DNA from: Prochlorococcus sp. MIT 0701
Lineage (GTDB): Bacteria > Cyanobacteriota > Cyanobacteriia > PCC-6307 > Cyanobiaceae
Assembly (NCBI RefSeq): GCF_000760295.1
Contig: NZ_JNBA01000027.1
Location: forward strand, 1 to 64,000
Direction of reading: 5' to 3'
Length of the DNA stretch: 64,000 bases
This document shows positions 1 to 64,000 of this stretch, in pieces. The notes below the pieces were generated by a model. The model was not told where the DNA came from. It did no database searches and saw nothing but the letters and a program-made list of their open reading frames with translations. The translations under genes were made by a program, and so were the position numbers. Positions within the stretch are counted from its first letter, which is position 1; every line of letters starts with the position of its first letter.

Positions 1-225
1 GCGGAAGCTTTGGCAGCAGAGGTTTTCTTCGCGGGGGCTTTAACAGCAGAGGCTTTCTTCGCGGGAGCTTTAGCAGCAGAGGCTTTCTTCGCGGGGGCTT
101 TAGCAGCAGAGGCTTTGGTAGTCGAAGCCTTCCTTGCGGGGGCTTTAGTAGCAGAGGCTTTCTTCGCAGGGGCTTTGGTAGTCGAAGCCTTCCTTGCGGG
201 GGCTTTAGTAGCCGAAGCATTAGTC
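1..225. repeat. 30-bp tandem repeats encoding a PAKKA-type basic tail
   Basis: Successive 30-bp units, each containing a GCTTT-GCAGAGGCTTTCTTCGCGGG-like core on the plus strand, repeat with small changes from the window edge to about 225. On the minus strand each unit encodes ten residues of the form PAKKASAxKA or [10 protein letters not shown]. Copy number may vary between strains through slippage or recombination without breaking the frame. Confidence 0.7.
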
Positions 226-584
226 GTACTGGATTTCCCTGCAGACTTTCCAGCAGGCCCCTTCTTTGCAGGAGTCTTACTCGTTGATTTACCTGGACCG
301 CGACTGCGATGAGTTAGCACCATGGCCCACTCATCAGCAGTGAGATTAGAAGGCTTGCTGCCATGGGTATTGGCGAGCTTGGCAGCCTTTTCGATGTCCT
401 TGATCAAATTGGTCCAGGAGGTCGCAAAACGCTTATCCGACTGAGACTTGGCACCGCTTTCAACCAAGGTTTCCACTACCCCAGCTGCACTCACCTTCTT
501 ACGGCGACGATTAAAGATCTCCTTCTGAAGCTGTGCGATAAGAGCATCGGCTTTAACGCTTAGCTTGATGGTTAGCTGAGACAT
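1..584 (-). CDS. Lysine/alanine-rich histone H1-like protein, 3' end outside window
   Basis: Reading the minus strand from an ATG at 584 gives an open frame that runs off the window edge at base 1, so about 194 codons are visible without a stop. Residues 1 to about 105 are a compact, mixed-composition region beginning [15 protein letters not shown]. After that comes a low-complexity basic tail of PAKKA, PARKA and STTKA blocks, built from roughly 30-bp tandem DNA units between about 1 and 225. Such tails occur in eukaryotic H1 and in bacterial H1-like DNA-binding proteins, so nucleoid binding is a reasonable inference. The plus-strand alanine/phenylalanine-rich frame over the same bases is its shadow. 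The N-terminal domain is not one I recognise. Confidence 0.75.
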
Positions 585-645
585 TGAAGAATAAATAGCT
601 ATCTTATATGTAGCATCTCGATCAAATGTCAACAAATAGTCGAAG

Positions 646-1332
646 TTAGGCTGTCGTTGCTGGAGGCTTCAAATAAGCCTGCAATGCAGGGTCAAGCTGC
701 CCCTGTTGAACCAGCCCACGCCCAAGAGCAACAGCGTCATACCCCGCATTAAGCCAGGGGATGAAGTCTTGAACCGTAAGCCCACCAGCGGCAATCACAA
801 AGGGCAAAGAGTCCATCGGTCCAGCCAACTGACGCCAGTAATCAACCCCCAAAACTGATGCAGGGAACAACTTAACGAGCCGGCATCCACAACGATAAGC
901 CTGCTGAATCTCAGTAGGAGTAAACACCCCAGGCACAAGGAGCTGATGCATTTCCCGCGCCTTCTGATGAAGGTCGGGATCCCAATATGAAGTCATGGCA
1001 TAAGCAAGGCCTAGCTCTGCCACAGACTGCAAGGCTTCTGGACAGCTAATAGAGGCTGCTCCCAGGCAGAGCCCTGCAAAGCACTTCTGCACCTCCTTCA
1101 TCAAAGACATCCAACCAGGATGAGGAGACCAGGCCAGCTCCACATGCCGAACTCCGAGAAGATGCAACTGCTCGAAAACCGCAAACAAAGAAGCTCTGGA
1201 GCTAGATCCCTCAAGATCGTCGTGCTCGCTACGCAATACCACAACCAAAGGCTGGGCCCGTAGTGAGGCTATCAAGACCTCTTGCCTATCAAGCCAGAGG
1301 CAATCACCAGAGCGCTCAGACGTATTCGGCAA
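646..1332 (-). CDS. eda: 2-keto-3-deoxy-6-phosphogluconate (KDPG) aldolase
   Basis: The 228-residue protein fits the class I KDPG/KHG aldolase family, which splits KDPG into pyruvate and glyceraldehyde-3-phosphate in the Entner-Doudoroff route. Visible family features are the early VVLR, the GVRHVELAW strand carrying the acidic residue, [10 protein letters not shown], and LVKLFPA with the Schiff-base lysine. The C-terminal AAGGL and ALGRG phosphate-binding loops are present. The chosen start is a TTG that overlaps the ftsH stop region by 17 bp, so the two genes are probably co-transcribed. The start is uncertain because no ATG lies near it, and a shorter protein is possible. Confidence 0.85.
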
Positions 1333-3163
1333 CCCTTACATCGCGTCGGATCAACAATTCCTGCAAATCCTGAGCATCAACAGTTTCCTTCTCTACAAGC
1401 AAATCAGCCAACTCATCAAGAACAGAACGATTCTCGATCAATACTTTGGTGGCACGCTTGTAAGCCACATCAACAAGATCAGAGACCTCTGCATCGATAA
1501 TCGCTGCAGTGTCTTCAGAGAAATCGCGTTCAGAGGCGATGTCACGGCCAAGAAACATCCCTCCCTGAGACCGCCCCAAGGCGACCGGACCAAGCTTGTC
1601 GCTCATCCCGAACCTCGTGACCATCTGCCTGGCAACCTGAGCGACCTGTTGAAGGTCATTTGATGCACCAGTGGTCACCTCGTCTTCGCCGTAGACGATT
1701 TCTTCTGCAACTCGACCACCCAGAGCAACAGCCATCTGGTTCTGCAAATAAGCCCTGGAATAGAGGCCCGACTCCATCCGCTCCTCACTCGGGGTGAAGA
1801 ATGTGAGACCACCAGCCTGACCACGAGGAATGATGGAAATCTTCTGCACCGAGTCGTAATCAGGCATAAGGGCTCCTACCAGGGCATGACCAGACTCGTG
1901 ATAAGCAACCAGTTGCTTACGCCGTTCACTCATGACACGATCCTTCTTCTCAGGACCAGCCATGACCCGCTCAATGGCGTCGCTAATCTCGTCATTGCTC
2001 ACTTCTGTGAGCTCACGACGCGCTGCGAGGATTGCCGCTTCATTGAGCAAGTTGGCAAGATCAGCCCCTGTGAAGCCTGGTGTGCGCCGCGCCACTTTGT
2101 CGAGATCAACATCCTTGGACAGGGTCTTATCGCGGGCATGCACATTGAGAATCTGCAGGCGACCGGTGTAATCAGGGCGCTCCACAACAACCTGTCGGTC
2201 AAATCGACCAGGGCGCAGCAACGCCGAATCGAGCACATCAGGCCGATTGGTGGCCGCCACGATGATGATGCCGGTATTGCCCTCGAAACCATCCATTTCA
2301 GTCAGCAGCTGGTTAAGAGTCTGCTCACGCTCATCGTTGCCACCGCCAAGGCCAGCCCCCCGCTGCCGACCCACCGCATCAATTTCATCAATGAAAACAA
2401 TGCAAGGAGCGTTCTTCTTGGCCTGCTCAAATAGGTCACGGACTCGACTGGCACCAACCCCAACAAACATCTCGACAAACTCCGAGCCTGAAATCGAGAA
2501 GAACGGCACCGCCGCTTCACCAGCCACTGCTTTGGCAAGCAGTGTTTTGCCAGTTCCGGGAGGGCCTACAAGCAGAACTCCTTTGGGGATTTTTGCGCCA
2601 ACAGCAGTAAATCGATCTGGGTTTTTGAGAAAGTCAACGACTTCGGTAAGTTCAAGCTTTGCCCCTTCGATCCCAGCAACATCACTAAAGGTGACCTGAG
2701 TGGACGGCTCCATCTGAACTCTGGCCTTGCTCTTGCCAAAATTCATGGCAGGGTTGCCACCACCGCCACCACTCTGAGAACGTCGGAAGAGAAAGAAAAG
2801 TCCGCCCAATAACAACAAGGGAAAAATCAAACTTCCGGCGGCCTGTTGCCAAGCACCTGCCTGGCGGGTTGGTTGAACAGCAATATCAACGTTGTGATCC
2901 GTTAACAACTTCAAAAGGTCCTTGTCAGGGGCAAGGTTGACATCCGCGCGTCGACCATCGCTTTCAACAACCTGAGCGGTGGCCTGGTCGGGGGAAATCA
3001 GCACCCGACTCACTTGGTTGTCCTGAACTGCTTCAACGAATTCGCTGTAGCGGAGAGTCTCCCGCTCAGTCGTGCCAGGTTTGCCGAGGAAGGCCGTGCC
3101 GACCACGACAACCACGACCACCAGAAGAACGTAAAGACCTACGTTGCGCCAGCGTTTATCCAA
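1316..3163 (-). CDS. ftsH: ATP-dependent zinc metalloprotease FtsH
   Basis: A 615-residue membrane-anchored AAA+ protease that in cyanobacteria removes damaged membrane proteins, notably photosystem II D1. One N-terminal membrane helix (about residues 8-27) and a second near 110-127 flank a periplasm/lumen-facing domain. The ATPase follows with Walker A GPPGTGKT and Walker [12 protein letters not shown], then the second region of homology. The zinc site HESGH is present. The start is TTG at 3163, supported by an AGGAG motif about five bases upstream. Length and architecture match the family. It sits upstream of eda and downstream of sat on the same strand. Confidence 0.97.
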
Positions 3164-3208
3164 GATTCTCCTGCCTGTAATGAAAGAATGTTATTCGGGC
3201 TTAGGGAA

Positions 3209-4381
3209 TCACGTGGCTCGCAGCACCTCAACCACGCTACGGAAGGCGAACCACTCAGGGATCTCCTCGCCACTTCTCAACATCTTGCGAAACTGCGTAC
3301 CGCTGAGCTTCTTGACATGTAATCCACGAGCCTCGGCATGCTCGGCAGTGACGTAGCCCTCCTCTTCAGTGAAAACAAGATTCAACGAGGGGACCGTTTC
3401 CATTGCTAGCTCTACTGCACATTCCTGTGCAAAGTTCTGCGCGTCGTAAGGGCCATAGAAGTCATCGCCGCTAAGGGAGGACTTACATCCGGCCATATCA
3501 CGACCGATGATGAAATGGGTACATCCATAATTGCGGCGAATAATCATGTGTTGCAGGGCTTCGCGAGGACCTGCCATATGCATGGCATAGGGAAGATAGG
3601 CCCAGCGAATGCGGGGATTATCTACCTCAGCAGCCAACCGCTCATAGGTCTGAAAACGTACTTCGCCAGGGATATCATCCTGCTGAGTTGGTCCACAGGT
3701 GGGATGCACTAGCACAACAGCGTTCTCGCTCACATTGCTGGCATGCAAGGCCCTCGTAAACAACTCGTAGTGAGCGCGATGAATGGGATTGCGACACTGA
3801 AAGGCAACAACGTCCTCCCCAGCAGGAAGTTCCGCCCGAACCTGAGCAGGGCTCTTGCAAGGGAAAATACGCTTAGGCAACTCCAAACCCTGCAAGGTGC
3901 CCCCGAGATAAAAGCGCTTGCGTTCAGTGGCAATCATGCGCACAGCGGGATGTTCCAGGGAGGTGGTGCCATAGCAACCTTTGGCTTCCACCACCTTGTC
4001 GGGCTCCCATTTGTCCTCTACTTGAAGAACTGCCAAATCCTGACCCTTGTAACTCAGCAACACCCGATCACCGATCGCTACATCCTCTCGATCGGTATCC
4101 ATCACGATTGGCAGGCCGAAAAGATAGCCGGAAAGAGTGCGATGGCCTGAAACAACAGCGTCATAGTCACCCTGATGCATAAAGCCCCGCTCAGGCGAAA
4201 AGCCTCCAACGACAAGCAACTCCAGGTCGCAAGCATTGCGATCGGAGCACTCCAACACATGGTTTGCACTTGCCTTGACAGCTTCCTGCTGATCAGTAGC
4301 CACCATCAAATCCACCAGTTTCCCTCCATAGGGAGCGATCACGCCGGGAGACTGGGCAGATGCAGAGGGACTGGCAATCAT
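3209..4381 (-). CDS. sat: Sulfate adenylyltransferase (ATP sulfurylase)
   Basis: This 390-residue protein makes adenosine-5'-phosphosulfate from ATP and sulfate, the first step of assimilation and of PAPS synthesis. It has the N-terminal PUA-like domain followed by the catalytic domain with QCRNPIHRAHYE (nucleotide-binding QxRN plus the HxxH motif) and IIGRDMAG. There is no C-terminal APS-kinase domain, as usual for the monofunctional bacterial/cyanobacterial form. It lies 46 bp upstream of ftsH. The sulfotransferase at 34-35 kb would depend on PAPS derived from this pathway. Confidence 0.96.
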   Translation of the reverse strand: MIASPSASAQSPGVIAPYGGKLVDLMVATDQQEAVKASANHVLECSDRNACDLELLVVGGFSPERGFMHQGDYDAVVSGHRTLSGYLFGLPIVMDTDREDVAIGDRVLLSYKGQDLAVLQVEDKWEPDKVVEAKGCYGTTSLEHPAVRMIATERKRFYLGGTLQGLELPKRIFPCKSPAQVRAELPAGEDVVAFQCRNPIHRAHYELFTRALHASNVSENAVVLVHPTCGPTQQDDIPGEVRFQTYERLAAEVDNPRIRWAYLPYAMHMAGPREALQHMIIRRNYGCTHFIIGRDMAGCKSSLSGDDFYGPYDAQNFAQECAVELAMETVPSLNLVFTEEEGYVTAEHAEARGLHVKKLSGTQFRKMLRSGEEIPEWFAFRSVVEVLRAT

Positions 4382-4461
4382 GACAAGCCTTGGGATGCCG
4401 GGAGATTCTCCCAGACGGATGGTTCTTATCAGCTAAGACCAGGCCCGACTAAACCATGCTC

Positions 4462-4489
4462 AAAAAAAAAGGGGCCCTTAGGCCCCCTT
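4462..4489 (-). terminator. Rho-independent terminator of psbO
   Basis: A GGGGCC/GGCCCC hairpin with a CTTA loop is flanked on the plus strand by a run of nine A. On the minus strand this reads as a GC-rich stem followed by a U-run, about 50 bp past the psbO stop, so it terminates psbO ahead of sat. Confidence 0.85.
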
Positions 4490-4539
4490 GAAAAAGTATT
4501 CAGTTGATTGGACTTGGGGAACGATGAGAAGTGTTCTAA

Positions 4540-5379
4540 TCAGCCCTTGCGGCCATAGAGGACCCCAGAGATCTTGAGATCACGAGCTTCCTTAGAACCC
4601 ATATCTGTATCAGCAGACTGGAGTGCGACGAAGGTGCCAGCAAATTCATTAGAGCCAGCGTCAACACTATCGACTGAGAGGGTGATTTGACCCTTGTCAT
4701 CGATATAGCGCTTGACGTTTTCAGTCTGGAGATCCTTGTCATCACCACCCAATGCAACGAGGCCTTGGGCATAGTCAACACCTGTAGTCAAAGCACGACT
4801 TTTGGGATCAAGGAAGTTACTAGTGCGGTAACTAGGTGTCCTTGTTGTGCCTTTGAACTCAGTACCAACCGAGATTGAAGAACTGTTTGAATCCACCTGC
4901 ATGTCTTTAGCGGAGAAGACAAAAGGCACTTCCTCACCATTAGGAGCGAGAACGGTGATTAGCGAAAAATCAATACCACCTTTTTCAGAGAAGGAGCCAG
5001 AACCAGAAATGTCTCCGAAAACCTGCTCAATTGTGGTGTTATTGGATGGGCTGATGATCTTTGTTTTAGCGAAATCAGCTTTTTTACGCTTTGTAGGCGA
5101 AACCTTCACAAACACCTCAGTGGGTTGCAAGCAGATGTCGCTGAGAGTATCGCCAGAACCAATGCTGATGGATCCACTTGAACCAGCGGCGATGGTTGGG
5201 CAATCGTTTGCTCTACCGGTATTAACGATGTTGCCAAAACGTGCATTAGAGCGTTCATTGCCAACAACGAAATCGCTATTGCCCGCGCCATCTGTGATTG
5301 CGGCGGAGACACTGCTTGGGGCAGCTACAAAGGTGAGACAGAAAGCCAGCACCAGGGCCAGCAAAGGACGAAACAGCAT
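4540..5379 (-). CDS. psbO: Photosystem II manganese-stabilising protein PsbO
   Basis: The extrinsic 33-kDa lumenal protein that stabilises the Mn4CaO5 oxygen-evolving cluster. I start it at the ATG at 5379 because that gives a clean Sec signal peptide (MLFRPLLALVLAFC followed by an AxA-type cleavage near VSA); the upstream extension to 5451 has no signal character. About 279 residues. Two cysteines in NDCPTI and SDICLQP match the conserved disulphide, and FSLITVLAPNGEEVPF-like and ETENV-like strands match the family. A strong terminator follows. Confidence 0.95.
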   Translation of the reverse strand: MLFRPLLALVLAFCLTFVAAPSSVSAAITDGAGNSDFVVGNERSNARFGNIVNTGRANDCPTIAAGSSGSISIGSGDTLSDICLQPTEVFVKVSPTKRKKADFAKTKIISPSNNTTIEQVFGDISGSGSFSEKGGIDFSLITVLAPNGEEVPFVFSAKDMQVDSNSSSISVGTEFKGTTRTPSYRTSNFLDPKSRALTTGVDYAQGLVALGGDDKDLQTENVKRYIDDKGQITLSVDSVDAGSNEFAGTFVALQSADTDMGSKEARDLKISGVLYGRKG

Positions 5380-5474
5380 GGGAAGAAGCCGAAAGGCCAG
5401 ATAACTGCGGGATGAACCGCCCAAAATGATCGTTTGGATCCTACAGGGCACAAATAGGCGTTACGGCTAGCCTC

Positions 5475-5813
5475 TTGCACCTCTCAACAACCCGTCGCTT
5501 ACCGAGCTCAGTGACCACCCATAACGAAGACGCCATAAAAGGCCGTATAGCCCCACTGATGGCTGAACTACGAGAGGTGGCCAATGAGCTCAAACAGGCA
5601 GAGACCCTGCTGGCATTACTGCGGGAGATTGAAACGATCCATCGCGATATCCAGGAAGGTCCCTTTCGCCAAAGCTTGCCGGAAGACCGTCAAGACCTTT
5701 ACACCCTGCTTCGAACCATGGAGAAAAGCGGAGGCTGGCCATATATCCCAAGGCTGCAACTGCGCACTTTCATCGATCTACTTGGTCAAGATGGCGTCGA
5801 AATCACCACCTGA
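5475..5813 (+). CDS. Hypothetical protein, helical
   Basis: A 112-residue frame between psbO and coaBC. The central part, from MAELREVANELKQAETLLALLREIE onwards, is strongly heptad-like and probably a coiled coil, and the C-terminus (WPYIPRLQLRTFIDLLGQDGV) looks folded. It diverges from psbO and its last 28 bp overlap the coaBC 3' end. The true start may be the internal ATG at 5559. I do not recognise the family. It fills an otherwise empty gap and has normal codon usage, so I treat it as probably real. Confidence 0.5.
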   Translation: MHLSTTRRLPSSVTTHNEDAIKGRIAPLMAELREVANELKQAETLLALLREIETIHRDIQEGPFRQSLPEDRQDLYTLLRTMEKSGGWPYIPRLQLRTFIDLLGQDGVEITT

Positions 5814-7072
5814 ACCTCCAAAATGGCATCCAGCAACTGATGCGCCAATGCCAGCTTGGACGTAACAGGTAAAGAACGGACGCTGCCACCGGCAGCAAGC
5901 AACCAACCACCATTGAAATCCTCCTCAAAACCCTGACCAGGGCGATCAATCGGATTCGCCATCAGCAGATCACAGCCTTTGCGAAGACGCTTTTCCTCAC
6001 CAAGCTGCTGAATCTGAGCTTCATTACCAGTTAGTGCAGCAAAACCAAGCAGAACCTGACCAACTGGTCGCCTTAAAACGAGCTCGGCTAGAAGGTCAGG
6101 GACTTGCTCCCAGCCCTGACCAAAAGACTGAAGCAAACAATCCTTCGAAAGTTTCTCCGTCTGAGCACGGTTAACCCGACGTACGTCCGCAACCGCCGCC
6201 GCCATCGCCACTGCATCTGCTTTGGACTGCAGCTGCGCCAGCATGTCCTGCATCTCATCTGCGCTGGTCACTGGATAGGCCGCCAACCCCTCCAACCAAG
6301 CAACAGGCAGTTTCAAAGGACCATGCACCAAATCCACCTGGGCACCCCGTAGCCGCGCTGCCTGCGCCAGCAACACCCCCATGCGGCCGCTGCTGCGATT
6401 GATCAACAGCCTGGCTGGATCCAAAACCTCCACTGTCGATCCAGCGGTCACCAACAACCTTCTCCCTTGCCAATCGCGTTGCAGCCTGCCCGTCTCATCA
6501 GCCTGCAAAAGCCCACTCACCGCAGCCAGCTCAATCAACTTCGGATCGACCATGCGGCCATCCCCGATCCGATCACAGGCCAGCAGCCCAGATTCAGGTG
6601 CCAATGGCAGCACTCGTGGATCAGTCTGCAACTCTTGCCAGTTCCGCCTCACGGCAGGGTTGGACCACATGGCAGTGTTCATTGCTGCCGCTGCAAGCAC
6701 CGGCCGTTCACAGGCCAGCAACAAACTTGCCAGAAGCCCCTCTGCAAGCCCCTGCGTCCAGCGGGCAAGACTCGTTGCACTTAAAGGAGCCACAATGACA
6801 AGCTCAGCCCATTCAGCCAGGGCCACATGTAAAGGATGAGGCTCGCTCGAATTCCATTGATCCTCATCCTGGTAGCAGCGATGCCTACTAAGACTGGCCA
6901 GAGCAACAGGGCTGACTAGACGAGCAGCACTAGGCGTCACAAGACAACGCACCTCAGCGCCGGCCTTGATCAGAGCACTCACCAGCAATGGTGTTTTAAC
7001 AGCCGCGATACTGCCAGTGACTGCTACAAGCAGACGGCGACCCATAAGAGGGCGTGCCGCCTCAATCTTCAT
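5786..7072 (-). CDS. coaBC: Bifunctional phosphopantothenoylcysteine synthetase/decarboxylase CoaBC
   Basis: The 428-residue enzyme makes 4'-phosphopantetheine from phosphopantothenate and cysteine in coenzyme A synthesis. The N-terminal flavin-dependent decarboxylase (CoaC) half shows GSIAAVKTP, the substrate-contacting AAAMNTAMW motif, and an ESGLLACDRIGDGRM segment. The C-terminal synthetase (CoaB) half shows LVTAGSTVEVLDPARLLINRSSG-like nucleotide binding and AMAAAVADVR. The usual GPT.E motif reads GSTVEVLDP here. It overlaps the small DUF2555 gene by 11 bp. Confidence 0.93.
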   Translation of the reverse strand: MKIEAARPLMGRRLLVAVTGSIAAVKTPLLVSALIKAGAEVRCLVTPSAARLVSPVALASLSRHRCYQDEDQWNSSEPHPLHVALAEWAELVIVAPLSATSLARWTQGLAEGLLASLLLACERPVLAAAAMNTAMWSNPAVRRNWQELQTDPRVLPLAPESGLLACDRIGDGRMVDPKLIELAAVSGLLQADETGRLQRDWQGRRLLVTAGSTVEVLDPARLLINRSSGRMGVLLAQAARLRGAQVDLVHGPLKLPVAWLEGLAAYPVTSADEMQDMLAQLQSKADAVAMAAAVADVRRVNRAQTEKLSKDCLLQSFGQGWEQVPDLLAELVLRRPVGQVLLGFAALTGNEAQIQQLGEEKRLRKGCDLLMANPIDRPGQGFEEDFNGGWLLAAGGSVRSLPVTSKLALAHQLLDAILEVQVVISTPS

Positions 7073-7301
7073 CGAAGGGTTCCTGATCGATCAGATGCAC
7101 GTATGGAGCTGTCAGCTCAGGGCGATGAATCGCCAAAGCCCTCAATAGATGCCAATCGCCCAACCCGGCAAAGGGCGTGGGGTAATCGTCATCTTCAAGA
7201 CGCCTAGCGAGGACCGCAGTTGCCTCATCATCAAAGGCCTCAAGACGTTCTGGAGTAATCGCACCAGCAATATCCATGGAAAGCACCTTGGAGTTCCGCA
7301 T
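7062..7301 (-). CDS. DUF2555 family small protein
   Basis: A 79-residue acidic protein (LEAFDDEATAVLARRLEDDDYPTPF, then GLGDWHLLRALAIHRPEL) resembling the short cyanobacterium-restricted DUF2555 family. Function unknown. Its 3' end overlaps the coaBC start by 11 bp, which suggests coupled translation. A second ATG eight codons in (MDIAGAIT) could be the real start. Confidence 0.75.
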   Translation of the reverse strand: MRNSKVLSMDIAGAITPERLEAFDDEATAVLARRLEDDDYPTPFAGLGDWHLLRALAIHRPELTAPYVHLIDQEPFDED

Positions 7302-7359
7302 GGAGTTTGCTCAAGCAAGGAGCAGCTTCATTCTGCCTGGACGCTAGGTTCCTGCCGCT

Positions 7360-7432
7360 GGGGAATTAGCTCAGTTGGTAGAGCGCTGTGATCGCACCGC
7401 AGAGGTCAGGGGTTCGAATCCCCTATTCTCCA
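7360..7432 (+). tRNA. tRNA-Ala (anticodon CGC)
   Basis: A 73-nt cloverleaf: acceptor GGGGAAT pairs with ATTCTCC, the D arm is GCTCAGTTGGTAGAGC, the anticodon stem CTGTG/CGCAG holds loop ATCGCAC (anticodon CGC, decoding GCG), and the T arm is AGGGGTTCGAATCCCCT. Discriminator A; CCA is not encoded. Confidence 0.95.
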
Positions 7433-7506
7433 TTCAGGTCTCAACGAGATCGATTGCTATAGAGAGGCTTGTCATATGCAAATCCGCTTAGACAAGTCCT
7501 AAGGCC

Positions 7507-7743
7507 ATGGAGTTTCCTCTTCGAAGTATCCGTAAGCACAAACATCAGATCCTGATTGGACTGGCAGGTCTTGTCATGATGACCGTGATAACACGTCCTT
7601 CAGCCCTACTCACATTTGCCTTAATTGCCCTTGCAGGAAATCTGACATGCGGGCGCAAGCACTCTTTGACAGTCCATGCGTTAAAAGAGAGTGAAGAAGG
7701 ATCTGGTCCTCAATGTCGCAATCAAAACGTGAACAGGTGGTGA
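7507..7743 (+). CDS. Putative small membrane protein
   Basis: A 78-residue frame with a basic N-terminus and one or two hydrophobic stretches (ILIGLAGLVMMTVI and ALLTFALIALAGNL), followed by a polar tail. An AAGG sits just before the ATG. The 3' end overlaps the start of the next gene in another frame. No family recognised; the tail could be non-genuine. Confidence 0.4.
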   Translation: MEFPLRSIRKHKHQILIGLAGLVMMTVITRPSALLTFALIALAGNLTCGRKHSLTVHALKESEEGSGPQCRNQNVNRW

Positions 7744-7913
7744 GTCATCTTCGCTACATCCGCCAAGAGCTACGAGAAATGCACCAAGGAGTCATGGAAG
7801 ATGGCCTTCTCCCCGAAGCAGGTGAGGTGCGTGGAGTGATGGCACAGATGGAGGCTCTGCTTGAGCTACTCGAAGGCAAGTCATCGCGTAAAGCCAAAGC
7901 CGAAGCCAGTTAA
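7713..7913 (+). CDS. Conserved-looking small helical protein
   Basis: A 66-residue protein, highly charged and helical (VVSHLRYIRQELREMHQGV, then EVRGVMAQMEALLELLEGK) with a basic C-terminus. An AAGGA motif lies about 12 bases before the ATG. It is followed by a probable terminator. The pattern is typical of short cyanobacterial conserved proteins of unknown function; no catalytic motif is visible. Confidence 0.65.
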   Translation: MSQSKREQVVSHLRYIRQELREMHQGVMEDGLLPEAGEVRGVMAQMEALLELLEGKSSRKAKAEAS

Positions 7914-7925
7914 TCGCCCAGATCA

Positions 7926-7955
7926 CTTGCCAAACTCTGCCTAGCAAGCTTTTTT
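7926..7955 (+). terminator. Probable terminator after the 7713 gene
   Basis: A short CTTGC/GCAAG stem with a 13-nt loop is followed directly by a T-run (CTTTTTTATT). The stem is only 5 bp, so efficiency is uncertain. Confidence 0.5.
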
Positions 7956-8018
7956 ATTCAAATCCACTAACTATTGGAGAGAATGAAGACACATAGGCCA
8001 CAAGTGTTGCAAAAGGGT

Positions 8019-8078
8019 CTGGCAGGATTCCAGGCTGGGTGATGGGGGGTTCAACTCAGTCCAACCCTGCCAGTTTTT
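8019..8078 (+). promoter_or_regulatory. Terminator-like hairpin in the ycf20 leader (attenuator or small RNA 3' end)
   Basis: A perfect 8-bp stem CTGGCAGG/CCTGCCAG closes a 39-nt loop that can form a smaller GGTT/AACC helix, and TTTTT follows at once. The T-run ends four bases before the ycf20 ATG at 8083. This is either the 3' end of a small RNA beginning upstream or an attenuator that transcription must pass to reach ycf20. Confidence 0.45.
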
Positions 8079-8082
8079 ACTT

Positions 8083-8424
8083 ATGCCCCAACAGCTTCAG
8101 TTCACTCGCTTTCAACGCAGTGTTGGTCAAGCAGGAGAGCGACTGGAATTTTGGGCTGTGAACCCATGGCGGAGAAGCTCATTGTTTGTGATCGTTTTAT
8201 TAATAACCTTTCTGTTAGGCAGCTCGGTTGGAACGATCAGTGGCGCGTTAGACCTCATGGACCCCATCGGAGCCCTTCTCACTGTCGTGATTTGGGAAGT
8301 GATGGTGCGATTACGGCGCCAGTGGCCTGCTCCCAAACGGGCCGTTCTGGCACGCCAATTATTAGACATGGCAAGGATTGGTCTGCTTTACGGCCTGCTC
8401 CTAGAAGGCTTCAAGTTGTTGTGA
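8083..8424 (+). CDS. ycf20: Ycf20-like protein (DUF565)
   Basis: A 113-residue membrane protein matching the Ycf20/DUF565 family conserved in cyanobacteria and plastids. The diagnostic stretch is RLEFWAVNPWRRSSL, followed by a first membrane helix (LFVIVLLITFLLGSSVGT) and a second hydrophobic region near LLTVVIWEVMV. The plastid and plant members have been linked to photoprotection, but the exact role is unsettled. The gene lies directly behind a terminator-like hairpin. Confidence 0.9.
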   Translation: MPQQLQFTRFQRSVGQAGERLEFWAVNPWRRSSLFVIVLLITFLLGSSVGTISGALDLMDPIGALLTVVIWEVMVRLRRQWPAPKRAVLARQLLDMARIGLLYGLLLEGFKLL

Positions 8425-8503
8425 TCTAAGTGAGAAGCATGACCTCAAAGGAAATTGCCAACATGCTCCATATCCTTCAAGCAACACCATCCTCAGAGGG
8501 AGC

Positions 8504-10015
8504 ATGGGCAAAGACCACTTCTTCCTCGAATTAGAGCCACCAGAAGAACGCCTACGCCGTGCACCCCATGTTGTGATTATTGGCGGTGGGTTTGCAGGAG
8601 TGCGTGCTTGCAAAGCTCTCGCCAATACAGAGGTGCGCGTCACTCTGATCGACAAAAGAAATTTCAACCTCTTCCAACCCCTCCTCTACCAAGTCGCTAC
8701 AGGCCTTGTCTCCAAAGGAGATGTGGCCACCCCCCTACGCCAATTGGTTGGCAGGCAATTCAATGTGCAAGTTCTGCTCGGTGAAGTCACCCAGCTCAAT
8801 CCGCAAGACAAACAGATCGTTTTCAATAACAAAAGCTTGAGTTACGACTACCTCGTGCTCGCTACCGGCTCTGGCAGCACCTACTTCGGGCATGAGGAAT
8901 GGCGCAGCTTTGCTCCACCGATGAAAATCCTTGAGCACGCCGAAGAAATCCGGCGTCGACTCCTGATGGCGATGGAGCAGGCCGAACAAACACCCGACCC
9001 CAACGCCCGTCAATTCCTACAGAGCGTCGTGATTGTGGGTGCAGGGCCCACTGGCTGCGAGATGGCAGGAGCCGTATCTGAGTTAATGCGCAATGCCATG
9101 CGCCGTGAATTCAAACAACTCAATCCGGACCAAACCAAGATCTACTTGGTTGATCCTGGCGAAAGGGTGCTGCGCGCCATGCCTGAAATGTTGTCGAAAT
9201 CAGCCCGCACGACTCTCGAATCACTCGGTGTAGAAATGATTTTCAAAGGCAGGGTGCAGTCCATGCAACCCGGCGAGGTAATGATTAGCACCCCGAATGG
9301 TGATCAGTATCTTCAGGCCGCAACCGTGATCTGGACAGCTGGCGTGCGTCCTTCGCACCTTGGCCGCAATTTGGCCGACTCGATCGGTTGTGAACTCGAC
9401 AAGGGGGGGCGAATCGTTGTGGAACCAGACTTTTCCGTTGCCGGCCATCCCGAAATCCGAGTCGTTGGAGACCTCTGCTCCTATCGGCACACAACCAATC
9501 AGACACCCCTACCTGGCATGGCCGGCCCAGCTACGCAAGCCGGCGGATTTGTAGGCAAAGACATCGCTGCACTAGTGAGCGGGTCATCCCGGCCAACATT
9601 CAACTGGTTTGATTTCGGCAGCATGGCGGTTCTTGATCGTGTAGCAGCGGTGGCAGATCTGCGTGGCTTCAAATTCTCAGGAGGGATTGGCTGGATGTGC
9701 TGGGCTCTTGCCCACTTGGCCTTCATGCCCAACCCAGAGAACCGCATCACGCTGCTTTTTAAATGGTTAGTAGCCGTGGTGTCTCAACAACGCTCATCGA
9801 TGCTGCTCACGGGAATGCCCAGCCAGCACATCGACATTGATGCCCCAGATGCTCATTTCCCAATGCAGCCTGGTTTAGGCCCCTCAATCGCAGCACCGGA
9901 CGCAGCACTACAAGCCGCCATGAAGTACTACAGCACTCAGATCGCAGGCATAGCTTCTCAGCCAATGGCTGCTAAGGAAGGATCTGGGGAAGAATCAACA
10001 GCTGCCATCAAATAA
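8504..10015 (+). CDS. Type II NAD(P)H dehydrogenase (NDH-2 family)
   Basis: A 503-residue single-subunit flavoprotein that passes electrons from NAD(P)H to quinone without pumping protons. The FAD Rossmann motif is [10 protein letters not shown] (about residues 21-30) and the second, NAD(P)-binding, motif is [34 protein letters not shown]-type quinone-side segments follow ([10 protein letters not shown] here). The C-terminal region contains a partly hydrophobic amphipathic stretch consistent with membrane attachment. Cyanobacteria carry several NDH-2 types and I cannot say which subgroup this is. Its 3' end overlaps pyrB tail to tail by 58 bp. Confidence 0.92.
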
Positions 10016-11004
10016 AGCAAGGCCATACGGATAGGAATGCCATTGCGCACCTGCTCTTCGACAAGGCTGATGGAGTGATCATCCAGTAATGATCCACCCA
10101 ACTCAACCCCTCTGTTCACAGGCCCAGGATGGAGCAGAGGTACAGGCTTCCCGCATAACTTGAGGCGCTCGTGGGTGAGCCCATAATCACGATGAAAGCG
10201 GTTTAGATCAGTAAGCAAATGCTGATGCATCCTTTCCTTCTGCAACCTCAAAGTCATCACCGCATCCGCACCAGGCAAAGCCTCCTCAAGGGTTCGCACC
10301 ACCTCCACACAACCACGATGTTGAACCGGGTCATGGGCCTGACCAGGAGGTGGCGCCTCGACAAAAGCAACAAAATCTTGAGGAACCAGGCTCGGCGGAC
10401 CACACAACACAACATCTGCACCGCAGGCAGTGAGTGCCCAAAGGTTGGAACGCGCCACACGTGAATGGAGAACGTCTCCAACGATCACGATCCGCTTGTC
10501 CTGAAGAGCTTCAGGCAGAGGGTGATCCGGATCAAAATGATGGGCAAGTGTATAGAGATCAAGCAATCCCTGGCTGGGATGGCTATGCAACCCATCGCCA
10601 CCATTGAGCACAGCCGTGCGTTCGCCTGAACGATCTAAAGCACAAGCAAGCTGTTCGGGAACACTGGTCGAGCTATGACGCACCACCAGCACATCAGCGC
10701 CCATGGCTACATAGGTGCGCGCTGTATCAAGCAAAGTCTCTCCCTTACTGAGTGAACTGCTCGCTGGAGTAAAACTCTGCACATCAGCCGAAAGACGCCG
10801 CGCCGCCAACTCAAAGCTGCTTCGGGTGCGAGTACTGGGCTCAAAAAACAACGTTGCCACCAAACGCCCCTGCAACGCCGGCAACTTGCGCGCACCCGTG
10901 ACAGGCATGGAGCGGAAGCGATGCGCTAGCTCCAGAACAGAGCTGTAATCCTCAAGGGAGAAGCTGGCCAGATCAAGGATGTGTCGATGGGACCAACCGC
11001 TCAT
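9958..11004 (-). CDS. pyrB: Aspartate carbamoyltransferase catalytic subunit
   Basis: The 348-residue enzyme condenses carbamoyl phosphate with aspartate in pyrimidine synthesis. The carbamoyl-phosphate loop [24 protein letters not shown] and LHPGPVNRG are all intact. The ATG at 11004 overlaps the mpg stop codon (ATGA arrangement), so it is translationally coupled to mpg upstream. No regulatory-chain gene (pyrI) is near, as expected for cyanobacteria. Confidence 0.97.
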
Positions 11005-11669
11005 TGGCCATCATTGGCAACAGGAGCCCAGGCTTGTTGCAAAGGCGGAGTGCGATCTCCCTTGGCACGGCGACTAATGCTGCGACAGTTCTTGAGATAC
11101 CAACGCCAAGGAATGTCTTGTCCTTGAGAGATACCGATCCTGGTTGTGCTCACAATCGTTGGCGTACCGAAATCAGCCGGCCTAGGTGCCAGCCACAGGT
11201 CATTCTCTCCTGTGACGGCTCTTCTGTCATCGGAGCGATCCAAACCAAAACGACGCGCCAATAAAGCGGGACCCGCAGCGACGCGTTCCGGTTCATCCGG
11301 AAGTGCAATCGCCCTCAACAAAACACCATTAGCCCATTCAGAGCGATCCGTAACCACATTCACGCAGTGGTGAATGCCATAACTCACATACACATAGAAC
11401 CGCCCAGGCTCACCAAACAGCGTTTCGTTTTGCGGTGAGCGGCGGCGATAGCCGTGGCAGGCGGGCTCTGCCTGGGAATACGCCTCCGTTTCCACAATCA
11501 CACCCCAGAGCAAGCTTTCATCGGCTTGGCGTTTCACCAAGCGGCAGCCAATCAATTCGGGGCCCACCACCTCTGCAGGGCGGCAGAAGAAGGATTGAGG
11601 CAGAGCTGGGAAATCCTTGGTGATGTGCTGGGTGGCTATGGGGGTGGCTGGAGCAACAACCTTCTTCAC
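11001..11669 (-). CDS. DNA-3-methyladenine glycosylase (AAG/MPG family)
   Basis: A 222-residue base-excision repair glycosylase. Family landmarks are [14 protein letters not shown] near the N-terminus, VIVETEAY with the catalytic glutamate, [15 protein letters not shown], and LLRAIAL. The start is GTG at 11669 (GTG AAG AAG), 59 bp from the divergent prochlorosin-type gene, so the two share an intergenic promoter region. Codons 1-55 and that promoter were duplicated next to the second precursor gene at 12.8 kb. Downstream it is coupled to pyrB. Confidence 0.93.
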
Positions 11670-11936
11670 CCAAGTCTGACAACGCTGCTTGGAGGAAGGA
11701 CAATTGAATTATCTACATTCTTTCCCTGATGTCAGAAGAGCAACTCAAAGCATTCCTTGAAAAAGTCAAAGCTGACACCAGCCTTCAGGAGAAGCTGAAA
11801 GCAGCTGCTAATTTTGATGCAGTTCTTGCGATTGCGAAAGAGGCTGGGTTTATTATTTCTGCTGATGAAATTAACCAAGCTCAATCCGAACTTTCAGAAG
11901 AACAACTTTCAGAAGAAGAGCTGGAAGGCGTGGCTG
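11505..11936. repeat. Copy 1 of the duplicated mpg-5'/promoter/procA-leader block
   Basis: The first 55 codons of mpg, the 59-bp divergent intergenic region and the leader half of the precursor gene match the block at 12756-13166. The mpg parts differ at only four of 55 residues. Similarity stops where the precursor leader ends (VAG), so the cores are unrelated. Confidence 0.8.
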
Positions 11937-11986
11937 GGAGCTGGAAGGCGTGGCTGTCTTTCAGACAGAAAATTTGTTTTTATTAA
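11729..11986 (+). CDS. Prochlorosin-type lanthipeptide precursor with Nif11 leader (probably frame-disrupted core)
   Basis: An 85-residue peptide whose first about 69 residues are a Nif11-type leader ([25 protein letters not shown], then ELSEEELEGVAG), as in ProcA substrates of the class II lanthipeptide synthetase ProcM. In this frame only 16 residues follow the leader (SWKAWLSFRQKICFY region), with one cysteine, a poor lanthionine substrate. A 19-bp sequence is tandemly duplicated exactly at the leader/core junction (11918-11936 and 11938-11956). After it, the +1 frame stays open to 12137 and encodes three cysteines. The annotated ORF is therefore probably a mutated form of a longer precursor. 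No lanM gene is in the window, so modification would have to act in trans. Confidence 0.8.
   Translation: MSEEQLKAFLEKVKADTSLQEKLKAAANFDAVLAIAKEAGFIISADEINQAQSELSEEQLSEEELEGVAGSWKAWLSFRQKICFY
11918..11956. repeat. 19-bp tandem duplication at the leader/core junction
   Basis: GAGCTGGAAGGCGTGGCTG occurs at 11918-11936 and again at 11938-11956 with one base between. It covers the ELEGVAG codons at the end of the leader. The period is 20 bp, which is not a multiple of three, so it changes the downstream frame. Confidence 0.9.
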
Positions 11987-12137
11987 TGGAAGCTGCAGAG
12001 ACTCGGTGTGTTATGAGCAAGCTTATTATGAGCAGAGAATGGAGATATGGCGTAGGCGAGGGAGAATAAAGTGGGAGAGTGCAACTGGGGATGGGATTGG
12101 AGAATATAATAAGAAAACGGGGAAGTGGGAGAGTTAG
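11957..12137 (+). pseudogene. Out-of-frame core region of the first precursor
   Basis: In the frame one base ahead of the leader, the DNA after the duplication reads LSDRKFVFINGSCRDSVCY and continues EQAYYEQRMEIWRRRGRIKW to a TAG at 12135-12137. If one 19-bp copy is removed, ELEGVAG joins this frame directly and gives a core of about 58 residues. Its length is close to the 55-residue core of the neighbouring gene. It contains serines, threonines and two cysteines after the junction, plus a third if the repeat-encoded GC is counted. Confidence 0.5.
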
Positions 12138-12174
12138 CGGGTGCAACTGGGAACTTTGGAGGAGCGGGGATCCG

Positions 12175-12197
12175 GTTAGCTAGTTAGCTAGTTAGCT
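12175..12197. repeat. 8-bp tandem repeat GTTAGCTA x 2.9
   Basis: Two full copies and one 7-base partial copy of GTTAGCTA lie between the out-of-frame core and the terminator. No function is evident. Confidence 0.85.
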
Positions 12198-12292
12198 CTT
12201 TCTGGTTATACTTTGTGACAAGAAAAGACAGGACTAACACAATAAGAGAACTGTATGTATAAAAATGATGAAAAGCTTACTCACCCCCATTG

Positions 12293-12316
12293 CCCCTGCA
12301 GTGACAGGGGTTTTTT
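12293..12316 (+). terminator. Rho-independent terminator downstream of the first precursor gene
   Basis: CCCCTG/CAGGGG with a 6-base loop is followed by TTTTTT. It lies about 310 bp past the short ORF stop and about 155 bp past the stop of the +1-frame core, so the transcript would include the longer core. Confidence 0.88.
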
Positions 12317-12359
12317 ATTGCTTTAATTACCCCATACCCACCATCAATCAGCATCCGAT

Positions 12360-12661
12360 ACCTGGCACCACTGACAACAAAATAGTCATAGCTTTCACCC
12401 ATCTAGTCGTCTAATCCATCCACAAAAAATACAAGGCAGAGCAAACAAAGCCTCAGCTTTCTTTAGTCCTACATCTATTCATATCCCCTCAACGCAACTG
12501 CCAAAACCTTCGCTCCCTATCACCATCACGGATGCCATTGGCTCGTCTAAATCTCAGCGCCACCTGATGCCACTCCTCTGGGATTTGATTGAGCCGAACA
12601 TCAAATGCAAATGGGAGTTGCTGTTGCCCTGGTGAGACCCGTTTCTTCTTGCTTCTGTTGC
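12360..12661. repeat. About 300-bp direct repeat, copy A
   Basis: From the shared CCTGGCACCACTGACAACAA motif to GTTTCTTCTTGCTTCTGTT this block matches 13372-13671 with scattered substitutions. It includes the 3' part of a minus-strand reading frame. The two copies flank the second precursor gene as direct repeats. Confidence 0.85.
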
Positions 12662-12755
12662 TCCTGCTGCTCTGAACCAATCGCTTCAGCATCCTTGAGC
12701 CCCAGTGGCACTTGGCTGCTCCTTTGGCGTGATGGCGATACGTCCGAGATAACGC
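12489..12755 (-). pseudogene. C-terminal fragment of an unknown protein family, copy A
   Basis: This stretch supplies residues 56-143 of a chimeric open frame that starts in the truncated mpg copy. Its end reads [20 protein letters not shown], then an arginine-rich finish and a stop at 12489. The same C-terminus appears at 13501-13671 and, more diverged, near 39190-39290. Differences between copies preserve the protein sequence better than chance, so it derives from a real gene family that I do not recognise. Confidence 0.5.
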
Positions 12756-12920
12756 CCAAAGCAGGCTTCCATCCGCTTGGCGTTTCACCAACCGGCAGCC
12801 GATGAGGTCAGGTCCAACAACTTCTGCAGGACGCCAGAAGAAGGATTGAGGTAGTGCTGGGAAATCCTTGACGATGTGCTGAGTGGCTATGGGCGTGGCT
12901 GGAGCGACAACCTTCTTCAC
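12756..12920 (-). pseudogene. Truncated duplicate of mpg (first 55 codons)
   Basis: Codons 1-55 of the glycosylase gene (through [15 protein letters not shown]) are repeated here with four amino-acid changes, then homology ends before the catalytic ETEAY motif, so this copy cannot be an active glycosylase. The frame continues into an unrelated fragment to 12489. It is divergent from the second precursor gene with a 62-bp gap, copying the mpg/precursor arrangement at 11.7 kb. Confidence 0.8.
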
Positions 12921-13166
12921 CGAAGTCTGAACAACGCTGCTTGCACAAGAGACAATGAAATGAACGAAGCCCTTTCGCTCAGATGTCAGAAGAGCAACTC
13001 AAAGCCTTCCTGGAGAAGGTCAAAGGTGACACCAGCCTTCAGGAGAAGCTAAAGGCAGCTGCTGATTCAGACGCAGTTCTAGCGATTGCGAAAGAGGCTG
13101 GCTTTAGCATCTCTGCTGATGACTTTGGGAACGCTCAATCAGAGCTTTCTGAAAAGGAGCTGGAAA
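12756..13166. repeat. Copy 2 of the duplicated mpg-5'/promoter/procA-leader block
   Basis: Matches the block at 11505-11936: truncated mpg start, divergent promoter region and precursor leader. It shows how the precursor was duplicated together with neighbouring DNA rather than alone. Confidence 0.8.
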
Positions 13167-13351
13167 GCGTGGCTGGTTCCGGCGGGCTGGCGAGTGTGCT
13201 AGGTATTTGTACGCGCGGGCGGGTCGGGGTTGGTTGCCAACATAACCTATCTGCATTGGAGAAACGCGCCTTTGGGATGTGCAACGCGCCTTCAACCTAT
13301 AAAACGAGGCCGGGGTGTCCGGGGTATGCCCAACATATGCGGGGTAAGTAA
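12983..13351 (+). CDS. Prochlorosin-type lanthipeptide precursor with long four-cysteine core
   Basis: A 122-residue precursor. Residues 1 to about 66 are the Nif11-type leader ([41 protein letters not shown]). The core of about 55 residues starts near [12 protein letters not shown] and holds four cysteines (ICT, VGCQ, GMC, GCPG) plus six Ser/Thr, enough for several lanthionine rings. It ends basic (QHMRGK). ProcA cores that I know of are usually about 13-32 residues, so this one is long. Cleavage probably follows the VAGSGG region, as double-glycine-type leaders do. A synthetase and exporter must be encoded elsewhere. Confidence 0.85.
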
Positions 13352-13371
13352 CGCGTCAATCAGCCTTCAAT

Positions 13372-13671
13372 ACCTGGCACCACTGACAACAAAATAGTCA
13401 TAGCTTTCACCCATCCAACCGCCTAATCCATCCACAAAAAATACAAGGCAGAGCAAATAAAGCCTCCGCATTCTTTAGCCTTACATCTACTTATATCTCC
13501 TCAACGCAACTGCCAAATACTTCGCTCCCTATCACCATCACGGATGCCATTTGCCCGTCTAAATCTCACCGCAACCTGATGCCAGTCTTCTGGAATTTGA
13601 TTGAGCCGAACATCAAATGCAAATGGGAGTTGCTGTTGCCCTGGTGAGACCCGTTTCTTCTTGCTTCTGTT
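13372..13671. repeat. About 300-bp direct repeat, copy B
   Basis: Second copy of the 12360-12661 block. It begins 20 bp after the second precursor stop and ends at the 3' end of the DUF481 gene region. Confidence 0.85.
13501..13671 (-). pseudogene. C-terminal fragment of an unknown protein family, copy B
   Basis: The minus strand encodes [19 protein letters not shown] then EDWHQVAVRF and an arginine-rich end, stop at 13501, almost identical to copy A. The open frame extends to 13746, but those extra codons are merely antisense-frame bases of the DUF481 gene. No start codon belongs to the fragment itself, so it is a remnant. Confidence 0.6.
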
Positions 13672-13684
13672 TCTTCTAGAAGAA

Positions 13685-14686
13685 TTAAAACTCTGTGCCG
13701 AGTTTAAAATTAAATGTATTATTAATATCAGGTGAATGAAGAGCACTATAAATTAGTCGAGCCACTAAAGACATATAAAATTTAGAGTTTTTGGAAGGGA
13801 AAAACTTTAGCGTACCACTCAAATCATTTCCTGCCGCCATGCCATTGACGAATGATCCTGTCAACTGATCATTAATTGACAGGCGAAATTGCTCATTCAC
13901 ATCCCATTCTATGGCAGCCCCTATTGTTCCAGATGGAATGATCTCACCGCAATATTTTTCCAATGCAATTCCATCCGAAACGTAATCACCTGTGCTGCAA
14001 CCAGAGCCACCATCAAACCAGATCAGAGAAGGGCCTAAAGAGACTCTCAGAGATAATTTCTTATTATCTAAAACCTTATAGCCAACACCAACTGAAAAAA
14101 CATTCGTGTTAACGCCAACATCATTGAGAGCATTGTAAGTGTAATCTGTGGAGGCATATGTACTCCATTTGGGAGAAGGTAAAGTTCTGTCATAGCGAAT
14201 AGAGAATGCGCCTTGATTCGTATCAATCGTTGACACACTTTCAGTATCTACACTCTTATCAAAGTCAAAGCTCGCTGAAGCATTCAACTCATGATCCGTT
14301 CCCTTGAAACGAGTGGACGCCGAAAGAGAATAGCCAAATGACAAATCATCTCCCGTATTCGATCCATCAATGCCAACATCAACCGAGCTGAGCCATCGCG
14401 ATGGAGTGGGCTCTGGTTTAATGAAAGAGGTATCAATCTCAATGCGACCAAAATAAGGACTAAGAAGGACTTTCACCTTATTGCTACTTTCTTCTGGCAA
14501 GTACTCGCCACTGACCACATCTCCGTTAATCAGTTTAAATGTAAGATTTTCAGCTCGTGCATATTGAGGCACAATCATTGCACCAATGGCAGCAAAAGCA
14601 TAAACCCTCTTAGCCAGCAAGGATGAAAGATAGGTCAAAGACAGGTCAAGAACACGGTCAATACTATAAACGAAAACACCTCTCAT
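13685..14686 (-). CDS. DUF481-type outer-membrane protein
   Basis: A 333-residue secreted protein. A signal sequence ends near MIVPQYARA|ENLTF. A short domain about LINGDVVSGEYLPEE precedes repeated amphipathic strands (GYSLSASTRFKGTDHELNASASFDF, GVGYKVLDNKKLSLRVSLGP) and it ends in a beta-strand with terminal Phe (FNFKLGTEF), typical of beta-barrels. This pattern fits the DUF481/YdiY family, where some members are salt-induced. The gene is isolated between the repeat region and a non-coding stretch and is AT-richer than its core neighbours. Confidence 0.8.
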   Translation of the reverse strand: MRGVFVYSIDRVLDLSLTYLSSLLAKRVYAFAAIGAMIVPQYARAENLTFKLINGDVVSGEYLPEESSNKVKVLLSPYFGRIEIDTSFIKPEPTPSRWLSSVDVGIDGSNTGDDLSFGYSLSASTRFKGTDHELNASASFDFDKSVDTESVSTIDTNQGAFSIRYDRTLPSPKWSTYASTDYTYNALNDVGVNTNVFSVGVGYKVLDNKKLSLRVSLGPSLIWFDGGSGCSTGDYVSDGIALEKYCGEIIPSGTIGAAIEWDVNEQFRLSINDQLTGSFVNGMAAGNDLSGTLKFFPSKNSKFYMSLVARLIYSALHSPDINNTFNFKLGTEF

Positions 14687-15269
14687 GTAAGCCTTCTAAG
14701 CTCAGAGACTAGCCCTTATATAATAAATTCACATGTTCACTATCAGCTCAAAATCTGAGTTCACTGCTGCAGAGATCTGAATTAGATTCAAAAGAATTGT
14801 CCTTAAATATTCAACTAAAACCACAAGCAACAGGCCCCAGCATGGCAAATAAGCCTGGAACGAACCATTCCAATCAAGAACTCATGCATCACCATTGCAA
14901 GAGAAAACCCCATCATAAAAGTGAACCAATTAAGGCAAACGCTCTATAGCCATCAACTGCCGACAGAGTCCATGACTTCACAATCTGCGAGGAGAGCTCT
15001 TATTCCCTCTCTTACCGTTGATTAATATCGCCAACACCTTCATCCAAAGATTGGATCTCTGATCGATCCGCTTCCTTGAACAACTGAGCCGAAATTTTTA
15101 CGCCCTACAGGCAGCTTGAAAAGCATCAGGAACTAAAGCGTCCTCTGATTTAGCTACACATTTCTTTCGTGGCCGCCATGCTGTTGTTCAGAACCCAAGG
15201 TTGCGACAACAAGACCATTGGTTCAACAGCAGCACCTAATAATCCCTCGTCAAAGCATCCCTCCCCATC
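14687..15269. other. Non-coding stretch of about 580 bp
   Basis: I find no convincing coding frame. It should hold the divergent promoters of the DUF481 gene and of the 15270 gene. At 15179-15231 an 8-bp inverted repeat TGCTGTTG/CAACAGCA with an inner AACC/GGTT pairing could form a stem-loop about 40 bp upstream of the next gene. Confidence 0.5.
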
Positions 15270-16058
15270 ATGTCCTTCACCCTGCCCGGCGCCGTCAGCA
15301 GCGTCGACTCCATTCGCCTAGCCCTGCGTAGCTGGCCAGAAGTGGACGACTATCTGAACCATTGCCAGGGCGTGATCCTGCCAATTGGATCCACCGAACA
15401 ACATGGACCCACTGGCGCGATTGGCACCGATGCACTCACGGCTGAAGCAGTAGCTCTTGAAGTCGGCCGTCGCACAGGGGTGCTTGTCACACCGACCCAA
15501 GCCTTCGGGATGGCTGAACACCATCTCGGTTTCGCCGGAACGATGAGCTTAAAACCCGCCACTCTGCTCGCATTGATCCACGATCTCGTGATATCCCTTG
15601 CCAACCATGGCTTCGAGCGGATCTTTGTGATCAACGGGCATGGCGGCAATATCGCCACCACTAAGGCCGCCTTTGCCCAGGCCTACAGCAGCGCAATCAG
15701 CAACGACCTTCCCGTGGCATCCAAACTGCGATGCAAACTGGCCAACTGGTTTATGGCGGGCTCTGTCTTTCGCGCAGCCAGAGAGTTATATGGCGATCAA
15801 GAAGGCCAGCACGCCACTCCCAGCGAAATTGCTCTCACCTTGCACATAGAACCCAGTCTGCTCAGCAAACAACGGCCTCTACCGGAGCCAGCCCCTGCAG
15901 GACCAATCCACGGCCCGGAGGATTTCCGCCGACGGCATCCGGATGGCCGCATGGGCTCAAACCCCTACCTCGCTAAGCCAGAGCATGGTGCCTCATTGCT
16001 AGAGACAGCGGCTACCGCGTTGAGCGAAGATCTAACAAGCTTCCTTACCGCAGCATGA
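15270..16058 (+). CDS. Creatininase family amidohydrolase
   Basis: A 262-residue metal-dependent amidohydrolase. Characteristic motifs are [12 protein letters not shown] (metal-binding E and H), [25 protein letters not shown], and [11 protein letters not shown]. Known members act on creatinine, formamidopyrimidines or mycofactocin precursors; the substrate here cannot be told from the sequence. The stop codon overlaps the gatC start by 4 bp, so it is coupled to gatC. Confidence 0.9.
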
Positions 16059-16348
16059 GCAAGATCACCGCCAAAGACGTACGCAAAGTGGCCCAGCTAG
16101 CTCGCCTAGACCTGCCAGATGATCAGATCGCGACCTATACAGAGCAGCTAGAGAAAATCCTTGCTTACGTGGCCCAGCTTGAAGAAATTGACACCGCGAA
16201 CGTAAAGCCCACCACTCGAGCAGTAGAAGTGGTGAATGTGACGCGTACTGACGAGGTGTCTGCGACTCCAGTACGCGAAGAACTGCTAGATCTTGCCCCT
16301 CAACGCGAAGGCGACTTCTTCAGAGTGCCAAAGATTTTGGCCGAATAA
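16055..16348 (+). CDS. gatC: Asp-tRNA(Asn)/Glu-tRNA(Gln) amidotransferase subunit GatC
   Basis: A 97-residue small subunit of the GatCAB complex that converts Glu-tRNA(Gln) to Gln-tRNA(Gln). The family pattern [20 protein letters not shown], then [16 protein letters not shown] and the C-terminal [12 protein letters not shown], is complete. It overlaps the upstream gene by 4 bp (ATGA). Its stop directly abuts the end of convergent crtR. Confidence 0.96.
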
Positions 16349-17386
16349 TCAACGCTTCTTGGGTTCTGGCAAGACAGCAGTGCGATGCAACAAAGCAATC
16401 CAGCGTCGCCGCCAGCGGCGGCTGGGTATCAATTTGGCTAGTGGACGCATCTTGCTACGACGTGCTGTGTGGCTACGGACGCCCAAAACGATGTCATAGA
16501 GAAAATTAAACCCATCGGCTCTACTTTCAAAAAATCCGAGTCGCTGAGGTGATCCCCTGGCATCCAATAGAGGTTTTGTTGCTTCGTAGGCCGGCTTATA
16601 CTCAAACCAGGGAATAGACGGCCATAAATGATGAACAAGATGATAATTCTGACCCATAATTAACCAATTCATCATCCTGCTTGGATATACTCTGGCGTTA
16701 TGCCAACGGTCCCGTGCAGTAAAGGGACGATGGGGCAAATAGTCAAAGAAAAGGCCCAGGGTGACCCCAACCATTAAGGCAGGGCCAAACCAACAATTAT
16801 AAACAAAATTCATGAAGTCAAAATGAAGACCAGCAATCACAATTGAAACAAAAAAACCTCGCTCAAGTCCCCACTGCATCAGCTCAAAGCGACGCCATAA
16901 ACGTCGTTGAAAAAAGAAATATTCATGATAGAAAAACCGCGGCGCAATCAACCAAAGCGGGCCAAAAGTGCTAACAATGTGATCCGGATCATTGTTGGGA
17001 TCATTCACATGTGAGTGATGCTGAAGGTGCACTCTTGTGAACACAGGAAAACTAAAGCCCAGTAAAATTGCTGAACCATGACCCATGGCCTGATTAATCC
17101 AAGGATTCGGATGAGCCGCCTTATGACAAGCGTCATGAATCACCGTGCCTTCCATATGCAAGGCGAAGAACGCCAACGCCACCAGAACTTGTAAAGGCCA
17201 ATCACCAAAACACCACTGCCAAATCGTTAGAGCCGCCAAGCCATAACCGCCCAGGAACAATCCCACCGTGGGATTCCAAGGGGAAGGCGGATCGAGGTAC
17301 TCCTTCGGCACCGTTAGCTGTTGAGAAGCCGACTTGGAGCTGGCTTCAGCCTCAACAGGATCCGGGTTGGAGAGTACCTGAGTCAT
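16349..17386 (-). CDS. crtR: Beta-carotene hydroxylase
   Basis: A 345-residue membrane di-iron hydroxylase of the fatty-acid-desaturase-like CrtR type, converting beta-carotene to zeaxanthin. The histidine boxes HDACHKAAH, HLQHHSHVN and HLVHHLWPSIPW-type are intact, with hydrophobic helices between them. Zeaxanthin is a major pigment of marine picocyanobacteria. The C-terminus beyond about residue 300 is basic (SRRWRRRW). It converges on gatC with no gap. Confidence 0.93.
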   Translation of the reverse strand: MTQVLSNPDPVEAEASSKSASQQLTVPKEYLDPPSPWNPTVGLFLGGYGLAALTIWQWCFGDWPLQVLVALAFFALHMEGTVIHDACHKAAHPNPWINQAMGHGSAILLGFSFPVFTRVHLQHHSHVNDPNNDPDHIVSTFGPLWLIAPRFFYHEYFFFQRRLWRRFELMQWGLERGFFVSIVIAGLHFDFMNFVYNCWFGPALMVGVTLGLFFDYLPHRPFTARDRWHNARVYPSRMMNWLIMGQNYHLVHHLWPSIPWFEYKPAYEATKPLLDARGSPQRLGFFESRADGFNFLYDIVLGVRSHTARRSKMRPLAKLIPSRRWRRRWIALLHRTAVLPEPKKR

Positions 17387-17432
17387 GAAATGGAAACATA
17401 CCCCCTGATCAAACCAAGGGCTTTAAAAAGGA

Positions 17433-17514
17433 TGCCCACCGGGGGACTTGAACCCCCACGACCTAAGCCACTGGTACCTAAAACCAGCGCGTCTACCAAT
17501 TCCGCCAGATGGGC
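17433..17514 (-). tRNA. tRNA-Leu (anticodon UAG)
   Basis: An 82-nt class II tRNA on the minus strand. Acceptor GCCCATC pairs with GGTGGGC, the D loop has GGCGGAATTGGTAGACGC, the anticodon stem CTGGT/ACCAG holds loop TTTAGGT (UAG), the variable arm is GTGGCTTAGGTCGT, and the T arm is GGGGGTTCAAGTCCCCC. CCA is not encoded. Confidence 0.95.
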
Positions 17515-17559
17515 ACGTACTGAACTCTAAACACCACTCCAGAATGGGCCTACACCGTT

Positions 17560-20500
17560 GTGCCAAAGATGCTGGCCACCCTCCTCGGGGAGTTCTCTCT
17601 CCTGCTCGGCCTGGCAGTACTCCTGCTACCGCTGCTTGCCACTGAACTCAGTCGCCCCCGTGACGGGCTGTGGGGAGCTGTGGTGCTCATGCTGGGGCTG
17701 GGGCTGATCACCAGCAGCGACCGCTGGCAGGGGACCCCAATGCTGGCAGTGATCTGTGGCGCACTACTCGTGAGCAGGCTCGGGGTGGAAGTCGCCCAAA
17801 ACCGCTGGCAACAACTCAGTGCGGATGATCAGCAAGGGCTGATTTCTCGGGAGCGATGGACCACCAGCCTCAAGCAACTAGGAGCCTCTATCGCAAACCT
17901 GGGCAGCACCCTCAAGGGATTGATGGAACGGGTGCGGCCAAAAGCAAATGCAAGCAATAAGAAATGGGTGAGTCCTGAACCAACCGCCGACCAAGACTCA
18001 GCTTTGTCCAACGAGATCACATCAGCGGAGGGATCTGAACCCAGCCCTGAATCAGGGGAAAGCCCTGAGCCTCTTACCACTGATAGCTTCAAACAACTGT
18101 TGGCCTCACTGGCAAGCATCGGTGACAGGCTCAACGGGTTGATCGAACGGGTGCAGCCAAAACCAAACGCAAGCAATAAGAAATGGGTGCGGCCTGAACC
18201 AAACGCAGTCCAAAACTCAGCACCAGCTATTGAGCAACAGCCATCTACAAACCAACCTTCATCAGCAAATCAACAAGCCGCCAACATTCCCCCAGCGGTG
18301 TCAACCGAGGCGACACCAGCCGATCAAGCAAAAACCAACTCTGAACTTAAAGAAAGTTCTACGGCTCAAGCCAATACCAGCCTCAAGACATCGTTAGCCC
18401 CCAAGCAGACCGCTGAGCATCAATCAGAAGATCAGCAACCCGCTGAGAGCAAACAAACTGTTGACGTTGGCAGAACTGACTCCCCTAAAGACTCAACACA
18501 CCCTGAAGCAAAGGTTCAAGAACGCCAAGAGCAGAAAACAAGCCAGCAGCAGACTTCAAAGCCACAGCAAACTTTTGACCAACAGCCAACTGAAACTCAA
18601 CAGCCAACTGAAACTCAACAGCCATCTCAAACTCAACAGCCATCTCAAGCTCAACAGCCATCTCAAGCTCAACAGCCATCTCAAGCCCAACAGCCCAAAG
18701 ACATCCCCCAAGAGGCTCCCACCAAGGCCCCAACAGATAGCGAACCAGAAACAACTTCAGACACTGAAGACATTCAAGAGACTCCAGCGGTAAAAACTGA
18801 ATCGAAACAGCCTTCCATTGATAATCTCTCCTGCTGCAGTGACACCGTGACCCAGGAAAAACACCCGGATGGTGTTGCACGAACCTCCTACAAGGACACT
18901 CTCAACCTCTTGCAAACCAGCTTTGGCATGCGCGCCAATGCAAGCCAACGAGAACCAGAGTTACAAGAGTTCTGGAAGCAACAAGGCATTGATTTACAGC
19001 TTGGCCTGAACAATCAGGGCCAAAACTTCACCCTTCATGACGGGCCGCCCTACGCCAATGGAGCCCTGCATATGGGCCATGCCCTCAACAAGGTGCTGAA
19101 AGACATCATCAACAAGCATCAAATCCTGCGTGGCCGTCAAGTGCGTTTCGTGCCCGGTTGGGACTGCCACGGCCTTCCGATCGAACTGAAGGTGTTGCAG
19201 AACCTCAATCAAGAGCAGCGCGAAGCACTCACACCACTGAAATTGCGCAAGAAAGCCGCAGCCTTTGCACGCAAGCAAGTGGACAGCCAAATGGCAGGCT
19301 TCCGCCGCTGGGGCGTCTGGGCCGACTGGGAGCATCCCTACCTAACGCTCCAGAAGGAATACGAAGCCGCCCAAATCCAAGTATTTGGCACGATGTTTCA
19401 AAAGGGATACATCTATCGGGGACTCAAGCCGGTGCACTGGAGTCCCAGCTCCCGTACAGCCCTTGCTGAAGCGGAGTTGGAATATCCAGACGGTCACACC
19501 AGTCCAAGTGTCTACGCTGCTTTTCCAGCAGCGAAACTGCCCGAGAGCTTGCGCACATCTCTTAGCAATCAGGGCCTGGAGCTACCGAATAACGGCCTCG
19601 AACTCGGCCAGGCTCTTCAAATTGCAATCTGGACCACCACCCCCTGGACTCTTCCCGCCAACCTTGCGGTTTCGGTCAACGAGAAACTCGACTACTCCTT
19701 TGCAGTTGACAACCAAGGTCGACTACTACTAGTGGCCGCTGAATTGTTGCCATCGTTACGCGACACCCTCGCGCTGGAACTCACAGCTCGCGCCACTGTC
19801 AAGGGAGCCCTTCTTGCAGGTCTTATCTACAAACACCCACTACTGGATCGAGACAGTCCGATCGTGATCGGTGGTGAATACATCACCACCGAATCGGGAA
19901 CTGGTCTTGTGCACACGGCCCCAGGCCATGGTGTCGACGACTTCAATACAGGCCAAAAGAACGACCTGGGCATGCTCTGCCCAGTAGACGAAAGCGGAAC
20001 AATGACAAGTGAGGCGGGTCCATTCGCTGGTCTCAACGTGCTCAAAGACGCCAACCCCACCATCATTGCGGCACTTGAGGAAAGAGGTGCTCTGCTGAAG
20101 CACGAACCCTATGCCCACCGCTACCCCTATGACTGGCGAACAAAGAAACCCACCATTTTTCGCGCCACAGAGCAATGGTTTGCCTCTGTCGAAGGCTTCC
20201 GCAATGAAGCATTGACAGCCATCAACAGCGTGGAGTGGCTACCAGCCTCGGGCCGCAATCGCATTGAAGCGATGGTGCGAGAACGGGGCGACTGGTGTAT
20301 TTCCAGGCAGCGCACTTGGGGCGTACCGATTCCAGTGTTCTACGAGCGAGAAGGCAATGAGGTGCTGTTGAACGACGAGACCCTTGCTCATATCAAGGCC
20401 CTGATCACAGAACATGGTGCCGACGTGTGGTGGGAACGCAACGAAGTCGAGCTATTGCCACCGGCCTATGCCGCAGAAGCTGAACGATGGCGCAAAGGAA

Positions 20501-21753
20501 CCGACACGATGGACGTATGGTTTGACTCGGGGTCAAGTTGGGCGGCTGTTGCCAGTCAACAAGATGGCCTCACCTACCCTGCCGAGCTGTACCTAGAAGG
20601 CTCTGACCAACACAGGGGCTGGTTTCAGTCTTCTTTGCTGACCTCCGTAGCCATCAACAGCCAAGCTCCCTATCGGCAGGTGCTCACCCATGGCTTCGCC
20701 CTCGATGAGAAGGGGCGAAAAATGAGCAAATCGCTAGGAAATGTCGTCGATCCAGCGGTGATTATCGACGGTGGCAAAAACCAGAAACAAGAACCTCCCT
20801 ACGGCGCCGACGTTCTGCGCCTATGGGTGAGCTCTGTGGATTACTCCGCCGATGTTCCGATCGGAGCCAGCATTCTGCGTCAACTCGCAGATGTGTATCG
20901 CAAGGTGCGTAACACGTCCCGCTATCTGCTCGGAAACCTGCACGACTTCGATCCCGAGCGCGATGCGATTCCCGTGCCAGAGCTACCCCTACTCGATCGC
21001 TGGATGCTGCAACGCACAGCTGAGGTCATGGATGAGATCTCAACGGCCTTTGATCGCTACGAGTTCTATCGCTTCTTCCAGTTACTCCAGAGCTACTGCG
21101 TGGTCGACCTATCGAACTTCTACCTCGATATTGCCAAGGACCGGCTCTATGTGAGCTCACCATCCGAGCGTCGCCGACGCAGCTGTCAAACGGTGATGGC
21201 TCTCATCATTGAGCGTCTAGCTGGCGCCATTTCCCCGGTGCTATGTCATATGGCCGAAGACATCTGGCAGAACCTGCCCTACTCAGTAGCTGAAGACTCT
21301 GTCTTTCGTAGGGGATGGCCCACGGTCCCAGAGACCTGGCGAGACCCCTCAATGATGGCGCCAATGCACCAGCTACGTGAACTGCGCAGCGCCGTGAACC
21401 GCGTTCTAGAAGACTGCCGAAGTCAACAGGAGCTGGGTGCGGCACTTGAAGCAGCTGTCCGATTGGAAGCACACAGCGAAGCGCTCCAGGAAGCACTCGA
21501 CTGGCTCAGGCAACAAGGAGATCCCGATGTGGATGGATTGCGCGACTGGTTGCTGGTGTCTCACTTACAACTAGGTGGTGAACCATGGGCAGAAGTACTA
21601 GCAAGTCAGGACAACACCTTGGCGACGATCGAGGTTGCCAGGGCTCGCGGTAGCAAATGCGAACGTTGTTGGCACTACGAAACTGATGTCGGCCAGCACA
21701 CGACACATCCCACACTTTGCGGTCGCTGCGTGGGCGTGCTCGAACATCAATAA
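17560..21753 (+). CDS. ileS: Isoleucyl-tRNA synthetase with N-terminal membrane domain and Q/P-rich linker (apparent fusion)
   Basis: One uninterrupted frame of 1397 codons. Residues 1-80 hold two to three hydrophobic helices ([47 protein letters not shown]) and resemble Ycf66-like proteins. Residues about 105-230 contain two similar 50-residue repeats, each with [12 protein letters not shown]-rich linker runs to about 425. The catalytic IleRS follows, with HMGH near 504, KMSKS near 1054, and a C-terminal zinc site CERCWHYE...CGRC. A GTG at 18847 would give a normal 968-residue IleRS on its own, so independent internal initiation is possible. No in-frame stop separates the two parts. Confidence 0.9.
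18580..18696 (+). repeat. 18-bp tandem repeats (about 6.5 copies) in the ileS linker
   Basis: Units CAACAGCCATCTCAAGCT or the variant CAACAGCCAACTGAAACT are repeated in register with the reading frame, giving QQPSQA or QQPTET hexapeptides. Because the unit is a multiple of three, copy number can change without frameshift. Confidence 0.92.
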
Positions 21754-22008
21754 AAGTGCTCTCCACGACATCTCACCATCCATCACAACCATGCCACCAC
21801 CAATGTCATCAGCACTGAGCCTCTGCGTCACTAGCGATATCCAGAGGCTTATCCAAGTCAATGCGGTGATGACATCAGCTCATCAGCAGCACAGTCGCAT
21901 CCAGAGCAGCAGTCATTGAACATTCTGCTTGAAAAGCAAAACTCAAAGCATCGAAAGGGAGCCGAATAATCATTCAATCGAGCAATGGATTCAATGATCA
22001 AGCCTCCA

Positions 22009-22230
22009 TCAAAAAGCTCCAGTGGCAGAATCCGGCAATGGGAGAGGGTCAACGTCAGGCAAACCAGATAGAAAAGATGTCTCTTCTTTGCTGGCCTGCT
22101 CTAAAAGGCCTGCATTCGAATTTGTATTAGCTTCTGCGGAAGGTGACGCACAGATAACCGCAGCAATACAAATTGCAGTAATAAGCGTAAAGAACTTGTC
22201 GGTAATCAGCTCGGCTTTGTCGAATGTCAT
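22009..22230 (-). CDS. Small putative secreted peptide
   Basis: A 73-residue product with a hydrophobic signal-like stretch (FFTLITAICIAAVICASPSA, likely cut after SAEA) and a short acidic mature part ending LPDVDPLPLPDSATGAF. AGGA sits three bases before the ATG. A perfect inverted repeat lies just upstream (22248-22264). No family recognised, but the signal peptide and Shine-Dalgarno support it. Confidence 0.5.
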   Translation of the reverse strand: MTFDKAELITDKFFTLITAICIAAVICASPSAEANTNSNAGLLEQASKEETSFLSGLPDVDPLPLPDSATGAF

Positions 22231-22247
22231 TGTCCTGATTTGATTGT

Positions 22248-22264
22248 GAGGACAACCTGTCCTC
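22248..22264. promoter_or_regulatory. Inverted repeat GAGGACA-N3-TGTCCTC
   Basis: A perfect 7-bp palindrome with a 3-bp spacer, 18-34 bp before the start of the 22009-22230 gene. Dimension and position fit a dimeric repressor or activator site, or a small leader hairpin; no known consensus is matched. Confidence 0.4.
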
Positions 22265-22367
22265 GATGCACATAGCTTCTCCGCAAGTTCTCTGTGTTGT
22301 GTTGACGCGCCGCAAGACCTGAGGTGATTTTGCTCACAGCTCCTCTATCGCATCAAAGGCAATAGGG

Positions 22368-23003
22368 TCAGAATTCACCAGCAACCCGACCCTGACGGGG
22401 AAGTCGCACCAGAAGCCACTGCAGCAAGCCCACGACATAAGCCACCAAGGCCACATAACCAATAAATGCGGCGACCGCTTCGGTCCACTGTCCACCGAAA
22501 ACGAAATCGAACAGTCGCTCCGCAACCCGATGCAACCCCTGCGGAGCCTCAAACCAGACGCGACAATTAGCTCCTGCAACGTCCTTCATGCAAGCAAGAC
22601 TGGTTGACGCCATAGCCGCCGCGATTAGACCGAATCCGCTCAGAGCCCAGCGCCAAATACGCACCGTTAATGGCAGAGGCCGCCAGGGGGGTAAATCGGC
22701 AAGCTCCTCATTAAGGTCCACCCAAAACCAAACTGAAGCCACCATCAACAAGGGGGCCAAGAAGGTCGTCAGATAACCAATAGGCCTTTGATCGGTCAGC
22801 AACAGCACGCTGATGGCTAACAAACTGGCAATCTTCCAATAGATGGTCAGTAAACGCACCATCGAAGCCTCCCGACGCACCGAAGCCCAGATCAACAAAA
22901 CAAATGGCAGGCCCAGCGCAAACATCGCCGCAAGGCGGTAGGTAAGCCAGACCAGAGTGCGATAGGGGAGTTCAGGCACTTGGGAGGTTCGTGAAGGCGT
23001 CAT
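22368..23003 (-). CDS. DUF3177 family integral membrane protein
   Basis: A 211-residue membrane protein from the ATG at 23003; the frame is open to 23213, but that extension overlaps the divergent FIST gene and has no membrane character. It begins VPELPYRTLVWLTYRLAAMF and has about five helices (LPFVLLIWA, IASLLAISVLLLT, FLAPLLMVASVWFWV, WALSGFGLIAAAM, AAFIGYVALVAYVVG). The order fits the cyanobacterial DUF3177 family of unknown function. Confidence 0.75.
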   Translation of the reverse strand: MTPSRTSQVPELPYRTLVWLTYRLAAMFALGLPFVLLIWASVRREASMVRLLTIYWKIASLLAISVLLLTDQRPIGYLTTFLAPLLMVASVWFWVDLNEELADLPPWRPLPLTVRIWRWALSGFGLIAAAMASTSLACMKDVAGANCRVWFEAPQGLHRVAERLFDFVFGGQWTEAVAAFIGYVALVAYVVGLLQWLLVRLPRQGRVAGEF

Positions 23004-23049
23004 TATCAATGCTGGCCTGAGTTCCGTCAGTGTTGTTAGGGTCCAATTC

Positions 23050-24333
23050 ATGGAGCCCTTCTCTCCGCTCAATTGGTTCAGACGCCGCTCATCCCAGGCG
23101 AGCTGCCGAACGGCATTGTCCAGCCAACCTTCCCTTGAGGCTGCGGTCAACGAGGTGGCAGCAGCCCTGGCGGGGGGCACCTCGGCCGATCTAGCACTCG
23201 TCTTTGCCTCCACCCACTACGCCAGCGATCTACCGCGATTGCTGCCTTTATTGCAGCGTCGACTGAAAGCAACGCACTGGTTGGGGTGTGCTGGTGGAGG
23301 CGTGATTGGCACCACAGCCAAAGGGAATGCCTCAGAACTCGAAAAAGAACCTGCTCTCAGCATCACCATGCTGCAGCTGCCAGGAGCCATTCTCAAGCCC
23401 TTCTGCCTTGAAACCCAGTCATTACCAGACCTAGATGGACCAGCTCAGCACTGGCAAGAATGGGTTGGCTCTGATCCTTTCAATACCCGCAGCATGCTGC
23501 TGCTTGTGGATCCCAGCTCATCCTCAATCAATGATCTCATTAGCGGCCTGGATTACGCCTACCCAACCACCACCAAACTCGGTGGCATTGCCGGCCCTCA
23601 TAATGCCCCTCATGGCTCCCTGTTCTTTGACGACCGCGTCGTCATGGGCGCCGTTGGCTGCAGCTTTGGGGGCGACTGGAATCTGGAAGTCGTTGTCGCA
23701 CAGGGTTGCAAACCGATTGGGCCTGTGTTCGCGATTGAACAGGTGCAAAAAAATATTCTTTTGGAACTCAGTCACGAAAACCAGCGAGACAGTCCGATGG
23801 CCTGCCTACAGCGAGTGCTAGATGATCTCTCAGAAGAAGAACGAGAGATGGTTCGGCATTCACTTTTTTTGGGAATAGAACGACGCGATCTGGTGTTAGC
23901 AGGAACCGGAGCCCCTCAGCCTCAAGGAGCTTTTTTGGTGAGGAACCTGATCGGAGTAGATCCCAAGAATGGTGCCGTTGCCGTCGCCGAGCAAATAAGA
24001 GCTGGCCAGAACGTTCAATTTCAGCTGCGGGAAGCTGAGGCCTCACGGCAGGAATCTGAGCAACTGCTCGGTGCCGCAAGAGAGCGCAATACCAGCCCCC
24101 CTCTATTCGGCCTATTAATGGCTTGCCTCGGGCGAGGACATGGCCTCTACGGCGTACCCAATGGTGATGTACACATCGCACGCAAACTGATGGCAGAACT
24201 ACCTATAGCTGGGGTGTTCTGCAACGGTGAAATCGGCCCTGCCGGAGGCGCTACCCACATTCACGGTTACACGGCTTGCTGGGGTCTGCTTAGGCATGAC
24301 CCCTCTGCCTCGGAACCAACCCAATCGTTCTAA
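23050..24333 (+). CDS. FIST domain protein
   Basis: A 427-residue soluble protein with the FIST N domain ([48 protein letters not shown]) followed by the FIST C domain ending [12 protein letters not shown] and ETxxF-like [33 protein letters not shown] domains are proposed small-ligand sensory modules, often linked to amino-acid sensing; no output domain is attached. It is divergent from DUF3177 and ends 2 bp before trmB. Confidence 0.85.
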
Positions 24334-24335
24334 GT

Positions 24336-25046
24336 GTGCGCCAGCACGTCAATCCCCTCAGCCGTTTCTTCCAACTTCCCAGGCCGCTGCCAAGCCCGGA
24401 AGAAATGTTTAAGCAATCCAGCCGCCCTCTCCATCTCGACATCGGTTGTGCTCGAGGTGGCTTCCTGTTAGGCCTGGCTCCACTTCAACCAGAGTGGAAT
24501 CATGTGGGTGTTGAGATTCGCCACCCGCTTGTACTTTCAGCGGAAAGGGATCGACAAGAAAGCAAACTCGACAACCTCCGCTTCTTGTTCTGCAACGTCA
24601 ATGTGAGCCTTGAGCAATGGCTTGATGCCCTACCTAGAGATCAGCTGCAATGGGTGTCCATCCAGTTCCCAGACCCCTGGTTTAAACGTCGTCATCAGAA
24701 GCGCAGGGTGCTGCAACCCTCCCTGTTAATCGCCTTAGCAACAGCCCTGCAACCAGGCCGTGAACTCTTTATCCAGAGTGATGTGCTGTCTGTTATCGAA
24801 CCGATGGTGATGCTGATTGAACAAAGCAACTGTTTCGAGCGTCCTAGAGATGATTCCCAAGCCTGGCAAAGGACCAACCCACTGCCCGTGCCGACGGAGC
24901 GAGAACGTTACGTGCTCGATCAAGGCCTGCAGGTTTACCGCAGGCTCTACCAACGCAACGACCAACAAGCTCCTGAGCTGTCCAGCCTCGAAGCTTTATG
25001 GCAACAGGTCGATAATTCCAGTGAAGAAGAACATACCGACGGCTGA
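24336..25046 (+). CDS. trmB: tRNA (guanine-N7-)-methyltransferase
   Basis: A 236-residue SAM-dependent enzyme that methylates G46 of tRNA. The SAM loop [14 protein letters not shown], the VGVEIR acidic strand, and the substrate motif [17 protein letters not shown] are all present. The start is GTG at 24336, immediately after the FIST stop. Its TGA overlaps the ictB ATG by one base. Confidence 0.95.
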
Positions 25047-26365
25047 TGCCTAAGACTGCGGCCCCACAGCCCCTGCTACTGCGCTGGCAGGGACGCATTC
25101 CCTCCTCTGAGGCGATGCAAATGCGCCTGCAGTGGATTGCGGGGTTGCTGTTGATGATGCTCCTAGCAACCCTGCCCATGCTGACTCGAACCGGGCTTGG
25201 ACTAACAATCCTCGCGGCCGGAGCGTTATGGATCATCTGGGGCTGCGTGACACCAGCTGGTCGAATTGGAAGCATCAGTAGCTGGTTACTTGTGTTTCTC
25301 GCTATTGCATTGCTCGCCACAGGATTCTCACCCGTTCCATTGGCAGCTGCCAAAGGATTGATCAAACTAATCAGCTACCTGGGGGTGTACGCACTCATGC
25401 GACAGCTACTAGCCACCAGGAGCGACTGGTGGGATCGCCTGGTGGCTGCCCTACTAACCGGCGAACTGATCTCTTCTGTGATCGCAATCAGGCAGCTCTA
25501 TGCCCCCGCTGAGGAAATGGCCCACTGGGCAGATCCCAATTCAGTGGCTGCAGGGACAGTGCGAATTTATGGTCCGCTTGGTAATCCCAACCTGCTAGCC
25601 GGCTATCTCATACCCATCCTGCCGCTGGCCTTAGTAGCCCTACTCAGATGGCAAGGCTTGGGGGCAAAGCTTTACGCGATGGTCGCTCTAGGGCTTGGCA
25701 TCACAGCAACCCTATTCAGCTTCAGCCGTGGTGGATGGCTAGGCATGCTTTCCGCTCTAGCTGTGATTTTGGTGCTGCTGCTGTTGCGCAGTACCAGCCA
25801 CTGGCCTCTCGTCTGGCGTCGTCTGCTGCCCCTAATCGTGATTGTTTTGGGCACAGCCATGCTGGTGATAGCCGCAACCCAGATTGAGCCCATCCGCACC
25901 CGAATCACAAGCTTGATCGCAGGGCGAAATGACAGCTCTAACAACTTCCGCATCAACGTTTGGCTATCGAGCCTTGAAATGATTCAGGCACGCCCGTGGC
26001 TGGGGATTGGCCCTGGCAACGCTGCATTTAACAGTATCTATCCGCTCTTTCAACAGCCCAAATTCAACGCCCTAAGTGCCTACTCTGTTCCCCTGGAAAT
26101 CCTTGTCGAGACCGGACTACCTGGCCTCATTGCAAGTCTCGCTCTAGTAATCACCAGCATGCGCAAGGGCCTCGCTGGCCTCACCTCAAACAATCCGCTG
26201 GCCCTCCCCGCTCTAGCAAGCCTGGCCGCCATTGCTGGGCTTGCGGTGCATGGCATCACAGATACCATTTTTTTTCGACCTGAGGTTCAACTCGTGGGCT
26301 GGTTCTGCCTCGCCACACTGGCCCAAACACAGCCAGAACAAAAGCAACTCCAACAGACAGCGTGA
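25046..26365 (+). CDS. IctB family / O-antigen ligase-like membrane protein
   Basis: A 439-residue polytopic protein with about ten to twelve helices. The Wzy_C (O-antigen ligase) region is visible around LFSFSRGGWLGML and the RINVWLSSLEMIQARPWLGIGPGN motif. This is the cyanobacterial IctB branch, once proposed as a bicarbonate transporter; that role has been questioned and a glycan ligase function is equally compatible with the fold. It overlaps trmB by one base and the kinase-like gene by 4 bp (GTGA), forming one operon. Confidence 0.85.
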   Translation: MPKTAAPQPLLLRWQGRIPSSEAMQMRLQWIAGLLLMMLLATLPMLTRTGLGLTILAAGALWIIWGCVTPAGRIGSISSWLLVFLAIALLATGFSPVPLAAAKGLIKLISYLGVYALMRQLLATRSDWWDRLVAALLTGELISSVIAIRQLYAPAEEMAHWADPNSVAAGTVRIYGPLGNPNLLAGYLIPILPLALVALLRWQGLGAKLYAMVALGLGITATLFSFSRGGWLGMLSALAVILVLLLLRSTSHWPLVWRRLLPLIVIVLGTAMLVIAATQIEPIRTRITSLIAGRNDSSNNFRINVWLSSLEMIQARPWLGIGPGNAAFNSIYPLFQQPKFNALSAYSVPLEILVETGLPGLIASLALVITSMRKGLAGLTSNNPLALPALASLAAIAGLAVHGITDTIFFRPEVQLVGWFCLATLAQTQPEQKQLQQTA

Positions 26366-27324
26366 ACGGCCTTTTGCTTGCAGGCTTTGATGCAGGCCAA
26401 ACCCAAACCCGATGCCGCCTAAGCCGCTGGCATCAAAATCAGTGGTTGCCGATTGCAGAGGGCATCGGCAGCGGCGTTATTCACCTGCAGGCCTCTGACG
26501 GTGAAGAACGCTTTGAGAAAGCACTGCGAAGCAGCTTCAGCAAGGCTGTCGGCAATGCTGGATTGAGCTCTGAAAAAGCTCTGATCGCTGCAGCGGCCGT
26601 CGGAGCAAGCGGAATAGAACATGACACCCCACTGCAAGAGCAAGCGCAGCAATTGCTCGCGCGTTGTCTAAACATCCAATCAAACCAATGCCTAGCAACT
26701 GGGGATGAACGCACAGCCCTGCATGGGGCCTTCCCCCAAGACGCAGGCATTGTGCTGATCAGTGGCACCGGCATGATCTGCATCGGGCGAAACGATCAAG
26801 GGAAAGAACAACGCTGTGGTGGCTGGGGTTGGCTACTTGATGAGGGTGGCTCAGCTCAAAACCTCGGACAAAAGGGGCTACAGCTCAGCCTGCGCATGGC
26901 CGATGGCCGCATCCCCGATCGACCTCTGCGCGAAAAACTCTGGCGCGCTCTCAATTGCTCATCGGCAGCAGCTATCAAAGCCCTTGTTGTGCAGCCCAGT
27001 TTCGGTGCTGCCGGGTTTGCTCAACTCGCGCCACTCGTCGTTGCAGAAGCTCAGGTAGGCGATCAGGATGCCATTGCGATCCTTGAACAATCAGCCCACT
27101 GCATCGCCGAAGCGATCGCAGGCGTTGCCCAAAGCCTTGAGCTATCGGCTCCCAAGATCTGTGGCAACGGCGGAGCCTTTGAACATCTACAACCCTTTCG
27201 CGAGCTGATCGAGCAAGCCATTGCCAAGCGATTGCCTACTGCAAGCTGGATCAAAGGCCAGGGGGATGCCCTGGATGGTGCTCTGCAGCTTGCACTCCGC
27301 CAACTCAAACTCAACCCCGATTGA
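26362..27324 (+). CDS. BadF/BadG-type kinase, probable N-acetylglucosamine kinase
   Basis: A 320-residue ASKHA-fold ATPase. The phosphate-1 loop is AGFDAGQTQTRCRL, the middle phosphate loop is IVLISGTGMICIG, the substrate GGWGWLLDEGGSA stretch is as in GlcNAc kinases, and the adenosine motif is ICGNGGAFEHL. GlcNAc phosphorylation would salvage cell-wall amino sugar; the convergent neighbour is glmM, which supports an amino-sugar role. The start is GTG at 26362, coupled to ictB. Confidence 0.82.
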   Translation: MNGLLLAGFDAGQTQTRCRLSRWHQNQWLPIAEGIGSGVIHLQASDGEERFEKALRSSFSKAVGNAGLSSEKALIAAAAVGASGIEHDTPLQEQAQQLLARCLNIQSNQCLATGDERTALHGAFPQDAGIVLISGTGMICIGRNDQGKEQRCGGWGWLLDEGGSAQNLGQKGLQLSLRMADGRIPDRPLREKLWRALNCSSAAAIKALVVQPSFGAAGFAQLAPLVVAEAQVGDQDAIAILEQSAHCIAEAIAGVAQSLELSAPKICGNGGAFEHLQPFRELIEQAIAKRLPTASWIKGQGDALDGALQLALRQLKLNPD

Positions 27325-28711
27325 GGTGTTGCTCGGCAAGGTCGGCCAACTGTGCTGTCCAGAACTCCACAGCAGCAGAATCCGCCGCTTCAATCATCAC
27401 CCTTAACAACGGCTCCGTTCCACTCGCCCTTACCAAGACTCTGCCGTCTTCACCCATGGCTGCTTCTGCCGCCAAGACCGCCTCCTGCAGAGGCTCACAA
27501 TGCTGCCAACCCATACGTCGTTCCAAATCAGGAACGCGCACATTGACCAACTTTTGTGGGAACGCCTGGAAACTCTGATCCAACCACTCAGCAAGACTCA
27601 GCCCCCTGCCATGACAGAGGGTGGCAAGCTGCAAAGCAGTGAGCACACCATCACCACAAAGGCCATGAGCTGCTGAAAGGATATGGCCAGACTGTTCACC
27701 ACCTAAAGCCGCATTGCTCTCCACCATGGCGGCATAGACATGCTGATCACCTACCGGCGTGCGTTCAAGAATCCCACCTCTTTGCTGCCAAGCCCTCTCA
27801 AATCCGAGATTCGACATCACCGTGGCCACAAGCCTTTGTTGAGGTAAAGCCTGCTGATCCTGAAGGTCTGATCCCCAGAGGTAGAGCACATGGTCACCAT
27901 CGACGACGCGACCCTCTCCATCCAAAGCCAGCATCCGATCAGCATCCCCATCAAAGGCAAAGCCCATGATCGCGCCGCGCTCAATCACAGCTCGACGCAA
28001 CGGATCGAGCTGGGTAGAACCACAACCGACATTGATGCGTCTTCCATCCGGTTCACCATGCAACACAGTGAGATCAGCCCCAAGGGCCGCAAACACCTCA
28101 GCACCACAGGCTGTTGCCGCTCCCCAGCAGAGATCAAGCACAATTGGCACTCCATCCAGGCGTTGATGCAGCACTGAGGCAAGCAGGGCATCGCGATAGT
28201 GGCTAAGAAGCTCGTCGCGCTGATAAGCAGGGCCGCAACTCGTGATCGTTGGTCGACCTTTGTCACCAATGGCCTCGCCGCGAAGGCCCGCTTCGATGAG
28301 AGCCTGCTTTGCTGGGCTGAGTTTGGCACCATCGGCCCCAAACACCTTGATGCCATTGTCTTCAGGTGGGTTATGACTTGCTGAAACCATCAAACCGCCT
28401 GCAGCGCCAAGCTTGCGAATTAATCCAGGCACAGCTGGAGTGGGACATAGGCCCAAGGTCCACACTTCCCGACCTGCAGCGGTTAAACCAGCCGTCAATG
28501 CCGAAGCCACCATGGCCCCACTGCTGCGGGAATCCATCCCAATCAACACCGGGCCTTGTTCAGGCAACACCTGACCACACCAGTAGCCCACCTGCAAAAT
28601 GAACGCAGGCGTCAGCAACGTTCCGACCCGACCGCGAATGCCATCTGTGCCGAAGCTGGCCTGGGCCGTCCCGAGGGGAACACCTAAGGGGTCAAGAGCA
28701 GCAAAGACCAT
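27311..28711 (-). CDS. glmM: Phosphoglucosamine mutase
   Basis: A 466-residue alpha-D-phosphohexomutase that interconverts glucosamine-6-P and glucosamine-1-P for UDP-GlcNAc synthesis. It begins with the FGTDGIRG motif, has the phosphoserine loop VSASHNPPEDNGIKVFG, the magnesium loop FAFDGDADRML, the sugar-specificity loop LGGEQSGH, and the phosphate-binding RASGTEPLLRVMIE. Its 3' end overlaps the convergent kinase gene by 14 bp. Confidence 0.96.
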   Translation of the reverse strand: MVFAALDPLGVPLGTAQASFGTDGIRGRVGTLLTPAFILQVGYWCGQVLPEQGPVLIGMDSRSSGAMVASALTAGLTAAGREVWTLGLCPTPAVPGLIRKLGAAGGLMVSASHNPPEDNGIKVFGADGAKLSPAKQALIEAGLRGEAIGDKGRPTITSCGPAYQRDELLSHYRDALLASVLHQRLDGVPIVLDLCWGAATACGAEVFAALGADLTVLHGEPDGRRINVGCGSTQLDPLRRAVIERGAIMGFAFDGDADRMLALDGEGRVVDGDHVLYLWGSDLQDQQALPQQRLVATVMSNLGFERAWQQRGGILERTPVGDQHVYAAMVESNAALGGEQSGHILSAAHGLCGDGVLTALQLATLCHGRGLSLAEWLDQSFQAFPQKLVNVRVPDLERRMGWQHCEPLQEAVLAAEAAMGEDGRVLVRASGTEPLLRVMIEAADSAAVEFWTAQLADLAEQHLNRG

Positions 28712-29045
28712 CAGGCCTCAAAAGTGGACTGAAGGTTAAAGGGCATGAGCCTGAGACTCAATCGAGAGGGGACATGATCGAAGACAGTCTCAACGCCAAA
28801 AGGATGGGGGGCCGAGAGCAAAGTGACGAGCTCAGGCACACTTCAAACCACAACCAAAGCCACAATCCATCAAGGCCGCAACTGCATTGGCCAAAGCCAG
28901 CGCAATCCCCCAACGAATAATGTCGCTTCCGCAACGGGTGCACACTCAGAGCGCTGAGCCTGAGCAAACCGAATAAATCCTTGCGAAGACTGGATCACAC
29001 ATCTGGACTTCATCGCCACAGAATGCCAACAGTTTCTGCTCTGGC
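28712..29045. other. Intergenic region between glmM and slt
   Basis: About 330 bp without a convincing coding frame; the Trp/Cys/Ser-rich minus-strand frame here has no protein-like character. The region should carry the divergent promoters for glmM and slt. Confidence 0.5.
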
Positions 29046-31079
29046 GTGATCGCGAACCCCTTTCGCGGATTCCCTCTACTCGGAGGTACAGCCCTACTCA
29101 GCTTGGCGGCAAGCTTCGCTGGGCAAGCCCTTTTAAAACCACAGCTGAAGCGACTTACTCCCAGAATGTCGCAAACCGAGCTCTGGCAGGCCTATCGCTG
29201 GTCAATCGATCCCCAGCAACGCCGAGATGCCTCATTGCTGCTCGTGAGCAAGACAAAAGGATCAACCCTGAGGCATCAGAGGTTGTTGGCCGGCCAAGGC
29301 TGGGGGAACAGCCCATTAGCAGCCGTTGCCCTCAAACTGCAAGCCCAAACAGCCGAGCGTCTTGGGGAAAAATCAAAGGCCAATCATCTTTGGGAAAGCC
29401 TGCTGAAACGTTTTCCAAACACGACGACGGCGGCTGATGCGTATTACAGCCTCGGGCGCCATAACCCTGAACTGCGACAGCAACTACTCCAGCAACATCC
29501 CGCTCATCCAGCAGCACTAGCCAGCGCCATTGAATTGGATGCCAGCAACAGTCGCCATCAAAGAGCCATTCACCTCACGCGTTGGGGGGTCTTCTGGCCT
29601 GGTGCCGCAGAAGTCCTACGCAGCGCCTGCAGCCCTCCGGCAAGGAACGGACATTCAAACCAAGAACGACAAGAACTGGCCCTTGGTCTGGCACAACTAG
29701 GCGACGGCAGAACAGCCCTGAGCTGCCTAAAAGAACAACCCCCTGATCCTGCAACAGCCCTAGCCATTGGCCAGACACTGCTACGAGGCAATAAGGAGGA
29801 ACAACTCGAGGGCGAATCTCTGCTCTTGAAGCTGGCTCAAGACCATCCAGAGGCTGCTGAAAGCCTTAAAGCGGTGAGTCTCCTCAGTGAACCTCTTAAT
29901 CCGAAGGCGACTCTGCTGGAGTCCTTGCCGCCTGCCCTTGCTGATCGTTCCCCCAGCGTGGCGGCAGCCCGCGTACGCCTCGAAAATGGGATCCAAGCGG
30001 ACGATGTGTTTCAACGCTGGCCTGATAGTCCTGCTAGCTGGCAACTGCAATGGGATCTGAGCCGAGAAGCTCTGCTGAAAGAGGAATGGAACAAGGCCCA
30101 ATCGATTCTCAAAAGCATCCCAACCCAAAAATTGCCGGAGCCTCTCGCCGCTAGGCAACAGTTCTGGATCGGATTCACTGCCTCCAAGCAGGGCAGCAAT
30201 CGAGAGGCTACCCAGATCTGGGAAAAGCTCCTCCGATCCCATCCCAATGGTTACTACACCTGGCGCGCCCAGGCACGCCTTGGTCGAGCTGATCTTCCTG
30301 CACTGCAAGGGCAACCCGTATCAATTTCGAACCCTGAGCTCCCATCCTGGAGCCCACTAGTCAGTGGAGAAAAGCTTGTAGACGAACTCTGGCGACTTGG
30401 TCTCGCAATGGAGGCCTGGGAAACGTGGCGGACTCTGAGGGTTGAAGCCGATCGCGCACAACATGATCCGAACACCAGGATGGTGGAAGGGCGGCTCAGG
30501 ATGGCCGTCGGCGATGACTGGATGGGGCTAAGTCAGCTCTGGCGAACAAGCCTGCGACTCGTAGGAGAGGACTGCCAAACACGCCAACTGCTCCATCACA
30601 GCCAACATCCATATCGCTTTTGGCCTGAGATCAAGAAAGCGAGTCACCGCAGTGACGTCCGAGCTGAACTATTGCTGGCCATAGCAAAGCAAGAATCACG
30701 CTTCTCGCCAGGCGTGGAGTCTCCAGTAGGCGCAATAGGGCTGATGCAACTGATGCCGGAAACAGCGGCAGAACTCAGCGATAGCCCTCTGAACAAGCAA
30801 GTGCTGGCAACGCCTGAAACCAATATTGACCTTGGGGCGCGTTACCTAGCAATGCTGCTGAAGCATTGGCAAGGCAATCCATGGCTGACAGTGGGCAGTT
30901 ACAACGCCGGGCCCGCTGCAGTAGCCGACTGGCTAACCCCAGAACTGGCTGCGGACCCTGAGCTCTGGGTGGAACGAATCCCTTACCCAGAGACACGCCT
31001 GTATACAAAAAAGGTTCTCGGCAACCTCTGGAGCTATTTAGGCCTATCCACCAAAAAGCTCTGCGAGACTGGGATGTAA
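29046..31079 (+). CDS. slt: Soluble lytic murein transglycosylase
   Basis: A 677-residue protein starting at GTG 29046 with a hydrophobic N-terminus (LLGGTALLSLAASFAGQALL) for export or anchoring. A long superhelical region with tetratricopeptide-like repeats (AVALKLQAQTAERLGEKSKA, TAADAYYSLGRH) fills residues 30-510. The C-terminal catalytic SLT domain has LLLAIAKQESRFSP with the catalytic Glu, GLMQLMPETA, and SYNAGP. It cuts peptidoglycan glycan strands with 1,6-anhydro product. Its 3' end overlaps a convergent membrane-protein gene by 36 bp. Confidence 0.93.
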   Translation: MIANPFRGFPLLGGTALLSLAASFAGQALLKPQLKRLTPRMSQTELWQAYRWSIDPQQRRDASLLLVSKTKGSTLRHQRLLAGQGWGNSPLAAVALKLQAQTAERLGEKSKANHLWESLLKRFPNTTTAADAYYSLGRHNPELRQQLLQQHPAHPAALASAIELDASNSRHQRAIHLTRWGVFWPGAAEVLRSACSPPARNGHSNQERQELALGLAQLGDGRTALSCLKEQPPDPATALAIGQTLLRGNKEEQLEGESLLLKLAQDHPEAAESLKAVSLLSEPLNPKATLLESLPPALADRSPSVAAARVRLENGIQADDVFQRWPDSPASWQLQWDLSREALLKEEWNKAQSILKSIPTQKLPEPLAARQQFWIGFTASKQGSNREATQIWEKLLRSHPNGYYTWRAQARLGRADLPALQGQPVSISNPELPSWSPLVSGEKLVDELWRLGLAMEAWETWRTLRVEADRAQHDPNTRMVEGRLRMAVGDDWMGLSQLWRTSLRLVGEDCQTRQLLHHSQHPYRFWPEIKKASHRSDVRAELLLAIAKQESRFSPGVESPVGAIGLMQLMPETAAELSDSPLNKQVLATPETNIDLGARYLAMLLKHWQGNPWLTVGSYNAGPAAVADWLTPELAADPELWVERIPYPETRLYTKKVLGNLWSYLGLSTKKLCETGM

Positions 31080-31553
31080 AGGCGTAGAGATCTGCTGGCC
31101 TATCCATATCCCGCCAAGCAAAATCAACCCCAGAGCAATCGCCATCACAACCGGTGGTGGAACCACACGAATGCGAGTGAGATCCAAGCGCGCAAGCAAT
31201 ACCGCAGAAGCAAGGATGAGAACATCCGCAAGCAGGCTCAGGTGCAGTAGGTACAGGCCAGCGGTGATCACCAACAACAAAACCACCACCAAACTGATTG
31301 CACGACTGGCAGCCATTAACAAGGAGACCTGACGCAAGATCAGATCCGGCATCGTGCAAATCACGACCAACACCATCGCCTGAAGGACCTCAACAATCCA
31401 GAAGAGCTCAACATCAAGGCCGAGGCTGTCTATCTGCTCAGACTGAAGCAGCGACCAATGGTTGCCCATAACGACCGCCACCCCAAAGAGCAACAGCAAC
31501 GAGGGGGCACGAAAGGGCAAAACGAGGAGACGCAGCATCAGCATCAACCTCAA
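31044..31553 (-). CDS. Integral membrane protein of unknown function
   Basis: A 169-residue very hydrophobic protein with four to five predicted helices (LLLLFGVAVVMGN, ELFWIVEVLQAMVLVVICTM, AISLVVVLLLVITAGLYLLHL, DVLILASAVLLA, VVMAIALGLILLGGIWIG). No charged catalytic motif stands out and no family is recognised. It converges on slt and diverges from the thioredoxin gene. Confidence 0.75.
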   Translation of the reverse strand: MRLMLMLRLLVLPFRAPSLLLLFGVAVVMGNHWSLLQSEQIDSLGLDVELFWIVEVLQAMVLVVICTMPDLILRQVSLLMAASRAISLVVVLLLVITAGLYLLHLSLLADVLILASAVLLARLDLTRIRVVPPPVVMAIALGLILLGGIWIGQQISTPLHPSLAELFGG

Positions 31554-31654
31554 CGAATGGTGAAAAGACGCTTCACTTCTGAACAGTTAGCCCATTGAAG
31601 CGAGCAACAACAACAAAACAGACCTGCCAAAGTGCATCGAGAATCTTGCCCATC

Positions 31655-32221
31655 ATGACCGGAAGTTCCCCCTCTTCCACTCTCGGCCAAGGCCAAAGGT
31701 TGTTACTGCTATTCACAGCATTGGGCTTAGCAGTCGTTCTTTTCCTGCTGCGGGGCGGCCTCAATGCTGAGGCTCCGCTCGAACAACTGGCACGACGCTC
31801 TCTCGACCCAGATGTCGCACTCAACAATGGTCGACCGACCGTGATCGAATTTTATGCCGATTGGTGTCAAGCCTGTCGTGAAATGGCCCCAGCCATGCTC
31901 ACAACAGAACGTGAAAGCGAAAACCAGCTCGACGTTGTGCTGGTGAACGTCGACAACCCCCGCTGGCAAGACCTTGTCGATCGCTACGACGTCAACGGCA
32001 TTCCCCAGCTGAACTTCTTCGATAACAAAGGCAAACTGCAGGGTCTCTCACTGGGGGCACGCACTCAAGAACAACTACAGCAATTAACTGACGCTCTGAT
32101 TCAAAACCAACCCCTACCCAAGTTCGCCGGTGTAGGCGCAATAAGCACCCTGAACGCATCACAAGAAAGAATAGAGAAGCAAAACGATTTAGAGACCATT
32201 GGGCCAATGAGCCATGGCTAA
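31655..32221 (+). CDS. Membrane-anchored thioredoxin-like protein (TxlA/HCF164 type)
   Basis: A 188-residue protein from the ATG at 31655. One N-terminal helix (LLLLFTALGLAVVLFLL) is followed by a thioredoxin domain with active site DWCQACREM, the cis-proline GIPQLNFFDNKG, and GARTQEQLQQL. The architecture matches thylakoid-anchored thioredoxins that deliver reducing power to the lumen for cytochrome b6f assembly. The frame is open 20 codons further upstream but lacks support. The C-terminal 30 residues are polar and AT-rich in sequence. Confidence 0.88.
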   Translation: MTGSSPSSTLGQGQRLLLLFTALGLAVVLFLLRGGLNAEAPLEQLARRSLDPDVALNNGRPTVIEFYADWCQACREMAPAMLTTERESENQLDVVLVNVDNPRWQDLVDRYDVNGIPQLNFFDNKGKLQGLSLGARTQEQLQQLTDALIQNQPLPKFAGVGAISTLNASQERIEKQNDLETIGPMSHG

Positions 32222-32526
32222 TACAAAAGTAGTTGATAAGCAAATATCGATAACATGATGAGCCATTGTATGAGCACTTGAGCCATCAGCTAATATAACT
32301 ATATCGCCTAAATAGATCAAGCAGAATATCAATATTCTCCGCCAACTAAGACTCTAATCGCATAAGGCTAGAACAAGATATCGCAAGCAGACTATCGACC
32401 ATAACGATAAAATAAATCAAGCTACAGTGAAGTATTCAAAGTACTTTCTTATTCTTCCTCAGTAGTTTTATGGCAAGTAAACTCTCTCCAATAGGCTGGA
32501 TGAATGACCACTGCTTCCGAACTGCC
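32222..32526. other. AT-rich non-coding stretch at the start of the accessory island
   Basis: About 300 bp of AT-rich sequence with frequent stops in all frames and no recognisable remnant. Base composition shifts here compared with the core genes to the left. Confidence 0.5.
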
Positions 32527-33147
32527 CTACCCCAGTTTCTCACTAGCGGCAATACTAATGTCATAAGAGATACTCCACCTTGCCAGCTTTCCTTCGTATA
32601 CAGTCACTGAATGCGGCAAACCAGCAGGAAAGATCACTAAGTCAAACGGCTGAGGTGATATTTTAGTAATCAATGCAGGGAATTCAATCGACTCAGAATC
32701 GATTTTAGGTATATTAGGAAGACTAGGCCTATCGACATGAAAGATTAGGTTGCCACCCGCATCATTAAAACATCTCAAGTAAAATACAGCAGCCAATACA
32801 GCATTAACATGCGCATGTCTCTTTATCGAACGGTCTTTTCTCGTTATAACAGGCCAAGACTTTTGATGAAACAAAGCCATTTGGCTGATATTATATCCTT
32901 GGTCTTGAAGATATCTAATTGAAAGCTTTTCAACTTCAATTATAAGTCAGTTAAATTGTTCTAGCTTATGCAAATGAGCCATGCCTCCATTTTGATCCCA
33001 AAACTATTTATTAGACTTATCGCTCCTATCTTGAAGATTTTGCATAAAGCCATTCATCTTCTTCAGCTCTGATTCAGGTGGCGAAAGAAGAGCCTTAGCG
33101 ATACTAAACCCAGGGACTGATAAGTATTCGAACTGAGGATCAATCAT
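32527..33147 (-). pseudogene. 2OG-Fe(II) oxygenase family gene with two nonsense codons
   Basis: Reading from an ATG at 33147, one frame covers 207 codons to the stop at 32527 but is broken by TAG at codon 48 (33004-33006) and TGA at codon 67 (32947-32949). The frame is otherwise maintained, so the mutations are recent. The intact distal part has RHAHVNAVLAAVFYL, AGGNLIFHV, FDLVIFPAGLPHSV and ARWSISYDI, the layout of the TIGR02466-like putative 2OG-Fe(II) oxygenases. Translation could restart at the ATG at 32880 for 117 residues, but the N-terminal third would be missing. Confidence 0.7.
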
Positions 33148-33417
33148 GGCTTACTAAAATGATGATCAATGATTTAAAACTTAAAAGCATTAGGCAAGGC
33201 GTAGAAGTATTGCTCATATCGATAAATCCTTAATCAATAGCCTTGATCACAACTAGGGTTAGACTAGATCATTCGGCTGGCATGACTGCAATTGTCAATA
33301 ATTTAGTACATGTTGTGCTCCTATGCAAAACAGCACAGCCACAAGCAGTCATACATAGCGCATTACATCTACAGTATAATTTTGATTCTACGATAAGGCT
33401 ATTGCCTCTTCAAGCTG

Positions 33418-33705
33418 ATGACAGGAATGAATAGCACCCCTGAATCATGCACTTACAAGCGCAATCCTAAAGCTATTTTCACTGATCTTGATGGCGAGAC
33501 AGCTTTATTTCAGTCCGAAACCTGTGACTACCTTATCCTTAACTCGACAGGTTCTGAAATCTGGCAACTACTTAAATCACCATTAACAGCAAATGAGATT
33601 TGCGATAAATTAACAGATGCCTATGAGGTTGATCCTGCAAATTGTAGAAGTGAAGTTGATGCTTTCTTAAGCATCGCCATCGAGAAAGAAGTTATTCAAT
33701 CCTGA
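33418..33705 (+). CDS. PqqD-like peptide-binding protein
   Basis: A 95-residue protein with the PqqD fold pattern: early strands (AIFTDLDGETALFQSE), the LNSTGSEIWQLL helix, then PLTANEICDKLTDAYEVDP and a C-terminal helix with a final VI strand. PqqD-like domains bind leader peptides in many ribosomal-peptide pathways (RiPP recognition elements) and also occur with HPr-kinase-like proteins. The start may be ATG 33418 or 33427. No obvious precursor peptide lies beside it. Confidence 0.82.
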   Translation: MTGMNSTPESCTYKRNPKAIFTDLDGETALFQSETCDYLILNSTGSEIWQLLKSPLTANEICDKLTDAYEVDPANCRSEVDAFLSIAIEKEVIQS

Positions 33706-33939
33706 CATCATTCAATTTACATTATCAAGGATTATTGAGTTGGCAGCCTTCATCTAAGCCATTGCAAGCGTGACATCTTACGATCACAAAACCGATACTA
33801 GTGCTTTGCCCCCTATTCAGGAAGCACAAAGTGCCGCACATTCACATCTATACAATCAATCGCGATGCCAGTAAATCTTATCTCCTGACAGTTTATAGTT
33901 ATGTACATCTCTCAAAATGCATACAGCTTAGTATTGGGC

Positions 33940-34482
33940 TTACAATACATAGGTCGTTTTCAAAGGCAGGCACCAAACCTCAAAACCGTCATCATCTATA
34001 CCCAACATTCGGAATCCTAACTTTATAAAGTATTTACGAATGAAAGAATTCTTCAATCTGGGGTTTATATTTTTGCTGATCAGATAACTGCAACGATGAT
34101 CACGATCAACTGAAGCAGCAAGAAAGTTATCCACAAAATTCTGGCACATACGATTCGCCAGCCTTGCAGAACGGCAGCTCTTAACTATATACATTCGATA
34201 AATATAAGCATGGCTGCCTAGGTTCTTTGATCCGTCTAACCGTCGCAATAATACGAAAGCAATACCTACTATTAATCCTGACGCATCTCTAGCAATTACG
34301 GCAGGCTGACGACGTGGAGCACCCCTTTTTTTTTCACCAGTCTTTGAACTTTTATCTACAATGCCCCCCCCCCTTATCTCCTGTTGAATTGAAGCCTGAT
34401 GCTTTTGCCAAAAAGTCGATAACTCTTCAAATAGTTGTGCACTGGCTCTGCCAAATACAAACTCAACCTCACAATCAGCCAT
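33940..34482 (-). CDS. GNAT-family acetyltransferase-like protein
   Basis: A 180-residue protein from the ATG at 34482, which overlaps the sulfotransferase stop by 8 bp. It has GNAT-like layout: helix around AQLFEELSTFWQ, strands AVIARDASGLIVGIAFVLLRR, YIYRMYIVKSCRSARLANRM where the CoA-binding loop would be, and a C-terminal IKLGFRMLGIDDDGFEVW strand. The usual Q/RxxGxG/A loop is not clear, so activity is uncertain. The coding strand carries ten consecutive G (34364-34373) and nine consecutive A, making it prone to slippage. Confidence 0.7.
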   Translation of the reverse strand: MADCEVEFVFGRASAQLFEELSTFWQKHQASIQQEIRGGGIVDKSSKTGEKKRGAPRRQPAVIARDASGLIVGIAFVLLRRLDGSKNLGSHAYIYRMYIVKSCRSARLANRMCQNFVDNFLAASVDRDHRCSYLISKNINPRLKNSFIRKYFIKLGFRMLGIDDDGFEVWCLPLKTTYVL

Positions 34483-35359
34483 CCTGTGGCCCTCTGTAAT
34501 CAAAACGTTTCATCACCACATCTAAGCTACTGGCAAGTTTTTGACGTTGTTCAAAGCTTAGCTTTTCTGCGCCTTCACCCGTTCTTCCTGAGCGAAAAAA
34601 ACGCTCACATCCTTCCGGTTTTTCCGAAAAACCTCCTACTTGATCCTCTAGCTTTTTGAGCCGATCAATCGACGTATTTTCCAAGGCCTGGTTCACCAAC
34701 TCCGGCTGATTAGGCAAGTCAAGAAACTTAGCCAACTCCAAAAAAGTCTCAGAGCCTTTGGCCAGCATATCTTCATAGCGCATTACCAACACGGGAATCT
34801 GCTGTTGATCCACCCACGAAATCACATGCTGCCCCCAACGCCCCATGTACTGTCGAACTTGATGGCCGCCATGTCGATCCGTCATCACTAACCCAGCCAT
34901 CGGATCAAGCAGAAACTCTACGCATCTGGCCAGATCCCATGAGAAGAAATGGCTTAAGGAAACGGCCACATCCTCAGGGTGGCGCATGATATAAACAACA
35001 CCTTTGCAACCTGATGTACTCACCACAGGCCTGCCCATCGAGTCTGGGGAGCGGAAGGCATCATGCACCTTATGAAAGCGCTCGCCTTCGGCAAACAACC
35101 AAGCCTTTTCACCCGCTCTCCCCCGAAGAGGATCCAGCTCAGCAAAACTAAGGTCGCAAGTATTGATGCCCAACTGGTCATCTAGCCAATGACGGGAAGA
35201 CGCAATCGAGCCGGTTTCAACATCTTGATTGAGATTGAGCTCCCCCTCTGCATCCTCTTCCGAAAGACGCAGCAACTCAGTAATGAATACCCGGCACCAT
35301 GTATTTCCTGATTTCGGATACGACGCCAGATACCAATAACCGTTGTCTTGATCAGTCAT
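34475..35359 (-). CDS. PAPS-dependent sulfotransferase
   Basis: A 294-residue enzyme from the ATG at 35359. The 5'-phosphosulfate loop YPKSGNTWCRVF sits at the N-terminus and the 3'-phosphate region VVYIMRHPEDVAVSLSHFF is in the middle; a YEDM and RKLxxQVGGF/SEKPEGCERFFRSGRTGEG acceptor/C-terminal region follows. Architecture is that of the cytosolic sulfotransferase family. The ATG overlaps the stop codon of the HPr-kinase-like gene and its own stop overlaps the GNAT start, so the three are coupled. The acceptor cannot be predicted. Sat at 3-4 kb is part of the pathway supplying its donor. Confidence 0.9.
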   Translation of the reverse strand: MTDQDNGYWYLASYPKSGNTWCRVFITELLRLSEEDAEGELNLNQDVETGSIASSRHWLDDQLGINTCDLSFAELDPLRGRAGEKAWLFAEGERFHKVHDAFRSPDSMGRPVVSTSGCKGVVYIMRHPEDVAVSLSHFFSWDLARCVEFLLDPMAGLVMTDRHGGHQVRQYMGRWGQHVISWVDQQQIPVLVMRYEDMLAKGSETFLELAKFLDLPNQPELVNQALENTSIDRLKKLEDQVGGFSEKPEGCERFFRSGRTGEGAEKLSFEQRQKLASSLDVVMKRFDYRGPQDG

Positions 35360-36387
35360 CACTCCTCCTCTGGGGATTCTGCCTGGCTCTGCTTAGGTGC
35401 CAGTGAAACTGGATCTTCAAGGCTCTTATCCTTCAGCACTTTCTTCATCAGCTTCACACCATCCGGAAGTGCTAGACGATGCACTTCCACGCGCTTGACT
35501 AACGCTGCAGCTTGAATGAACAACTGCTGTTCCTTGCCCATACCACGATAAAAGCGGGGCTGAAAAGCCTGGTTACGCAGCTGCAGCAAGGCAACTTGCT
35601 GCCTGATTACTTGCCAGGCACAGATCGCATCAGGATCATCGGCACCCTCTTCCTTGTCTTTGACCTCTTCCTTGTTCTTGTCTTTTTGTTCTCGACGGTT
35701 GAGTCCGTAGATCACCGCCAACGGCATTGGCTCAGAAACCACAGACAGGTCCGGAGGCAAGATTGCGTAACGCTTCAATGCCTTACGTACCAAAGGTAAC
35801 TGCTGCCAATCGAGCATCAACTCCTCTGCCGCGTCATACCACAACTTGAGCTGCTGCATTCCTGGCAAGACCATCCCCTGCTCATCAATCACAGTGAGCT
35901 CACTACTCAACAATTGCCATCCCTGCTGGTGCAAACACCATGCCAAAGTCGATTTGCCAGAAGCCGGAGAACCCAACAACAGCAAAGCCTTTCCATCCTT
36001 AACCAAAGCTGTGCCATTTAGCACCAAAAAGCCACGCTGAATCAGTAAGGCACCAAGGGCACTGCTAACAAGAAAAGTACGCAAATCTCGATCACTAACG
36101 CTGTCATCCCATCTCTGCCAACTAATAAATCGACCTTCATGGGCACGAAACCAACCAATCCCCTCCAGTTCTAATCTCCAATCTGCCGGAATCATTTGCA
36201 AGCTAGGTGTACTGTGATCACTTGCGTTAATGGCAGGCCAGTCTTTCCTACTTGAGGCAGCGATGATGACCTGATCAGGACCCGCCTCAGCCTTCACTTC
36301 TGTACGCAACTCAGGCAGTTGAATATCACTAGATATCTGCAAGCCAAAAGCTGTGTAGAGATTTTTGTGGTAATTAGATTCACTCAT
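35359..36387 (-). CDS. HPr kinase/phosphorylase-like P-loop protein
   Basis: A 342-residue protein resembling the HprK-like kinases found in lasso-peptide and other natural-product clusters rather than carbon-control HprK. An N-terminal domain (1-120) is followed by LNGTALVKDGKALLLLG and the P-loop SPASGKSTLAW (about 140-150), then QLLSSELTVIDEQG, where related proteins usually have an SDD motif. A highly charged insert (EQKDKNKEEVKDKEEGADD, about 222-241) interrupts the C-terminal part. It is first in the overlapping trio with sulfotransferase and GNAT. Confidence 0.78.
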   Translation of the reverse strand: MSESNYHKNLYTAFGLQISSDIQLPELRTEVKAEAGPDQVIIAASSRKDWPAINASDHSTPSLQMIPADWRLELEGIGWFRAHEGRFISWQRWDDSVSDRDLRTFLVSSALGALLIQRGFLVLNGTALVKDGKALLLLGSPASGKSTLAWCLHQQGWQLLSSELTVIDEQGMVLPGMQQLKLWYDAAEELMLDWQQLPLVRKALKRYAILPPDLSVVSEPMPLAVIYGLNRREQKDKNKEEVKDKEEGADDPDAICAWQVIRQQVALLQLRNQAFQPRFYRGMGKEQQLFIQAAALVKRVEVHRLALPDGVKLMKKVLKDKSLEDPVSLAPKQSQAESPEEE

Positions 36388-36642
36388 TACCAGCCACGCA
36401 TAAAGGCATGGTGTCCTTTCTCATTAAAGCTAGCATCCAATCGATGATACGTTTTTCTAGCACTAAGCGAGCAGATCAAGCTCGATCGCGGGGAAGCCTT
36501 TTGGGCTTGTAAATACTAATAGAGAAATACCATTTGCTGATACTCGATTCAATATAAGTTATTCGTTACTACATCACTAGCGATCAATTTCTCATTTCTA
36601 AGCAATACCTCTATCACCTCAACTAATCTTACATAGACTATA

Positions 36643-37389
36643 TTAGTGATGGTAAAGGCTGAGAGCCCTCAGCAGCAGAACAGTCATCAGGCTTAGTCCG
36701 CTGAGAAACCACCACAGGCGCGTGGACGAAGGAGAGGGAATCTCTTCGCGGAACACCGAGATCAACAACCCGCCGCCAAGGAAGGCTGTTGCGATGGCAA
36801 GAGTGAGATCTGTGATCGGAGGAAGTAGAGCCGCATGAGCGAAGCCCAAGACAACGGCAGCTGTTCCCAACCAACGAAATCGACGACGGTAGACCAGCGG
36901 ATGATGCCGAGCCATCGTTCGATCCGCCAACAGCACGTGTGCTGAAATTGCCACCGTGAACAGAAGACCATATAGACGGCCTGTGGTGATCAGTGCGGGC
37001 AGGGTGTAGGCATACAAGTAGTTAATCAAGGCAAAGGCAAGTCCGTGGACCAAAGCAACCATTGAGTTATTTTTTTTGCTCTGCCAGGAGATCACATCCA
37101 TGCTGAAAAAGAAGGTCACTCCTATAAGTGCAACTAAAAACAAAAATGCCTCGATAACCGGCGTCGTCGCGAAAGTCTTGATACCTTGAGCTTCGGAAAG
37201 TGCCTTGCCACCAATGGCCAGCTCCGGCAGGAGATGCAGGAAGACATAGGCAACACCTGCCCCTCCTCCTAGAGATGCCCAGCATTGTTGTTCACTTTCC
37301 GGTCGCGCTGCGACAACACCTGCCAACCAATGGCATCCAGCGATGGCACTTACGCAAAAGCAAGCAATAATCCAAGACATAGACGCCAA
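36643..37389 (-). CDS. Polytopic membrane protein, distantly ZIP-like
   Basis: A 248-residue protein with about seven to eight helices. The segment GGGAGVAYVFLHLLPE, a His/Glu in a helix, and the C-terminal LAIATAFLGGGLLISVF remind me of ZIP-type metal transporters, but the usual HNxxE metal motif is not seen; instead there is VALVHGLAFALINYLY. Function is therefore open. It stands alone between the tailoring cassette and the degraded region. Confidence 0.65.
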   Translation of the reverse strand: MASMSWIIACFCVSAIAGCHWLAGVVAARPESEQQCWASLGGGAGVAYVFLHLLPELAIGGKALSEAQGIKTFATTPVIEAFLFLVALIGVTFFFSMDVISWQSKKNNSMVALVHGLAFALINYLYAYTLPALITTGRLYGLLFTVAISAHVLLADRTMARHHPLVYRRRFRWLGTAAVVLGFAHAALLPPITDLTLAIATAFLGGGLLISVFREEIPSPSSTRLWWFLSGLSLMTVLLLRALSLYHH

Positions 37390-37758
37390 AATAAATGGAT
37401 AACCTTGACAAAGATCCTTACTTGCAATCCTTTACTTGTCCACAAATTAGCAATAAAATTAACTGGAAATTGTGAGTTCATGCACGATAAGCATTTGTTA
37501 CTTTGCTTGCATGAAGGCAGACAATCAGATGCCTACAATTAATGTAATATAATAGCAGCAAAAGTGTGATTCAATAAAACTTATAGCCACTATATAGTAA
37601 TCTGTTTAAGCCAAATATCCCAAACCCTAGGCAATCACTGTTTGCTCTGAGCGGTCAAGTACTCTGATGATTTTTACTATCAACCATGCGAGTATGCGTG
37701 GCGATGCATTACAACCCAAACATCAAACCACAATTCCTTCATAGATAAGCAACTAATC
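37390..37758. other. Non-coding AT-rich stretch
   Basis: About 370 bp with dense stops in every frame and no recognisable gene remnant. It separates the ZIP-like gene from a series of pseudogene fragments. Confidence 0.5.
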
Positions 37759-37875
37759 ATGCAGCATTCCGTTCGCCCCTCCTTAACGCCTACTGGCACT
37801 GCTGCTCTTGCATTAGCTCAACCTCCGATGCAGCCTGTTTCTGCTCGAGGAGACGGCAGTGCAATGCTCAGCGAG
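37759..37875 (+). pseudogene. Remnant of the secreted beta-barrel-type gene (copy 1)
   Basis: From an ATG at 37759 the frame reads SVRPSLTPTGTAALALAQPP then MQPVSARGDGSAM, clearly related to the signal-peptide region at 38650 (SLRLSLSLTYVAALALTNSP then IQPVAAQEKEGSA). Homology then ends and the GNAT remnant begins on the other strand. Confidence 0.5.
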
Positions 37876-38080
37876 ACTGCAAAGGCAAGCCCCAAAGCTT
37901 GTAACACAGATGATTAATCCCGAGCATTCTAAATCCAAGGCGAGAAAAATATATTCGCATCGAAGACCTTCTCAAGCCAGGGTTAGCATTCTCCGCTAAT
38001 AAATAACGAGCACAGGGGTCACGAGAATCCAAAGCGGCTTTAAATCCCATCAGGGAAGTGCGATAAAGGAGATCGCACAA
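37868..38080 (-). pseudogene. GNAT acetyltransferase remnant (C-terminal part)
   Basis: The minus-strand frame (DPCARYLLAENANPGLRRSS then YFSRLGFRMLGINHLCYKLW) aligns with the last 60 residues of the gene at 33940-34482 (CSYLISKNINPRLKNSF, then KLGFRMLGIDDDGFEVW). The N-terminal two thirds are deleted. Confidence 0.75.
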
Positions 38081-38084
38081 CTTT

Positions 38085-38490
38085 AAAAATTGGTACGGAC
38101 CTCATCAGGGTGACGCAGTATATAAAAAATCCCTCGACAACCTTCTGTACTCACAACAGGCCTGCCCCTGGAGTCTGGTGAGCGAAATGCATCATGCACC
38201 TTGTGAAAGCGTTCCCTTCTGCAAAGAGCCAATCTTTTAAACTAGCTCGCCCTCTTGATAGATCTAACTCAGCAAAACTTAGATCGCATGAATTGATGCC
38301 CAATTGATCATCTAACCAATGCCTTCCGATACGATTCCACCTGTATCTAATCTATGAAGATTAAGCTTCTTCTCTTACAGCTTGCCTGAAGGCCGGAGCA
38401 ACTCAGTAATAAATAGCCTCTACACTAGGTATTTCCTGATTTCGGATCAGAGGCGAGATCCCAATAGCTGTGATCATTTGTCACCATCAT
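38085..38490 (-). pseudogene. Sulfotransferase remnant (N-terminal part)
   Basis: Starting at an ATG at 38490, the sequence reads YWDLASDPKSGNT followed by TAG exactly where the intact gene has Trp in YPKSGNTWC. Scattered frameshifts follow, and homology ends just after GIFYILRHPDEV, matching the 3'-phosphate region VVYIMRHPEDV. The remaining half is deleted and joined to the GNAT remnant, in the same gene order as the intact cassette. Confidence 0.78.
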
Positions 38491-38602
38491 TTTTCTGCTT
38501 AGATACAGCCTTACGCATAGATTCCTATGCCACTTAACTCATGAGCAAGCTTAAAAGATCAATTACTGCAGTTCACATGGCCTGATAGCTGCAACCAAAA
38601 AC

Positions 38603-39100
38603 ATGCCAGATAATGAGTGCCCTTTTGAGCGTTCAATCCAAGTGCAGAGTTCCCTTCGTCTCTCCTTATCGCTTACTTATGTTGCTGCTCTTGCTCTAAC
38701 TAACTCTCCCATCCAACCAGTAGCTGCTCAAGAGAAAGAAGGCAGTGCAGATGATCTCGGCGTGAAAGAGATCAACCTTAAAGATGCTGTGCAGTTCAAC
38801 TGGGTTTTTCAAGGTGCCTTGCAAGGAGCAGGCACACCGAATCAAGCAGGGATTGGTGCCTTTCTGCCGATTGCTGTTGGTGAGAACAGCGCCTTCTTCA
38901 TTAATGCTTTAGCCAATGCCAACTTCTCTGACTACGACGGCACCAGCAGCAGCATCAATACATAAGTCGCCGGTACCACCATCTCCACCTCAACCCGCTT
39001 TGGTTATCGCTGGCTGAATGGTGATCGCTCTTGGATGTTCGGGGTGAATGCTGGCTATGACAGCCGGCCAATTAATAACTGCAACCAACAAACCTATTGA
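38603..39100 (+). pseudogene. Truncated secreted outer-membrane beta-barrel-type protein
   Basis: A signal peptide (SLSLTYVAALALTNSPIQP, cut near VAAQ) leads into NLKDAVQFNWVFQGALQGAG, FLPIAVGENSAFFINALANA and NFSDYDGTSSSINT, then a TAA at 38963-38965 interrupts. The same frame continues VAGTTISTSTRFGYRWLNGD and MFGVNAGYDSRPIN before ending in unrelated sequence near 39100. The strand pattern suggests an inverse-autotransporter- or porin-like barrel. A 120-residue product could still be made. Confidence 0.7.
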
Positions 39101-39189
39101 GCCGATAAAAATTTGCGGGAAGTGGCCGAGATTCTAATACTGTATAGAATGATCCTAATGGGCATTTAGTCTTCCACTTCTTTTAGTCC

Positions 39190-39290
39190 TTAGAGTTATA
39201 TTTTCGCAAATAGCTTCGTGGAACTTCATTGCAACTGGATACCACTCTTCTGGGCTTTGCTTGAGGCGACTATCGAAACAAAAAGAGATC
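39190..39290 (-). pseudogene. Diverged third copy of the unknown C-terminal fragment
   Basis: On the minus strand FCFDSRLKQSPEEWYPVAMK aligns with [20 protein letters not shown] of the fragments at 12.5 and 13.5 kb. The stretch is short, has no start codon, and lies in decayed sequence. It ties this island to the prochlorosin locus. Confidence 0.5.
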
Positions 39291-39398
39291 AAGATTCCTT
39301 GCTAAACTTTATTTTTCTTGCTTCTTGCTCTTAGCTTTCCATCCCACCATTTGAACGTTTAACGACACCAATCAGACCTCTTTTATTGTCTACAGGCT

Positions 39399-39767
39399 TT
39401 ATTGCTTTCTAAGGCCAGGCAACAGCAAAAACCCTATTGCAAGATGAATAAATACTCCTGGCCACAAAAGAACACCAATTACATCTTGGCTCACGCCAAT
39501 AGACATTAATAAAATGCCTACAGCAATGTTATAACCACAAAGAGATTTCCTCGAATTTGGCATCGGTGCATGGCTTGATGCTTCCCAGCAAGCAAAACCA
39601 AGAGCAATAATTGCCAGTGCAAATAATCTTGCAATACCTACCAGTTCATTATCTATCGAATGGCCAAAAAGTAGTGTGCAAAATCTAACAGGCATAACGA
39701 AAGCAAAAATCCCGCCAAGGACTTCAAAGCCTGCAGAGAATCTCAATAGTAGAAAACTGCGCCTCAT
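39399..39767 (-). CDS. Small integral membrane protein
   Basis: A 122-residue protein with four predicted helices (FEVLGGIFAFVMPVRFCTLLF, IARLFALAIIALGFACW, YNIAVGILLMSIGVSQDVIG, GVFIHLAIGFLLLPG) and a basic C-terminal LRKQ. The four-helix layout is seen in many unnamed bacterial membrane proteins. No function is inferred. Confidence 0.65.
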   Translation of the reverse strand: MRRSFLLLRFSAGFEVLGGIFAFVMPVRFCTLLFGHSIDNELVGIARLFALAIIALGFACWEASSHAPMPNSRKSLCGYNIAVGILLMSIGVSQDVIGVLLWPGVFIHLAIGFLLLPGLRKQ

Positions 39768-39792
39768 GGAATTATCTGGCAGTAATTCATTC

Positions 39793-39966
39793 TTAACCTT
39801 GCAGCAGGCTAATACTGAACACCAAAACTCCTACACAAGCGGCGAGTATGGCAACACTCACCCACAAAACAAAAGAGTTGCCAAACTGCCCCCATCCACC
39901 GAGATAATCGCCTGAGGTATTCGTCTCCACCTCAGGAGGTCCTGACTTTGGCTGCTTGTCTGACAT
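39793..39966 (-). CDS. 57-residue single-helix membrane protein
   Basis: A small frame from ATG 39966 to TAA 39793 encodes a polar, proline-rich N-terminus (MSDKQPKSGPPEVETNTSGD), YLGGWGQFGNS, and one membrane helix (FVLWVSVAILAACVGVLVFSI). It lacks the ExxNGRxAM motif of high-light-inducible proteins. Composition is clearly protein-like and it fills the gap between the 39399 gene and dcd, so it is probably real. Function unknown. Confidence 0.6.
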   Translation of the reverse strand: MSDKQPKSGPPEVETNTSGDYLGGWGQFGNSFVLWVSVAILAACVGVLVFSISLLQG

Positions 39967-40062
39967 AAGTGGTGGTGGAGATCAGTAGCTTCACTCTATC
40001 AATGTCTACAAAATCAAAAAGATCTGTTGAGAGCAGACATGCATTCAACAGATCTTTTTCGT

Positions 40063-40656
40063 TCAAATCCTGGCGAGAGTGACGCGTTCTGGCTGATGTT
40101 GATATTTACCCTGGCGATCGCTGTAGGTGGTATCGCAGGGATCACCCTCGAAGAAAAGAAGCTGACAAATGCCTTCATTGGCATAGATACGGCAATCAGC
40201 TCCAGAACTATTGCTGAATTCAAGAGTGAGATGCCCTTCCCAACTGGCTTCGGCGGGGGTTGTATTGACGATGATACCAAGGCGGGCATAGGTACTCTTG
40301 CCTAAACAAATCACAGTGATATTTGATGGCACCTTCATCTTCTCCAGCGCCACACCGAGACCATAAGAATGAGCAGGCAGGATGAAATACTCGCCATCCT
40401 CGTCCTGATGCAAAGGGGTGGGTTCGAGATTTGCAGGATTGAATCGCTTCGGATTCATCACCGTGCCTGGTACATGGCGAAAGATCAGAAACTCCTTCGC
40501 AGAGAGCCTGAGGTCATAACCAAAGGAAGAACAGCCAAAGCTGAGCACAGGGCGCTGATGCTGCTCTGGATCAAGATGTCGAATCAATCCGGCTTGAAAG
40601 GGTTCAAGCATCCCTGCTGCGGCCTGTTCGGTGATCCAGCGGTCGTTTTTAAGCAT
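40063..40656 (-). CDS. dcd: dCTP deaminase
   Basis: A 197-residue dCTP deaminase of the trimeric dUTPase-like fold, making dUTP for thymidylate synthesis. Landmarks are PVLSFGCSSFGYDLRLS, the hydrophobic LPAHSYGLG, the catalytic-loop area TYARLGIIVNTTPAEASWEGHLTLEF with its active-site Glu, and ICQLLFFEGD. The ATG overlaps the stop of the upstream CobO-like gene by one base (TAATG). Confidence 0.95.
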   Translation of the reverse strand: MLKNDRWITEQAAAGMLEPFQAGLIRHLDPEQHQRPVLSFGCSSFGYDLRLSAKEFLIFRHVPGTVMNPKRFNPANLEPTPLHQDEDGEYFILPAHSYGLGVALEKMKVPSNITVICLGKSTYARLGIIVNTTPAEASWEGHLTLEFSNSSGADCRIYANEGICQLLFFEGDPCDTTYSDRQGKYQHQPERVTLARI

Positions 40657-41270
40657 TAGAAACCACGACGCAACTCAGTGACCTGATCAGCCATTGCCAT
40701 CAGGATCGATGGCATGACTGAGCCAGTCAAAATGACATCCATCGACCCGGGCCGCTGTTCCAGAGTTGTTACCACATCAGCTTCATTGAGATAACCAAGA
40801 GCAATCGCCAGACCAACCTCATCCAACACCATTTGATCCAAATCACTCGCCAAGATGCGATCCCGACATTCCTGCCAAATGGCCTCCACGGCCTCAGGCG
40901 CGCTGGAGTTAACGGCAAGCGTTGAAGCAGGCTCAGATAGACAGCCAGGAACCGCAGGGCGCAGCCACTCAAGTCGCCCACATAGGTGCACACGCCCATC
41001 TGGGCCTTGATCCACTCCTCCCTTCAGGAACTGAGCCACCAACACACGACTTCCCAGCCCAGCCGCTCTTAACGCCTGACTCAAGACAACAGAAAAACTG
41101 CCTCGATAGGGGGCTGTATAAACCTGAAGTTGCCCTTCAGGGGCCACCAGGTGCAGCAGCCGCCTATCAGCAACTGCTGCCAAAGACCGACTCCCATCAC
41201 TCTCCTGCGAGCGATGATCCGTCATACACGGATCCACGGAGCGATGGCTGGGGCTCAGGCTGGCAGTCAT
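40656..41270 (-). CDS. CobO/BtuR-like protein lacking the P-loop
   Basis: About 204 residues from the ATG at 41270 (open to 41348). The body follows cob(I)alamin adenosyltransferase: QVYTAPYRGSFSVV, RAAGLGSRVLVAQFLKGG, DQMVLDEVGLAIALGYL, DVILTGSVMP and ADQVTEL. The ATP-binding GxGKGKTTA loop expected after VYT is replaced by APYRGSFSV, so ordinary ATP binding seems lost. It may be a repurposed paralogue; a regular cobO would have to be elsewhere. Coupled to dcd. Confidence 0.75.
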   Translation of the reverse strand: MTASLSPSHRSVDPCMTDHRSQESDGSRSLAAVADRRLLHLVAPEGQLQVYTAPYRGSFSVVLSQALRAAGLGSRVLVAQFLKGGVDQGPDGRVHLCGRLEWLRPAVPGCLSEPASTLAVNSSAPEAVEAIWQECRDRILASDLDQMVLDEVGLAIALGYLNEADVVTTLEQRPGSMDVILTGSVMPSILMAMADQVTELRRGF

Positions 41271-41411
41271 AAAAATCTCAATCGCCCCGACAAAACCAGC
41301 AGGAATCAAATGTAGCGGTGAGAAGCTGCTTAACAAGGCTCTTGACACTATCCCTGGTGTAAAAGCACCTGTTTCTGCCAGGCTCAGGTCATCTCACCCA
41401 CCAACAGCACG

Positions 41412-42146
41412 ATGCTCACATCCCCCCAGCCCCGTGCTGACGGCCGCCTTGCTGACGTGATGCGGCCACTTCAGATCACATGGGATCCAATGGGCTTTGC
41501 CCTCAGTTCCTTAATCATCCGCACTGGTCGCACCGCAGTCCTATGCAGTGTTTGCGTTGAAGAAGGTGTACCTCGCTGGCGCAAAGGCCAGGGCAAAGGC
41601 TGGCTGAGCGCCGAGTACCGCCTTCTCCCTGGGTCTACACCGCAAAGGCAGAACCGTGAACTGCTCAAGCTTTCCGGACGAACTCAAGAGATTCAGCGCC
41701 TCATTGGCCGCAGCCTGCGCGCCGTGATCGACATGGCCGCCCTTGGGGAAACCACCCTGCGAATTGATTGTGACGTCATTCAGGCTGATGCCGGCACACG
41801 TACAGCCGCCATCACCGGCGCATGGATCGCCTTAAAGAGAGGCTGCGATCGCTTGCTGGAGCAAGGCCTTCTTACGCATCAGCCCCTCATCGACCAAGTT
41901 GCTGCAGTCTCCGTTGGTTTAGTCGAAAGTCATCCCCTCCTCGACCTCGACTACAGCGAAGACTCCAGGGCTGATGTGGATCTGAACGTGGTCATGGGCT
42001 CTAATGGGCACCTACTGGAGCTGCAGGGCACCGCTGAAGGGGCTCCATTCAGCAGGAATCAACTCAACGACTTGCTGAATCTGGCGGAACCCGGCCTACA
42101 ACATCTACAAGCCTTCCAACGTTCGGCGTTAATGCAAGAAGACTAA
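41412..42146 (+). CDS. rph: Ribonuclease PH
   Basis: A 244-residue phosphorolytic 3'-5' exoribonuclease that trims tRNA 3' ends. The N-terminal DGRLADVMRPLQITWDPMGFA, SVCVEEGVPRWRKGQGKGWLSAEYRLLPGST, the catalytic region RTQEIQRLIGRSLRAVID and DCDVIQADAGTRTAAITGAW are all complete. A TTGACACTATCCCTG element lies about 55 bp upstream. It precedes ntcA by 74 bp. Confidence 0.96.
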   Translation: MLTSPQPRADGRLADVMRPLQITWDPMGFALSSLIIRTGRTAVLCSVCVEEGVPRWRKGQGKGWLSAEYRLLPGSTPQRQNRELLKLSGRTQEIQRLIGRSLRAVIDMAALGETTLRIDCDVIQADAGTRTAAITGAWIALKRGCDRLLEQGLLTHQPLIDQVAAVSVGLVESHPLLDLDYSEDSRADVDLNVVMGSNGHLLELQGTAEGAPFSRNQLNDLLNLAEPGLQHLQAFQRSALMQED

Positions 42147-42151
42147 AAACA

Positions 42152-42193
42152 GTCACCATTGCTACATGGTGGTGGAGGTCCACTCCCTAGCTT
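42152..42193 (+). promoter_or_regulatory. NtcA-activated (class II) promoter of ntcA
   Basis: GTC-N8-TAC at 42152-42165 differs from the NtcA consensus GTA-N8-TAC at one base. Exactly 22 bp downstream is TAGCTT (42188-42193), matching the TA-N3-T minus-10 form. The spacing is that of NtcA class II promoters, so autoregulation is strongly suggested. Confidence 0.7.
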
Positions 42194-42220
42194 CATATTT
42201 CTGCCATTTGCGGCGCAGCC

Positions 42221-42955
42221 ATGGCCGGCGTCATCCACGGTTTCAGCCGTTACGCCCAGCAACCCTATGTTCAAGGGGCCGGAAGTTTGGCCAACTCGCC
42301 TGCTCCAACCCAGAAAACCCTGCTGGAAGTCATCCGCGAACTGGATGGCGCCAGCAACGAAATGGTGGAACGTTCTAAAACCATCTTCTTCCCTGGCGAT
42401 CCTGCCGAAAAGGTTTATCTCATCCGACGCGGCGCTGTTCGACTCTCTCGGGTCTATGAATCTGGTGAAGAGATCACCGTGGCATTGCTGCGTGAAAACA
42501 GTCTGTTTGGCGTGCTCTCACTGCTCACAGGCCATCGCTCGGACCGTTTTTATCACTCTGTAGCCTTCACCCGAGTGGAAATGATCACAGCGCCAGCCAC
42601 CTCAGTTCGCCAGGCGATCGAAAACGACACCAGCGTGGGATTACTTCTGCTGCAGGGTCTCTCGAGTCGGATCTTGCAAACCGAGACCATGATCGAGACC
42701 CTCACTCACCGCGACATGTCATCAAGGCTTGTGAGTTTCCTACTAGTCCTCTGCAGGGATTTCGGGGTTCCAGGAGAGCAAGGAATCACGATTGACCTAC
42801 GCCTCTCACATCAGTCCATCGCTGAAGCAATCGGCTCGACTCGCGTCACCATTACTCGCCTGTTAGGAGACCTGCGCAATTCAGGTCTAGTACAAATCGA
42901 TCGCAAGAAAATCACCGTTCTTGATCCGATCGCCCTTGCCAAAAAGTTCAACTGA
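42221..42955 (+). CDS. ntcA: Global nitrogen regulator NtcA (CRP/FNR family)
   Basis: A 244-residue transcription factor that senses 2-oxoglutarate and activates ammonium, nitrate and glutamine-synthetase genes. The cyclic-nucleotide-like effector domain has [20 protein letters not shown] and [21 protein letters not shown]. The long dimerisation helix is followed by the helix-turn-helix [25 protein letters not shown], identical in type to cyanobacterial NtcA. Its own promoter carries an NtcA-like site. The likely target amt begins at 63 kb. Confidence 0.96.
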
Positions 42956-43020
42956 TCCCCGTCCCAGTCCAGGATGGTGGAACGGGTTGACACTATTCCT
43001 GATCCCACCCGCCCATTGTC

Positions 43021-44226
43021 GTGACCGGCTGGCTGCTGATCCTCTCCCTGCTCGTACTCGGTGGTGTGCTCTCCACCCTCGGCGATCGTCTCGGCAGCCG
43101 TGTAGGCAAAGCAAGGCTGAGCCTGTTCAATCTCAGACCACGAACGACAGCCGTATTCATAACCGTTCTCACTGGCAGCCTGATCAGCGCCCTGTCCCTA
43201 GGACTGATGCTGCTGGTCAGTCGACAACTGCGAGTAGGACTTTTTGAACTGGATGATCTTCAGGCCAAGCTCCAACAAAGCCGCGATGCCCTCAATTCAA
43301 GTCGCTCGGCCCAGTTCAATGCCGAGCTTGATCTCAAGCAGGCCAGGTCGGACAGCAATCAGGTTCAGAATGAACTGAAGGAAGCCAAAAAGCGAGCCGC
43401 CGCCCTTCGCAACGAACTCGCACCACTACAAAAACAAAGACAACAGCTCGAGGCGGAACGAGCTCGTCTCAGTCGCGACATTTCCAAAAAAGATGCCGAC
43501 ATCCGCCGAACGGAAGTTGAACTAGCCAATGTTCGCAGCAGAATTAGCGCGGCTGAAAAAGAACTGAAGCAGCTCGAGACCAACCTCATTGCCTTACGTC
43601 GAGGGGATGTTGTGCTGAGCAGTGGTCAGCAGCTTGCCGCAGCCACCCTGCGGCTCGATAACCCCAGCCAGGCGAAAGCCGTGATCGACCGCCTACTTCA
43701 GGAAGCAAACCTGGAGGCTTTTCGGCGCGTACGTCCCGGTGAAGAAGCCAATCGACAAATCCTGCTCGTGCCACGCACCGATATCAACCGAATCGAACAG
43801 ATCATCCGAAAGCCAGGCACCTGGGTGGTCCATGTTCGCTCTGCCGCAAACGTGTTGCGTGGGGAGAACGTGGTGTACGCCTTCCCGGATGCTCGCCCAA
43901 ATATCAACATCGTCCGAAAAGGCGAAGTACTCGCACGAACGACTCTTGACCAAAACGAGAAGAGCACCGAAAGCGTACGCAACCGACTTAGCCTCCTGCT
44001 TGCATCAACTCTGGCAGAGGTAAAAAGACGCGGATCCCTCAGTTCAGGACTGCAGTTCGATGGCAGTGAAATGAACCGGCTCGGCAAGGCATTACTGAAC
44101 CGTTCTAAAGAGCGGGTTGAGCTAGAAGCCGTGGCACTTCGCAATAGCGATACGGCCGATCAGGTAGCGGTTGTCCTGCAGCCCGTGGGTGGTCCTTGGA
44201 CAAAGATTCCCGAAGACAAACCATGA
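43021..44226 (+). CDS. DUF3084 coiled-coil membrane protein
   Basis: A 401-residue protein starting at GTG 43021. Two N-terminal membrane helices (LLILSLLVLGGVLSTLG and AVFITVLTGSLISALSLGLMLL) are followed by a long coiled coil from about 75 to 200 (QAKLQQSRDALNSSRSAQF through ELKQLETNLIAL) and a folded C-terminal domain beginning RRGDVVLSSGQQLA. This matches DUF3084, a cyanobacterium-enriched family of unknown role. A TTGACACTATTCCTG element ends about 20 bp before the start. The stop overlaps the next gene (ATGA). Confidence 0.88.
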   Translation: MTGWLLILSLLVLGGVLSTLGDRLGSRVGKARLSLFNLRPRTTAVFITVLTGSLISALSLGLMLLVSRQLRVGLFELDDLQAKLQQSRDALNSSRSAQFNAELDLKQARSDSNQVQNELKEAKKRAAALRNELAPLQKQRQQLEAERARLSRDISKKDADIRRTEVELANVRSRISAAEKELKQLETNLIALRRGDVVLSSGQQLAAATLRLDNPSQAKAVIDRLLQEANLEAFRRVRPGEEANRQILLVPRTDINRIEQIIRKPGTWVVHVRSAANVLRGENVVYAFPDARPNINIVRKGEVLARTTLDQNEKSTESVRNRLSLLLASTLAEVKRRGSLSSGLQFDGSEMNRLGKALLNRSKERVELEAVALRNSDTADQVAVVLQPVGGPWTKIPEDKP

Positions 44227-44654
44227 CAAAGCTTGTGGCCGTAGATCCTGGCCGCAATAAATGTGGATTAGTTCTTGCCGATACAGGAACAAGTGCTGTG
44301 CTTGAGGGGAAAGTGGTGGCCGCAGCCGCTGTGATCGACCTCATCATGCATTGGCAAAACCAAGCACCCTTTGAAGGCATCTTGATCGGCAATGGCACCA
44401 GCAGTGAATACTGGCAAAACCTTCTGCTGCATATTGCCCCCTTGCAGGTGGTCGAAGAACGTGGAAGCACGCTGCGCGCCCGCCATCGCTATTGGGAGCT
44501 ATGGCCCCCAAGCAACTGGCGCCGCTGGCTACCCCGAGGAATGATCCTGCCTCCCCATCATCTGGACGCCATAGCCGCCATGGTGTTGCTTGAAGACCAC
44601 CTCGGGCAACAACTCCTTTGGCCCGGACCACCCAACTTCAGAATCGGGCCCTAA
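44223..44654 (+). CDS. YqgF/RuvX-like RNase H-fold nuclease
   Basis: A 143-residue protein starting at the ATG at 44223 that overlaps the DUF3084 stop. It has the RNase H-fold opening LVAVDPGRNKCGLVLAD with the first catalytic Asp, the EGILIGNGTSS strand, a VVEERGST acidic strand, and LDAIAAMVLLEDHL with the last Asp. These are the hallmarks of the RuvC/YqgF superfamily. The true YqgF processes pre-16S rRNA; this may be a paralogue. It ends 16 bp inside the convergent DUF3146 gene. Confidence 0.8.
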   Translation: MTKLVAVDPGRNKCGLVLADTGTSAVLEGKVVAAAAVIDLIMHWQNQAPFEGILIGNGTSSEYWQNLLLHIAPLQVVEERGSTLRARHRYWELWPPSNWRRWLPRGMILPPHHLDAIAAMVLLEDHLGQQLLWPGPPNFRIGP

Positions 44655-44895
44655 CAGTGAACAGATAATCCCCACCAGGCTCAAGGTGGTAGTCAGCCTT
44701 AACGAGGAAGCGCAGTAAAGCATCCTCAATAAGTGCTCGCCCAAGAGAGGGTTCCACTCTCAGTTCACCCCGATCGAAAGCCCAGCTGAACTGCCACTGA
44801 AACCCCCCAGCCGAGACCTCGCCATCCAAGCGCTGATCGGCAAAGCTTTGCCGGTGTACACAGAGGCGAGCCGTTGTGACAGGCAAATGACTCAT
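44638..44895 (-). CDS. DUF3146 family protein
   Basis: An 85-residue protein from the ATG at 44895, which shares bases with the pth stop codon (TGATG). The sequence LCVHRQSFADQRLDGEVSAG, then WQFSWAFDRGEL, EDALLRFLVKADYHLEPGGDY and LFTVRARF fits the cyanobacterial DUF3146 family. Function unknown; coupling to pth suggests a translation-linked or housekeeping context. Confidence 0.78.
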   Translation of the reverse strand: MSHLPVTTARLCVHRQSFADQRLDGEVSAGGFQWQFSWAFDRGELRVEPSLGRALIEDALLRFLVKADYHLEPGGDYLFTVRARF

Positions 44896-45515
44896 CAGCA
44901 GGCAGAACAACCCTCCGGTTGAAAAGCATTGAGACGATTACCTGCCCGTTCCAACCCAAGGCATTGAATCAGATCCAAACCCATCAGCACCTCATCAAGC
45001 ACTTGATCGACTAGGAGGCTCTCCTGCCGACTAAACACCCCGAGCACATGCGAGACCGTTCGAGCTCTACGTTCCTCAGAGGTACAACCTGGAGCACCGA
45101 TCCCGATGCGCAGACGACAAAAATCCTGGGTCCCCAGATGTTGAATCGCGCTGCGCAAACCATTGTGACCTCCTGCACTTCCCTGGGCGCGAAGCCGCAG
45201 TCGACCCAAAGGCAAATCCATGTCATCTACAAGCACCAGCAACTGATCAACCTCCAAGCCAAACCAATCGATGGCTGCACGAATCGCCCGACCGCTTTCA
45301 TTCATATAAGTCTGAGGCATCAGCAATCGAAGCCTCTCTGAGCCAACCCCTACTTCCGCCATCAGTCCATGGAATTTTGTTTGCGGCCGGAAACTGACTG
45401 ACTTCTGCCCAGCCAACTTATCGAGGGCCATGAAGCCGATGTTGTGACGGGTACCGACATACTTTGACCCTGGATTACCTAGGCCTACCAATAGACGTAA
45501 ACGACCCGGCCTCAT
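44895..45515 (-). CDS. pth: Peptidyl-tRNA hydrolase
   Basis: About 206 residues from the ATG at 45515 (MRPGRLRLLVGLGNPG); an upstream start at 45563 would overlap tatA by 41 bp. It recycles peptidyl-tRNA dropped by ribosomes. The conserved GLGNPGSKYVGTRHNIGF carries the catalytic His and Asn, followed by LLMPQTYMNESG, VLVDDMDLPLG and GSAGGHNGLRSAIQHLGTQD. The C-terminal tail extends past the usual core. Confidence 0.94.
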   Translation of the reverse strand: MRPGRLRLLVGLGNPGSKYVGTRHNIGFMALDKLAGQKSVSFRPQTKFHGLMAEVGVGSERLRLLMPQTYMNESGRAIRAAIDWFGLEVDQLLVLVDDMDLPLGRLRLRAQGSAGGHNGLRSAIQHLGTQDFCRLRIGIGAPGCTSEERRARTVSHVLGVFSRQESLLVDQVLDEVLMGLDLIQCLGLERAGNRLNAFQPEGCSAC

Positions 45516-45522
45516 ACCACTC

Positions 45523-45798
45523 TCAGCTGGCGGGAGGGTTTTTAGCCTCCTGAGGGGATTCACTTATTTCATTGGAATCTTGCTGCGTGGACTCTTCAGT
45601 CGCAGCCTGTTCGATGGACTCAGGTTCTGCCATCGTTTTATGAATCTCGCGCTCGAACTCCTTTGAGGCTGCCTGAAAACCTTTCAAGGTTTTCCCAAGG
45701 GTGCGACCAAACTCTGGAAGTCGTTTAGGTCCAAAGACAAGCAATGCTATGGCGCCGATAACCGCCATCTCGGGGAGACCGATGCCAAACACATTCAT
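45523..45798 (-). CDS. tatA: Twin-arginine translocase subunit TatA/E
   Basis: A 91-residue protein with the short N-terminal membrane helix (EMAVIGAIALLVFGPKRLPEF), the amphipathic helix LGKTLKGFQAASKEFEREI, and an acidic Q/E/S-rich tail. It forms the pore of the Tat pathway for folded proteins into periplasm or thylakoid lumen. It lies between psbH and pth on the same strand. Confidence 0.95.
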   Translation of the reverse strand: MNVFGIGLPEMAVIGAIALLVFGPKRLPEFGRTLGKTLKGFQAASKEFEREIHKTMAEPESIEQAATEESTQQDSNEISESPQEAKNPPAS

Positions 45799-45832
45799 AG
45801 ACGAACCTCAGCCCAGCAGAGCCGAGGACAAT

Positions 45833-46021
45833 CTATTCAAAGCTAATGCTTTGGAGGAGAAGCGACTGGTTGTAGATCTGCAAGATGGTCACCATGAAAA
45901 TCAGCAACATGAAGCCGATCCCAGCCATCACTGGGGTAGTTCCCCAACCTGGCACTACCTTGCCAGGGGCGTAGCCGGGTAGAGATTTGATCAGATTTCC
46001 CAGACGGGTGCTTTGAGCCAT
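45833..46021 (-). CDS. psbH: Photosystem II protein H
   Basis: A 62-residue single-helix PSII subunit needed for Q-site stability and assembly. It begins MAQSTRLGNLIKSLPGYAPG, has KVVPGWGTTPVMA before the helix GIGFMLLIFMVTILQIYN, and ends with a short tail. Threonine 5 matches the region phosphorylated in plants. Divergent from psbN, as is conserved in cyanobacteria and plastids. Confidence 0.96.
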   Translation of the reverse strand: MAQSTRLGNLIKSLPGYAPGKVVPGWGTTPVMAGIGFMLLIFMVTILQIYNQSLLLQSISFE

Positions 46022-46072
46022 AACGGAGCTTCGGTCTCGGATGGTGATTAAGCATGCCTACTGTAATGGTCA

Positions 46073-46090
46073 TAGTCCGCATACGGACTA
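46073..46090. promoter_or_regulatory. Palindrome TAGTCCG-CATA-CGGACTA between psbH and psbN
   Basis: A perfect 7-bp inverted repeat with a 4-bp centre, 18-36 bp before the psbN start and about 52-69 bp before psbH. It can be an operator for a dimeric regulator or a hairpin in the psbN leader. Confidence 0.45.
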
Positions 46091-46108
46091 ATCCTGTCGA
46101 GAGATGTG

Positions 46109-46252
46109 ATGGAAAACTCCTCCTCCGAGACCTACTCCCTGCTCATTGCCATGGTCACCATCACCTTCGGGCTGACCGGATACGGTCTCTACACAGCTTT
46201 TGGTCCTCCCTCAAAAGAACTCGAAGACCCCTTTGAAGAACACGAAGACTGA
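46109..46252 (+). CDS. psbN: PsbN protein
   Basis: A 47-residue frame from ATG 46109 to TGA 46250-46252: [20 protein letters not shown], then [15 protein letters not shown] and [12 protein letters not shown]. One membrane helix followed by the [22 protein letters not shown] tail is diagnostic. PsbN is an assembly factor of photosystem II rather than a structural subunit. Opposite in strand to psbH, the arrangement conserved in the psbB gene region. Confidence 0.96.
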
Positions 46253-46260
46253 AGATCACA

Positions 46261-49200
46261 TCAATCGAAACGCTCAAGCAATAGTTCAGCCAACTCTCCA
46301 GGCTTCAGCTCTACCGCTTCGCCGAGACAGGACTCGTGAGCGCTACCAACCCGCCAAGTCTTCCCTACGGCCCAAGACTGGCGTGTTGCACCGGCATTAA
46401 GCACGCTGATCTTCAGCCGCCTTACTTCGGCATACGTCACAGCCAATGGAACCAGCTTTGAAGGCAGCGACGGCAATCCTGGCCATGACACCTTGAGATC
46501 AGAAGGCCCCAACCACCCAGGCTCTCGAAAAGCCAATGCTGCCTGAGGGACAGCCTCCCGACTCCAGCCATCAGGAACAGACATCAGTGCCAATCGCTGA
46601 CAATGCCAACCCCGATCAGCAGAGGGATCTGGCCAGGTAGCCCCTCTAAGCAGAGAAACACCAAGCCTGTCTGGGCACACCTGCGCACCCTGAGGGCCAT
46701 CCAATAACACCGCAAGGCCACCACCTGGCGCCGACGACTCGCTCGCCAACCAGGAGATCACAGGGACCTCCCAACGTGCTTGTTCTCTAGCAGTCATAGC
46801 CTCAGCAGGTCGTTCAATGACTCCACCGCTTGTATCCGCCGCCCATCGCACCGCTGAGCAAGCCAGGGGAACCTCCAAACGCAGTAACTCATGACTTTGA
46901 CGCCAATCCACGCCTAGACGCAGCTCGAGCCAGGGGCAATCAGCCCTCAGCTGCACATCAAGCCGCAGAGCACTGCTCCCGGCCCAACCTCGATAGACCA
47001 AGCGCGCTACAAGCGGTCCGCGCTCCACAAGCTCCATCGAACCATTCCAGTTCAGAGCCAACGGATGCTGGCGATAATCAGCCGCCAGATCCCAGGCATC
47101 CCAAAATTCGCCACGATCGCGAAAAAGGCCCCAGATCAGAGGTCCTGCTAACTGAGGTATCCCGTTCCGATCCCAGAGTTGCTGCAAGCCTTCGGCACCA
47201 AAATCAGCTTCCAACAGGCCATTACCAATCCGCCAACCACCTTCATCAAGGGGCTGAATCTGCACAGCCCCACGAACAGGTAAACCATCAGCACCATCTA
47301 AGGCCTTACCGACACAACGTTGAAGCGGAACTGCTGTCACCCCTTGCTGCACAGGCAACTGCACCCAGGTTCCGCCTCCCTTGGCCTCTTGGCATGGAAG
47401 CCTCCCATCTGCGCTGCCCCATTGGTCTCGGGGCAATCTCAGCACCGGCGACCAACGCTGTAGTGGCTGTAGAGCCATCCAGACCCAGCCCCCCTCGGAA
47501 GACTCTGGATCGAATCGATCGGAGCAGGAGACCCCACTGCGCAAAAGCTGCTGCAGATGCTGGTCGCGGCTCCGCCTTGACTCACGACATGACGATCGCC
47601 AGACCGGCTCAGCCTGCTCAAACACTTCAGGGATCGATGTACCTGGAAGGATGTCGTGAAATTGCTGAAAGAGCAAAGGCCGCCAATCTGGCAATGAAGA
47701 TACCGAGGTTCCAGGAACGTCAGTCCTATCGCCAAGATGGCAAGCCAGCAAAGCTATAGCTAGGTCTGCTTCCCTCAAAAGCCTTTCAAGGTGACGATTT
47801 TGACGCTTCTGATCGGGACGGGTCGTCGCACAACCGCGATGAAGCTCCAAATAGAGCTCATCACGCCACACCGGCAAAGTCTCAATATGAGCCTCAAGTG
47901 TCGCAAGATAAGACCTTACTGTGCTCGACCTCTGGGGTAAAGCCTGGGGATGATCCTCCCAAAGCTGCAGCTGCTCCAGCATTTCCGCAGTGGGACCACC
48001 TCCATGGTCGCCAACTCCCGGAACCCACAAAGCCTCTTCAACAGCGGTAGACGCCTGCCAAGACCGCTGCTCGCGAAGCATGGCCATCGGATTCCCATCA
48101 GTGCCAATTGGCGGAAGCATCAGCGCTAGTACCTCAGCCTGTCCACGACTGCACCAACGAAACAGTCGATGCGGGAAGGGATTGCTGGCATTCCAGGCCA
48201 GTTTATGGGTGCAGAACCAACGGATTCCTGTCTGGGTAGCTACCGCTGGCAATCCAGCGGCAAAGCCAAAGCTGTCTGGAAGCCAGGCCAACTGATGGGA
48301 CCACTCCGGAAATGCTGATCGGCTGTACTGCTGTCCAAGCGTGAACTGTCGCCAAAGCGAAGCAGTGCTCACCAGTACACAATCAGTCTCGACCCAAGGG
48401 CCATTGATCGGCTCCCAACGACCTGCCCTACTTGCATCCTGAAGCGCAGCAAACAAAGTTGGACGGTGATGTTCAACCCACTGATAGAGAGCAGGCGAGG
48501 AGTGGCTGAAATGGAAATCAGGAAATCGCTGCATCAGGTGCAGCACAGAACGGAACGTGCGCTCTGCCGCCTGCCAGGTGTCAGCCACTGACCACAGCCA
48601 GGCCAAATCAAGATGGGCATGGCCGATCCAATGGATCAGCCCCGGCGGCCGCGCTGCATTGCGTAGTTGCTGGTCGACAGCCACGGTTGCCTCCTGACTG
48701 TGCGGATCCAGCTCAAGCCAAGCCTCCGGCAACACCTCTCCCGCCTCTAAATAGAGCGCCAGCGCTTCAGGCAGCAGAACCTGATCTGGATCCACTGCAA
48801 CGGCCCTGGGTTCCAGCACCAACTCACTATTGATCAACGCGCCATCGTCATGGCTAGGACTCCTCAACTCCAGCAACAGTGTTAAAGGTCGCTCCAAACG
48901 GATCGATTCAGGAAGGCTCCAACGACAAGTGGTATCGAACAGATCCCCCTCATGCACCAACACACCATCCACCCACAGCCGCATCTGATCAGCCCACCAA
49001 CCCAAGACCAGCCGCAAACAACTGGCTTGAGCTTGTCGCCAGTCTTCAGGACAAAGGATCTCCTGCTGCAATTGCAGCCATACTCCGCCTCGAGGCCAGA
49101 CCAATAAACCTCTGTTAAACCAGTCGGGTCGATGGATTTGAGCCCAATCATCGTGAAGCAGAGACAGCCGATCACGATCCCCTGCGCGATACCAACCTGG

Positions 49201-49299
49201 CTTGAGATCCCGCCGAGAGCGACTTCGAAAAGTTTCAATCCACGCCAATCGTCGGGCTTGAAGCTGCTTCTGCATCCCTAAGCGTCCTCTATGCCCCAT
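46261..49299 (-). CDS. GH38 alpha-mannosidase
   Basis: A 1012-residue glycoside hydrolase of family 38. The catalytic domain shows WIGHAHLDLAWLW (zinc ligands), FHFSHSSPALYQWVE, PINGPWVETDCVL, WLPDSFGFAAGLP and HDILPGTSIPEVFEQ, followed by the middle helical domain and a long beta-rich C-terminal region. No signal peptide is seen, so it is probably cytoplasmic and degrades mannosides such as glycan or compatible-solute derivatives. It sits between psbN and psbI, on the opposite strand to both. Confidence 0.9.
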   Translation of the reverse strand: MGHRGRLGMQKQLQARRLAWIETFRSRSRRDLKPGWYRAGDRDRLSLLHDDWAQIHRPDWFNRGLLVWPRGGVWLQLQQEILCPEDWRQAQASCLRLVLGWWADQMRLWVDGVLVHEGDLFDTTCRWSLPESIRLERPLTLLLELRSPSHDDGALINSELVLEPRAVAVDPDQVLLPEALALYLEAGEVLPEAWLELDPHSQEATVAVDQQLRNAARPPGLIHWIGHAHLDLAWLWSVADTWQAAERTFRSVLHLMQRFPDFHFSHSSPALYQWVEHHRPTLFAALQDASRAGRWEPINGPWVETDCVLVSTASLWRQFTLGQQYSRSAFPEWSHQLAWLPDSFGFAAGLPAVATQTGIRWFCTHKLAWNASNPFPHRLFRWCSRGQAEVLALMLPPIGTDGNPMAMLREQRSWQASTAVEEALWVPGVGDHGGGPTAEMLEQLQLWEDHPQALPQRSSTVRSYLATLEAHIETLPVWRDELYLELHRGCATTRPDQKRQNRHLERLLREADLAIALLACHLGDRTDVPGTSVSSLPDWRPLLFQQFHDILPGTSIPEVFEQAEPVWRSSCRESRRSRDQHLQQLLRSGVSCSDRFDPESSEGGWVWMALQPLQRWSPVLRLPRDQWGSADGRLPCQEAKGGGTWVQLPVQQGVTAVPLQRCVGKALDGADGLPVRGAVQIQPLDEGGWRIGNGLLEADFGAEGLQQLWDRNGIPQLAGPLIWGLFRDRGEFWDAWDLAADYRQHPLALNWNGSMELVERGPLVARLVYRGWAGSSALRLDVQLRADCPWLELRLGVDWRQSHELLRLEVPLACSAVRWAADTSGGVIERPAEAMTAREQARWEVPVISWLASESSAPGGGLAVLLDGPQGAQVCPDRLGVSLLRGATWPDPSADRGWHCQRLALMSVPDGWSREAVPQAALAFREPGWLGPSDLKVSWPGLPSLPSKLVPLAVTYAEVRRLKISVLNAGATRQSWAVGKTWRVGSAHESCLGEAVELKPGELAELLLERFD

Positions 49300-49338
49300 A
49301 AGATGTCATCGATGTACTAGAAGCTGAACGGTCTCTCC

Positions 49339-49458
49339 ATGCTCGCCCTCAAGCTCTCCGTTTACTCGGTCGTCTTCTTCTTCATTGCGGTTTTCGTCTT
49401 CGGCTTCTTGGCCAGCGATCCTTCGAGGACACCAGCCCGTAAGGATCTCGAAGACTGA
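49339..49458 (+). CDS. psbI: Photosystem II reaction centre protein I
   Basis: A 39-residue frame: [20 protein letters not shown], then [19 protein letters not shown]. The single helix and the [18 protein letters not shown] tail are diagnostic of PsbI, the small subunit next to D1/CP43. It is divergent from the GH38 gene with a 39-bp gap. Confidence 0.96.
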
Positions 49459-49563
49459 AAACCTTTGCAAGCGAAACTTCTCGGGTCACGCAACACACTG
49501 GACTGAGGTCTGCTCAGATCTTCCATCAATTGTGGGAAGATCAGCTGCCCCAGCTGAAGCCTA

Positions 49564-52500
49564 TTGGCGGCGAAAAGTCCCCCAACCCTTCTCGTTGGAC
49601 TCTTACTTGCGACAGGGTTAATCCCTGCTGAAGCAAATTCTCAGCCAAGCAACTCATACAAAGAAGGCACCTCCTCGCCCACCCAAGCGGCTCCCATCGC
49701 AATACCAGCGAGGCAGATTGGGCAATCAACAGGCCTTCAACAACAGTCCAGCCTTCCAGAACAATCTCCCGAACCTCCACGAGAGCTCAAACTTCGGGCT
49801 AACCGTCAACGCTATGACGCCAGACAAGAGCGTTTTATCGCTGAAGGGAACGTCAAGGCCGTTCTCAATGGAGGCGTCCTTCATGCAGACCGCATTGAGT
49901 TCGACAGCAACTTCAACACCCTTTATGCCAGGGGTAGCGTTAATTTCCGCAAGGGATCTCAGTACTTCCAAGCCAGTTCCCTGCGCTACAGCCTGATTCA
50001 AAAAGAAGGTGAACTTGAGGACGTCTATGGCGTTCTAGACCTCGACAGCGCAGCAATCGACCTTGGCCCCACTTCACCCGATGCAGCTCAGATCCCACAA
50101 AACCCCTCAACGCCAAGACGGCTCCTAGCAATACAAGAAAGCGAAAGCCTCGGATTCCCCACCGCTTTAGACATTGAGTTAAACAGCACCACGGCTGGAG
50201 CTATCAGCAACCAGACCGCTTCAACAACGATCTGGAATCAAACTCTTGCCCAAAACAATCAATGGGTACAGCCAGATCAGCCACCGCAATCGTCCGAGAC
50301 ATCTCGACAAGACGAAAACAATCAACCAGGCATGGCCTGTCCACCTGTGCTGCCGCCGATACCAGACTGGCATCCCCATCCCTGGGCTGTAACGGCTTGG
50401 GGTGGCCAGATGATTGATTCAAATTTTGGAGACACCTTTCTGTTCAATGGCCGAATGAGGGAGGAATATCTACTGGGCCTTGGTCTACAGAAAAGAATCG
50501 CTCGTGCAGGCCCCTTCGCTCTTGAACTAGAAGCAGACCTCTTTGCTCACAATGCCAACCAACAAGCTGGAGGAGAATTCAATCAATCAGTACCATTTTC
50601 AGACACACCTGCCCAGAGCTTTGGTGAAGGTGTGCTGGGTATCGGTGCACGGCTATGGGTGCAACCGTGGTTGAGTTTTGGCGTGATCGAGGGAATCAGC
50701 TTCAACACGACCTATAGCAACTATGAAAAGACATACCGAGAGAACTATGCAAAATTGCTCAACTATCTGAGCTTTGAGCTTGAAGCCGCAGTCTCACAAC
50801 AACTCTCTCTTGTGGGACGCATTCACCATCGCTCAGGAGCCTTCGGCACCTATAGCGGTGTCAAGGAAGGAAGTAATGCTTACCTTGTTGGCTTGAGATA
50901 CCGCTGGGGCAAAGACAACACAGCACCGCAGCAAGTTGACGTTCCGCCACCACTGGGTTGTCCTGACCCCGATCGTGCTAATCGAACAACTCGCCAAGGA
51001 CTTCAAGAGACACTTGAGTCGATCACCCTTGGGGAGGGTGACCCTAAAGCCCAAGCAGAGGCTCTCCCCCTTGGCACTACTCCTCCCCAAGCTGTTGCCA
51101 CACGACAAAGACTCGCCCAGACGAATTCATCGACGCTCTCTCCAGCAGAGCAAGAAGCATTGCGCGCCAAGGCAATTGCCAAGATCGATCAACGTATTAG
51201 CAGCATCCAGTTCCAACAAGCTCTCACCATTGAGAGGCGACAGGGCGTTGGTCCGACAACAGGCAATATCGCAGAAAAAAACAAATACGGCGGAGTTCGC
51301 GCTTCTCAGCTCAAGCAACAGGGAGCCAGCAAACTCATCACTGGTTCTATCAGCCGCTGGAGGATTCAAGCCGCCAAGGTCACGATCAGCCCAGAGGGAT
51401 GGAAAGCAGACCGCATGGGCTTCTCAAATGATCCCTACACACCTTCTCAAACGCGGATTGATGCCGAAGATGTGATTGCCACTGAAGAACCTAGTGGGGA
51501 CATTGTGATCCAAAGCCGCCGCAATCGACTCATTGTAGAGGAACGTTTTCCTATCCCAGTCTCCAGAACCCAAACCATCAAAAAGCAGGAAGAGGTTGAG
51601 AACCGTTGGGTATTTGGCATCGACAATGAAGACCGAGACGGTTTCTTTGTCGGCCGTGATCTAAAACCTATTGAGCTGACAAAGAACTACACCCTCTCCC
51701 TCCAGCCTCAATTCCTCCTAGAGCGAGCCATCGACGGAGAGACAAAAAGCTACGTCGCGCCTGGCAGCTCGATTGACAGCAGCAAAACAACACAGCCAAT
51801 TACGGCTGCTGACTTATTCGGCCTAGAAGCAGAATTAACTGGGAAAACTTGGGGGTGGGATGTTGATATTAATGCTGATATAAGTACCTTTAATCCTCTA
51901 AATATTGCTAATGGTAGCCGCTACTGGGGTGATTTAAAAAGGGACTTTGACATCCCCTGGATTGGTTCTTTGCAGGCCAACCTTTTTGCGGCTTATCGCT
52001 ACGAAGCCTGGAATGGATCCCTAGGAGAAACTGATATTTATTCAGCCTATGGGGCTTTCCTCCAAAAGAAAGGTGATTGGGCATGGGGCAAACTGACTAA
52101 CAACTATCTCCTTAGAGCAGGCGCAGGTAACTATCAAGCAGAAGAGTTCAAAAGTGAAAATCTTTCTGACCTCTGGCGCGCTAATTTCTACGGGTCATTA
52201 AACAGCAGCTATCCACTATGGATCGGCAAATCTGCTGCCCTAACACCTGAAGCAGCATACCGCTACTCACCTGTAGCAATCGTACCTGGACTTAGATTCA
52301 ACACTAATCTCAAAACCACCTTTGATGCCTATGGCGATGGAGAGCGAAAAGCCACCATTGGTCTTACCGGAGGACCAGCGCTCACACTTGGGACATTCAG
52401 CAAGCCATTCTTAGACTTTACTCGTTTATCTATTAGTGGTGGGGGCACCTTAAAACAAGGCTCTAGCCCATTTAAATTTGACCAAAACATTGATCTCGCC

Positions 52501-52791
52501 ACCCTAGGAATCGGCCTGACACAGCAAATCGCAGGACCTTTACTTCTTAATACCGGCGTCGCTTACAACGTAGACCCTAATTCACCTTATTACGGCGACA
52601 TCATTAACTCAAACATCGAACTGCGCTGGCAACGTCGTTCCTATGACTTCGGTTTCTACTTCAACCCCTACAAAGGCATCGGCGGCTTTCGTTTCCGTCT
52701 CAATGATTTCAACTTCACCGGCACCGGCGTACCTTTTGTTCCCTATACACCCATCAATCAATTCGATCAATTTGAAGAACACCTCTTCTAA
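49564..52791 (+). CDS. LptD-like outer-membrane protein (OstA domain plus DUF3769)
   Basis: A 1075-residue protein. A TTG at 49564 is used because an in-frame TGA lies three codons upstream and no ATG is close; it yields a signal peptide (LLVGLLLATGLIPAEA). Residues about 70-165 are an LptA/OstA-like domain (LKLRANRQRYDARQERFI, AEGNVKAVLNGGVLHADRIE). A Q/P/S-rich region, an inserted beta-barrel-like part (residues 270-460) and the large C-terminal barrel-type domain (from about 680) follow. It matches the cyanobacterial DUF3769/LptD type that inserts lipopolysaccharide into the outer membrane. The region 380-460 could be an insertion relative to relatives. Confidence 0.85.
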   Translation: MAAKSPPTLLVGLLLATGLIPAEANSQPSNSYKEGTSSPTQAAPIAIPARQIGQSTGLQQQSSLPEQSPEPPRELKLRANRQRYDARQERFIAEGNVKAVLNGGVLHADRIEFDSNFNTLYARGSVNFRKGSQYFQASSLRYSLIQKEGELEDVYGVLDLDSAAIDLGPTSPDAAQIPQNPSTPRRLLAIQESESLGFPTALDIELNSTTAGAISNQTASTTIWNQTLAQNNQWVQPDQPPQSSETSRQDENNQPGMACPPVLPPIPDWHPHPWAVTAWGGQMIDSNFGDTFLFNGRMREEYLLGLGLQKRIARAGPFALELEADLFAHNANQQAGGEFNQSVPFSDTPAQSFGEGVLGIGARLWVQPWLSFGVIEGISFNTTYSNYEKTYRENYAKLLNYLSFELEAAVSQQLSLVGRIHHRSGAFGTYSGVKEGSNAYLVGLRYRWGKDNTAPQQVDVPPPLGCPDPDRANRTTRQGLQETLESITLGEGDPKAQAEALPLGTTPPQAVATRQRLAQTNSSTLSPAEQEALRAKAIAKIDQRISSIQFQQALTIERRQGVGPTTGNIAEKNKYGGVRASQLKQQGASKLITGSISRWRIQAAKVTISPEGWKADRMGFSNDPYTPSQTRIDAEDVIATEEPSGDIVIQSRRNRLIVEERFPIPVSRTQTIKKQEEVENRWVFGIDNEDRDGFFVGRDLKPIELTKNYTLSLQPQFLLERAIDGETKSYVAPGSSIDSSKTTQPITAADLFGLEAELTGKTWGWDVDINADISTFNPLNIANGSRYWGDLKRDFDIPWIGSLQANLFAAYRYEAWNGSLGETDIYSAYGAFLQKKGDWAWGKLTNNYLLRAGAGNYQAEEFKSENLSDLWRANFYGSLNSSYPLWIGKSAALTPEAAYRYSPVAIVPGLRFNTNLKTTFDAYGDGERKATIGLTGGPALTLGTFSKPFLDFTRLSISGGGTLKQGSSPFKFDQNIDLATLGIGLTQQIAGPLLLNTGVAYNVDPNSPYYGDIINSNIELRWQRRSYDFGFYFNPYKGIGGFRFRLNDFNFTGTGVPFVPYTPINQFDQFEEHLF

Positions 52792-52800
52792 TTGGCTTGA

Positions 52801-53256
52801 TCATGGAGCACCTCCATAAATCAAATGACTACCGGTTAGATCAGCACCGGCAAACTGCATTCCTTCCGTACGCACATCTGGCGAGTAAGCATTGATCACC
52901 ACAGCCTCACGTAAGTCTGCACGCCGCAAGTCTGTCCCACTCAACTCAGCATTCGTGAGCATTGCCCTATTGAGCTGAGCATCATCCAAGCGAGCCCCAC
53001 TTAGATCAGCACCCTCAAGATTCGCTCCCTCGAGACGAGCGCCCCGCAGATCAGCATCGCGAAGGTCTACACCAATCAAATGAGCATCACGGAGGTCTGC
53101 CCCGCGCAAATCACAACTCCTACAGGCTCCGAATTGATGCAACTGCTCCATCTGTGTTGTGAAAGGCTCAACGTTGAGCGACACAACTGGCGCCGCAAAC
53201 GCTGGAGAAGCTGACAAGACGAGCACCATGGTGCAGATGCAAGGGGGAGGAACCAT
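52801..53256 (-). CDS. Secreted pentapeptide-repeat protein
   Basis: A 151-residue protein with a signal peptide (ending near SPAFAAPV) and about twelve consecutive A(D/N)LxX repeats such as RGADLRDAHLIGVDLRDADL. Such repeats fold into a right-handed quadrilateral beta-helix. Two cysteines (GACRSCDLRG) precede the repeats. Lumenal or periplasmic location is likely; function is unknown. Converges on the LptD-like gene. Confidence 0.88.
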   Translation of the reverse strand: MVPPPCICTMVLVLSASPAFAAPVVSLNVEPFTTQMEQLHQFGACRSCDLRGADLRDAHLIGVDLRDADLRGARLEGANLEGADLSGARLDDAQLNRAMLTNAELSGTDLRRADLREAVVINAYSPDVRTEGMQFAGADLTGSHLIYGGAP

Positions 53257-53354
53257 GACCAGCTCGACTTTCTCTTTTCATAGACACGCTGCAAATGATC
53301 TGCCGCAGCAAATCACTAAAAAATTCAATCTTCCGTCTCCTCAACAAACAACCT

Positions 53355-53987
53355 TCAATGCAGCGACGCCACAAAATCATTGAGGTATGGGAGGTCCGCC
53401 ATCGTGCGCTTTAGGGCTGCGTCCTGAGCCACCAACTGAGATGTGGCATCCCAACGTCCGCTAAGCAGCATCTCGAGAGGGCCAGACTCAAGCTGTAGAT
53501 CCCATGATCCTGTAGCACTCGTCAACTGCTGAGTCTGAAGATTGAAGCCCCAGCTCTGCGACGGATCCGCGGCCACCGCCTGCTGCAAGGCATCAATCTG
53601 AGCAAGGGCGACAGTTGCACATGGAATTCCCAGCGCCAGACAGTTGCCATAGAAGATCTCTGCAAAGCCCTGACCAATCAGCGCACGGATACCCCAGCGC
53701 ATCAGGGCTTGAGGTGCATGTTCACGACTAGAACCACAGCCGAAATTATCATTAACAACCAAGATCGAAGCACCCTGATGAACCGTCAGGTCGAAGGGAT
53801 GTGAACCGCCCAGTTCCAAGCGATCATCCTCAAAAACCTGATCCCCCAGCGCCTCGAAACTCACACACTTAAGGAACCGGGCCGGGATGATCCGATCCGT
53901 GTCAATGTCGTCACCACGCAACATCAGGGCACGGCCACGCACCTGGTCTATAGAGCCATGGGGGAAAGGTATGGCCTCAATCGTCAT
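53355..53987 (-). CDS. leuD: 3-isopropylmalate dehydratase small subunit
   Basis: A 210-residue subunit of isopropylmalate isomerase in leucine synthesis. It shows [39 protein letters not shown] and [22 protein letters not shown]. The ATG overlaps the leuC stop by 4 bp, so the two subunits are coupled. Confidence 0.96.
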
Positions 53988-55420
53988 TGGTGGAATCTTT
54001 TAGGAGTGGCAGTGTTGCTGATTAGCTTTCGCACATCGGTGACCCGACCGGTAATGGCAGCAGCAGCCACCATTGCGGGACTCATCAACAAGGTTCGGCC
54101 TCGGGACGAACCCTGACGCCCTTTGAAATTCCTGTTACTGGAACTTGCACTGATCTGACGCCCCTCTAGACGATCAGGATTCATCGCCAGACACATGGAA
54201 CAGCCTGGTTCACGCCACTCAAATCCAGCCTTCCGAAAAACACCATCGAGCCCCTCTGCTTCAGCGGCCCTGGCAACTTGTTCCGACCCTGGCACCACAA
54301 AGGCCTTAATCCCTTGTGCTACATGGCGGCCCTTGGCAATAGCGGCAGCAGCCTTTAAATCACTGAGGCGACCATTGGTGCAACTGCCAATAAAACAAAC
54401 ATCAACTGGAACCCCTTCAATAGCCATTCCCGGCTCCAAGTCCATATAGCGACAAGCTTCCTCGGCGATTGGACGTTCACTTGGCTCAAGCGAATCAGCG
54501 GTCGGCACCGATTCGTCTACAGCAATGCCCTGACCAGGAGTGATGCCCCAGGTCACCATGGGAGCAACACTGGCCGCATCAAAACGCACCTCATCATCAA
54601 AGACAGCATTGGGATCACTGGCCAAGCTGCTCCACCAGGCCAATGCCCGATGCCAGGCCTCCCCAATAGGTGCATAAAACCGTCCTTGCAAATAGGCAAA
54701 AGTAATGCCATCAGGATTGACATATCCGCAGCGGGCACCTCCCTCAATCGCCATATTGCAGAGGGTCATACGTTCTTCCATGGAGAGCAAATCAATGGCC
54801 GGTCCGGCGAACTCATAGGCATAACCCACGCCAGCTTTGACCCCAAGGCTTCGGATCACATGAAGGATCAAATCCTTGGCATGAACACCGGAACCAAGCT
54901 GACCGTCCACCCAGATCCGGCGCACCTTGAGCTTGTTCATGGCAAGACTCTGACTGGCAAGCACATCCCGCACCTGGCTGGTCCCGATGCCGAACGCAAT
55001 GGCGCCAAACGCCCCATGGGTGGACGTGTGTGAGTCACCACAAGCCACAGTCATGCCCGGCTGGGTCAGCCCCAACTCGGGAGCTATCACATGCACAATG
55101 CCCTGACGGCCACTGCCAAGGCCACAAAGAACAATCCCGTAATTGGCACAGTTTCGCTCCAAGGTGCTGAGCATCTCCTCAGCCAATGGGTCAGCAAACG
55201 GACGCGTCTGACTAATCGTCGGCACGATGTGATCGACAGTCGCCACGGTGCGCTCAGGGCACCGCACCGGCAAACCCTTGTCATGCAAAGCAGCGAACGC
55301 CTGCGGGCTGGTGACCTCATGGATCAAATGCAAACCCACAAATAACTGAGTGGATCCACCAGGCAGGTCAGCCACCCGATGTAGATCCCACACCTTGTCG
55401 TAGAGGGTGCCGGAGCTCAA
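53984..55420 (-). CDS. leuC: 3-isopropylmalate dehydratase large subunit
   Basis: A 478-residue aconitase-family protein binding a [4Fe-4S] cluster. Visible features are [61 protein letters not shown] with the first cluster cysteine, and [13 protein letters not shown] with the CxxC pair. The start is TTG at 55420. Operon with leuD. Confidence 0.96.
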
Positions 55421-55445
55421 GGTTCAGAGGCAGTAGCCGAAAACC

Positions 55446-56717
55446 TTAGCTCCCATCCAGCAGGAACCTGCGCAGCCGATCGAGACTGCGAACCACACTC
55501 AACTCCTGAATTGCCAACCTTCCACGACGGACACCGAACTGAACCGGGCTTGCCTCACAGCCATGCGGACCAGCCACTGCGATATGGACTAACCCCACAG
55601 GCTTGGCCTGCGTACCACCGCCGGGCCCTGCCACACCGCTCACCGCAATGGACCAATCTGCCCCGAGCCGTTGACGCGCGCCTTCAGCCATAGCCCGCAC
55701 CACAGGATCGGAAACTGCACCGTGCTGATGCAAAAGGTCTGTGGATATACCCAGTAGGGCTTGCTTCATGGCATTGCTGTAAGCAATTACCCCGCCAAGA
55801 AAAACCTCAGAAGCTCTCGGAACAGCAGCCAAAGCGGCACCAACTCCACCACCTGTACAGGACTCTGCTACTACAACCGTCTCACCACGTTGACGCAATA
55901 AATCCAGCACAACCGAAGCCAAACTCTCATCATCCGAGCCGTAACAGAACAAGCCGGTGCGATGACGTAGCTCTGCATCCACTGGATCCAATAGCTGCCT
56001 CGCATGCTCGCCCGTTGCCCCCCGGGCCGTGATCCGTAGCTTCACCTCTCCCAGTCCGGCATAAGGGGCCACTGTTGGATTGCCCTGCTCAAGCAAATCA
56101 GCCACCTCTTCAGCCAGCGTGGATTCAGCAATGCCTGTAAACCGCAACAGCCGGCTCACAAAGATGTCAGCCACTCCTCCGTGCTGACGCAGCCATGGCA
56201 CGGCTGTCTGGGACCACATCTGCTTCATTTCAGAAGGCACACCCGGAAAGGTGAGCACAGTGAACCCCGGCCGAGGACACCAGATCATCCCCGGCGCAGT
56301 GCCGGAGGGATTTGGAAGGATTTCAGCTCCACGAGGAAACAACGCCTGTTTGCGATTGCTGATTGCAGAAATGCTGCCGCCAGCAGTGAGCTTGGCCTGA
56401 ATCTCGAGCCAAAGTTCTGGACGTTCCTCAAGCGGCGTATCAAAAGCAGCCGCCAAAGTTTCAGTAGTCAGATCATCAGGCGTTGGTCCTAGACCACCAG
56501 TGGTGATCAGAATCCGACTGCGATCAACAGCCTCCAGAACTGACTCTTTGAGACGTTCAACGTTGTCTCCTACAACAGTTTGCCGGTAATGAGGGAGCCC
56601 CAGAGCAGCCAGCTCCTCCGCTAACCAACGAGCATTGCTATTGAGGATGTTGCCAAGCAACAGCTCAGTACCAATGCAAAGGATCTCAACACCATGCCTA
56701 GCCGAAGCTTCAGCCAT
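55446..56717 (-). CDS. cinA: CinA family protein (MoaB-like plus nicotinamide-nucleotide amidase-like)
   Basis: A 423-residue protein from the ATG at 56717, 8 bp inside the upstream transferase gene. The N-terminal molybdopterin-binding-like domain has [27 protein letters not shown] and [14 protein letters not shown]. The C-terminal amidase-like domain has [26 protein letters not shown] and [10 protein letters not shown]-like [16 protein letters not shown]. Members with both domains hydrolyse NMN or ADP-ribose in pyridine-nucleotide repair; in some bacteria they are competence-linked. Confidence 0.92.
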
Positions 56718-57855
56718 GACCATCCCGATAGGCACGTGGATCACTAGGAGCTGCAAGGGGGCTAGAAGGGTCTACGAAGGCACCTGCAGCACTACGTTGA
56801 CGACGGCTGATCACGACCGTCGCCACGAGAATGGCTGTCGCTAAAGCCAACCACAAAAAACGCATTTCAGCATTGGCCACCACGAGAGCCAATGCTGCTA
56901 GCCATTGCGTAAACACGTAGATCAACAACACCGTTCGGCGATGACTGAAACCGGCGCGCAGCAGACGGTGATGAAGATGGCGCCGATCAGGATAAAAGGG
57001 AGAACGGCCCTCCCGTAAACGCCCCATAATCACTGCCGACATATCAGCCAAAGGCAGAGACAAAATCAACAGTGGCAGCAACAGACTGACGGTGGTGAGT
57101 CCCTTGGCTGGTCCCACGATGCTGATTGCTGCCAAGGTAAAGCCAAGGAAATATGAGCCGCCATCACCCATAAAAATGCGCGCTGGATTGAAGTTATGAC
57201 GCAGAAAACCAAGACAACAGCCCGCCAAAGCAGCTGCAAGAAAACCTGCAGCCACTTGATGAAGTGAAAAACTGACTGACACAAGACCAACAGCGGCAAT
57301 ACCAGCCACTCCTGCCGCAAGACCATCAAGACCATCTAGCCAATTGATGGCATTGGTAATACCCACAAGCCACACCAGCGTGGCAGCAAGGCTAAGCAAA
57401 TCCGGCAAGGCAATTAAAGAAGAGCCTTCCCCCAACCAGGGCAACTCAATCGTTCCGATGCGTACCCCCTGAGTCCACATTGCAAACGCAACGGCCACCT
57501 GTCCTGCCAAACGCGGCCAAGGAGACAAAACAAACAAATCATCTGCCAGGCCAATCACAAAAAAGCAAAGAGCCCCCGCCAGCGTGGACCAGATCAGCTG
57601 ATCCTTCGCAGGCGCAAGTAAACCAAACCCCCCCAGCCCCCATGTCACTGCCAGAGCCAAACCAAATCCCAGCACCATGGCGATGCCACCAAGACGCACC
57701 ATCGGAGTGCTGTGCTGCTTGCGGGAATCAGGCTGATCAGTGAGCCCGAGGTGAAGGCCTAGGGCCCGCACGAGTGGGACAACCAACGTGGTAAGTACAG
57801 CAGCCATCACGAAGCTCGCCGTAGCAAAAGCAAAGGGGCTGCTCGCGAGAGTCAA
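56710..57855 (-). CDS. Undecaprenyl-phosphate sugar-1-phosphate transferase (WecA/TagO family)
   Basis: A 381-residue polytopic enzyme with about eleven helices, starting at TTG 57855. Family residues are [30 protein letters not shown] (metal-binding DD), [16 protein letters not shown], and [13 protein letters not shown], followed by the nucleotide-sugar loop [19 protein letters not shown]. It starts O-antigen or capsule synthesis by linking GlcNAc-P or similar to undecaprenyl phosphate. Overlaps cinA by 8 bp. Confidence 0.9.
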
Positions 57856-57943
57856 GTTTGCTCCTGTAGCAAGCGACCTAAAGATGGGCCGATAGGATGA
57901 ATCCTAGGCAGAGCAAGCCTTTGATTCCAGAGCGAAGGGCCAG

Positions 57944-59233
57944 TCAAGCAAGCGCTGGCTGGAGGGCACCCCTGTAGAGAGGAAAACGGCCACAAAGTTG
58001 TCTCACCCGTTCCAAGCACTGCGCCTTGACCGATTCATCTTGCGGTTTAAGCAAACGATCTGCAATCACATCAGCAACCTCGCGGAATGCCTCCTCATCA
58101 AAGCCACGTGTTGTTAGGGCCGCCGTGCCCAACCGCAGACCACTGGTCACAAAAGGCGACTCAGGGTCAAACGGCACTGTGTTCTTATTGGCGGTGATGT
58201 TCACGTCACTGACAAGCAAATCAGCAACCTTCCCGGTCATTCCAATGCTGCGCAGGTCCAGCAAGACAAGGTGATTATCTGTTCCTCCACTCACCACCGC
58301 AATCCCGCGCTCCTGAATGCGACCAGCAAGGACCTGAGCATTCGCCACCACCTGGCAGCTATAAGCCTGGAACTCTGGCTGAAGAGCTTCTCCTAAGGCC
58401 ACAGCCTTGGCTGCGATCACATGTTCCAAAGGGCCGCCCTGACTGCCAGGAAACACTGCCTTGTCAAACTTACGGCCAAAGTCCGCATCACGACAAAGGA
58501 TTAAGCCGCCTCTGGGGCCGCGCAATGTCTTGTGGGTGGTCGTAGTCACCACATCACAGTGGGCCATAGGACTCGGATGGACCCCAGCCGCAACAAGGCC
58601 GGCAATGTGTGCCATGTCCGCCAACAAGTAAGCGCCCACCTCATCAGCGATGCTGCGGAAAGCAGCAAAATCGATCGTGCGGGGATAGGCCGAGTAGCCA
58701 CAGATGATCAGTTGGGGACGCTCTTTCAGGGCCAGCTGACGAACAGCCTCCATGTCGAGCTGCTGACTATCACGCTCCACGCCGTAATGAACGACCTTGA
58801 ACCACTTGCCGCTGACATTGACAGGAGAACCATGAGTGAGATGTCCCCCATGGGATAGATCCATCCCCATGATGGTGTCACCGGGCTGCAACAACGCCAG
58901 GAAGACGGCGAAGTTGGCCTGCGCGCCACTATGAGGTTGCACGTTGGCCCAGGCCGCACCAAAGAGCCGCCGAGCACGCTCGATCGCCAACTCCTCAATC
59001 GCATCGACATGCTCACAACCGCCGTAATAGCGCTTATGGGGAAGACCTTCGGCGTACTTGTTGGTGAGCACAGAACCCTGAGCCTGCATCACAGCTTGAG
59101 AAGTGAAGTTCTCACTGGCTATCAGCTCTAGATGGGTCTCCTGACGTTGCCTCTCCTGATCGATCAAGCCTGCAATCGCCGGGTCGGAATCTGTCAGGGC
59201 AGCATTAATAGAAGCCAAGAAGCGATCCGTCAT
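57944..59233 (-). CDS. glyA: Serine hydroxymethyltransferase
   Basis: A 429-residue PLP enzyme interconverting serine and glycine with tetrahydrofolate. Complete motifs: [55 protein letters not shown], the PLP lysine in [17 protein letters not shown], and [16 protein letters not shown]. In picocyanobacteria it serves photorespiratory glycine handling and one-carbon supply. Confidence 0.97.
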
Positions 59234-59327
59234 TTACAGAATCCAACAGTTTTCGGATCGTAGGCAATGGTTCTTCACGTCTTAAAAACAGCCCTTAGCC
59301 CTGAGACCGCCGGCGGAACCAACTGCC

Positions 59328-59354
59328 AAAAAAAAACTGCCCGAAGGGCAGTTA
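59328..59354 (-). terminator. Rho-independent terminator of tRNA-Arg
   Basis: AACTGCCC/GGGCAGTT forms an 8-bp stem with a CGAA loop, and nine A on the plus strand give a U-run on the minus strand. It lies 7 bp past the tRNA 3' end. Confidence 0.88.
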
Positions 59355-59360
59355 ATCAGC

Positions 59361-59433
59361 GCGCCTGGAGAGATTCGAACTCCCGACCCTCTGATCCGTA
59401 GTCAGATGCTCTAATCCGCTGAGCTACAGGCGC
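59361..59433 (-). tRNA. tRNA-Arg (anticodon ACG)
   Basis: A 73-nt cloverleaf on the minus strand: acceptor GCGCCTG/CAGGCGC, D arm GCTCAGCGGATTAGAGC, anticodon stem TCTGA/TCAGA with loop CTACGGA (ACG, expected to be edited to ICG), T arm GGGAGTTCGAATCTCTC. Discriminator G; CCA not encoded. Confidence 0.94.
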
Positions 59434-59525
59434 TTAGAAGGAAACATCAGACTGCATCATGGGGGCCTTCGTCAACCGAATCACATCCAAGCGCCACAAT
59501 CGAGAGATCTACAAGGACACTGCTC

Positions 59526-59780
59526 ATGCCAATTCGCTGGTACGGCAACGCCGACACAACCGACCCGACCTATCAACATTTCGCTCGAATCGTCAACTTC
59601 ACCCTGCATGCCATGGCCTTTGCGGCTTTCAACAGTGGCCTTTGGTTCATTCAACAAATCCGCCACCCATGGCCACACTTGGATTGGTTCAGCGAAATCT
59701 GGCTGGCTGGACTCTTCCTCCACCTTGCATTTGTCTTAGTCAAAAGACCCAAGGCCAAGACCACCGGAGAGCAAGCCTGA
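59526..59780 (+). CDS. Small two-helix membrane protein
   Basis: An 84-residue protein: a polar start (MPIRWYGNADTTDPTYQHFA), a first helix (NFTLHAMAFAAFNSGLWFI), HPWPHLDWF and a second helix (IWLAGLFLHLAFVLV) ending with a basic KRPKAKTTG tail. The layout recalls the bacterial 2TM-domain proteins. Function unknown. Followed 42 bp later by the DUF3181 gene. Confidence 0.6.
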   Translation: MPIRWYGNADTTDPTYQHFARIVNFTLHAMAFAAFNSGLWFIQQIRHPWPHLDWFSEIWLAGLFLHLAFVLVKRPKAKTTGEQA

Positions 59781-59822
59781 TCCCAACATCAAACCAGCAT
59801 CCACCTAGCGAGACCATCCCTT

Positions 59823-60113
59823 ATGACAATCGATCCAGCGGATTTAAAAGAGCTACAAATCTCCCTTGCCGATCGCATCTACCTTCAGATCGCCAGCTGG
59901 CATCTTTATCTGGGCGATGCGGGGCTTGCAGAAAACCTTGCCATCGAATGCAGCGTCAGACTCAATGAGGGTGCCAATGTGGCAGCCCGCCAAGCCCTGG
60001 AATCAGTGCAAGTGCCCCTGGGTGGAGGAAGCACCCGCCTACCACTGGCGCGCCTAATCCCAGCCTCTCAACTTCGTGACCTTGAGGAGATTCTGGAGCC
60101 CTACTGCCGATAA
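59823..60113 (+). CDS. DUF3181 family protein
   Basis: A 96-residue acidic helical protein (LKELQISLADRIYLQIASWH, LGDAGLAENLAIECSVRLNE, QALESVQVPLGGGSTRLPL) fitting the cyanobacterial DUF3181 family of unknown function. Same strand and close to two other short conserved genes, suggesting a small operon. Confidence 0.8.
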   Translation: MTIDPADLKELQISLADRIYLQIASWHLYLGDAGLAENLAIECSVRLNEGANVAARQALESVQVPLGGGSTRLPLARLIPASQLRDLEEILEPYCR

Positions 60114-60138
60114 GGTTGCTGCCATCCATGGAGGGCCA

Positions 60139-60402
60139 GTGCTGATCATCGAGGTCACCAACGCCCGCGAAGTGATGCGTCAACGCATCGGACCACTAGG
60201 GGAGCGACTCATCGGCAAAGTTGTGGATGCTGAAGACCAGGTAGAGAAAGCCCTGATTCAAGAGCTCGAAAACGCCTTCCAGGAATTCGGGATCGAAGCA
60301 CGCATCGTTTCGGTACATGGACCCCAGCTGGTGGGCCGAGACCATCTGGAACTACCGATTCAAGTCCGTGAGGATCGCGAAGTTCGCCTCAGCGAGGACT
60401 AA
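60139..60402 (+). CDS. Conserved-looking small protein
   Basis: An 88-residue protein from GTG 60139 (VLIIEVTNAREVMRQRIGPL), continuing GERLIGKVVDAEDQVEKAL, ELENAFQEFGIEARIVSVHG and LELPIQVREDREVRL. The open frame extends upstream to 60076, but that part overlaps the DUF3181 gene and looks unrelated. Alternating beta and helix suggest a small alpha/beta fold. No family recognised. Converges on murJ with a 14-bp overlap. Confidence 0.65.
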   Translation: MLIIEVTNAREVMRQRIGPLGERLIGKVVDAEDQVEKALIQELENAFQEFGIEARIVSVHGPQLVGRDHLELPIQVREDREVRLSED

Positions 60403-61996
60403 CTCTGTAACGCAGCTCCCTCGCTAGCTCACGCACCTCAGCGACACCAAGAGAGATGCTGATTAGAGCGAATAAAACAAGGCCGGTGACCACTGACAGA
60501 CACACCTCAATCAAAAGACCCAGCAGGTCCTGAGGCCATTCCACCAAGGTCGCCAGAGCCCAAGCCGCAAACCCTGCCGCCAGACCAGCCCAAAGCACCT
60601 TGATGCCATCAAAAGCCCACCGTTGCAAAGGCAAGCCCCCTAGCCGAGAATGCAAACCCACCAATAGAGCTGCGCAGGTCAGCAGATTGATTGCAACCGT
60701 CGCCAGCACCAAACCGGTAGCCCCGAAATTGAATGGCAACTGAGGGCCCCAAGGGGTTGGGCCACCAACCAACAACCAATCAAACAACACATTCAAGCCA
60801 ATCCCTGCCGTAGAAAGTCGGAAGGGGGTAGTGCCATCACCTAGGGCATAAAACACACGCACCAGCAGATCACGAGCCAGATAGGCAGGCATGCCCACGC
60901 CATAGGCCATCAGCAATCCACTAACCAAGCTGGCCGCCTGGGCATCAAAGGCCCCTCGCTCGTACACCAAAGCAACGATTGGGGTCCCCAGAGCTACGAA
61001 CATTGCCCCCAGAGGAACCATGCTGGCCGTAGACAACATCAACCCCTGACGGATGCGAGCGACTAGTGCAGGCCGATCTTCCGGGGCAGTGAGCCTGGCA
61101 AATGTTGGCAGCAGTGGCACCAGCAATGCATTGGAGATCAGCCCCAAAGGCGTCTGCACCAAAAGATTGGCGTAGCCCAGACCAGCTGCCGCACCCAAAA
61201 TGCCGGAAGCAAAAAACAGATCTGTAAAGACATTGATCTGCAACATGCCTGAAGAAAGGGTGGCCGGACCCATGACCTGCCATACCTCCCGCACACCTGG
61301 ATGATGCCAGTCCCAAACCAACTGCATCTTGGTCAAGCCTTGCCTGATCAACGCCGGCAGCTGAATCAGCCACTGCAACAGGGCTCCCACCAAGGTGGCT
61401 AGTGCCAAAACAATGCCACCCCTGAGGGCGAACTGCATGGAGCCGATGTCCGTCCCGACCTGCCACCACAAAACTCCGACACCAACCACCAAAGCAAGAC
61501 TGGACATGATTGGTGAAACCGCCGGAATCCAGAACTCATCAACAGCATTAAGGGAGCCGAAGCCCAGGCCGATCAAACCCGCCAACAAAGCCATTGGTGC
61601 CATCACCTGAAGCTGAACCACCGCAATCCGATGCAGCTCAGGGCTCAGACCTGGGCCCAACAGAGTGATCAACGGATTGGCTGCCAGCACTAATAGAGCC
61701 GTCAACAACAACAAAGCAGCACTAACCATGGTGTTGAGCGCCGCCAACACATGAGCGCTCTCATGCCGCGGCCGTCTGCTGAGGACACTGACCATGGCGC
61801 TGTGGAAAGGACCGTTGATCCCACCCAGGAGAATCAACAGAAACCCCGGCAAGACATAGGCGTAGTTGTAAGCGTCATAAGCCGCTCCCACACCGAAAGC
61901 AGCAGCGATCACAAGCTGACGAACCAGCCCACCCACCTTGCTAAGCAAGGTGCCGACTGTGACAACCAGAGCAATACGCTTTAAGGATCTCCCCAT
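60389..61996 (-). CDS. murJ: Lipid II flippase MurJ (MviN)
   Basis: A 535-residue protein with about fourteen membrane helices. N-terminal SLKRIALVVTVGTLLSKVGG LVRQ region, AYDAYNYAYVLPGFLLILLGG, then QVMAPMALLAGLIGLGFGSLNA and GTPIVALVYERGAFDAQA match the MATE-like MOP flippase MurJ, which exports lipid II for peptidoglycan. Arginines within the cavity helices (LVRQ, RGAF) agree with lipid II binding. It starts divergently from sfsA with a short gap. Confidence 0.94.
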   Translation of the reverse strand: MGRSLKRIALVVTVGTLLSKVGGLVRQLVIAAAFGVGAAYDAYNYAYVLPGFLLILLGGINGPFHSAMVSVLSRRPRHESAHVLAALNTMVSAALLLLTALLVLAANPLITLLGPGLSPELHRIAVVQLQVMAPMALLAGLIGLGFGSLNAVDEFWIPAVSPIMSSLALVVGVGVLWWQVGTDIGSMQFALRGGIVLALATLVGALLQWLIQLPALIRQGLTKMQLVWDWHHPGVREVWQVMGPATLSSGMLQINVFTDLFFASGILGAAAGLGYANLLVQTPLGLISNALLVPLLPTFARLTAPEDRPALVARIRQGLMLSTASMVPLGAMFVALGTPIVALVYERGAFDAQAASLVSGLLMAYGVGMPAYLARDLLVRVFYALGDGTTPFRLSTAGIGLNVLFDWLLVGGPTPWGPQLPFNFGATGLVLATVAINLLTCAALLVGLHSRLGGLPLQRWAFDGIKVLWAGLAAGFAAWALATLVEWPQDLLGLLIEVCLSVVTGLVLFALISISLGVAEVRELARELRYRVSPR

Positions 61997-62055
61997 CCTT
62001 GGGCCTCAGACCATCTGATCATTTAGCAGCATTCTCAAGCCCTGCAAGCATCCCC

Positions 62056-62835
62056 ATGACCGAGGCAATCCCGGAAGGATCGTTAGGGAGTCCACTGCTC
62101 ACATTCCCACCACTCGAGGAAGGAGTATTGGTCAAGCGCTACAAGCGCTTCCTTGCCGATGTGGAGCTCATCAGCGGCGAAATCGTGACAGCCCACTGCG
62201 CCAACACGGGCCCAATGACTGGTGTTCTTCATCCTGGAGGCAGAGTGCGACTACGCCATGCGCCTTCTCCCAAGCGCAAGTTGGCCTGGACATGGGAGCA
62301 AGCGGAGGCACCAAGCACCCAGGGCGGCCTCTGCTGGGTGGGTATCAACACAGCCTTGGCCAATAGCCTGATCAGAGCCGCGATTGAAGCCGGACACCTC
62401 AAGCAAGTCCTCGGTCCGATCGCAGCAATCCGTCCGGAAGTGACTTATGGAAGCAACCGCCGCAGCCGCATTGACCTGCTTTTAACCCCTGATACCAATT
62501 GCTCGGACACCAGACCCATTTACTTAGAGGTCAAGAACACCACCTGGACCGAACACTCCTTAGCCCTCTTTCCCGACACGGTGACAGAACGAGGGCAAAA
62601 ACATCTCAAAGAGCTAATCGGTGTACTGCCAGAGTCCAGAGCAGTCTTGGTGCCCTGCCTCAGCCGCCACGATGTCAAAGCTTTCGCCCCAGGGGATAGC
62701 GCAGACCCCCACTATGGAAAGCTCTTTCGCCAGGCTCTGGCAGCTGGCGTGGAAGTAATTCCTTGTTGCTTCGGATTTCACCGCGACCAGATCACCTGGC
62801 AAGGCCTTAGGCCTACCAAGACGACACAGAGTTGA
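62056..62835 (+). CDS. sfsA: SfsA family sugar fermentation stimulation protein homologue
   Basis: A 259-residue protein from the ATG at 62056. It has the N-terminal OB-like part (GVLVKRYKRFLADVELISGE, AHCANTGPMTGVLHPG) and the C-terminal nuclease-like part (RIDLLLTPD, PIYLEVKNTTW with Glu/Lys, FPDTVTERGQKHLKEL). SfsA proteins bind DNA or RNA and have a PD-(D/E)XK-like site; the physiological role in cyanobacteria is unknown. Confidence 0.93.
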   Translation: MTEAIPEGSLGSPLLTFPPLEEGVLVKRYKRFLADVELISGEIVTAHCANTGPMTGVLHPGGRVRLRHAPSPKRKLAWTWEQAEAPSTQGGLCWVGINTALANSLIRAAIEAGHLKQVLGPIAAIRPEVTYGSNRRSRIDLLLTPDTNCSDTRPIYLEVKNTTWTEHSLALFPDTVTERGQKHLKELIGVLPESRAVLVPCLSRHDVKAFAPGDSADPHYGKLFRQALAAGVEVIPCCFGFHRDQITWQGLRPTKTTQS

Positions 62836-62857
62836 CACAGCAAAAAGAGCTCCAGAT

Positions 62858-62933
62858 GTAACAAAAAGAACTTTCACCCCGGCAAATAGACCTAAAAGCG
62901 TCCACTAATCCCATATTTCGTATCAACCTGAAC
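62858..62933 (+). promoter_or_regulatory. Two candidate NtcA-like sites upstream of amt
   Basis: GTA-N8-AAC occurs at 62858-62871 and at 62920-62933; each has one mismatch from GTA-N8-TAC. No clear TA-N3-T minus-10 is found 22 bp after either, so these are tentative. Ammonium transporters are classic NtcA targets. Confidence 0.3.
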
Positions 62934-63016
62934 ATAAAAAAATCCCAAGTTGAGCAAGTTTCCCCTTTGAGCTATCACAAAGCTTTCCAGCTCGTTTTGC
63001 AGATCTGCTTCTTCCA

Positions 63017-64000
63017 ATGACAACTGCTCCGCTTCCGCCCTCCAGGCGGCGCACGGTACGCCTCCAGGAGGCCAGTCTCCTGGAGGGGCCAATGCTCCTC
63101 CTGCGCAGTATCCGTGGCTTCAGCTCCAATCGCTCACTGACGTGGCTGGCTTGCGTGCCCTTGGCTCTTTTCGGCCTAGGACTCTTCAACCTCTCGGCCC
63201 ATGCCGCCGAGATGCCAGAACTGAATGCTGCCTTCCTGGCCAACAATCTCTGGCTTCTGGTTGCAACGATTCTGGTGATCTTCATGAATGCCGGCTTCGC
63301 GATGGTCGAAGCAGGAATGTGTCGTCAAAAAAACGCGGTCAACATCCTCGCCAAAAACCTATTTGTCTTTGCCCTAGCGGTAACGGCTTACTGGTTCATC
63401 GGCTATTCGCTGATGTACGGCGATCCTGTTTCGGCAGGATGGCTCTATTTCAACGGCCTGTTCTTTGATCCTGCTGTAACCCCTGAACTGATCAGCGAAG
63501 GAGGTCTTGTCCCAAGCGTCGACTTCCTCTTCCAAGCAGCCTTTGCAGGCACCGCTGCCACCATCGTCTCAGGACTCGTTGCAGAGCGCGTCAAGTTCGG
63601 CGAGTTCGTGGTGTTCTCCCTAGTGCTAACTGGTTTCATTTACCCAATCGCCGGCAGCTGGGAATGGAACGGGGGCTGGCTCAACACTGCCTTTGGCGAA
63701 GGCGTTGAATTCATTGATTTCGCAGGCTCCTCGATCGTTCACTCCGTCGGTGCCTGGGCAGGTCTGGTAGGAGCAATGCTGCTCGGTCCCCGCATCGGCA
63801 AATTTGTCGGTGGCAAGGCCCAAGCGATTCCAGGACACAACATGTCCATCGCCACCCTTGGCGCCCTAATCCTCTGGATCGGCTGGTATGGCTTCAACCC
63901 CGGCTCCCAGCTCGCCATGGATCAATGGGTCCCCTACGTGGCTGTAACAACCACACTCGCGGCTGCAGGTGGCGCCATCGGCGCAACGATCATTTCCACC
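63017..64000 (+). CDS. amt: Ammonium transporter (Amt family), 3' end outside window
   Basis: From the ATG at 63017 about 328 codons are visible with no stop before the window ends. A cytoplasmic-looking lead (about 25 residues) precedes a signal-like segment ([21 protein letters not shown]). The Amt body follows: [66 protein letters not shown], and the conserved [10 protein letters not shown] and [17 protein letters not shown] with the twin-His region partner. An alternative ATG at 63092 would skip the first 25 residues. Cell-membrane ammonium uptake, expected to be NtcA-regulated. Confidence 0.93.
63061..63086 (+). promoter_or_regulatory. Perfect 10-bp inverted repeat around the amt start region
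   Basis: CCTCCAGGAG and CTCCTGGAGG flank a 6-base loop (GCCAGT), ending 5 bp before the alternative ATG at 63092. If translation starts at 63092 the hairpin would cover the ribosome-binding site; if it starts at 63017 the hairpin is inside the coding region. Confidence 0.5.

Follow-up and report, generated by a model that had tools for sequence, protein, structure and literature searches.

Prochlorosins are a prime example of combinatorial diversity among natural peptides, and they raise the question of how new core peptides reach conserved leaders. These peptides (ProcA/SyncA) are class II lanthipeptides with a Nif11 leader that are modified by ProcM/SyncM (PMC10783134). We considered this question at a locus of Prochlorococcus sp. 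MIT 0701 where two Nif11-leader precursor genes stand in tandem, each divergent from the start of the same DNA repair gene. The window is the whole stretch of DNA that was analysed, 64,000 nucleotides from one contig of a 2.59-Mb picocyanobacterial draft genome (53 contigs). Units 1 and 2 are its two precursor units, those of procA1 and procA2, and G-numbers denote compared genomes.

Two precursor units beside a repair gene

The intact mpg gene (11001–11669, minus strand, GTG start at 11669) encodes a 3-methyladenine/methylpurine DNA glycosylase; it matches PF02245 with an E-value of 3.4e-48 over profile positions 1–180 of 181, a complete Pur_DNA_glyco domain, and its body is 92–97% identical to mpg of genome G003. 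The 5′ end of this gene forms the left arm of unit 1. It is separated by a divergent spacer of 59 bp (11670–11728; promoter type I) from procA1 (11729–11986, plus strand), a Nif11-leader precursor gene with its ATG at 11729, a leader at ∼11729–11937 and the in-frame core SWKAWLSFRQKICFY (profile matches PF07862, 4.7e-18, and TIGR03798, 1e-25). A 20-bp tandem repeat lies at the leader/core boundary (11918–11957, plus strand, repeat starts at 11918 and 11938). On the 3′ side of procA1, pattern matching suggests a terminator-like hairpin with a T run (12292–12317, plus strand), and a similar hairpin with a T run comes after the core of Synechococcus UW105. Then comes a conserved 24-bp motif (CGATACCTGGCACCACTGACAAC...; 12352–12375, plus strand), found 3′ of the core in many precursor genes; copies 90–100% identical stand beside Nif11 genes in the same genome and in G003.

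Between the two precursors, on the minus strand, a 3′ fragment of an IS200/REP-type transposase (RAYT) gene, located by tblastn at 12501–12744, covers residues ∼185–264 in the 3′ flank of procA1; it is 81% identical to an intact RAYT of G003 (tblastn), the family being assigned by PF01797. This fragment is joined to a fragment of mpg, hereafter mpg′ (12755–12920, minus strand, codons 1–55, 86% to mpg), and according to the list of open reading frames and the junction alignment the two make one in-frame ORF of 143 aa (12489–12920, minus strand), mpg codons 1–55 plus the RAYT C-terminus. A second divergent spacer, of 62 bp (12921–12982; promoter type II), leads to procA2 (12983–13351, plus strand; ATG at 12983), with its leader at 12983–13177 and a core with four Cys at 13178–13348 (PF07862, 7.8e-19; TIGR03798, 1.8e-25). 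By alignment, its 3′ flank (13356–13677, minus strand) again consists of the 24-bp motif and a RAYT 3′ fragment.

A sequence-only reading of this locus had placed both precursors divergent from the same first 55 codons of mpg, and alignment bears this out: identity is 86% over 166 nt of mpg (11504–11669 versus 12755–12920) and ∼84–85% over the leader, and the block from mpg 5′ end to leader aligns between the units with E = 1e-117. The promoter regions, described there as similar and 60 bp long, do have such sizes (59 and 62 bp), but their likeness, at 63–69% identity, is weaker than claimed. The second mpg copy is indeed cut before the active site: it ends ...SLLW, just ahead of the segment GVIVETEAY, which we take to contain the catalytic Glu (the active-site position of MPG/AAG), and with codons 1–55 only, this copy is predicted to be no working enzyme.

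A third shared block had been overlooked. The segment 12344–12665 aligns with 13356–13677 over ∼320–322 bp at 92% identity (E = 2e-134), the latter being 94% identical to one of the G003 units described below (G003-B). A test set beforehand asked whether identity was confined to the coding leader; this is excluded, as the mpg 5′ end and the 3′ flank align too. The non-homologous interior, from the leader end to the 3′ flank, measures ∼407 bp in unit 1 and ∼178 bp in unit 2. What is repeated, therefore, is mpg 5′ end–promoter–leader–core–RAYT 3′ end, and inside this unit only the core is non-homologous. The duplication unit proposed earlier, mpg 5′ end plus promoter plus leader, does not hold for the window pair: since the 3′ flank is repeated too and homology resumes after the core, the unit reaches beyond the leader/core breakpoint. 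Judged from the sequences, chance is excluded as a source of this repeat, and copies that have diverged by 8–17% are no echo of the assembly.

The precursors and their modification

Both precursors have a Nif11-type leader with a GG-type site; the leaders end in VAG/S, not VAGG. The core of procA2 has its four Cys together with several Ser/Thr, that of procA1 one Cys and one or two Ser. The procA1 core is probably frameshifted: the 20-bp repeat shifts the frame, and leader DNA is re-read as core, SWKAWL. procA1 may have acquired a frameshifted core recently, or it may be decaying. At 11882–11916 there is also a near-15-bp tandem repeat (CTTTCAGAAGAACAA / CTTTCAGAAGAAGAG) that gives the procA1 leader five additional residues just before the 20-bp repeat; the adjoining repeats point to two slippage-type events at one leader end.

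The genome has one LanC-like match (4.6e-40), which lies within a 1092-aa open frame at contig C7:6478. At least one LanC-like gene is present in 10 of the 13 genomes checked; UW140, G139 and G100 are without one despite carrying mpg′ scars or a native gene. With a LanC-like enzyme encoded, the precursors can plausibly be modified. We infer their expression, and their modification by the single LanC/LanM-like enzyme of the genome; promoter-like matches are near chance level. A further open frame of this genome, 166 aa long (contig C23:41183–40827; positions 7531–7684 of the extracted locus L054), has two Nif11-type leader segments in a row.

Nature of the 3′ flank

Whole or partial copies of the 3′ flank number 36 in the same genome, and 28 and 15 in two congeners, and often adjoin Nif11 genes. 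On the minus strand one reading frame is kept in nearly all copies; in several of them it lengthens to a full protein of ∼264 aa with the motif NHLHLL, which is of the HUH type. The intact 264-aa relative matches PF01797 (IS200-like Y1 transposase) with an E-value of 9.6e-15 and scores 61.7 bits (E 7e-17) against the REP-associated tyrosine transposase model NF047646, whose cut-off is 80. This homology identifies the 3′ flank as the 3′ end of a RAYT-type gene, and the window has RAYT C-terminal fragments only. A known RNA had been considered for the repeat; an Rfam scan of 9000–16500 gave no match, and the RAYT gene end proved to be the answer.

The mpg–procA–RAYT locus in related genomes

A full mpg gene with a divergent procA is found in the window, in UW105 and in G282, G261, G317, G299 and G100, and we read this pair as a native locus common to Prochlorococcus and marine Synechococcus. 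In UW105, mpg and the divergent procA (core AVSEFCTAQDCVSVQRC) are accompanied by a convergent full-length RAYT gene, as they are in G282 and G261; G317 and G299 have a RAYT fragment there, and G100 has no RAYT. WH7803 carries a divergent Nif11 gene in the same place, with a Cys-free core. The idea that the N-terminal extension of mpg is upstream DNA of procA and not coding was rejected, as UW105 and others align from residue 2–3.

G003, a single contig of 2,410,873 bases, presumably shares several prochlorosin cores with MIT9313. Its mpg locus is syntenic with the window on both sides (window 7205–11738 at 95%, 13362–19134 at 92%); it keeps only a 10-nt leader remnant, ATGTCAGAAG, and the syntenic 3′ flank. 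Between these two, ∼7.8 kb of other DNA (1909532–1917335) stands in place of the procA unit at mpg. Synteny, leader remnant and 3′ flank make it most likely that the ancestor had mpg–procA–RAYT′, RAYT′ being a RAYT fragment.

Stray mpg fragments and shared junctions

The window copy is the only mpg′ in its genome. Three strays occur in G003, here called A (913864–914133), B (1710522–1710803) and C (2244178–2244252), each with a Nif11 leader directly after it. We searched 300 family genomes for mpg′, scoring at most two candidates per genome, so that counts are minima; full scoring of 15 genomes with local annotation yielded 23 partial mpg fragments. At 14 of these (one each in the window, UW105 contig C7, G317, G163 and UW140, three in G003 and six in G215) a Nif11 leader stands divergent within ∼120 bp; at nine no leader was detected. 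With at most ∼100 leaders per 2.6-Mb genome, we estimate that a random site would lie that close to a leader, in the right orientation, in well under 1% of cases. The search of related genomes for procA genes flanked by mpg fragments, proposed with the sequence-only reading, was thus productive, and the cassette-like re-use of mpg 5′ end, promoter and leader that it envisaged is widespread among them. Related leaders lacking an mpg fragment also exist (G003 969887 and 1004599, and contig C36:728 of the window genome).

The mpg fragments stop near residue 25, 55, 63, 69, 84, 90, 94 or 106–109 and so have no fixed end; the RAYT pieces begin at many different residues. One and the same RAYT|mpg junction (RAYT ∼180, mpg ∼90) is present in G003-A, G317 and UW105 C7, that is, in three genomes of two genera, which suggests that one chimeric ancestor reached two genera and different sites. 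The junction alignment indicates that the window junction could be this same junction, shortened by ∼100 bp at a shared ATAC. In UW140, mpg′ is in tandem with RAYT′.

Fusion ORFs of mpg′ and RAYT′, of 140–187 aa, are open in four genomes: the window (12489–12920), G317 (760291–760803), UW105 C7 (68924–69436) and G215 (1190731–1191078). For G317 and UW105 C7, whose common junction is still open in frame, the mpg part of the fusion has dN/dS of ∼0.10. Such open fusions could have been converted by intact genes or could be fusion genes under maintenance; that they are kept genes may be considered as a side possibility. Second mpg-like copies are located near mpg in Synechococcus MU1642 (locus L108, 2874–3176, with an in-frame stop) and in Cyanobium usitatum Tous (locus L131, 1001–1312), and no Nif11 leader was detected beside either.

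Conserved leaders and differing cores

G003-A and -B share 448 identical nucleotides (913940–914387 in A), which span mpg′, the spacer and the leader as far as codon 65 and stop at the GG codons; downstream, the A core AGVTEATIDAGGGCTFNPCCR and the B core AQSAGGCGICECDNRQSTSCHYPSHG are unrelated. An abrupt breakpoint at the leader/core boundary, as had been postulated, is clearly seen in this pair of loci, not in the window. The 3′ flank of A is nearest to that of a neighbouring array gene at 906436 (87.5% over 750 nt) and the flank of B to that of the window (90–94%), while A and B flanks are 81% identical to each other; being of different types, they identify A as a 5′/3′ chimera. A and B could be paralogues of older date whose 5′ parts were made alike by gene conversion; this process alone would account for their identical leaders, not for their different cores. 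In G003-C and in the UW105 C7 unit the mpg′ spacer precedes a different leader subfamily. A second case of leader re-use with core change is seen at G003 905453 and 906436, where two neighbouring precursors have the same leader protein but cores that are unrelated.

An orthologous locus (contig C36:118418 in the window genome, C7:83683 in G2) has 92% identity on the 5′ side and 94% on the 3′ side of cores that are different. Over nine units, cores match one another about as well as shuffled sequence does, leaders are 77–99% identical and most 3′ flanks 82–96%, those of A and G261 being more distant (61–73%). Orthologous loci with unlike cores between conserved flanks imply that cores turn over in place, and not after duplication alone. 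The core of unit 2 had no other copy among the Nif11 loci read from five genomes of the genus. When core peptides and core DNA were searched against each other no core donors were found, the matches being those between overlapping frames, those of a single orthologue pair outside the prochlorosins and those starting at the very core end; with no donor for any core, core swapping is visible from its edges only.

Genome G215 contains, at 1661167–1661364 (locus L309) and 1193302–1193499 (locus L311), two precursor genes, over 450 kb from each other, whose leader and core proteins are identical, which we interpret as whole-gene dispersal without core change. It also has two related cores (RIYGIDVDxVGRxASGP) with N-terminal parts that differ.

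Origin of the window pair

The mpg ends of units 1 and 2 differ by dN 0.057 and dS 0.648 (dN/dS 0.09), almost all differences being synonymous. Had the resident mpg been copied recently, few synonymous changes or a neutral mix would be expected, so these values argue against a recent duplication in place. The unit 1 spacer is nearest to that of Synechococcus UW105 (95%; 73% to G003) and the unit 2 spacer to the one at the own mpg of G003 (92%). Addition or exchange of a divergent module thus appears to be favoured over fresh slippage duplication.

In comparisons within the genus, divergence at the mpg 5′ end exceeds that of the gene body (pS 0.36 vs 0.17), which likewise speaks for such an exchange or addition; comparisons with Synechococcus give the reverse pattern. 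A transfer between genera, which the low synonymous divergence of mpg codons 1–90 had seemed to indicate, was weakened as an explanation by control genomes without procA, where the picture is similar: pS of 5′ end and body is 0.34 vs 0.61 at procA-bearing loci and 0.54 vs 0.67 at others, the effect being only somewhat stronger with procA. Since low synonymous divergence of codons 20–90 from the window occurs in procA-less genomes as well, it is not by itself proof of inter-genus transfer; in part it characterizes the gene generally, and inter-genus exchange is no more than suggested. A tree of mpg 5′ ends is nearly unresolved, with support for A+B and one other pair only.

We consider it probable that, at an old native mpg|procA|RAYT locus, recombination through conserved arms has duplicated and exchanged modules, with the cores turning over. 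The window would then hold two precursor modules in tandem at a native locus common to MIT9313-type Prochlorococcus and marine Synechococcus, a module comprising mpg 5′ end, divergent promoter, Nif11 leader, core and RAYT 3′ flank. Modules, or their 5′ or 3′ halves, would be copied to new sites and be exchanged by homologous and illegitimate recombination, with mpg 5′ end, leader and RAYT 3′ end as conserved recombination blocks; fragments of mpg and RAYT would stay behind as scars, and the core between leader and 3′ flank would turn over. The anatomy of the units, the native locus, the scars in several genomes, the shared RAYT|mpg junction, the 448-nt block with unrelated cores and the chimera are direct observations; recombination as the agent is what we infer from them.

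The order and orientation of the units also fit a plain tandem duplication of mpg 5′ end–procA–RAYT′ within the genome, followed by rapid divergence of the cores through point mutations and indels and by decay of the extra mpg end. UW140 with its tandem mpg′ and RAYT′ would be a parallel, and the slippage repeats at the procA1 leader/core boundary are a sign that indels occur. We nevertheless regard this course as unlikely, given mpg ends that differ almost only synonymously, unlike a decaying copy, spacers with different nearest relatives, and the A and B units, identical over 448 nt on the 5′ side with cores that share nothing. In seeing a simple duplication in the window, the sequence-only reading was probably wrong here also. 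Its own version, in which mpg 5′ end, promoter and leader alone were duplicated and came to lie before an unrelated core, the break falling at the leader/core boundary, fits G003-A and -B on the 5′ side, where the 3′ flank of A is of another type, and is possible for G003-A; for the window pair it is contradicted by homology on both sides of the core (92% over 322 bp of 3′ flank), and as a general account it seems quite improbable. That reading was right in spirit, in the cassette re-use of promoter and leader and in taking mpg fragments as tags, and wrong on the unit. Finally, the RAYT transposase itself might mobilize the procA units, procA being the cargo of the element; intact RAYT genes do adjoin procA in several genomes. 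The ragged ends of the mpg′ and RAYT pieces, and the lack of any fixed terminal sequence or clean empty site among the loci seen, make this highly improbable; for cassette B, the flanks are found in contig C12 of the window genome with 4.1 kb of other DNA between them.

Our preferred reading, module exchange at the native locus, admits a wider form, which we advance tentatively and regard as doubtful: procA modules may circulate within and between Prochlorococcus and Synechococcus via the mpg 5′ and RAYT 3′ arms, with the repair gene as a standing docking site for lanthipeptide diversification. If so, any strain with both arms could swap in a module or a core alone.

Comparison with known systems

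The window precursors resemble the prochlorosins in their Nif11 leader, which ends in a GG-type site, and in having cores that are unrelated; here too, precursors are many and dispersed, and the genome encodes a single LanM-type enzyme (PMC10783134). Unlike the prochlorosins described, these two have the 5′ end of mpg as scar or neighbour, a feature for which we found no description in the literature searched; overlap with the preprint on TnpAREP–lanthipeptide association (Laurenceau) is possible. That association is matched by the module in that its 3′ flank comes from the 3′ end of a RAYT/TnpAREP-type gene; our loci add to it, again with possible overlap, an arm from mpg, the junction of RAYT with mpg and the native mpg|procA|RAYT locus. 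Leader conservation, core hypervariability and RAYT association are already known; these three additions, with the junction in its shared form, are not described as far as the literature searched shows.

The mpg fragments serve as a molecular tag: they reveal precursor genes descended from the mpg locus and separate 5′ from 3′ ancestry within a single precursor gene. G003-A and -B and the orthologous native loci are concrete places to date and test core replacement. A variable-peptide gene of picocyanobacteria, when copied or exchanged, often takes along the start of a repair gene, the scar of a re-used module whose working end has been replaced.

The 2017 study of Cubillos-Ruiz reportedly described a conserved leader, diverging cores and lineage-specific gene expansion. 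Our loci resemble that picture of prochlorosin evolution in keeping the leader, in their diverging cores and in lineage-specific expansion, and go beyond it in that mpg′ provides a physical tag for single duplication and exchange events.

Follow-up and report, generated by a model that had tools for sequence, protein, structure and literature searches.

Probable rebuilding of the leader-core junction of a prochlorosin precursor gene by short tandem duplications

The leader-core junction of a prochlorosin precursor gene at 11729-11986 has probably been rebuilt by slippage-type tandem duplications, which reframed and shortened the core. The gene lies in a window of 64 kb, by which the whole stretch of DNA analysed is meant. 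Short tandem duplications, probably arising by replication slippage, have reworked the junction in two ways. An in-frame duplication of 15 bp lengthened the leader, and an adjoining duplication of 20 bp (or net 19 bp) shifted the frame downstream of it. The leader and the G-S cleavage site stayed intact, while any earlier core was exchanged for the short peptide WKAWLSFRQKICFY, as it would be left after cleavage behind Ser. The new core would be able to form at most one lanthionine ring, and an untranslated tail of 305 nt is left behind it. The gene is now probably degraded, in part or wholly.

The precursor gene and its duplicated junction

The features of the precursor gene and its junction are the following:
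11729-11986, + strand: ProcA (prochlorosin) precursor gene, 85 aa, with a Nif11 leader ending in LSEEELEGVAG-S and the present core (S)WKAWLSFRQKICFY
11889-11918, + strand: in-frame 15-bp tandem duplication (11889-11903 and 11904-11918; 14-bp exact match, period 15)
11918-11957, + strand: out-of-frame 20-bp tandem duplication over ELEGVAG (11918-11937 and 11938-11957, 19/20 identical)
11954-11968, + strand: small hairpin CTGTC-TTTCA-GACAG where the second 20-bp copy ends, overlapping the mismatching base

The leader of 11729-11986 matches TIGR03798 (leader_Nif11) with an E value of 1e-25, above the cut-off, and the product also matches PF07862 (E 4.7e-18). It starts with MSEEQL, in keeping with the MS/TEEQL start of Nif11-type ProcA leaders (PMC10783134). 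The source genome (G000; 2.59 Mb, 53 contigs) contains 20 leader-like matches, namely this gene and 19 further ones, and a single complete class II lanthipeptide synthetase, an intact ProcM-like LanM of 1082 aa (TIGR03897, E 1e-243). A Nif11 leader together with a complete LanM in the genome identifies the gene, by its sequence, as the precursor of a prochlorosin (a class II lanthipeptide with a Nif11 leader) in a genome that has the enzyme for its modification. With ProcA of Prochlorococcus MIT9313 and SyncA of marine Synechococcus it has in common the Nif11 leader, the MSEEQLKAF start, the EELEGVAG end, a hypervariable core, dispersed or tandem genes and one distant LanM enzyme. It differs from these in that its junction carries an out-of-frame duplication of 20 bp and its leader is five residues longer; it also has G-S instead of G-G, one Cys and a long untranslated tail.

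The leader ends in EELEGVAGS, the G-S variant of the D/EELExxxGG-type double-Gly motif (GG, GA or GS). The variants GG, GA and GS have been described for these proteases, and L(-12), E(-8) and L(-7) of the protease consensus are all kept here (PMC6363468). The position after VAG is G, A or S in 73/73 other precursors, a count that includes L124, the row of which was shifted by the search pattern and which reads VAGG on inspection.

The initial annotation described a 19-mer over the ELEGVAG codons as repeated with period 20, and this is what the DNA contains: GAGCTGGAAGGCGTGGCTG occupies 11918-11936 and recurs at 11938-11956, with 19/19 identity. Compared as 20-mers (11918-11937 and 11938-11957), the copies differ only in their last base (G/T). 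In five genomes of the genus, only these two places have the exact 19-mer, and fifteen others are one base off. A paralogue as the donor of the second copy is ruled out by the lack of any other exact 19-mer in these five genomes. Because the 19-mer is unique to the junction, the second copy derives from the first, and the 20-bp repeat is an intragenic duplication. Although the second copy is translated in another frame, it is still 19/19 identical, which suggests that the duplication is probably a recent event; its direction and its age are both inferred. Tandem repeats as good as this one were found at only 7 loci in 236 kb of non-procA DNA.

The 15-bp duplication directly adjoins the 20-bp one, ending where the latter begins. 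It lengthens the leader by five residues, LSEEQ, an insertion that 17 aligned leaders all lack. Of the eight tandem repeats in the whole window, three are located in the transcription unit of 11729-11986. Folding of the junction DNA was less stable than that of shuffles (z +1.3), and no unusual structure was found in the region.

Core length and the frames downstream of the duplication

Four further features bear on the length and origin of the core:
11956-12069, + strand: third frame, VFQTENL...GVGEGE and stop, 37 codons (11956-12066), reached by loss of one 20-bp unit
11958-12137, + strand: 59-codon frame (frame 0), LSDRKF...GKWES and stop, open, with 2 Cys; the lost core proposed by the initial annotation
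12175-12197, + strand: tandem repeat of 8 bp (GTTAGCTA, close to 3 copies) within the untranslated tail, containing stops
12292-12311, + strand: family-type terminator hairpin GCCCCTG...CAGGGG(T) (GCCCCTGCAGTGACAGGGGT) and then TTTTT, 305 nt downstream of the present stop

With its two copies the gene now reads VAG-SWKAWLSFRQKICFY and ends at a stop at 11984-11986, which agrees with the early end and one-Cys core described before. The core of 14-15 aa is the shortest of eleven in the source genome, where the other ten measure 30-67 aa. After cleavage behind Ser, one Ser and one Cys remain in it. The terminator hairpin is of a type common to many relatives (for example after L050). Where a terminator was detected in relatives, it mostly lies 16-208 nt behind the stop, with a median near 40 nt, and the larger values mostly belong to the terminator of the second gene of a tandem pair. 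The 305-nt gap and the unusually short core agree with a core cut short by a change of frame, and they suggest that a longer core existed before the duplication. The untranslated tail at 12060-12160 is also strongly purine-rich on the + strand, with about 2-6 C per 40 bases.

The present short core could instead be a functional one-ring prochlorosin, with the VAG-S cleavage site kept or made by the duplication. Its leader and G-S motif are intact, and the frames downstream have no support as genes. One-Cys or Cys-free cores occur in 16/74 precursors, and cores of 10-13 aa exist in relatives. This explanation is nevertheless considered unlikely, given that no core in this genome is shorter and that the untranslated tail is unusually long. 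A one-ring product is possibly left; that the product has been lost, in part or completely, is rated somewhat more probable than that a useful new one has arisen.

Since 20 is not a multiple of three, the duplication changes the frame downstream, and one, two and three copies read three different frames, with about 37, 15 and 72 codons after VAG. Exact loss of one 20-bp unit gives VAG-F or VA-V, followed by the 37-codon frame that ends at 12069. If the net loss is 19 bp, VAG is followed by LSDRKF in the frame of 59 codons that ends at 12137; three copies also lead into this frame.

The initial annotation held that one 19-bp copy was ancestral, that the core then ran LSDRKF...GKWES (59 aa, 2 Cys) and that gain of 19 bp inactivated the gene. 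Much of its description was accurate. The +1 frame is open for 180 bp (11958-12137) and has cysteines, removal of 19 bp does join VAG to LSDRKF, the joined core of 59 codons is about as long as that of the neighbour (57 aa after VAG), and the terminator at 12292-12311 lies beyond the end of this frame. The length of 59 aa is within the range of the cores of this genome, and the stop would be 155 nt from the terminator, within the range of the relatives. Openness over 59 codons is weakly unusual (dinucleotide shuffle, p about 0.016 for either alternative frame), but an alternative frame of at least 59 codons is open in 12/64 precursors. The repeat unit is 20 bp, so that a further loss of 1 bp would be needed; what opens when one unit is lost is the third frame, of 37 codons. 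Leu would follow VAG, as against G, A or S in 73/73 others. A search of 251 genomes of the family gave no credible homologue of the frame-0 peptide, only weak matches (E 0.01 to 0.07, 2/3 with internal stops), and the peptide belongs to no Pfam family. Codon scoring gave no signal (p 0.25), with a test of little power even for true cores. The proposed shift of frame thus stands in so far as a local duplication reframes the core and ends it early, in agreement with the 305-nt gap; frame 0 as the earlier core and a single ancestral 19-bp copy are not supported and are regarded as unlikely.

An exact 20-bp duplication followed by a G-to-T change at 11957 would imply an earlier core (V)FQTENLFLLMEAAETRC...GVGEGE of about 37 aa. 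Such a history fits the true period of the repeat with a single substitution, and base 11957 lies within the small hairpin, which could template the change. On the other hand, Phe or Val would follow VAG or VA, outside the G/A/S seen elsewhere. The third-frame peptide has no homologue in the 251 genomes, and codon scoring gave p 0.63. The probability of this history is likewise judged to be low.

The two reconstructed junctions (VAG-L, and VAG-F or VA-V) are both without the G-[G/A/S] motif that the present VAG-S has. Since the cleavage motif is restored by neither simple reconstruction, there must have been some other difference in the ancestral junction as well. Either of the two other frames may have held the earlier core. 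Apart from the 19-mer itself, the core-region DNA has no relative in the genus, and no relatives were found among viral contigs and phage records.

The initial annotation also offered a slippage switch between two products. Gain and loss of copies would give three different cores, and the frame does differ between one, two and three copies. Such a switch is highly improbable. Only two copies are present, with one mismatch, and the one-copy state (VAG-F or VA-V) would lose the G-[G/A/S] motif and with it a usable product. Loss of one unit would not give the long core, no other precursor has a frame-shifted relative of its core, and no positive evidence for a switch was obtained.

Duplications in other precursors and the surrounding locus

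Short tandem duplications are present in 4 of about 73 precursor genes, where background predicts 0.6 (p about 0.004), an excess that rests on four genes, with a fifth in a precursor of unusual start counted as background. The G003 precursor with the core GTIGGTIVSITC... has a 12-bp tandem duplication that is in frame, whereas that of 11729-11986 is out of frame. The G002 precursor (L023, from a single-cell genome) has an exact 54-bp period within the core, with KRPKRDETAGPLTFACTD twice and the frame unchanged. The C36 precursor of G000 has an 18-bp unit in its core, also in frame. All four, with 11729-11986, thus have a short tandem duplication in or beside the core, and 11918-11957 is the only out-of-frame case among the duplications found in precursors.

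An out-of-frame duplication of the ELEGVAG box could in principle be a recurring one-step means of replacing the whole core while the leader and cleavage site are kept. This is quite improbable. A search for frame-shifted homology in the core DNA of 74 precursors gave five alignments, of which one ran across two cores and was in frame, and no second example of an out-of-frame core swap was found among these 74. The event looks like a local mutation of an ordinary kind, in a gene family that changes fast.

Cores are much longer in the source genome than in the MIT9313-like genome (median 51 vs 21 residues, Mann-Whitney p 1e-5). Long-core precursors of G000 are L008, L009, L010, L011, L035, L041, L048 and the one at 12983-13351 in the window. 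The long cores of G000 often have a tail rich in Lys, Arg, Asp and Asn, and in several cases their stops are still about 30 nt before the terminators.

The gene is part of a larger repeated arrangement:
11504-13500, + strand: tandem-duplicated cassette of an mpg 5' fragment, leader, unrelated core and conserved 3' region, with direct repeats of 176, 172 and 145 nt
12983-13351, + strand: neighbouring ProcA precursor, 122 aa, with one leader copy and a 57-aa core after VAG with 4 Cys

The direct repeats of the cassette are 85-90% identical and flank cores that do not match. No terminator was found after the precursor at 12983-13351. This second precursor seems to be without the terminator region of the first, and similarity in the 3' region resumes beyond the hairpin. 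The same piece of mpg is found beside precursors at other sites of the MIT9313-like genome (G003).

Among the genomes compared, the nearest complete relative is G003, and its precursor cores are presumably those of Prochlorococcus MIT9313. At its syntenic site (pyrB and mpg on one side, 93% identity) the precursor is broken ten bases into the leader. An insertion of about 7.7 kb follows the break (L087:2023-9745), and then a fragment reading DELEGLTEGQKNESNAASCCTEYNPITC. Within the 7.7 kb there are three long open frames whose N-terminal portions are repeated, and at the far end is the remnant of a core containing CC and C. In G002 other genes are present at the corresponding site. A scan of genome contigs with the leader returned only paralogues, and this locus is intact in none of the five genomes of the genus compared.

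Meaning for the divergence of prochlorosin cores

The event at 11918-11957 is a real duplication, probably recent, in a known kind of gene. To our knowledge, how prochlorosin cores diverge so far while their leaders stay nearly identical is an open question. The gene at 11729-11986 is a single case and is probably heading to decay; it would gain weight if both alleles were in use among sister strains. It offers a concrete kind of step, in which a duplication at the junction keeps the leader and the cleavage site and alters everything downstream.

Follow-up and report, generated by a model that had tools for sequence, protein, structure and literature searches.

A four-gene cassette in a 64,000-nucleotide stretch of DNA from Prochlorococcus sp. 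MIT 0701 (the window) is probably a tailoring module, guided by a RiPP recognition element (RRE), for a displayed peptide library, and its substrates would be the C-terminal tails of those F5 outer-membrane barrels that carry a tryptophan motif in their linker (W class). This reading is built on computed results, namely the conserved cassette, the motif association, the tail replacement, the cysteine parity and the predicted fold. In a more specific proposal, to which we give an even chance, an entire outer-membrane autotransporter would serve as the precursor of a RiPP system. Its pore linker would contain the leader motif, the core would be a displayed hypervariable disulfide peptide, and the RRE cassette would sulfate, and perhaps acetylate, a genome-wide library of tails that are exchanged as modules beside a transposase.

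If true, the system would bring together three hitherto separate fields: peptide tailoring guided by an RRE, surface display of type Ve, and the fast diversification of peptides on the surface of very abundant ocean phototrophs. Peptide-natural-product machinery would then serve cell-surface display. It gives an orphan cassette a testable substrate and provides an existing scaffold on which modified cyclic peptides could be displayed. It is also a new setting in which to study how these cells change the surface met by phages, grazers and neighbours. The tails would form a second hypervariable peptide family beside the prochlorosins, and the same transposase family adjoins both. A search of articles available in PMC returned no paper on inverse autotransporters in Synechococcus or on this combination; an RRE cassette acting on an inverse-autotransporter passenger was likewise not found in the PMC literature, and each of the proteins belongs to a known superfamily.

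The four cassette genes and their products

The PqqD-like RRE (95 aa; 33418..33705, + strand) matched PF05402 with E 8e-16, so that a discrete RRE of the lasso B1 type is present. Its best NCBIfam match was lasso_PqqD_Bac, with a score below the cut-off, and its top PDB match was PbaB1 (9x90), a WxxP-binding RRE (E 1.2e-6, vs. 0.039 for the Y-binding LppB, 9x8z). A search for a second PqqD in the same genome found none. This protein is the proposed binder of the WxxPx[ILV]xxL linker in F5 barrels.

The PAPS-dependent sulfotransferase (295 aa; 34475..35362, − strand; Sulfotransfer_1, E 6e-18) was, together with PqqD, above the Pfam cut-offs. The 5′-PSB motif YPKSGxTW, the catalytic His, the 3′-PSB motif and RxGxxG are all found in the window protein, as YPKSGNTW, KVH, RHPEDVAVSLSH and RSGRTG, and the same four motifs were kept in nearly all of the 17 copies scanned. 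It is the best-conserved member of the cassette, with 70-77% identity to the window copy across genera. Because these motifs are intact, sulfation is the best-supported chemistry predicted for the tails. The GNAT-fold acetyltransferase-like protein (187 aa; 33940..34503, − strand) had no family match in sequence-based family searches and was recognized by its predicted fold. The model (pLDDT 77.5, pTM 0.76) has the fold of the GNAT superfamily, with GNATs as the best Foldseek matches (2oh1, E 3.5e-6), and the alignment of this protein comprised 14 members. Acetylation of the tails by this protein is plausible.

The HprK-related P-loop protein (342 aa; 35359..36387, − strand) matched HprK_rel_A with E 4e-13, a match confined to the P-loop and below the cut-off, and the profile match to HPr kinase 1jb1 had E 0.0038. 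The Walker A sequence GKST in the P-loop was invariant in all 16 aligned HprK-like proteins. After the P-loop, HPr kinases have an Asp-Asp pair, whereas the window protein has Ser-Glu; in the alignment, the compact group reads SSE, vs. ADD in the lasso-type group and 1jb1. Since the Asp-Asp pair is lost, kinase activity of this protein, and with it phosphorylation of a peptide, is doubtful.

The GNAT, sulfotransferase and HprK-like genes lie on one strand with overlaps of 29 and 4 bases. Thus, the open reading frames, the Pfam and profile matches and the GNAT fold model bore out the sequence-only reading of this segment, which had named these four genes and noted the overlaps.

The closest PDB relatives of the sulfotransferase are TEG12 and TEG14 (E 1e-11), which act on glycopeptide antibiotics, and glycans and small molecules are frequent substrates of sulfotransferases and GNATs. 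This would suit a cassette that sulfates and acetylates a cell-surface glycan or a small molecule, with PqqD as a relic or a scaffold. However, PqqD is intact in every complete cassette, no constant glycosyltransferase or polysaccharide gene was seen in the neighbourhoods of the compact cassette, and the co-occurrence of WxxP and PqqD described below would go unexplained, which makes this explanation very improbable.

Conservation and ancestry of the cassette

In marine Synechococcus/Prochlorococcus-type genomes the cassette is a fixed four-gene unit. The HprK-like and PqqD proteins share largely the same genomes and sites among the 201 genomes of the family, and the order HprK-sulfotransferase-GNAT on one strand, with PqqD convergent, was fixed in every complete compact locus fetched. 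Chance is therefore ruled out as the origin of the arrangement, and the homologues do co-occur elsewhere, the failure of which would have spoken against the earlier interpretation. When a single sulfotransferase sequence was used as the query, the contig search returned one locus only. A defence system was ruled out, as PADLOC gave no match.

The lack of an obvious radical SAM protein or cyclase, noted earlier, was confirmed, and the cassette contains no peptidase. Beside the compact loci no B2, C or transporter gene was seen, and the Transglut_core3 (B2) and Asn_synthase (C) proteins of lasso systems occur only in three distant loci (L062, L063 and L065). Nor is the combination of an SpI-like peptidase, an NTP-transferase and an MsbA-like transporter with RRE and HprK, as in LPP systems, constant beside the compact cassette. 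No conserved small open reading frame accompanies it, in the neighbourhoods read or in the small intergenic gaps; the two gaps in which such frames had been suggested (33148-33417 and 36388-36642) hold none.

In the distant group the HprK is about 40-43% identical and the sulfotransferase about 59% identical, and the clusters contain Transglut_core3, Asn_synthase, an ABC transporter, GT2 and NTP_transf_5. These are paeninodin-like lasso clusters that also have a sulfotransferase, and WxxPxI leaders occur in their candidate precursors (EKLEWVTPKISLM, LKLEWQTPEIEII and MRWEPPVIHRM), with KKKWENPTINAL and KKWQTPVIQAL as the F5 counterparts. Short precursors with the motif [YW]xxPx[LIVFA] were found in the distant group only; in the compact system the motif lies in a barrel protein of 310-420 aa. 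The location of the distant group inside lasso clusters suggests that the cassette has its ancestry in lasso-type clusters, and sequence comparison supports lasso/paeninodin-type RRE tailoring genes as its closest relatives, so that the kinship with lasso and RiPP systems proposed earlier holds.

The F5 barrel family

The constant partner of the cassette is the multigene family F5 of inverse-autotransporter-like barrels. All 19 cassette copies that could be assessed, where the contig continues, have an intact or broken F5 gene nearby. The survey for a constant fifth gene proposed with the sequence-only reading thus did yield one, outside the segment which that reading had marked. Matches to F5 were present in 42/201 genomes, and in the window's own genome ten F5 genes were scored, with further candidates besides. 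In these proteins a signal-like N-terminus leads into a barrel and then an NRDVRVHD block, beyond which similarity ends abruptly.

The predicted F5 model has twelve strands, and it matched intimin (Z 23.4) and invasin (Z 22.7) ahead of the next best structure (18.2). The model thus has the 12-stranded N-terminal barrel and C-terminal passenger of the intimin/invasin fold. The intimin/invasin match extends to residue 310, which is the end of RVHD; this would place the conserved block at the pore exit and make the tail the passenger. Pfam IAT_beta was matched weakly by 20/50 F5 members, below its gathering score (14.6 vs. 22.3 bits for the first). A RAYT (REP-associated tyrosine transposase) gene or its remnant lies convergent and about 270 bp downstream at 30/76 F5 copies, and upstream at 9.

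The W-linker motif and its association with PqqD

Two kinds of F5 linker were seen: in one, KKxW[EQKD]xP[TV][ILV]xxL precedes the block (for example KKKAWQKPTIQALSESVKNRNIRVHD), and the other lacks the W motif. One F5 protein (L051 11033) carries the variant WxxPxL. The W-linker pattern was found in 12/201 genomes, all 12 of them cassette-bearing. Fifteen F5-matching genomes without the cassette had no PF05402 match. The prediction was checked on 179 further genomes, among which five had a compact-type PqqD; four of these had the W linker by pattern, and in the fifth, G316, reading the linker revealed the W motif ahead of a variant block. The pattern misses the block variants RDIKVAD (G316) and RNIRIHD, which were read by eye.

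Among all 380 genomes, 17 had both the compact-type PqqD and a W-class F5, one had PqqD only (G044, where the contig ends), one had the W class only (G288, where PqqD was not found) and 361 had neither (Fisher 2e-27, kinship ignored). Stated otherwise, the compact-type PqqD occurs in 18/380 genomes, and W-class F5 in 17/18 of these vs. 1/362 of the others. Within-genus contrasts in five genera also agreed between cassette and W class, G288 excepted. About ten switches between W and non-W are seen along the barrel tree, so that the W barrels are not one lineage; a gene-tree sign test, with few independent pairs, gave 4-5 with and 1 against (p =.375). Part of the co-occurrence may be due to joint transfer, since W-class F5 genes and the cassette are often side by side.

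Paeninodin-type RREs bind WxxPxL leaders according to crystal structure, pull-down and NMR data, and in PbaA the W stands 15 residues before the core (Popov et al., 2026; PMC13381572). The same 15-residue step in F5 leads from the W to the conserved RDVRVHD block. At the positions of the Trp-favouring Gly42 and Gln79 of PbaB1, the window PqqD has Asn and Glu and may therefore not be exclusive for Trp. A G42N/Q79D RRE mutant still bound its W ligand (PMC13381572). We infer from the co-occurrence and from sequence that it would bind the WxxP linker.

These data also bear on the explanation that the cassette acts on an unrelated small precursor made elsewhere, a linear or lasso-like RiPP, and that common hot spots and horizontal co-transfer account for its link with W-class F5. 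PqqD and HprK do belong to lasso/LPP-type families, the distant homologues adjoin short precursors, and cassette and F5 are frequently adjacent. Against this, the compact cassette lacks a conserved small open reading frame, and there are W-class F5 genes at a distance from it as well, on other contigs or hundreds of kilobases away, yet still track its presence. Moreover, the motif is the RRE ligand itself, and it was gained or lost several times on the barrel tree. A small precursor is thus an unlikely substrate.

Hypervariable tails

A total of 86 distinct F5 tails with lengths of 2-96 residues were read. The number of Cys residues was even in 74 and odd in 3, while 9 had none; given tail composition and length, 32 even tails would be expected. 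When each cluster was represented by a single tail, 54 were even vs. 2 odd. Such parity is what exported disulfide peptides should show. Although the tails have no shared sequence, it indicates that they are translated, under selection and destined for an oxidising place. It points only to an oxidising destination, and exposure of the tail passenger at the cell surface would fit the predicted barrel.

Two copies in one genome (L145 7081 and L148 6391) share 98.9% identity in the 699 bp that precede the tail and 98.2% in the 787 bp that follow it, and the tails between these flanks, of 99 and 72 nt, are unrelated. Near-identical flanks around unrelated tails indicate that tails are replaced as modules. 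Conversely, the same tail (CESGEWLAPNFFACWD / CDDGEWLAPNFFACWD) was found in two genera on barrels that are only 64% identical. A role of the RAYT transposase in this exchange is a suspicion.

The W-class tails were more basic, with a mean charge of +2.0 vs. −0.7 (p = 3e-5; p =.006 without the commonest tail type), and were richer in Lys and Thr; common descent could account for the difference in charge. No single invariant acceptor residue was found in the tails. We also weighed a lasso ring at Asp7 of RDVRVHD but rejected it, because genomes without PqqD conserve this block just as well.

Short, Cys-paired, hypervariable C-termini after a conserved junction resemble the cores of secreted peptides and polymorphic toxins. 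The tails might accordingly be weapons or signals that are cut after RVHD and released as microcin- or toxin-like disulfide peptides, with the cassette serving maturation or self-protection. However, no constant peptidase or immunity gene was found beside F5 in the neighbourhoods read, many tails have only 9-30 residues, PADLOC gave no match, and inverse autotransporters usually retain their passenger attached. We regard release of the tails as quite unlikely.

Proposed mechanism and comparison with known systems

The preferred reading is tailoring of a displayed tail. The substrate would comprise a signal peptide, a 12-stranded barrel, the linker KKxWxxPx[ILV]xxL...NRDVRVHD and a disulfide-rich hypervariable C-terminal tail. 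PqqD would bind the WxxPx[ILV]xxL linker before export, as lasso-peptide RREs do with leaders; since the folded barrel would hold the linker inside the pore, binding would have to come first. Once bound, PqqD would offer the tail to the other three proteins of the cassette, namely the sulfotransferase, GNAT and HprK-like proteins. The fold and the Cys parity suggest subsequent export via Sec and BAM, formation of the disulfides and threading of the modified tail through the barrel to the cell surface. In a further step, tails would be swapped as modules between constant flanks, a pattern that is seen, with the RAYT transposase as the suspected agent. F5 barrels with non-W linkers persist in cassette-free genomes, and so tailoring would be an optional addition to a more widespread means of display. 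Of the earlier suggestion that a peptide is modified, the modification itself is probable, with the F5 tails as candidate substrate, while the kinase chemistry is doubtful.

The cassette resembles paeninodin-like lasso clusters (RRE B1, HprK-like kinase, NTP-transferase, B2, C and ABC transporter) in that its PqqD is nearest to PbaB1 and has an HprK-related partner, and in that the proposed substrate carries WxxPx[LIV] with the W 15 residues before the conserved block. It differs in lacking the B2 peptidase, the C cyclase, the transporter and the NTP-transferase, in adding a sulfotransferase and a GNAT, in the loss of the HprK Asp-Asp pair and in a proposed substrate that is an outer-membrane protein of ~310-420 aa. 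With LPP, a cyclase-less RRE/HprK family of Bacillota (PMC13381572), it shares the RRE, the HprK-like protein, the lack of a cyclase and the variable precursor C-termini; however, it has no nearby signal-peptidase-like leader peptidase, NTP-transferase or ABC transporter, its motif has W where LPP has Y, and its precursor would be a barrel.

F5 proteins share with the type Ve inverse autotransporters intimin and invasin the N-terminal signal, the 12-stranded barrel, the pore linker and the C-terminal passenger. The passenger is a small hypervariable disulfide peptide in place of Ig-like domains, the IAT_beta match is below the cut-off, and some linkers carry an RRE motif. In AIDA-I/Aah and TibA/TibC, a dedicated cytoplasmic enzyme glycosylates the autotransporter passenger before export. 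Modification in the cytoplasm would be common to both, whereas those systems add sugar in place of the sulfate or acetyl groups proposed here, have no RRE and do not have a hypervariable passenger. The prochlorosins (ProcM/ProcA) likewise comprise many dispersed genes with a constant N-terminal part and a hypervariable Cys-rich C-terminal peptide, an adjoining TnpA_REP transposase and a single enzyme set acting in trans. In contrast, they are short soluble precursors with ProcM lanthionine chemistry and involve neither a barrel nor PqqD.

The local island and its history

In the window, the cassette lies with several remnants in a 6.7-kb island (32663..39406, blastn). The island is missing from a genome of the same genus, G029, in which the flanks are 92% identical and ~180 bp apart, while at the equivalent site of another, G071, PqqD and GNAT are decayed but still present. 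A 2OG-oxygenase fragment (32527-32880, PF13759) had been counted with the cassette. The fragment is real; its membership was rejected, as it is absent beside nearly all other cassette copies and its end remains where the island is missing.

The remnants include the signal-peptide end of an F5 barrel gene (37759..37854, + strand; tblastn 53% over 32 aa, E 5e-5), a second GNAT copy (37871..38101, − strand; profile E 9e-22, model positions 114-183) and a second sulfotransferase copy (38086..38484, − strand; tblastn 42% over 135 aa, E 9e-24). They are followed by a broken F5 inverse-autotransporter-like barrel gene (38555..39097, + strand; F5 profile E 3e-44 and 5e-23), which retains only the first half of the barrel, with an in-frame stop near 38963 and the linker and tail absent. 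Downstream of it lies a convergent RAYT remnant (39212..39331, − strand; 45% over aa 208-248, E 4.6e-4).

The F5 copies in the window are all broken, and nine W-class F5 genes lie elsewhere in the same genome, which thus combines an intact cassette with nine W genes. G029 has lost the cassette, and the F5 copies read there have only non-W linkers; G071 has a decayed cassette and no intact F5. Within the window's own genus, W-class barrels are missing where the cassette is lost.

Tail modules and the repeated unit

The tails of F5, the family of inverse-autotransporter-like barrels with a hypervariable C-terminus, were nearly identical at L061:7333 and L181 (around 9822), reading CESGEWLAPNFFACWD and CDDGEWLAPNFFACWD, while the barrels bearing them were only 64% identical and came from two genera. 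Therefore, F5 tail modules travel. A longer tail type, CKxFxPxxG...HCNPGxPxAxxxGWEP, recurred in L131, L134, L138, L144, L167, and others, and among the genomes read it was found only in those bearing the cassette. At L051:12415, the junction DNA GTGCACGAC was repeated within the tail and directly after it, a hint that the junction had undergone slippage or recombination.

In genome G075, HprK-ST-GNAT-PqqD-RAYT-F5 was tandemly duplicated (L054:8038-17723), with a partial second HprK copy; thus, the F5 gene belongs to the repeated unit. The gene of a multi-pass membrane protein (36643-37389, minus strand), ZIP-like by eye, lies inside the island of the window between the cassette and the remnants, and was not conserved next to other cassettes.

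Peptide gene clusters

Cyanobacterial paeninodin-like lasso clusters with an embedded sulfotransferase were found among the distant cassette homologues at L062:7011-17934, L063, and L065. Their candidate precursors contained WxxPxI (e.g., EKLEWVTPKISLMDAGDTSGSGKKF), and sulfated lasso peptides are possible products of these clusters.

The window carries two prochlorosin-type (Nif11-leader) precursor genes on the plus strand (11729-11986 and 12983-13351), each followed by a convergent 3′ remnant of a RAYT, the REP-associated tyrosine transposase, on the minus strand (12516-12752 after one, 13531-13677 after the other). An association of TnpA_REP with lanthipeptide genes was reported by Laurenceau et al. 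(cited in PMC10783134). The RAYT family is common to the surroundings of these prochlorosin-type genes and of the F5 tails.
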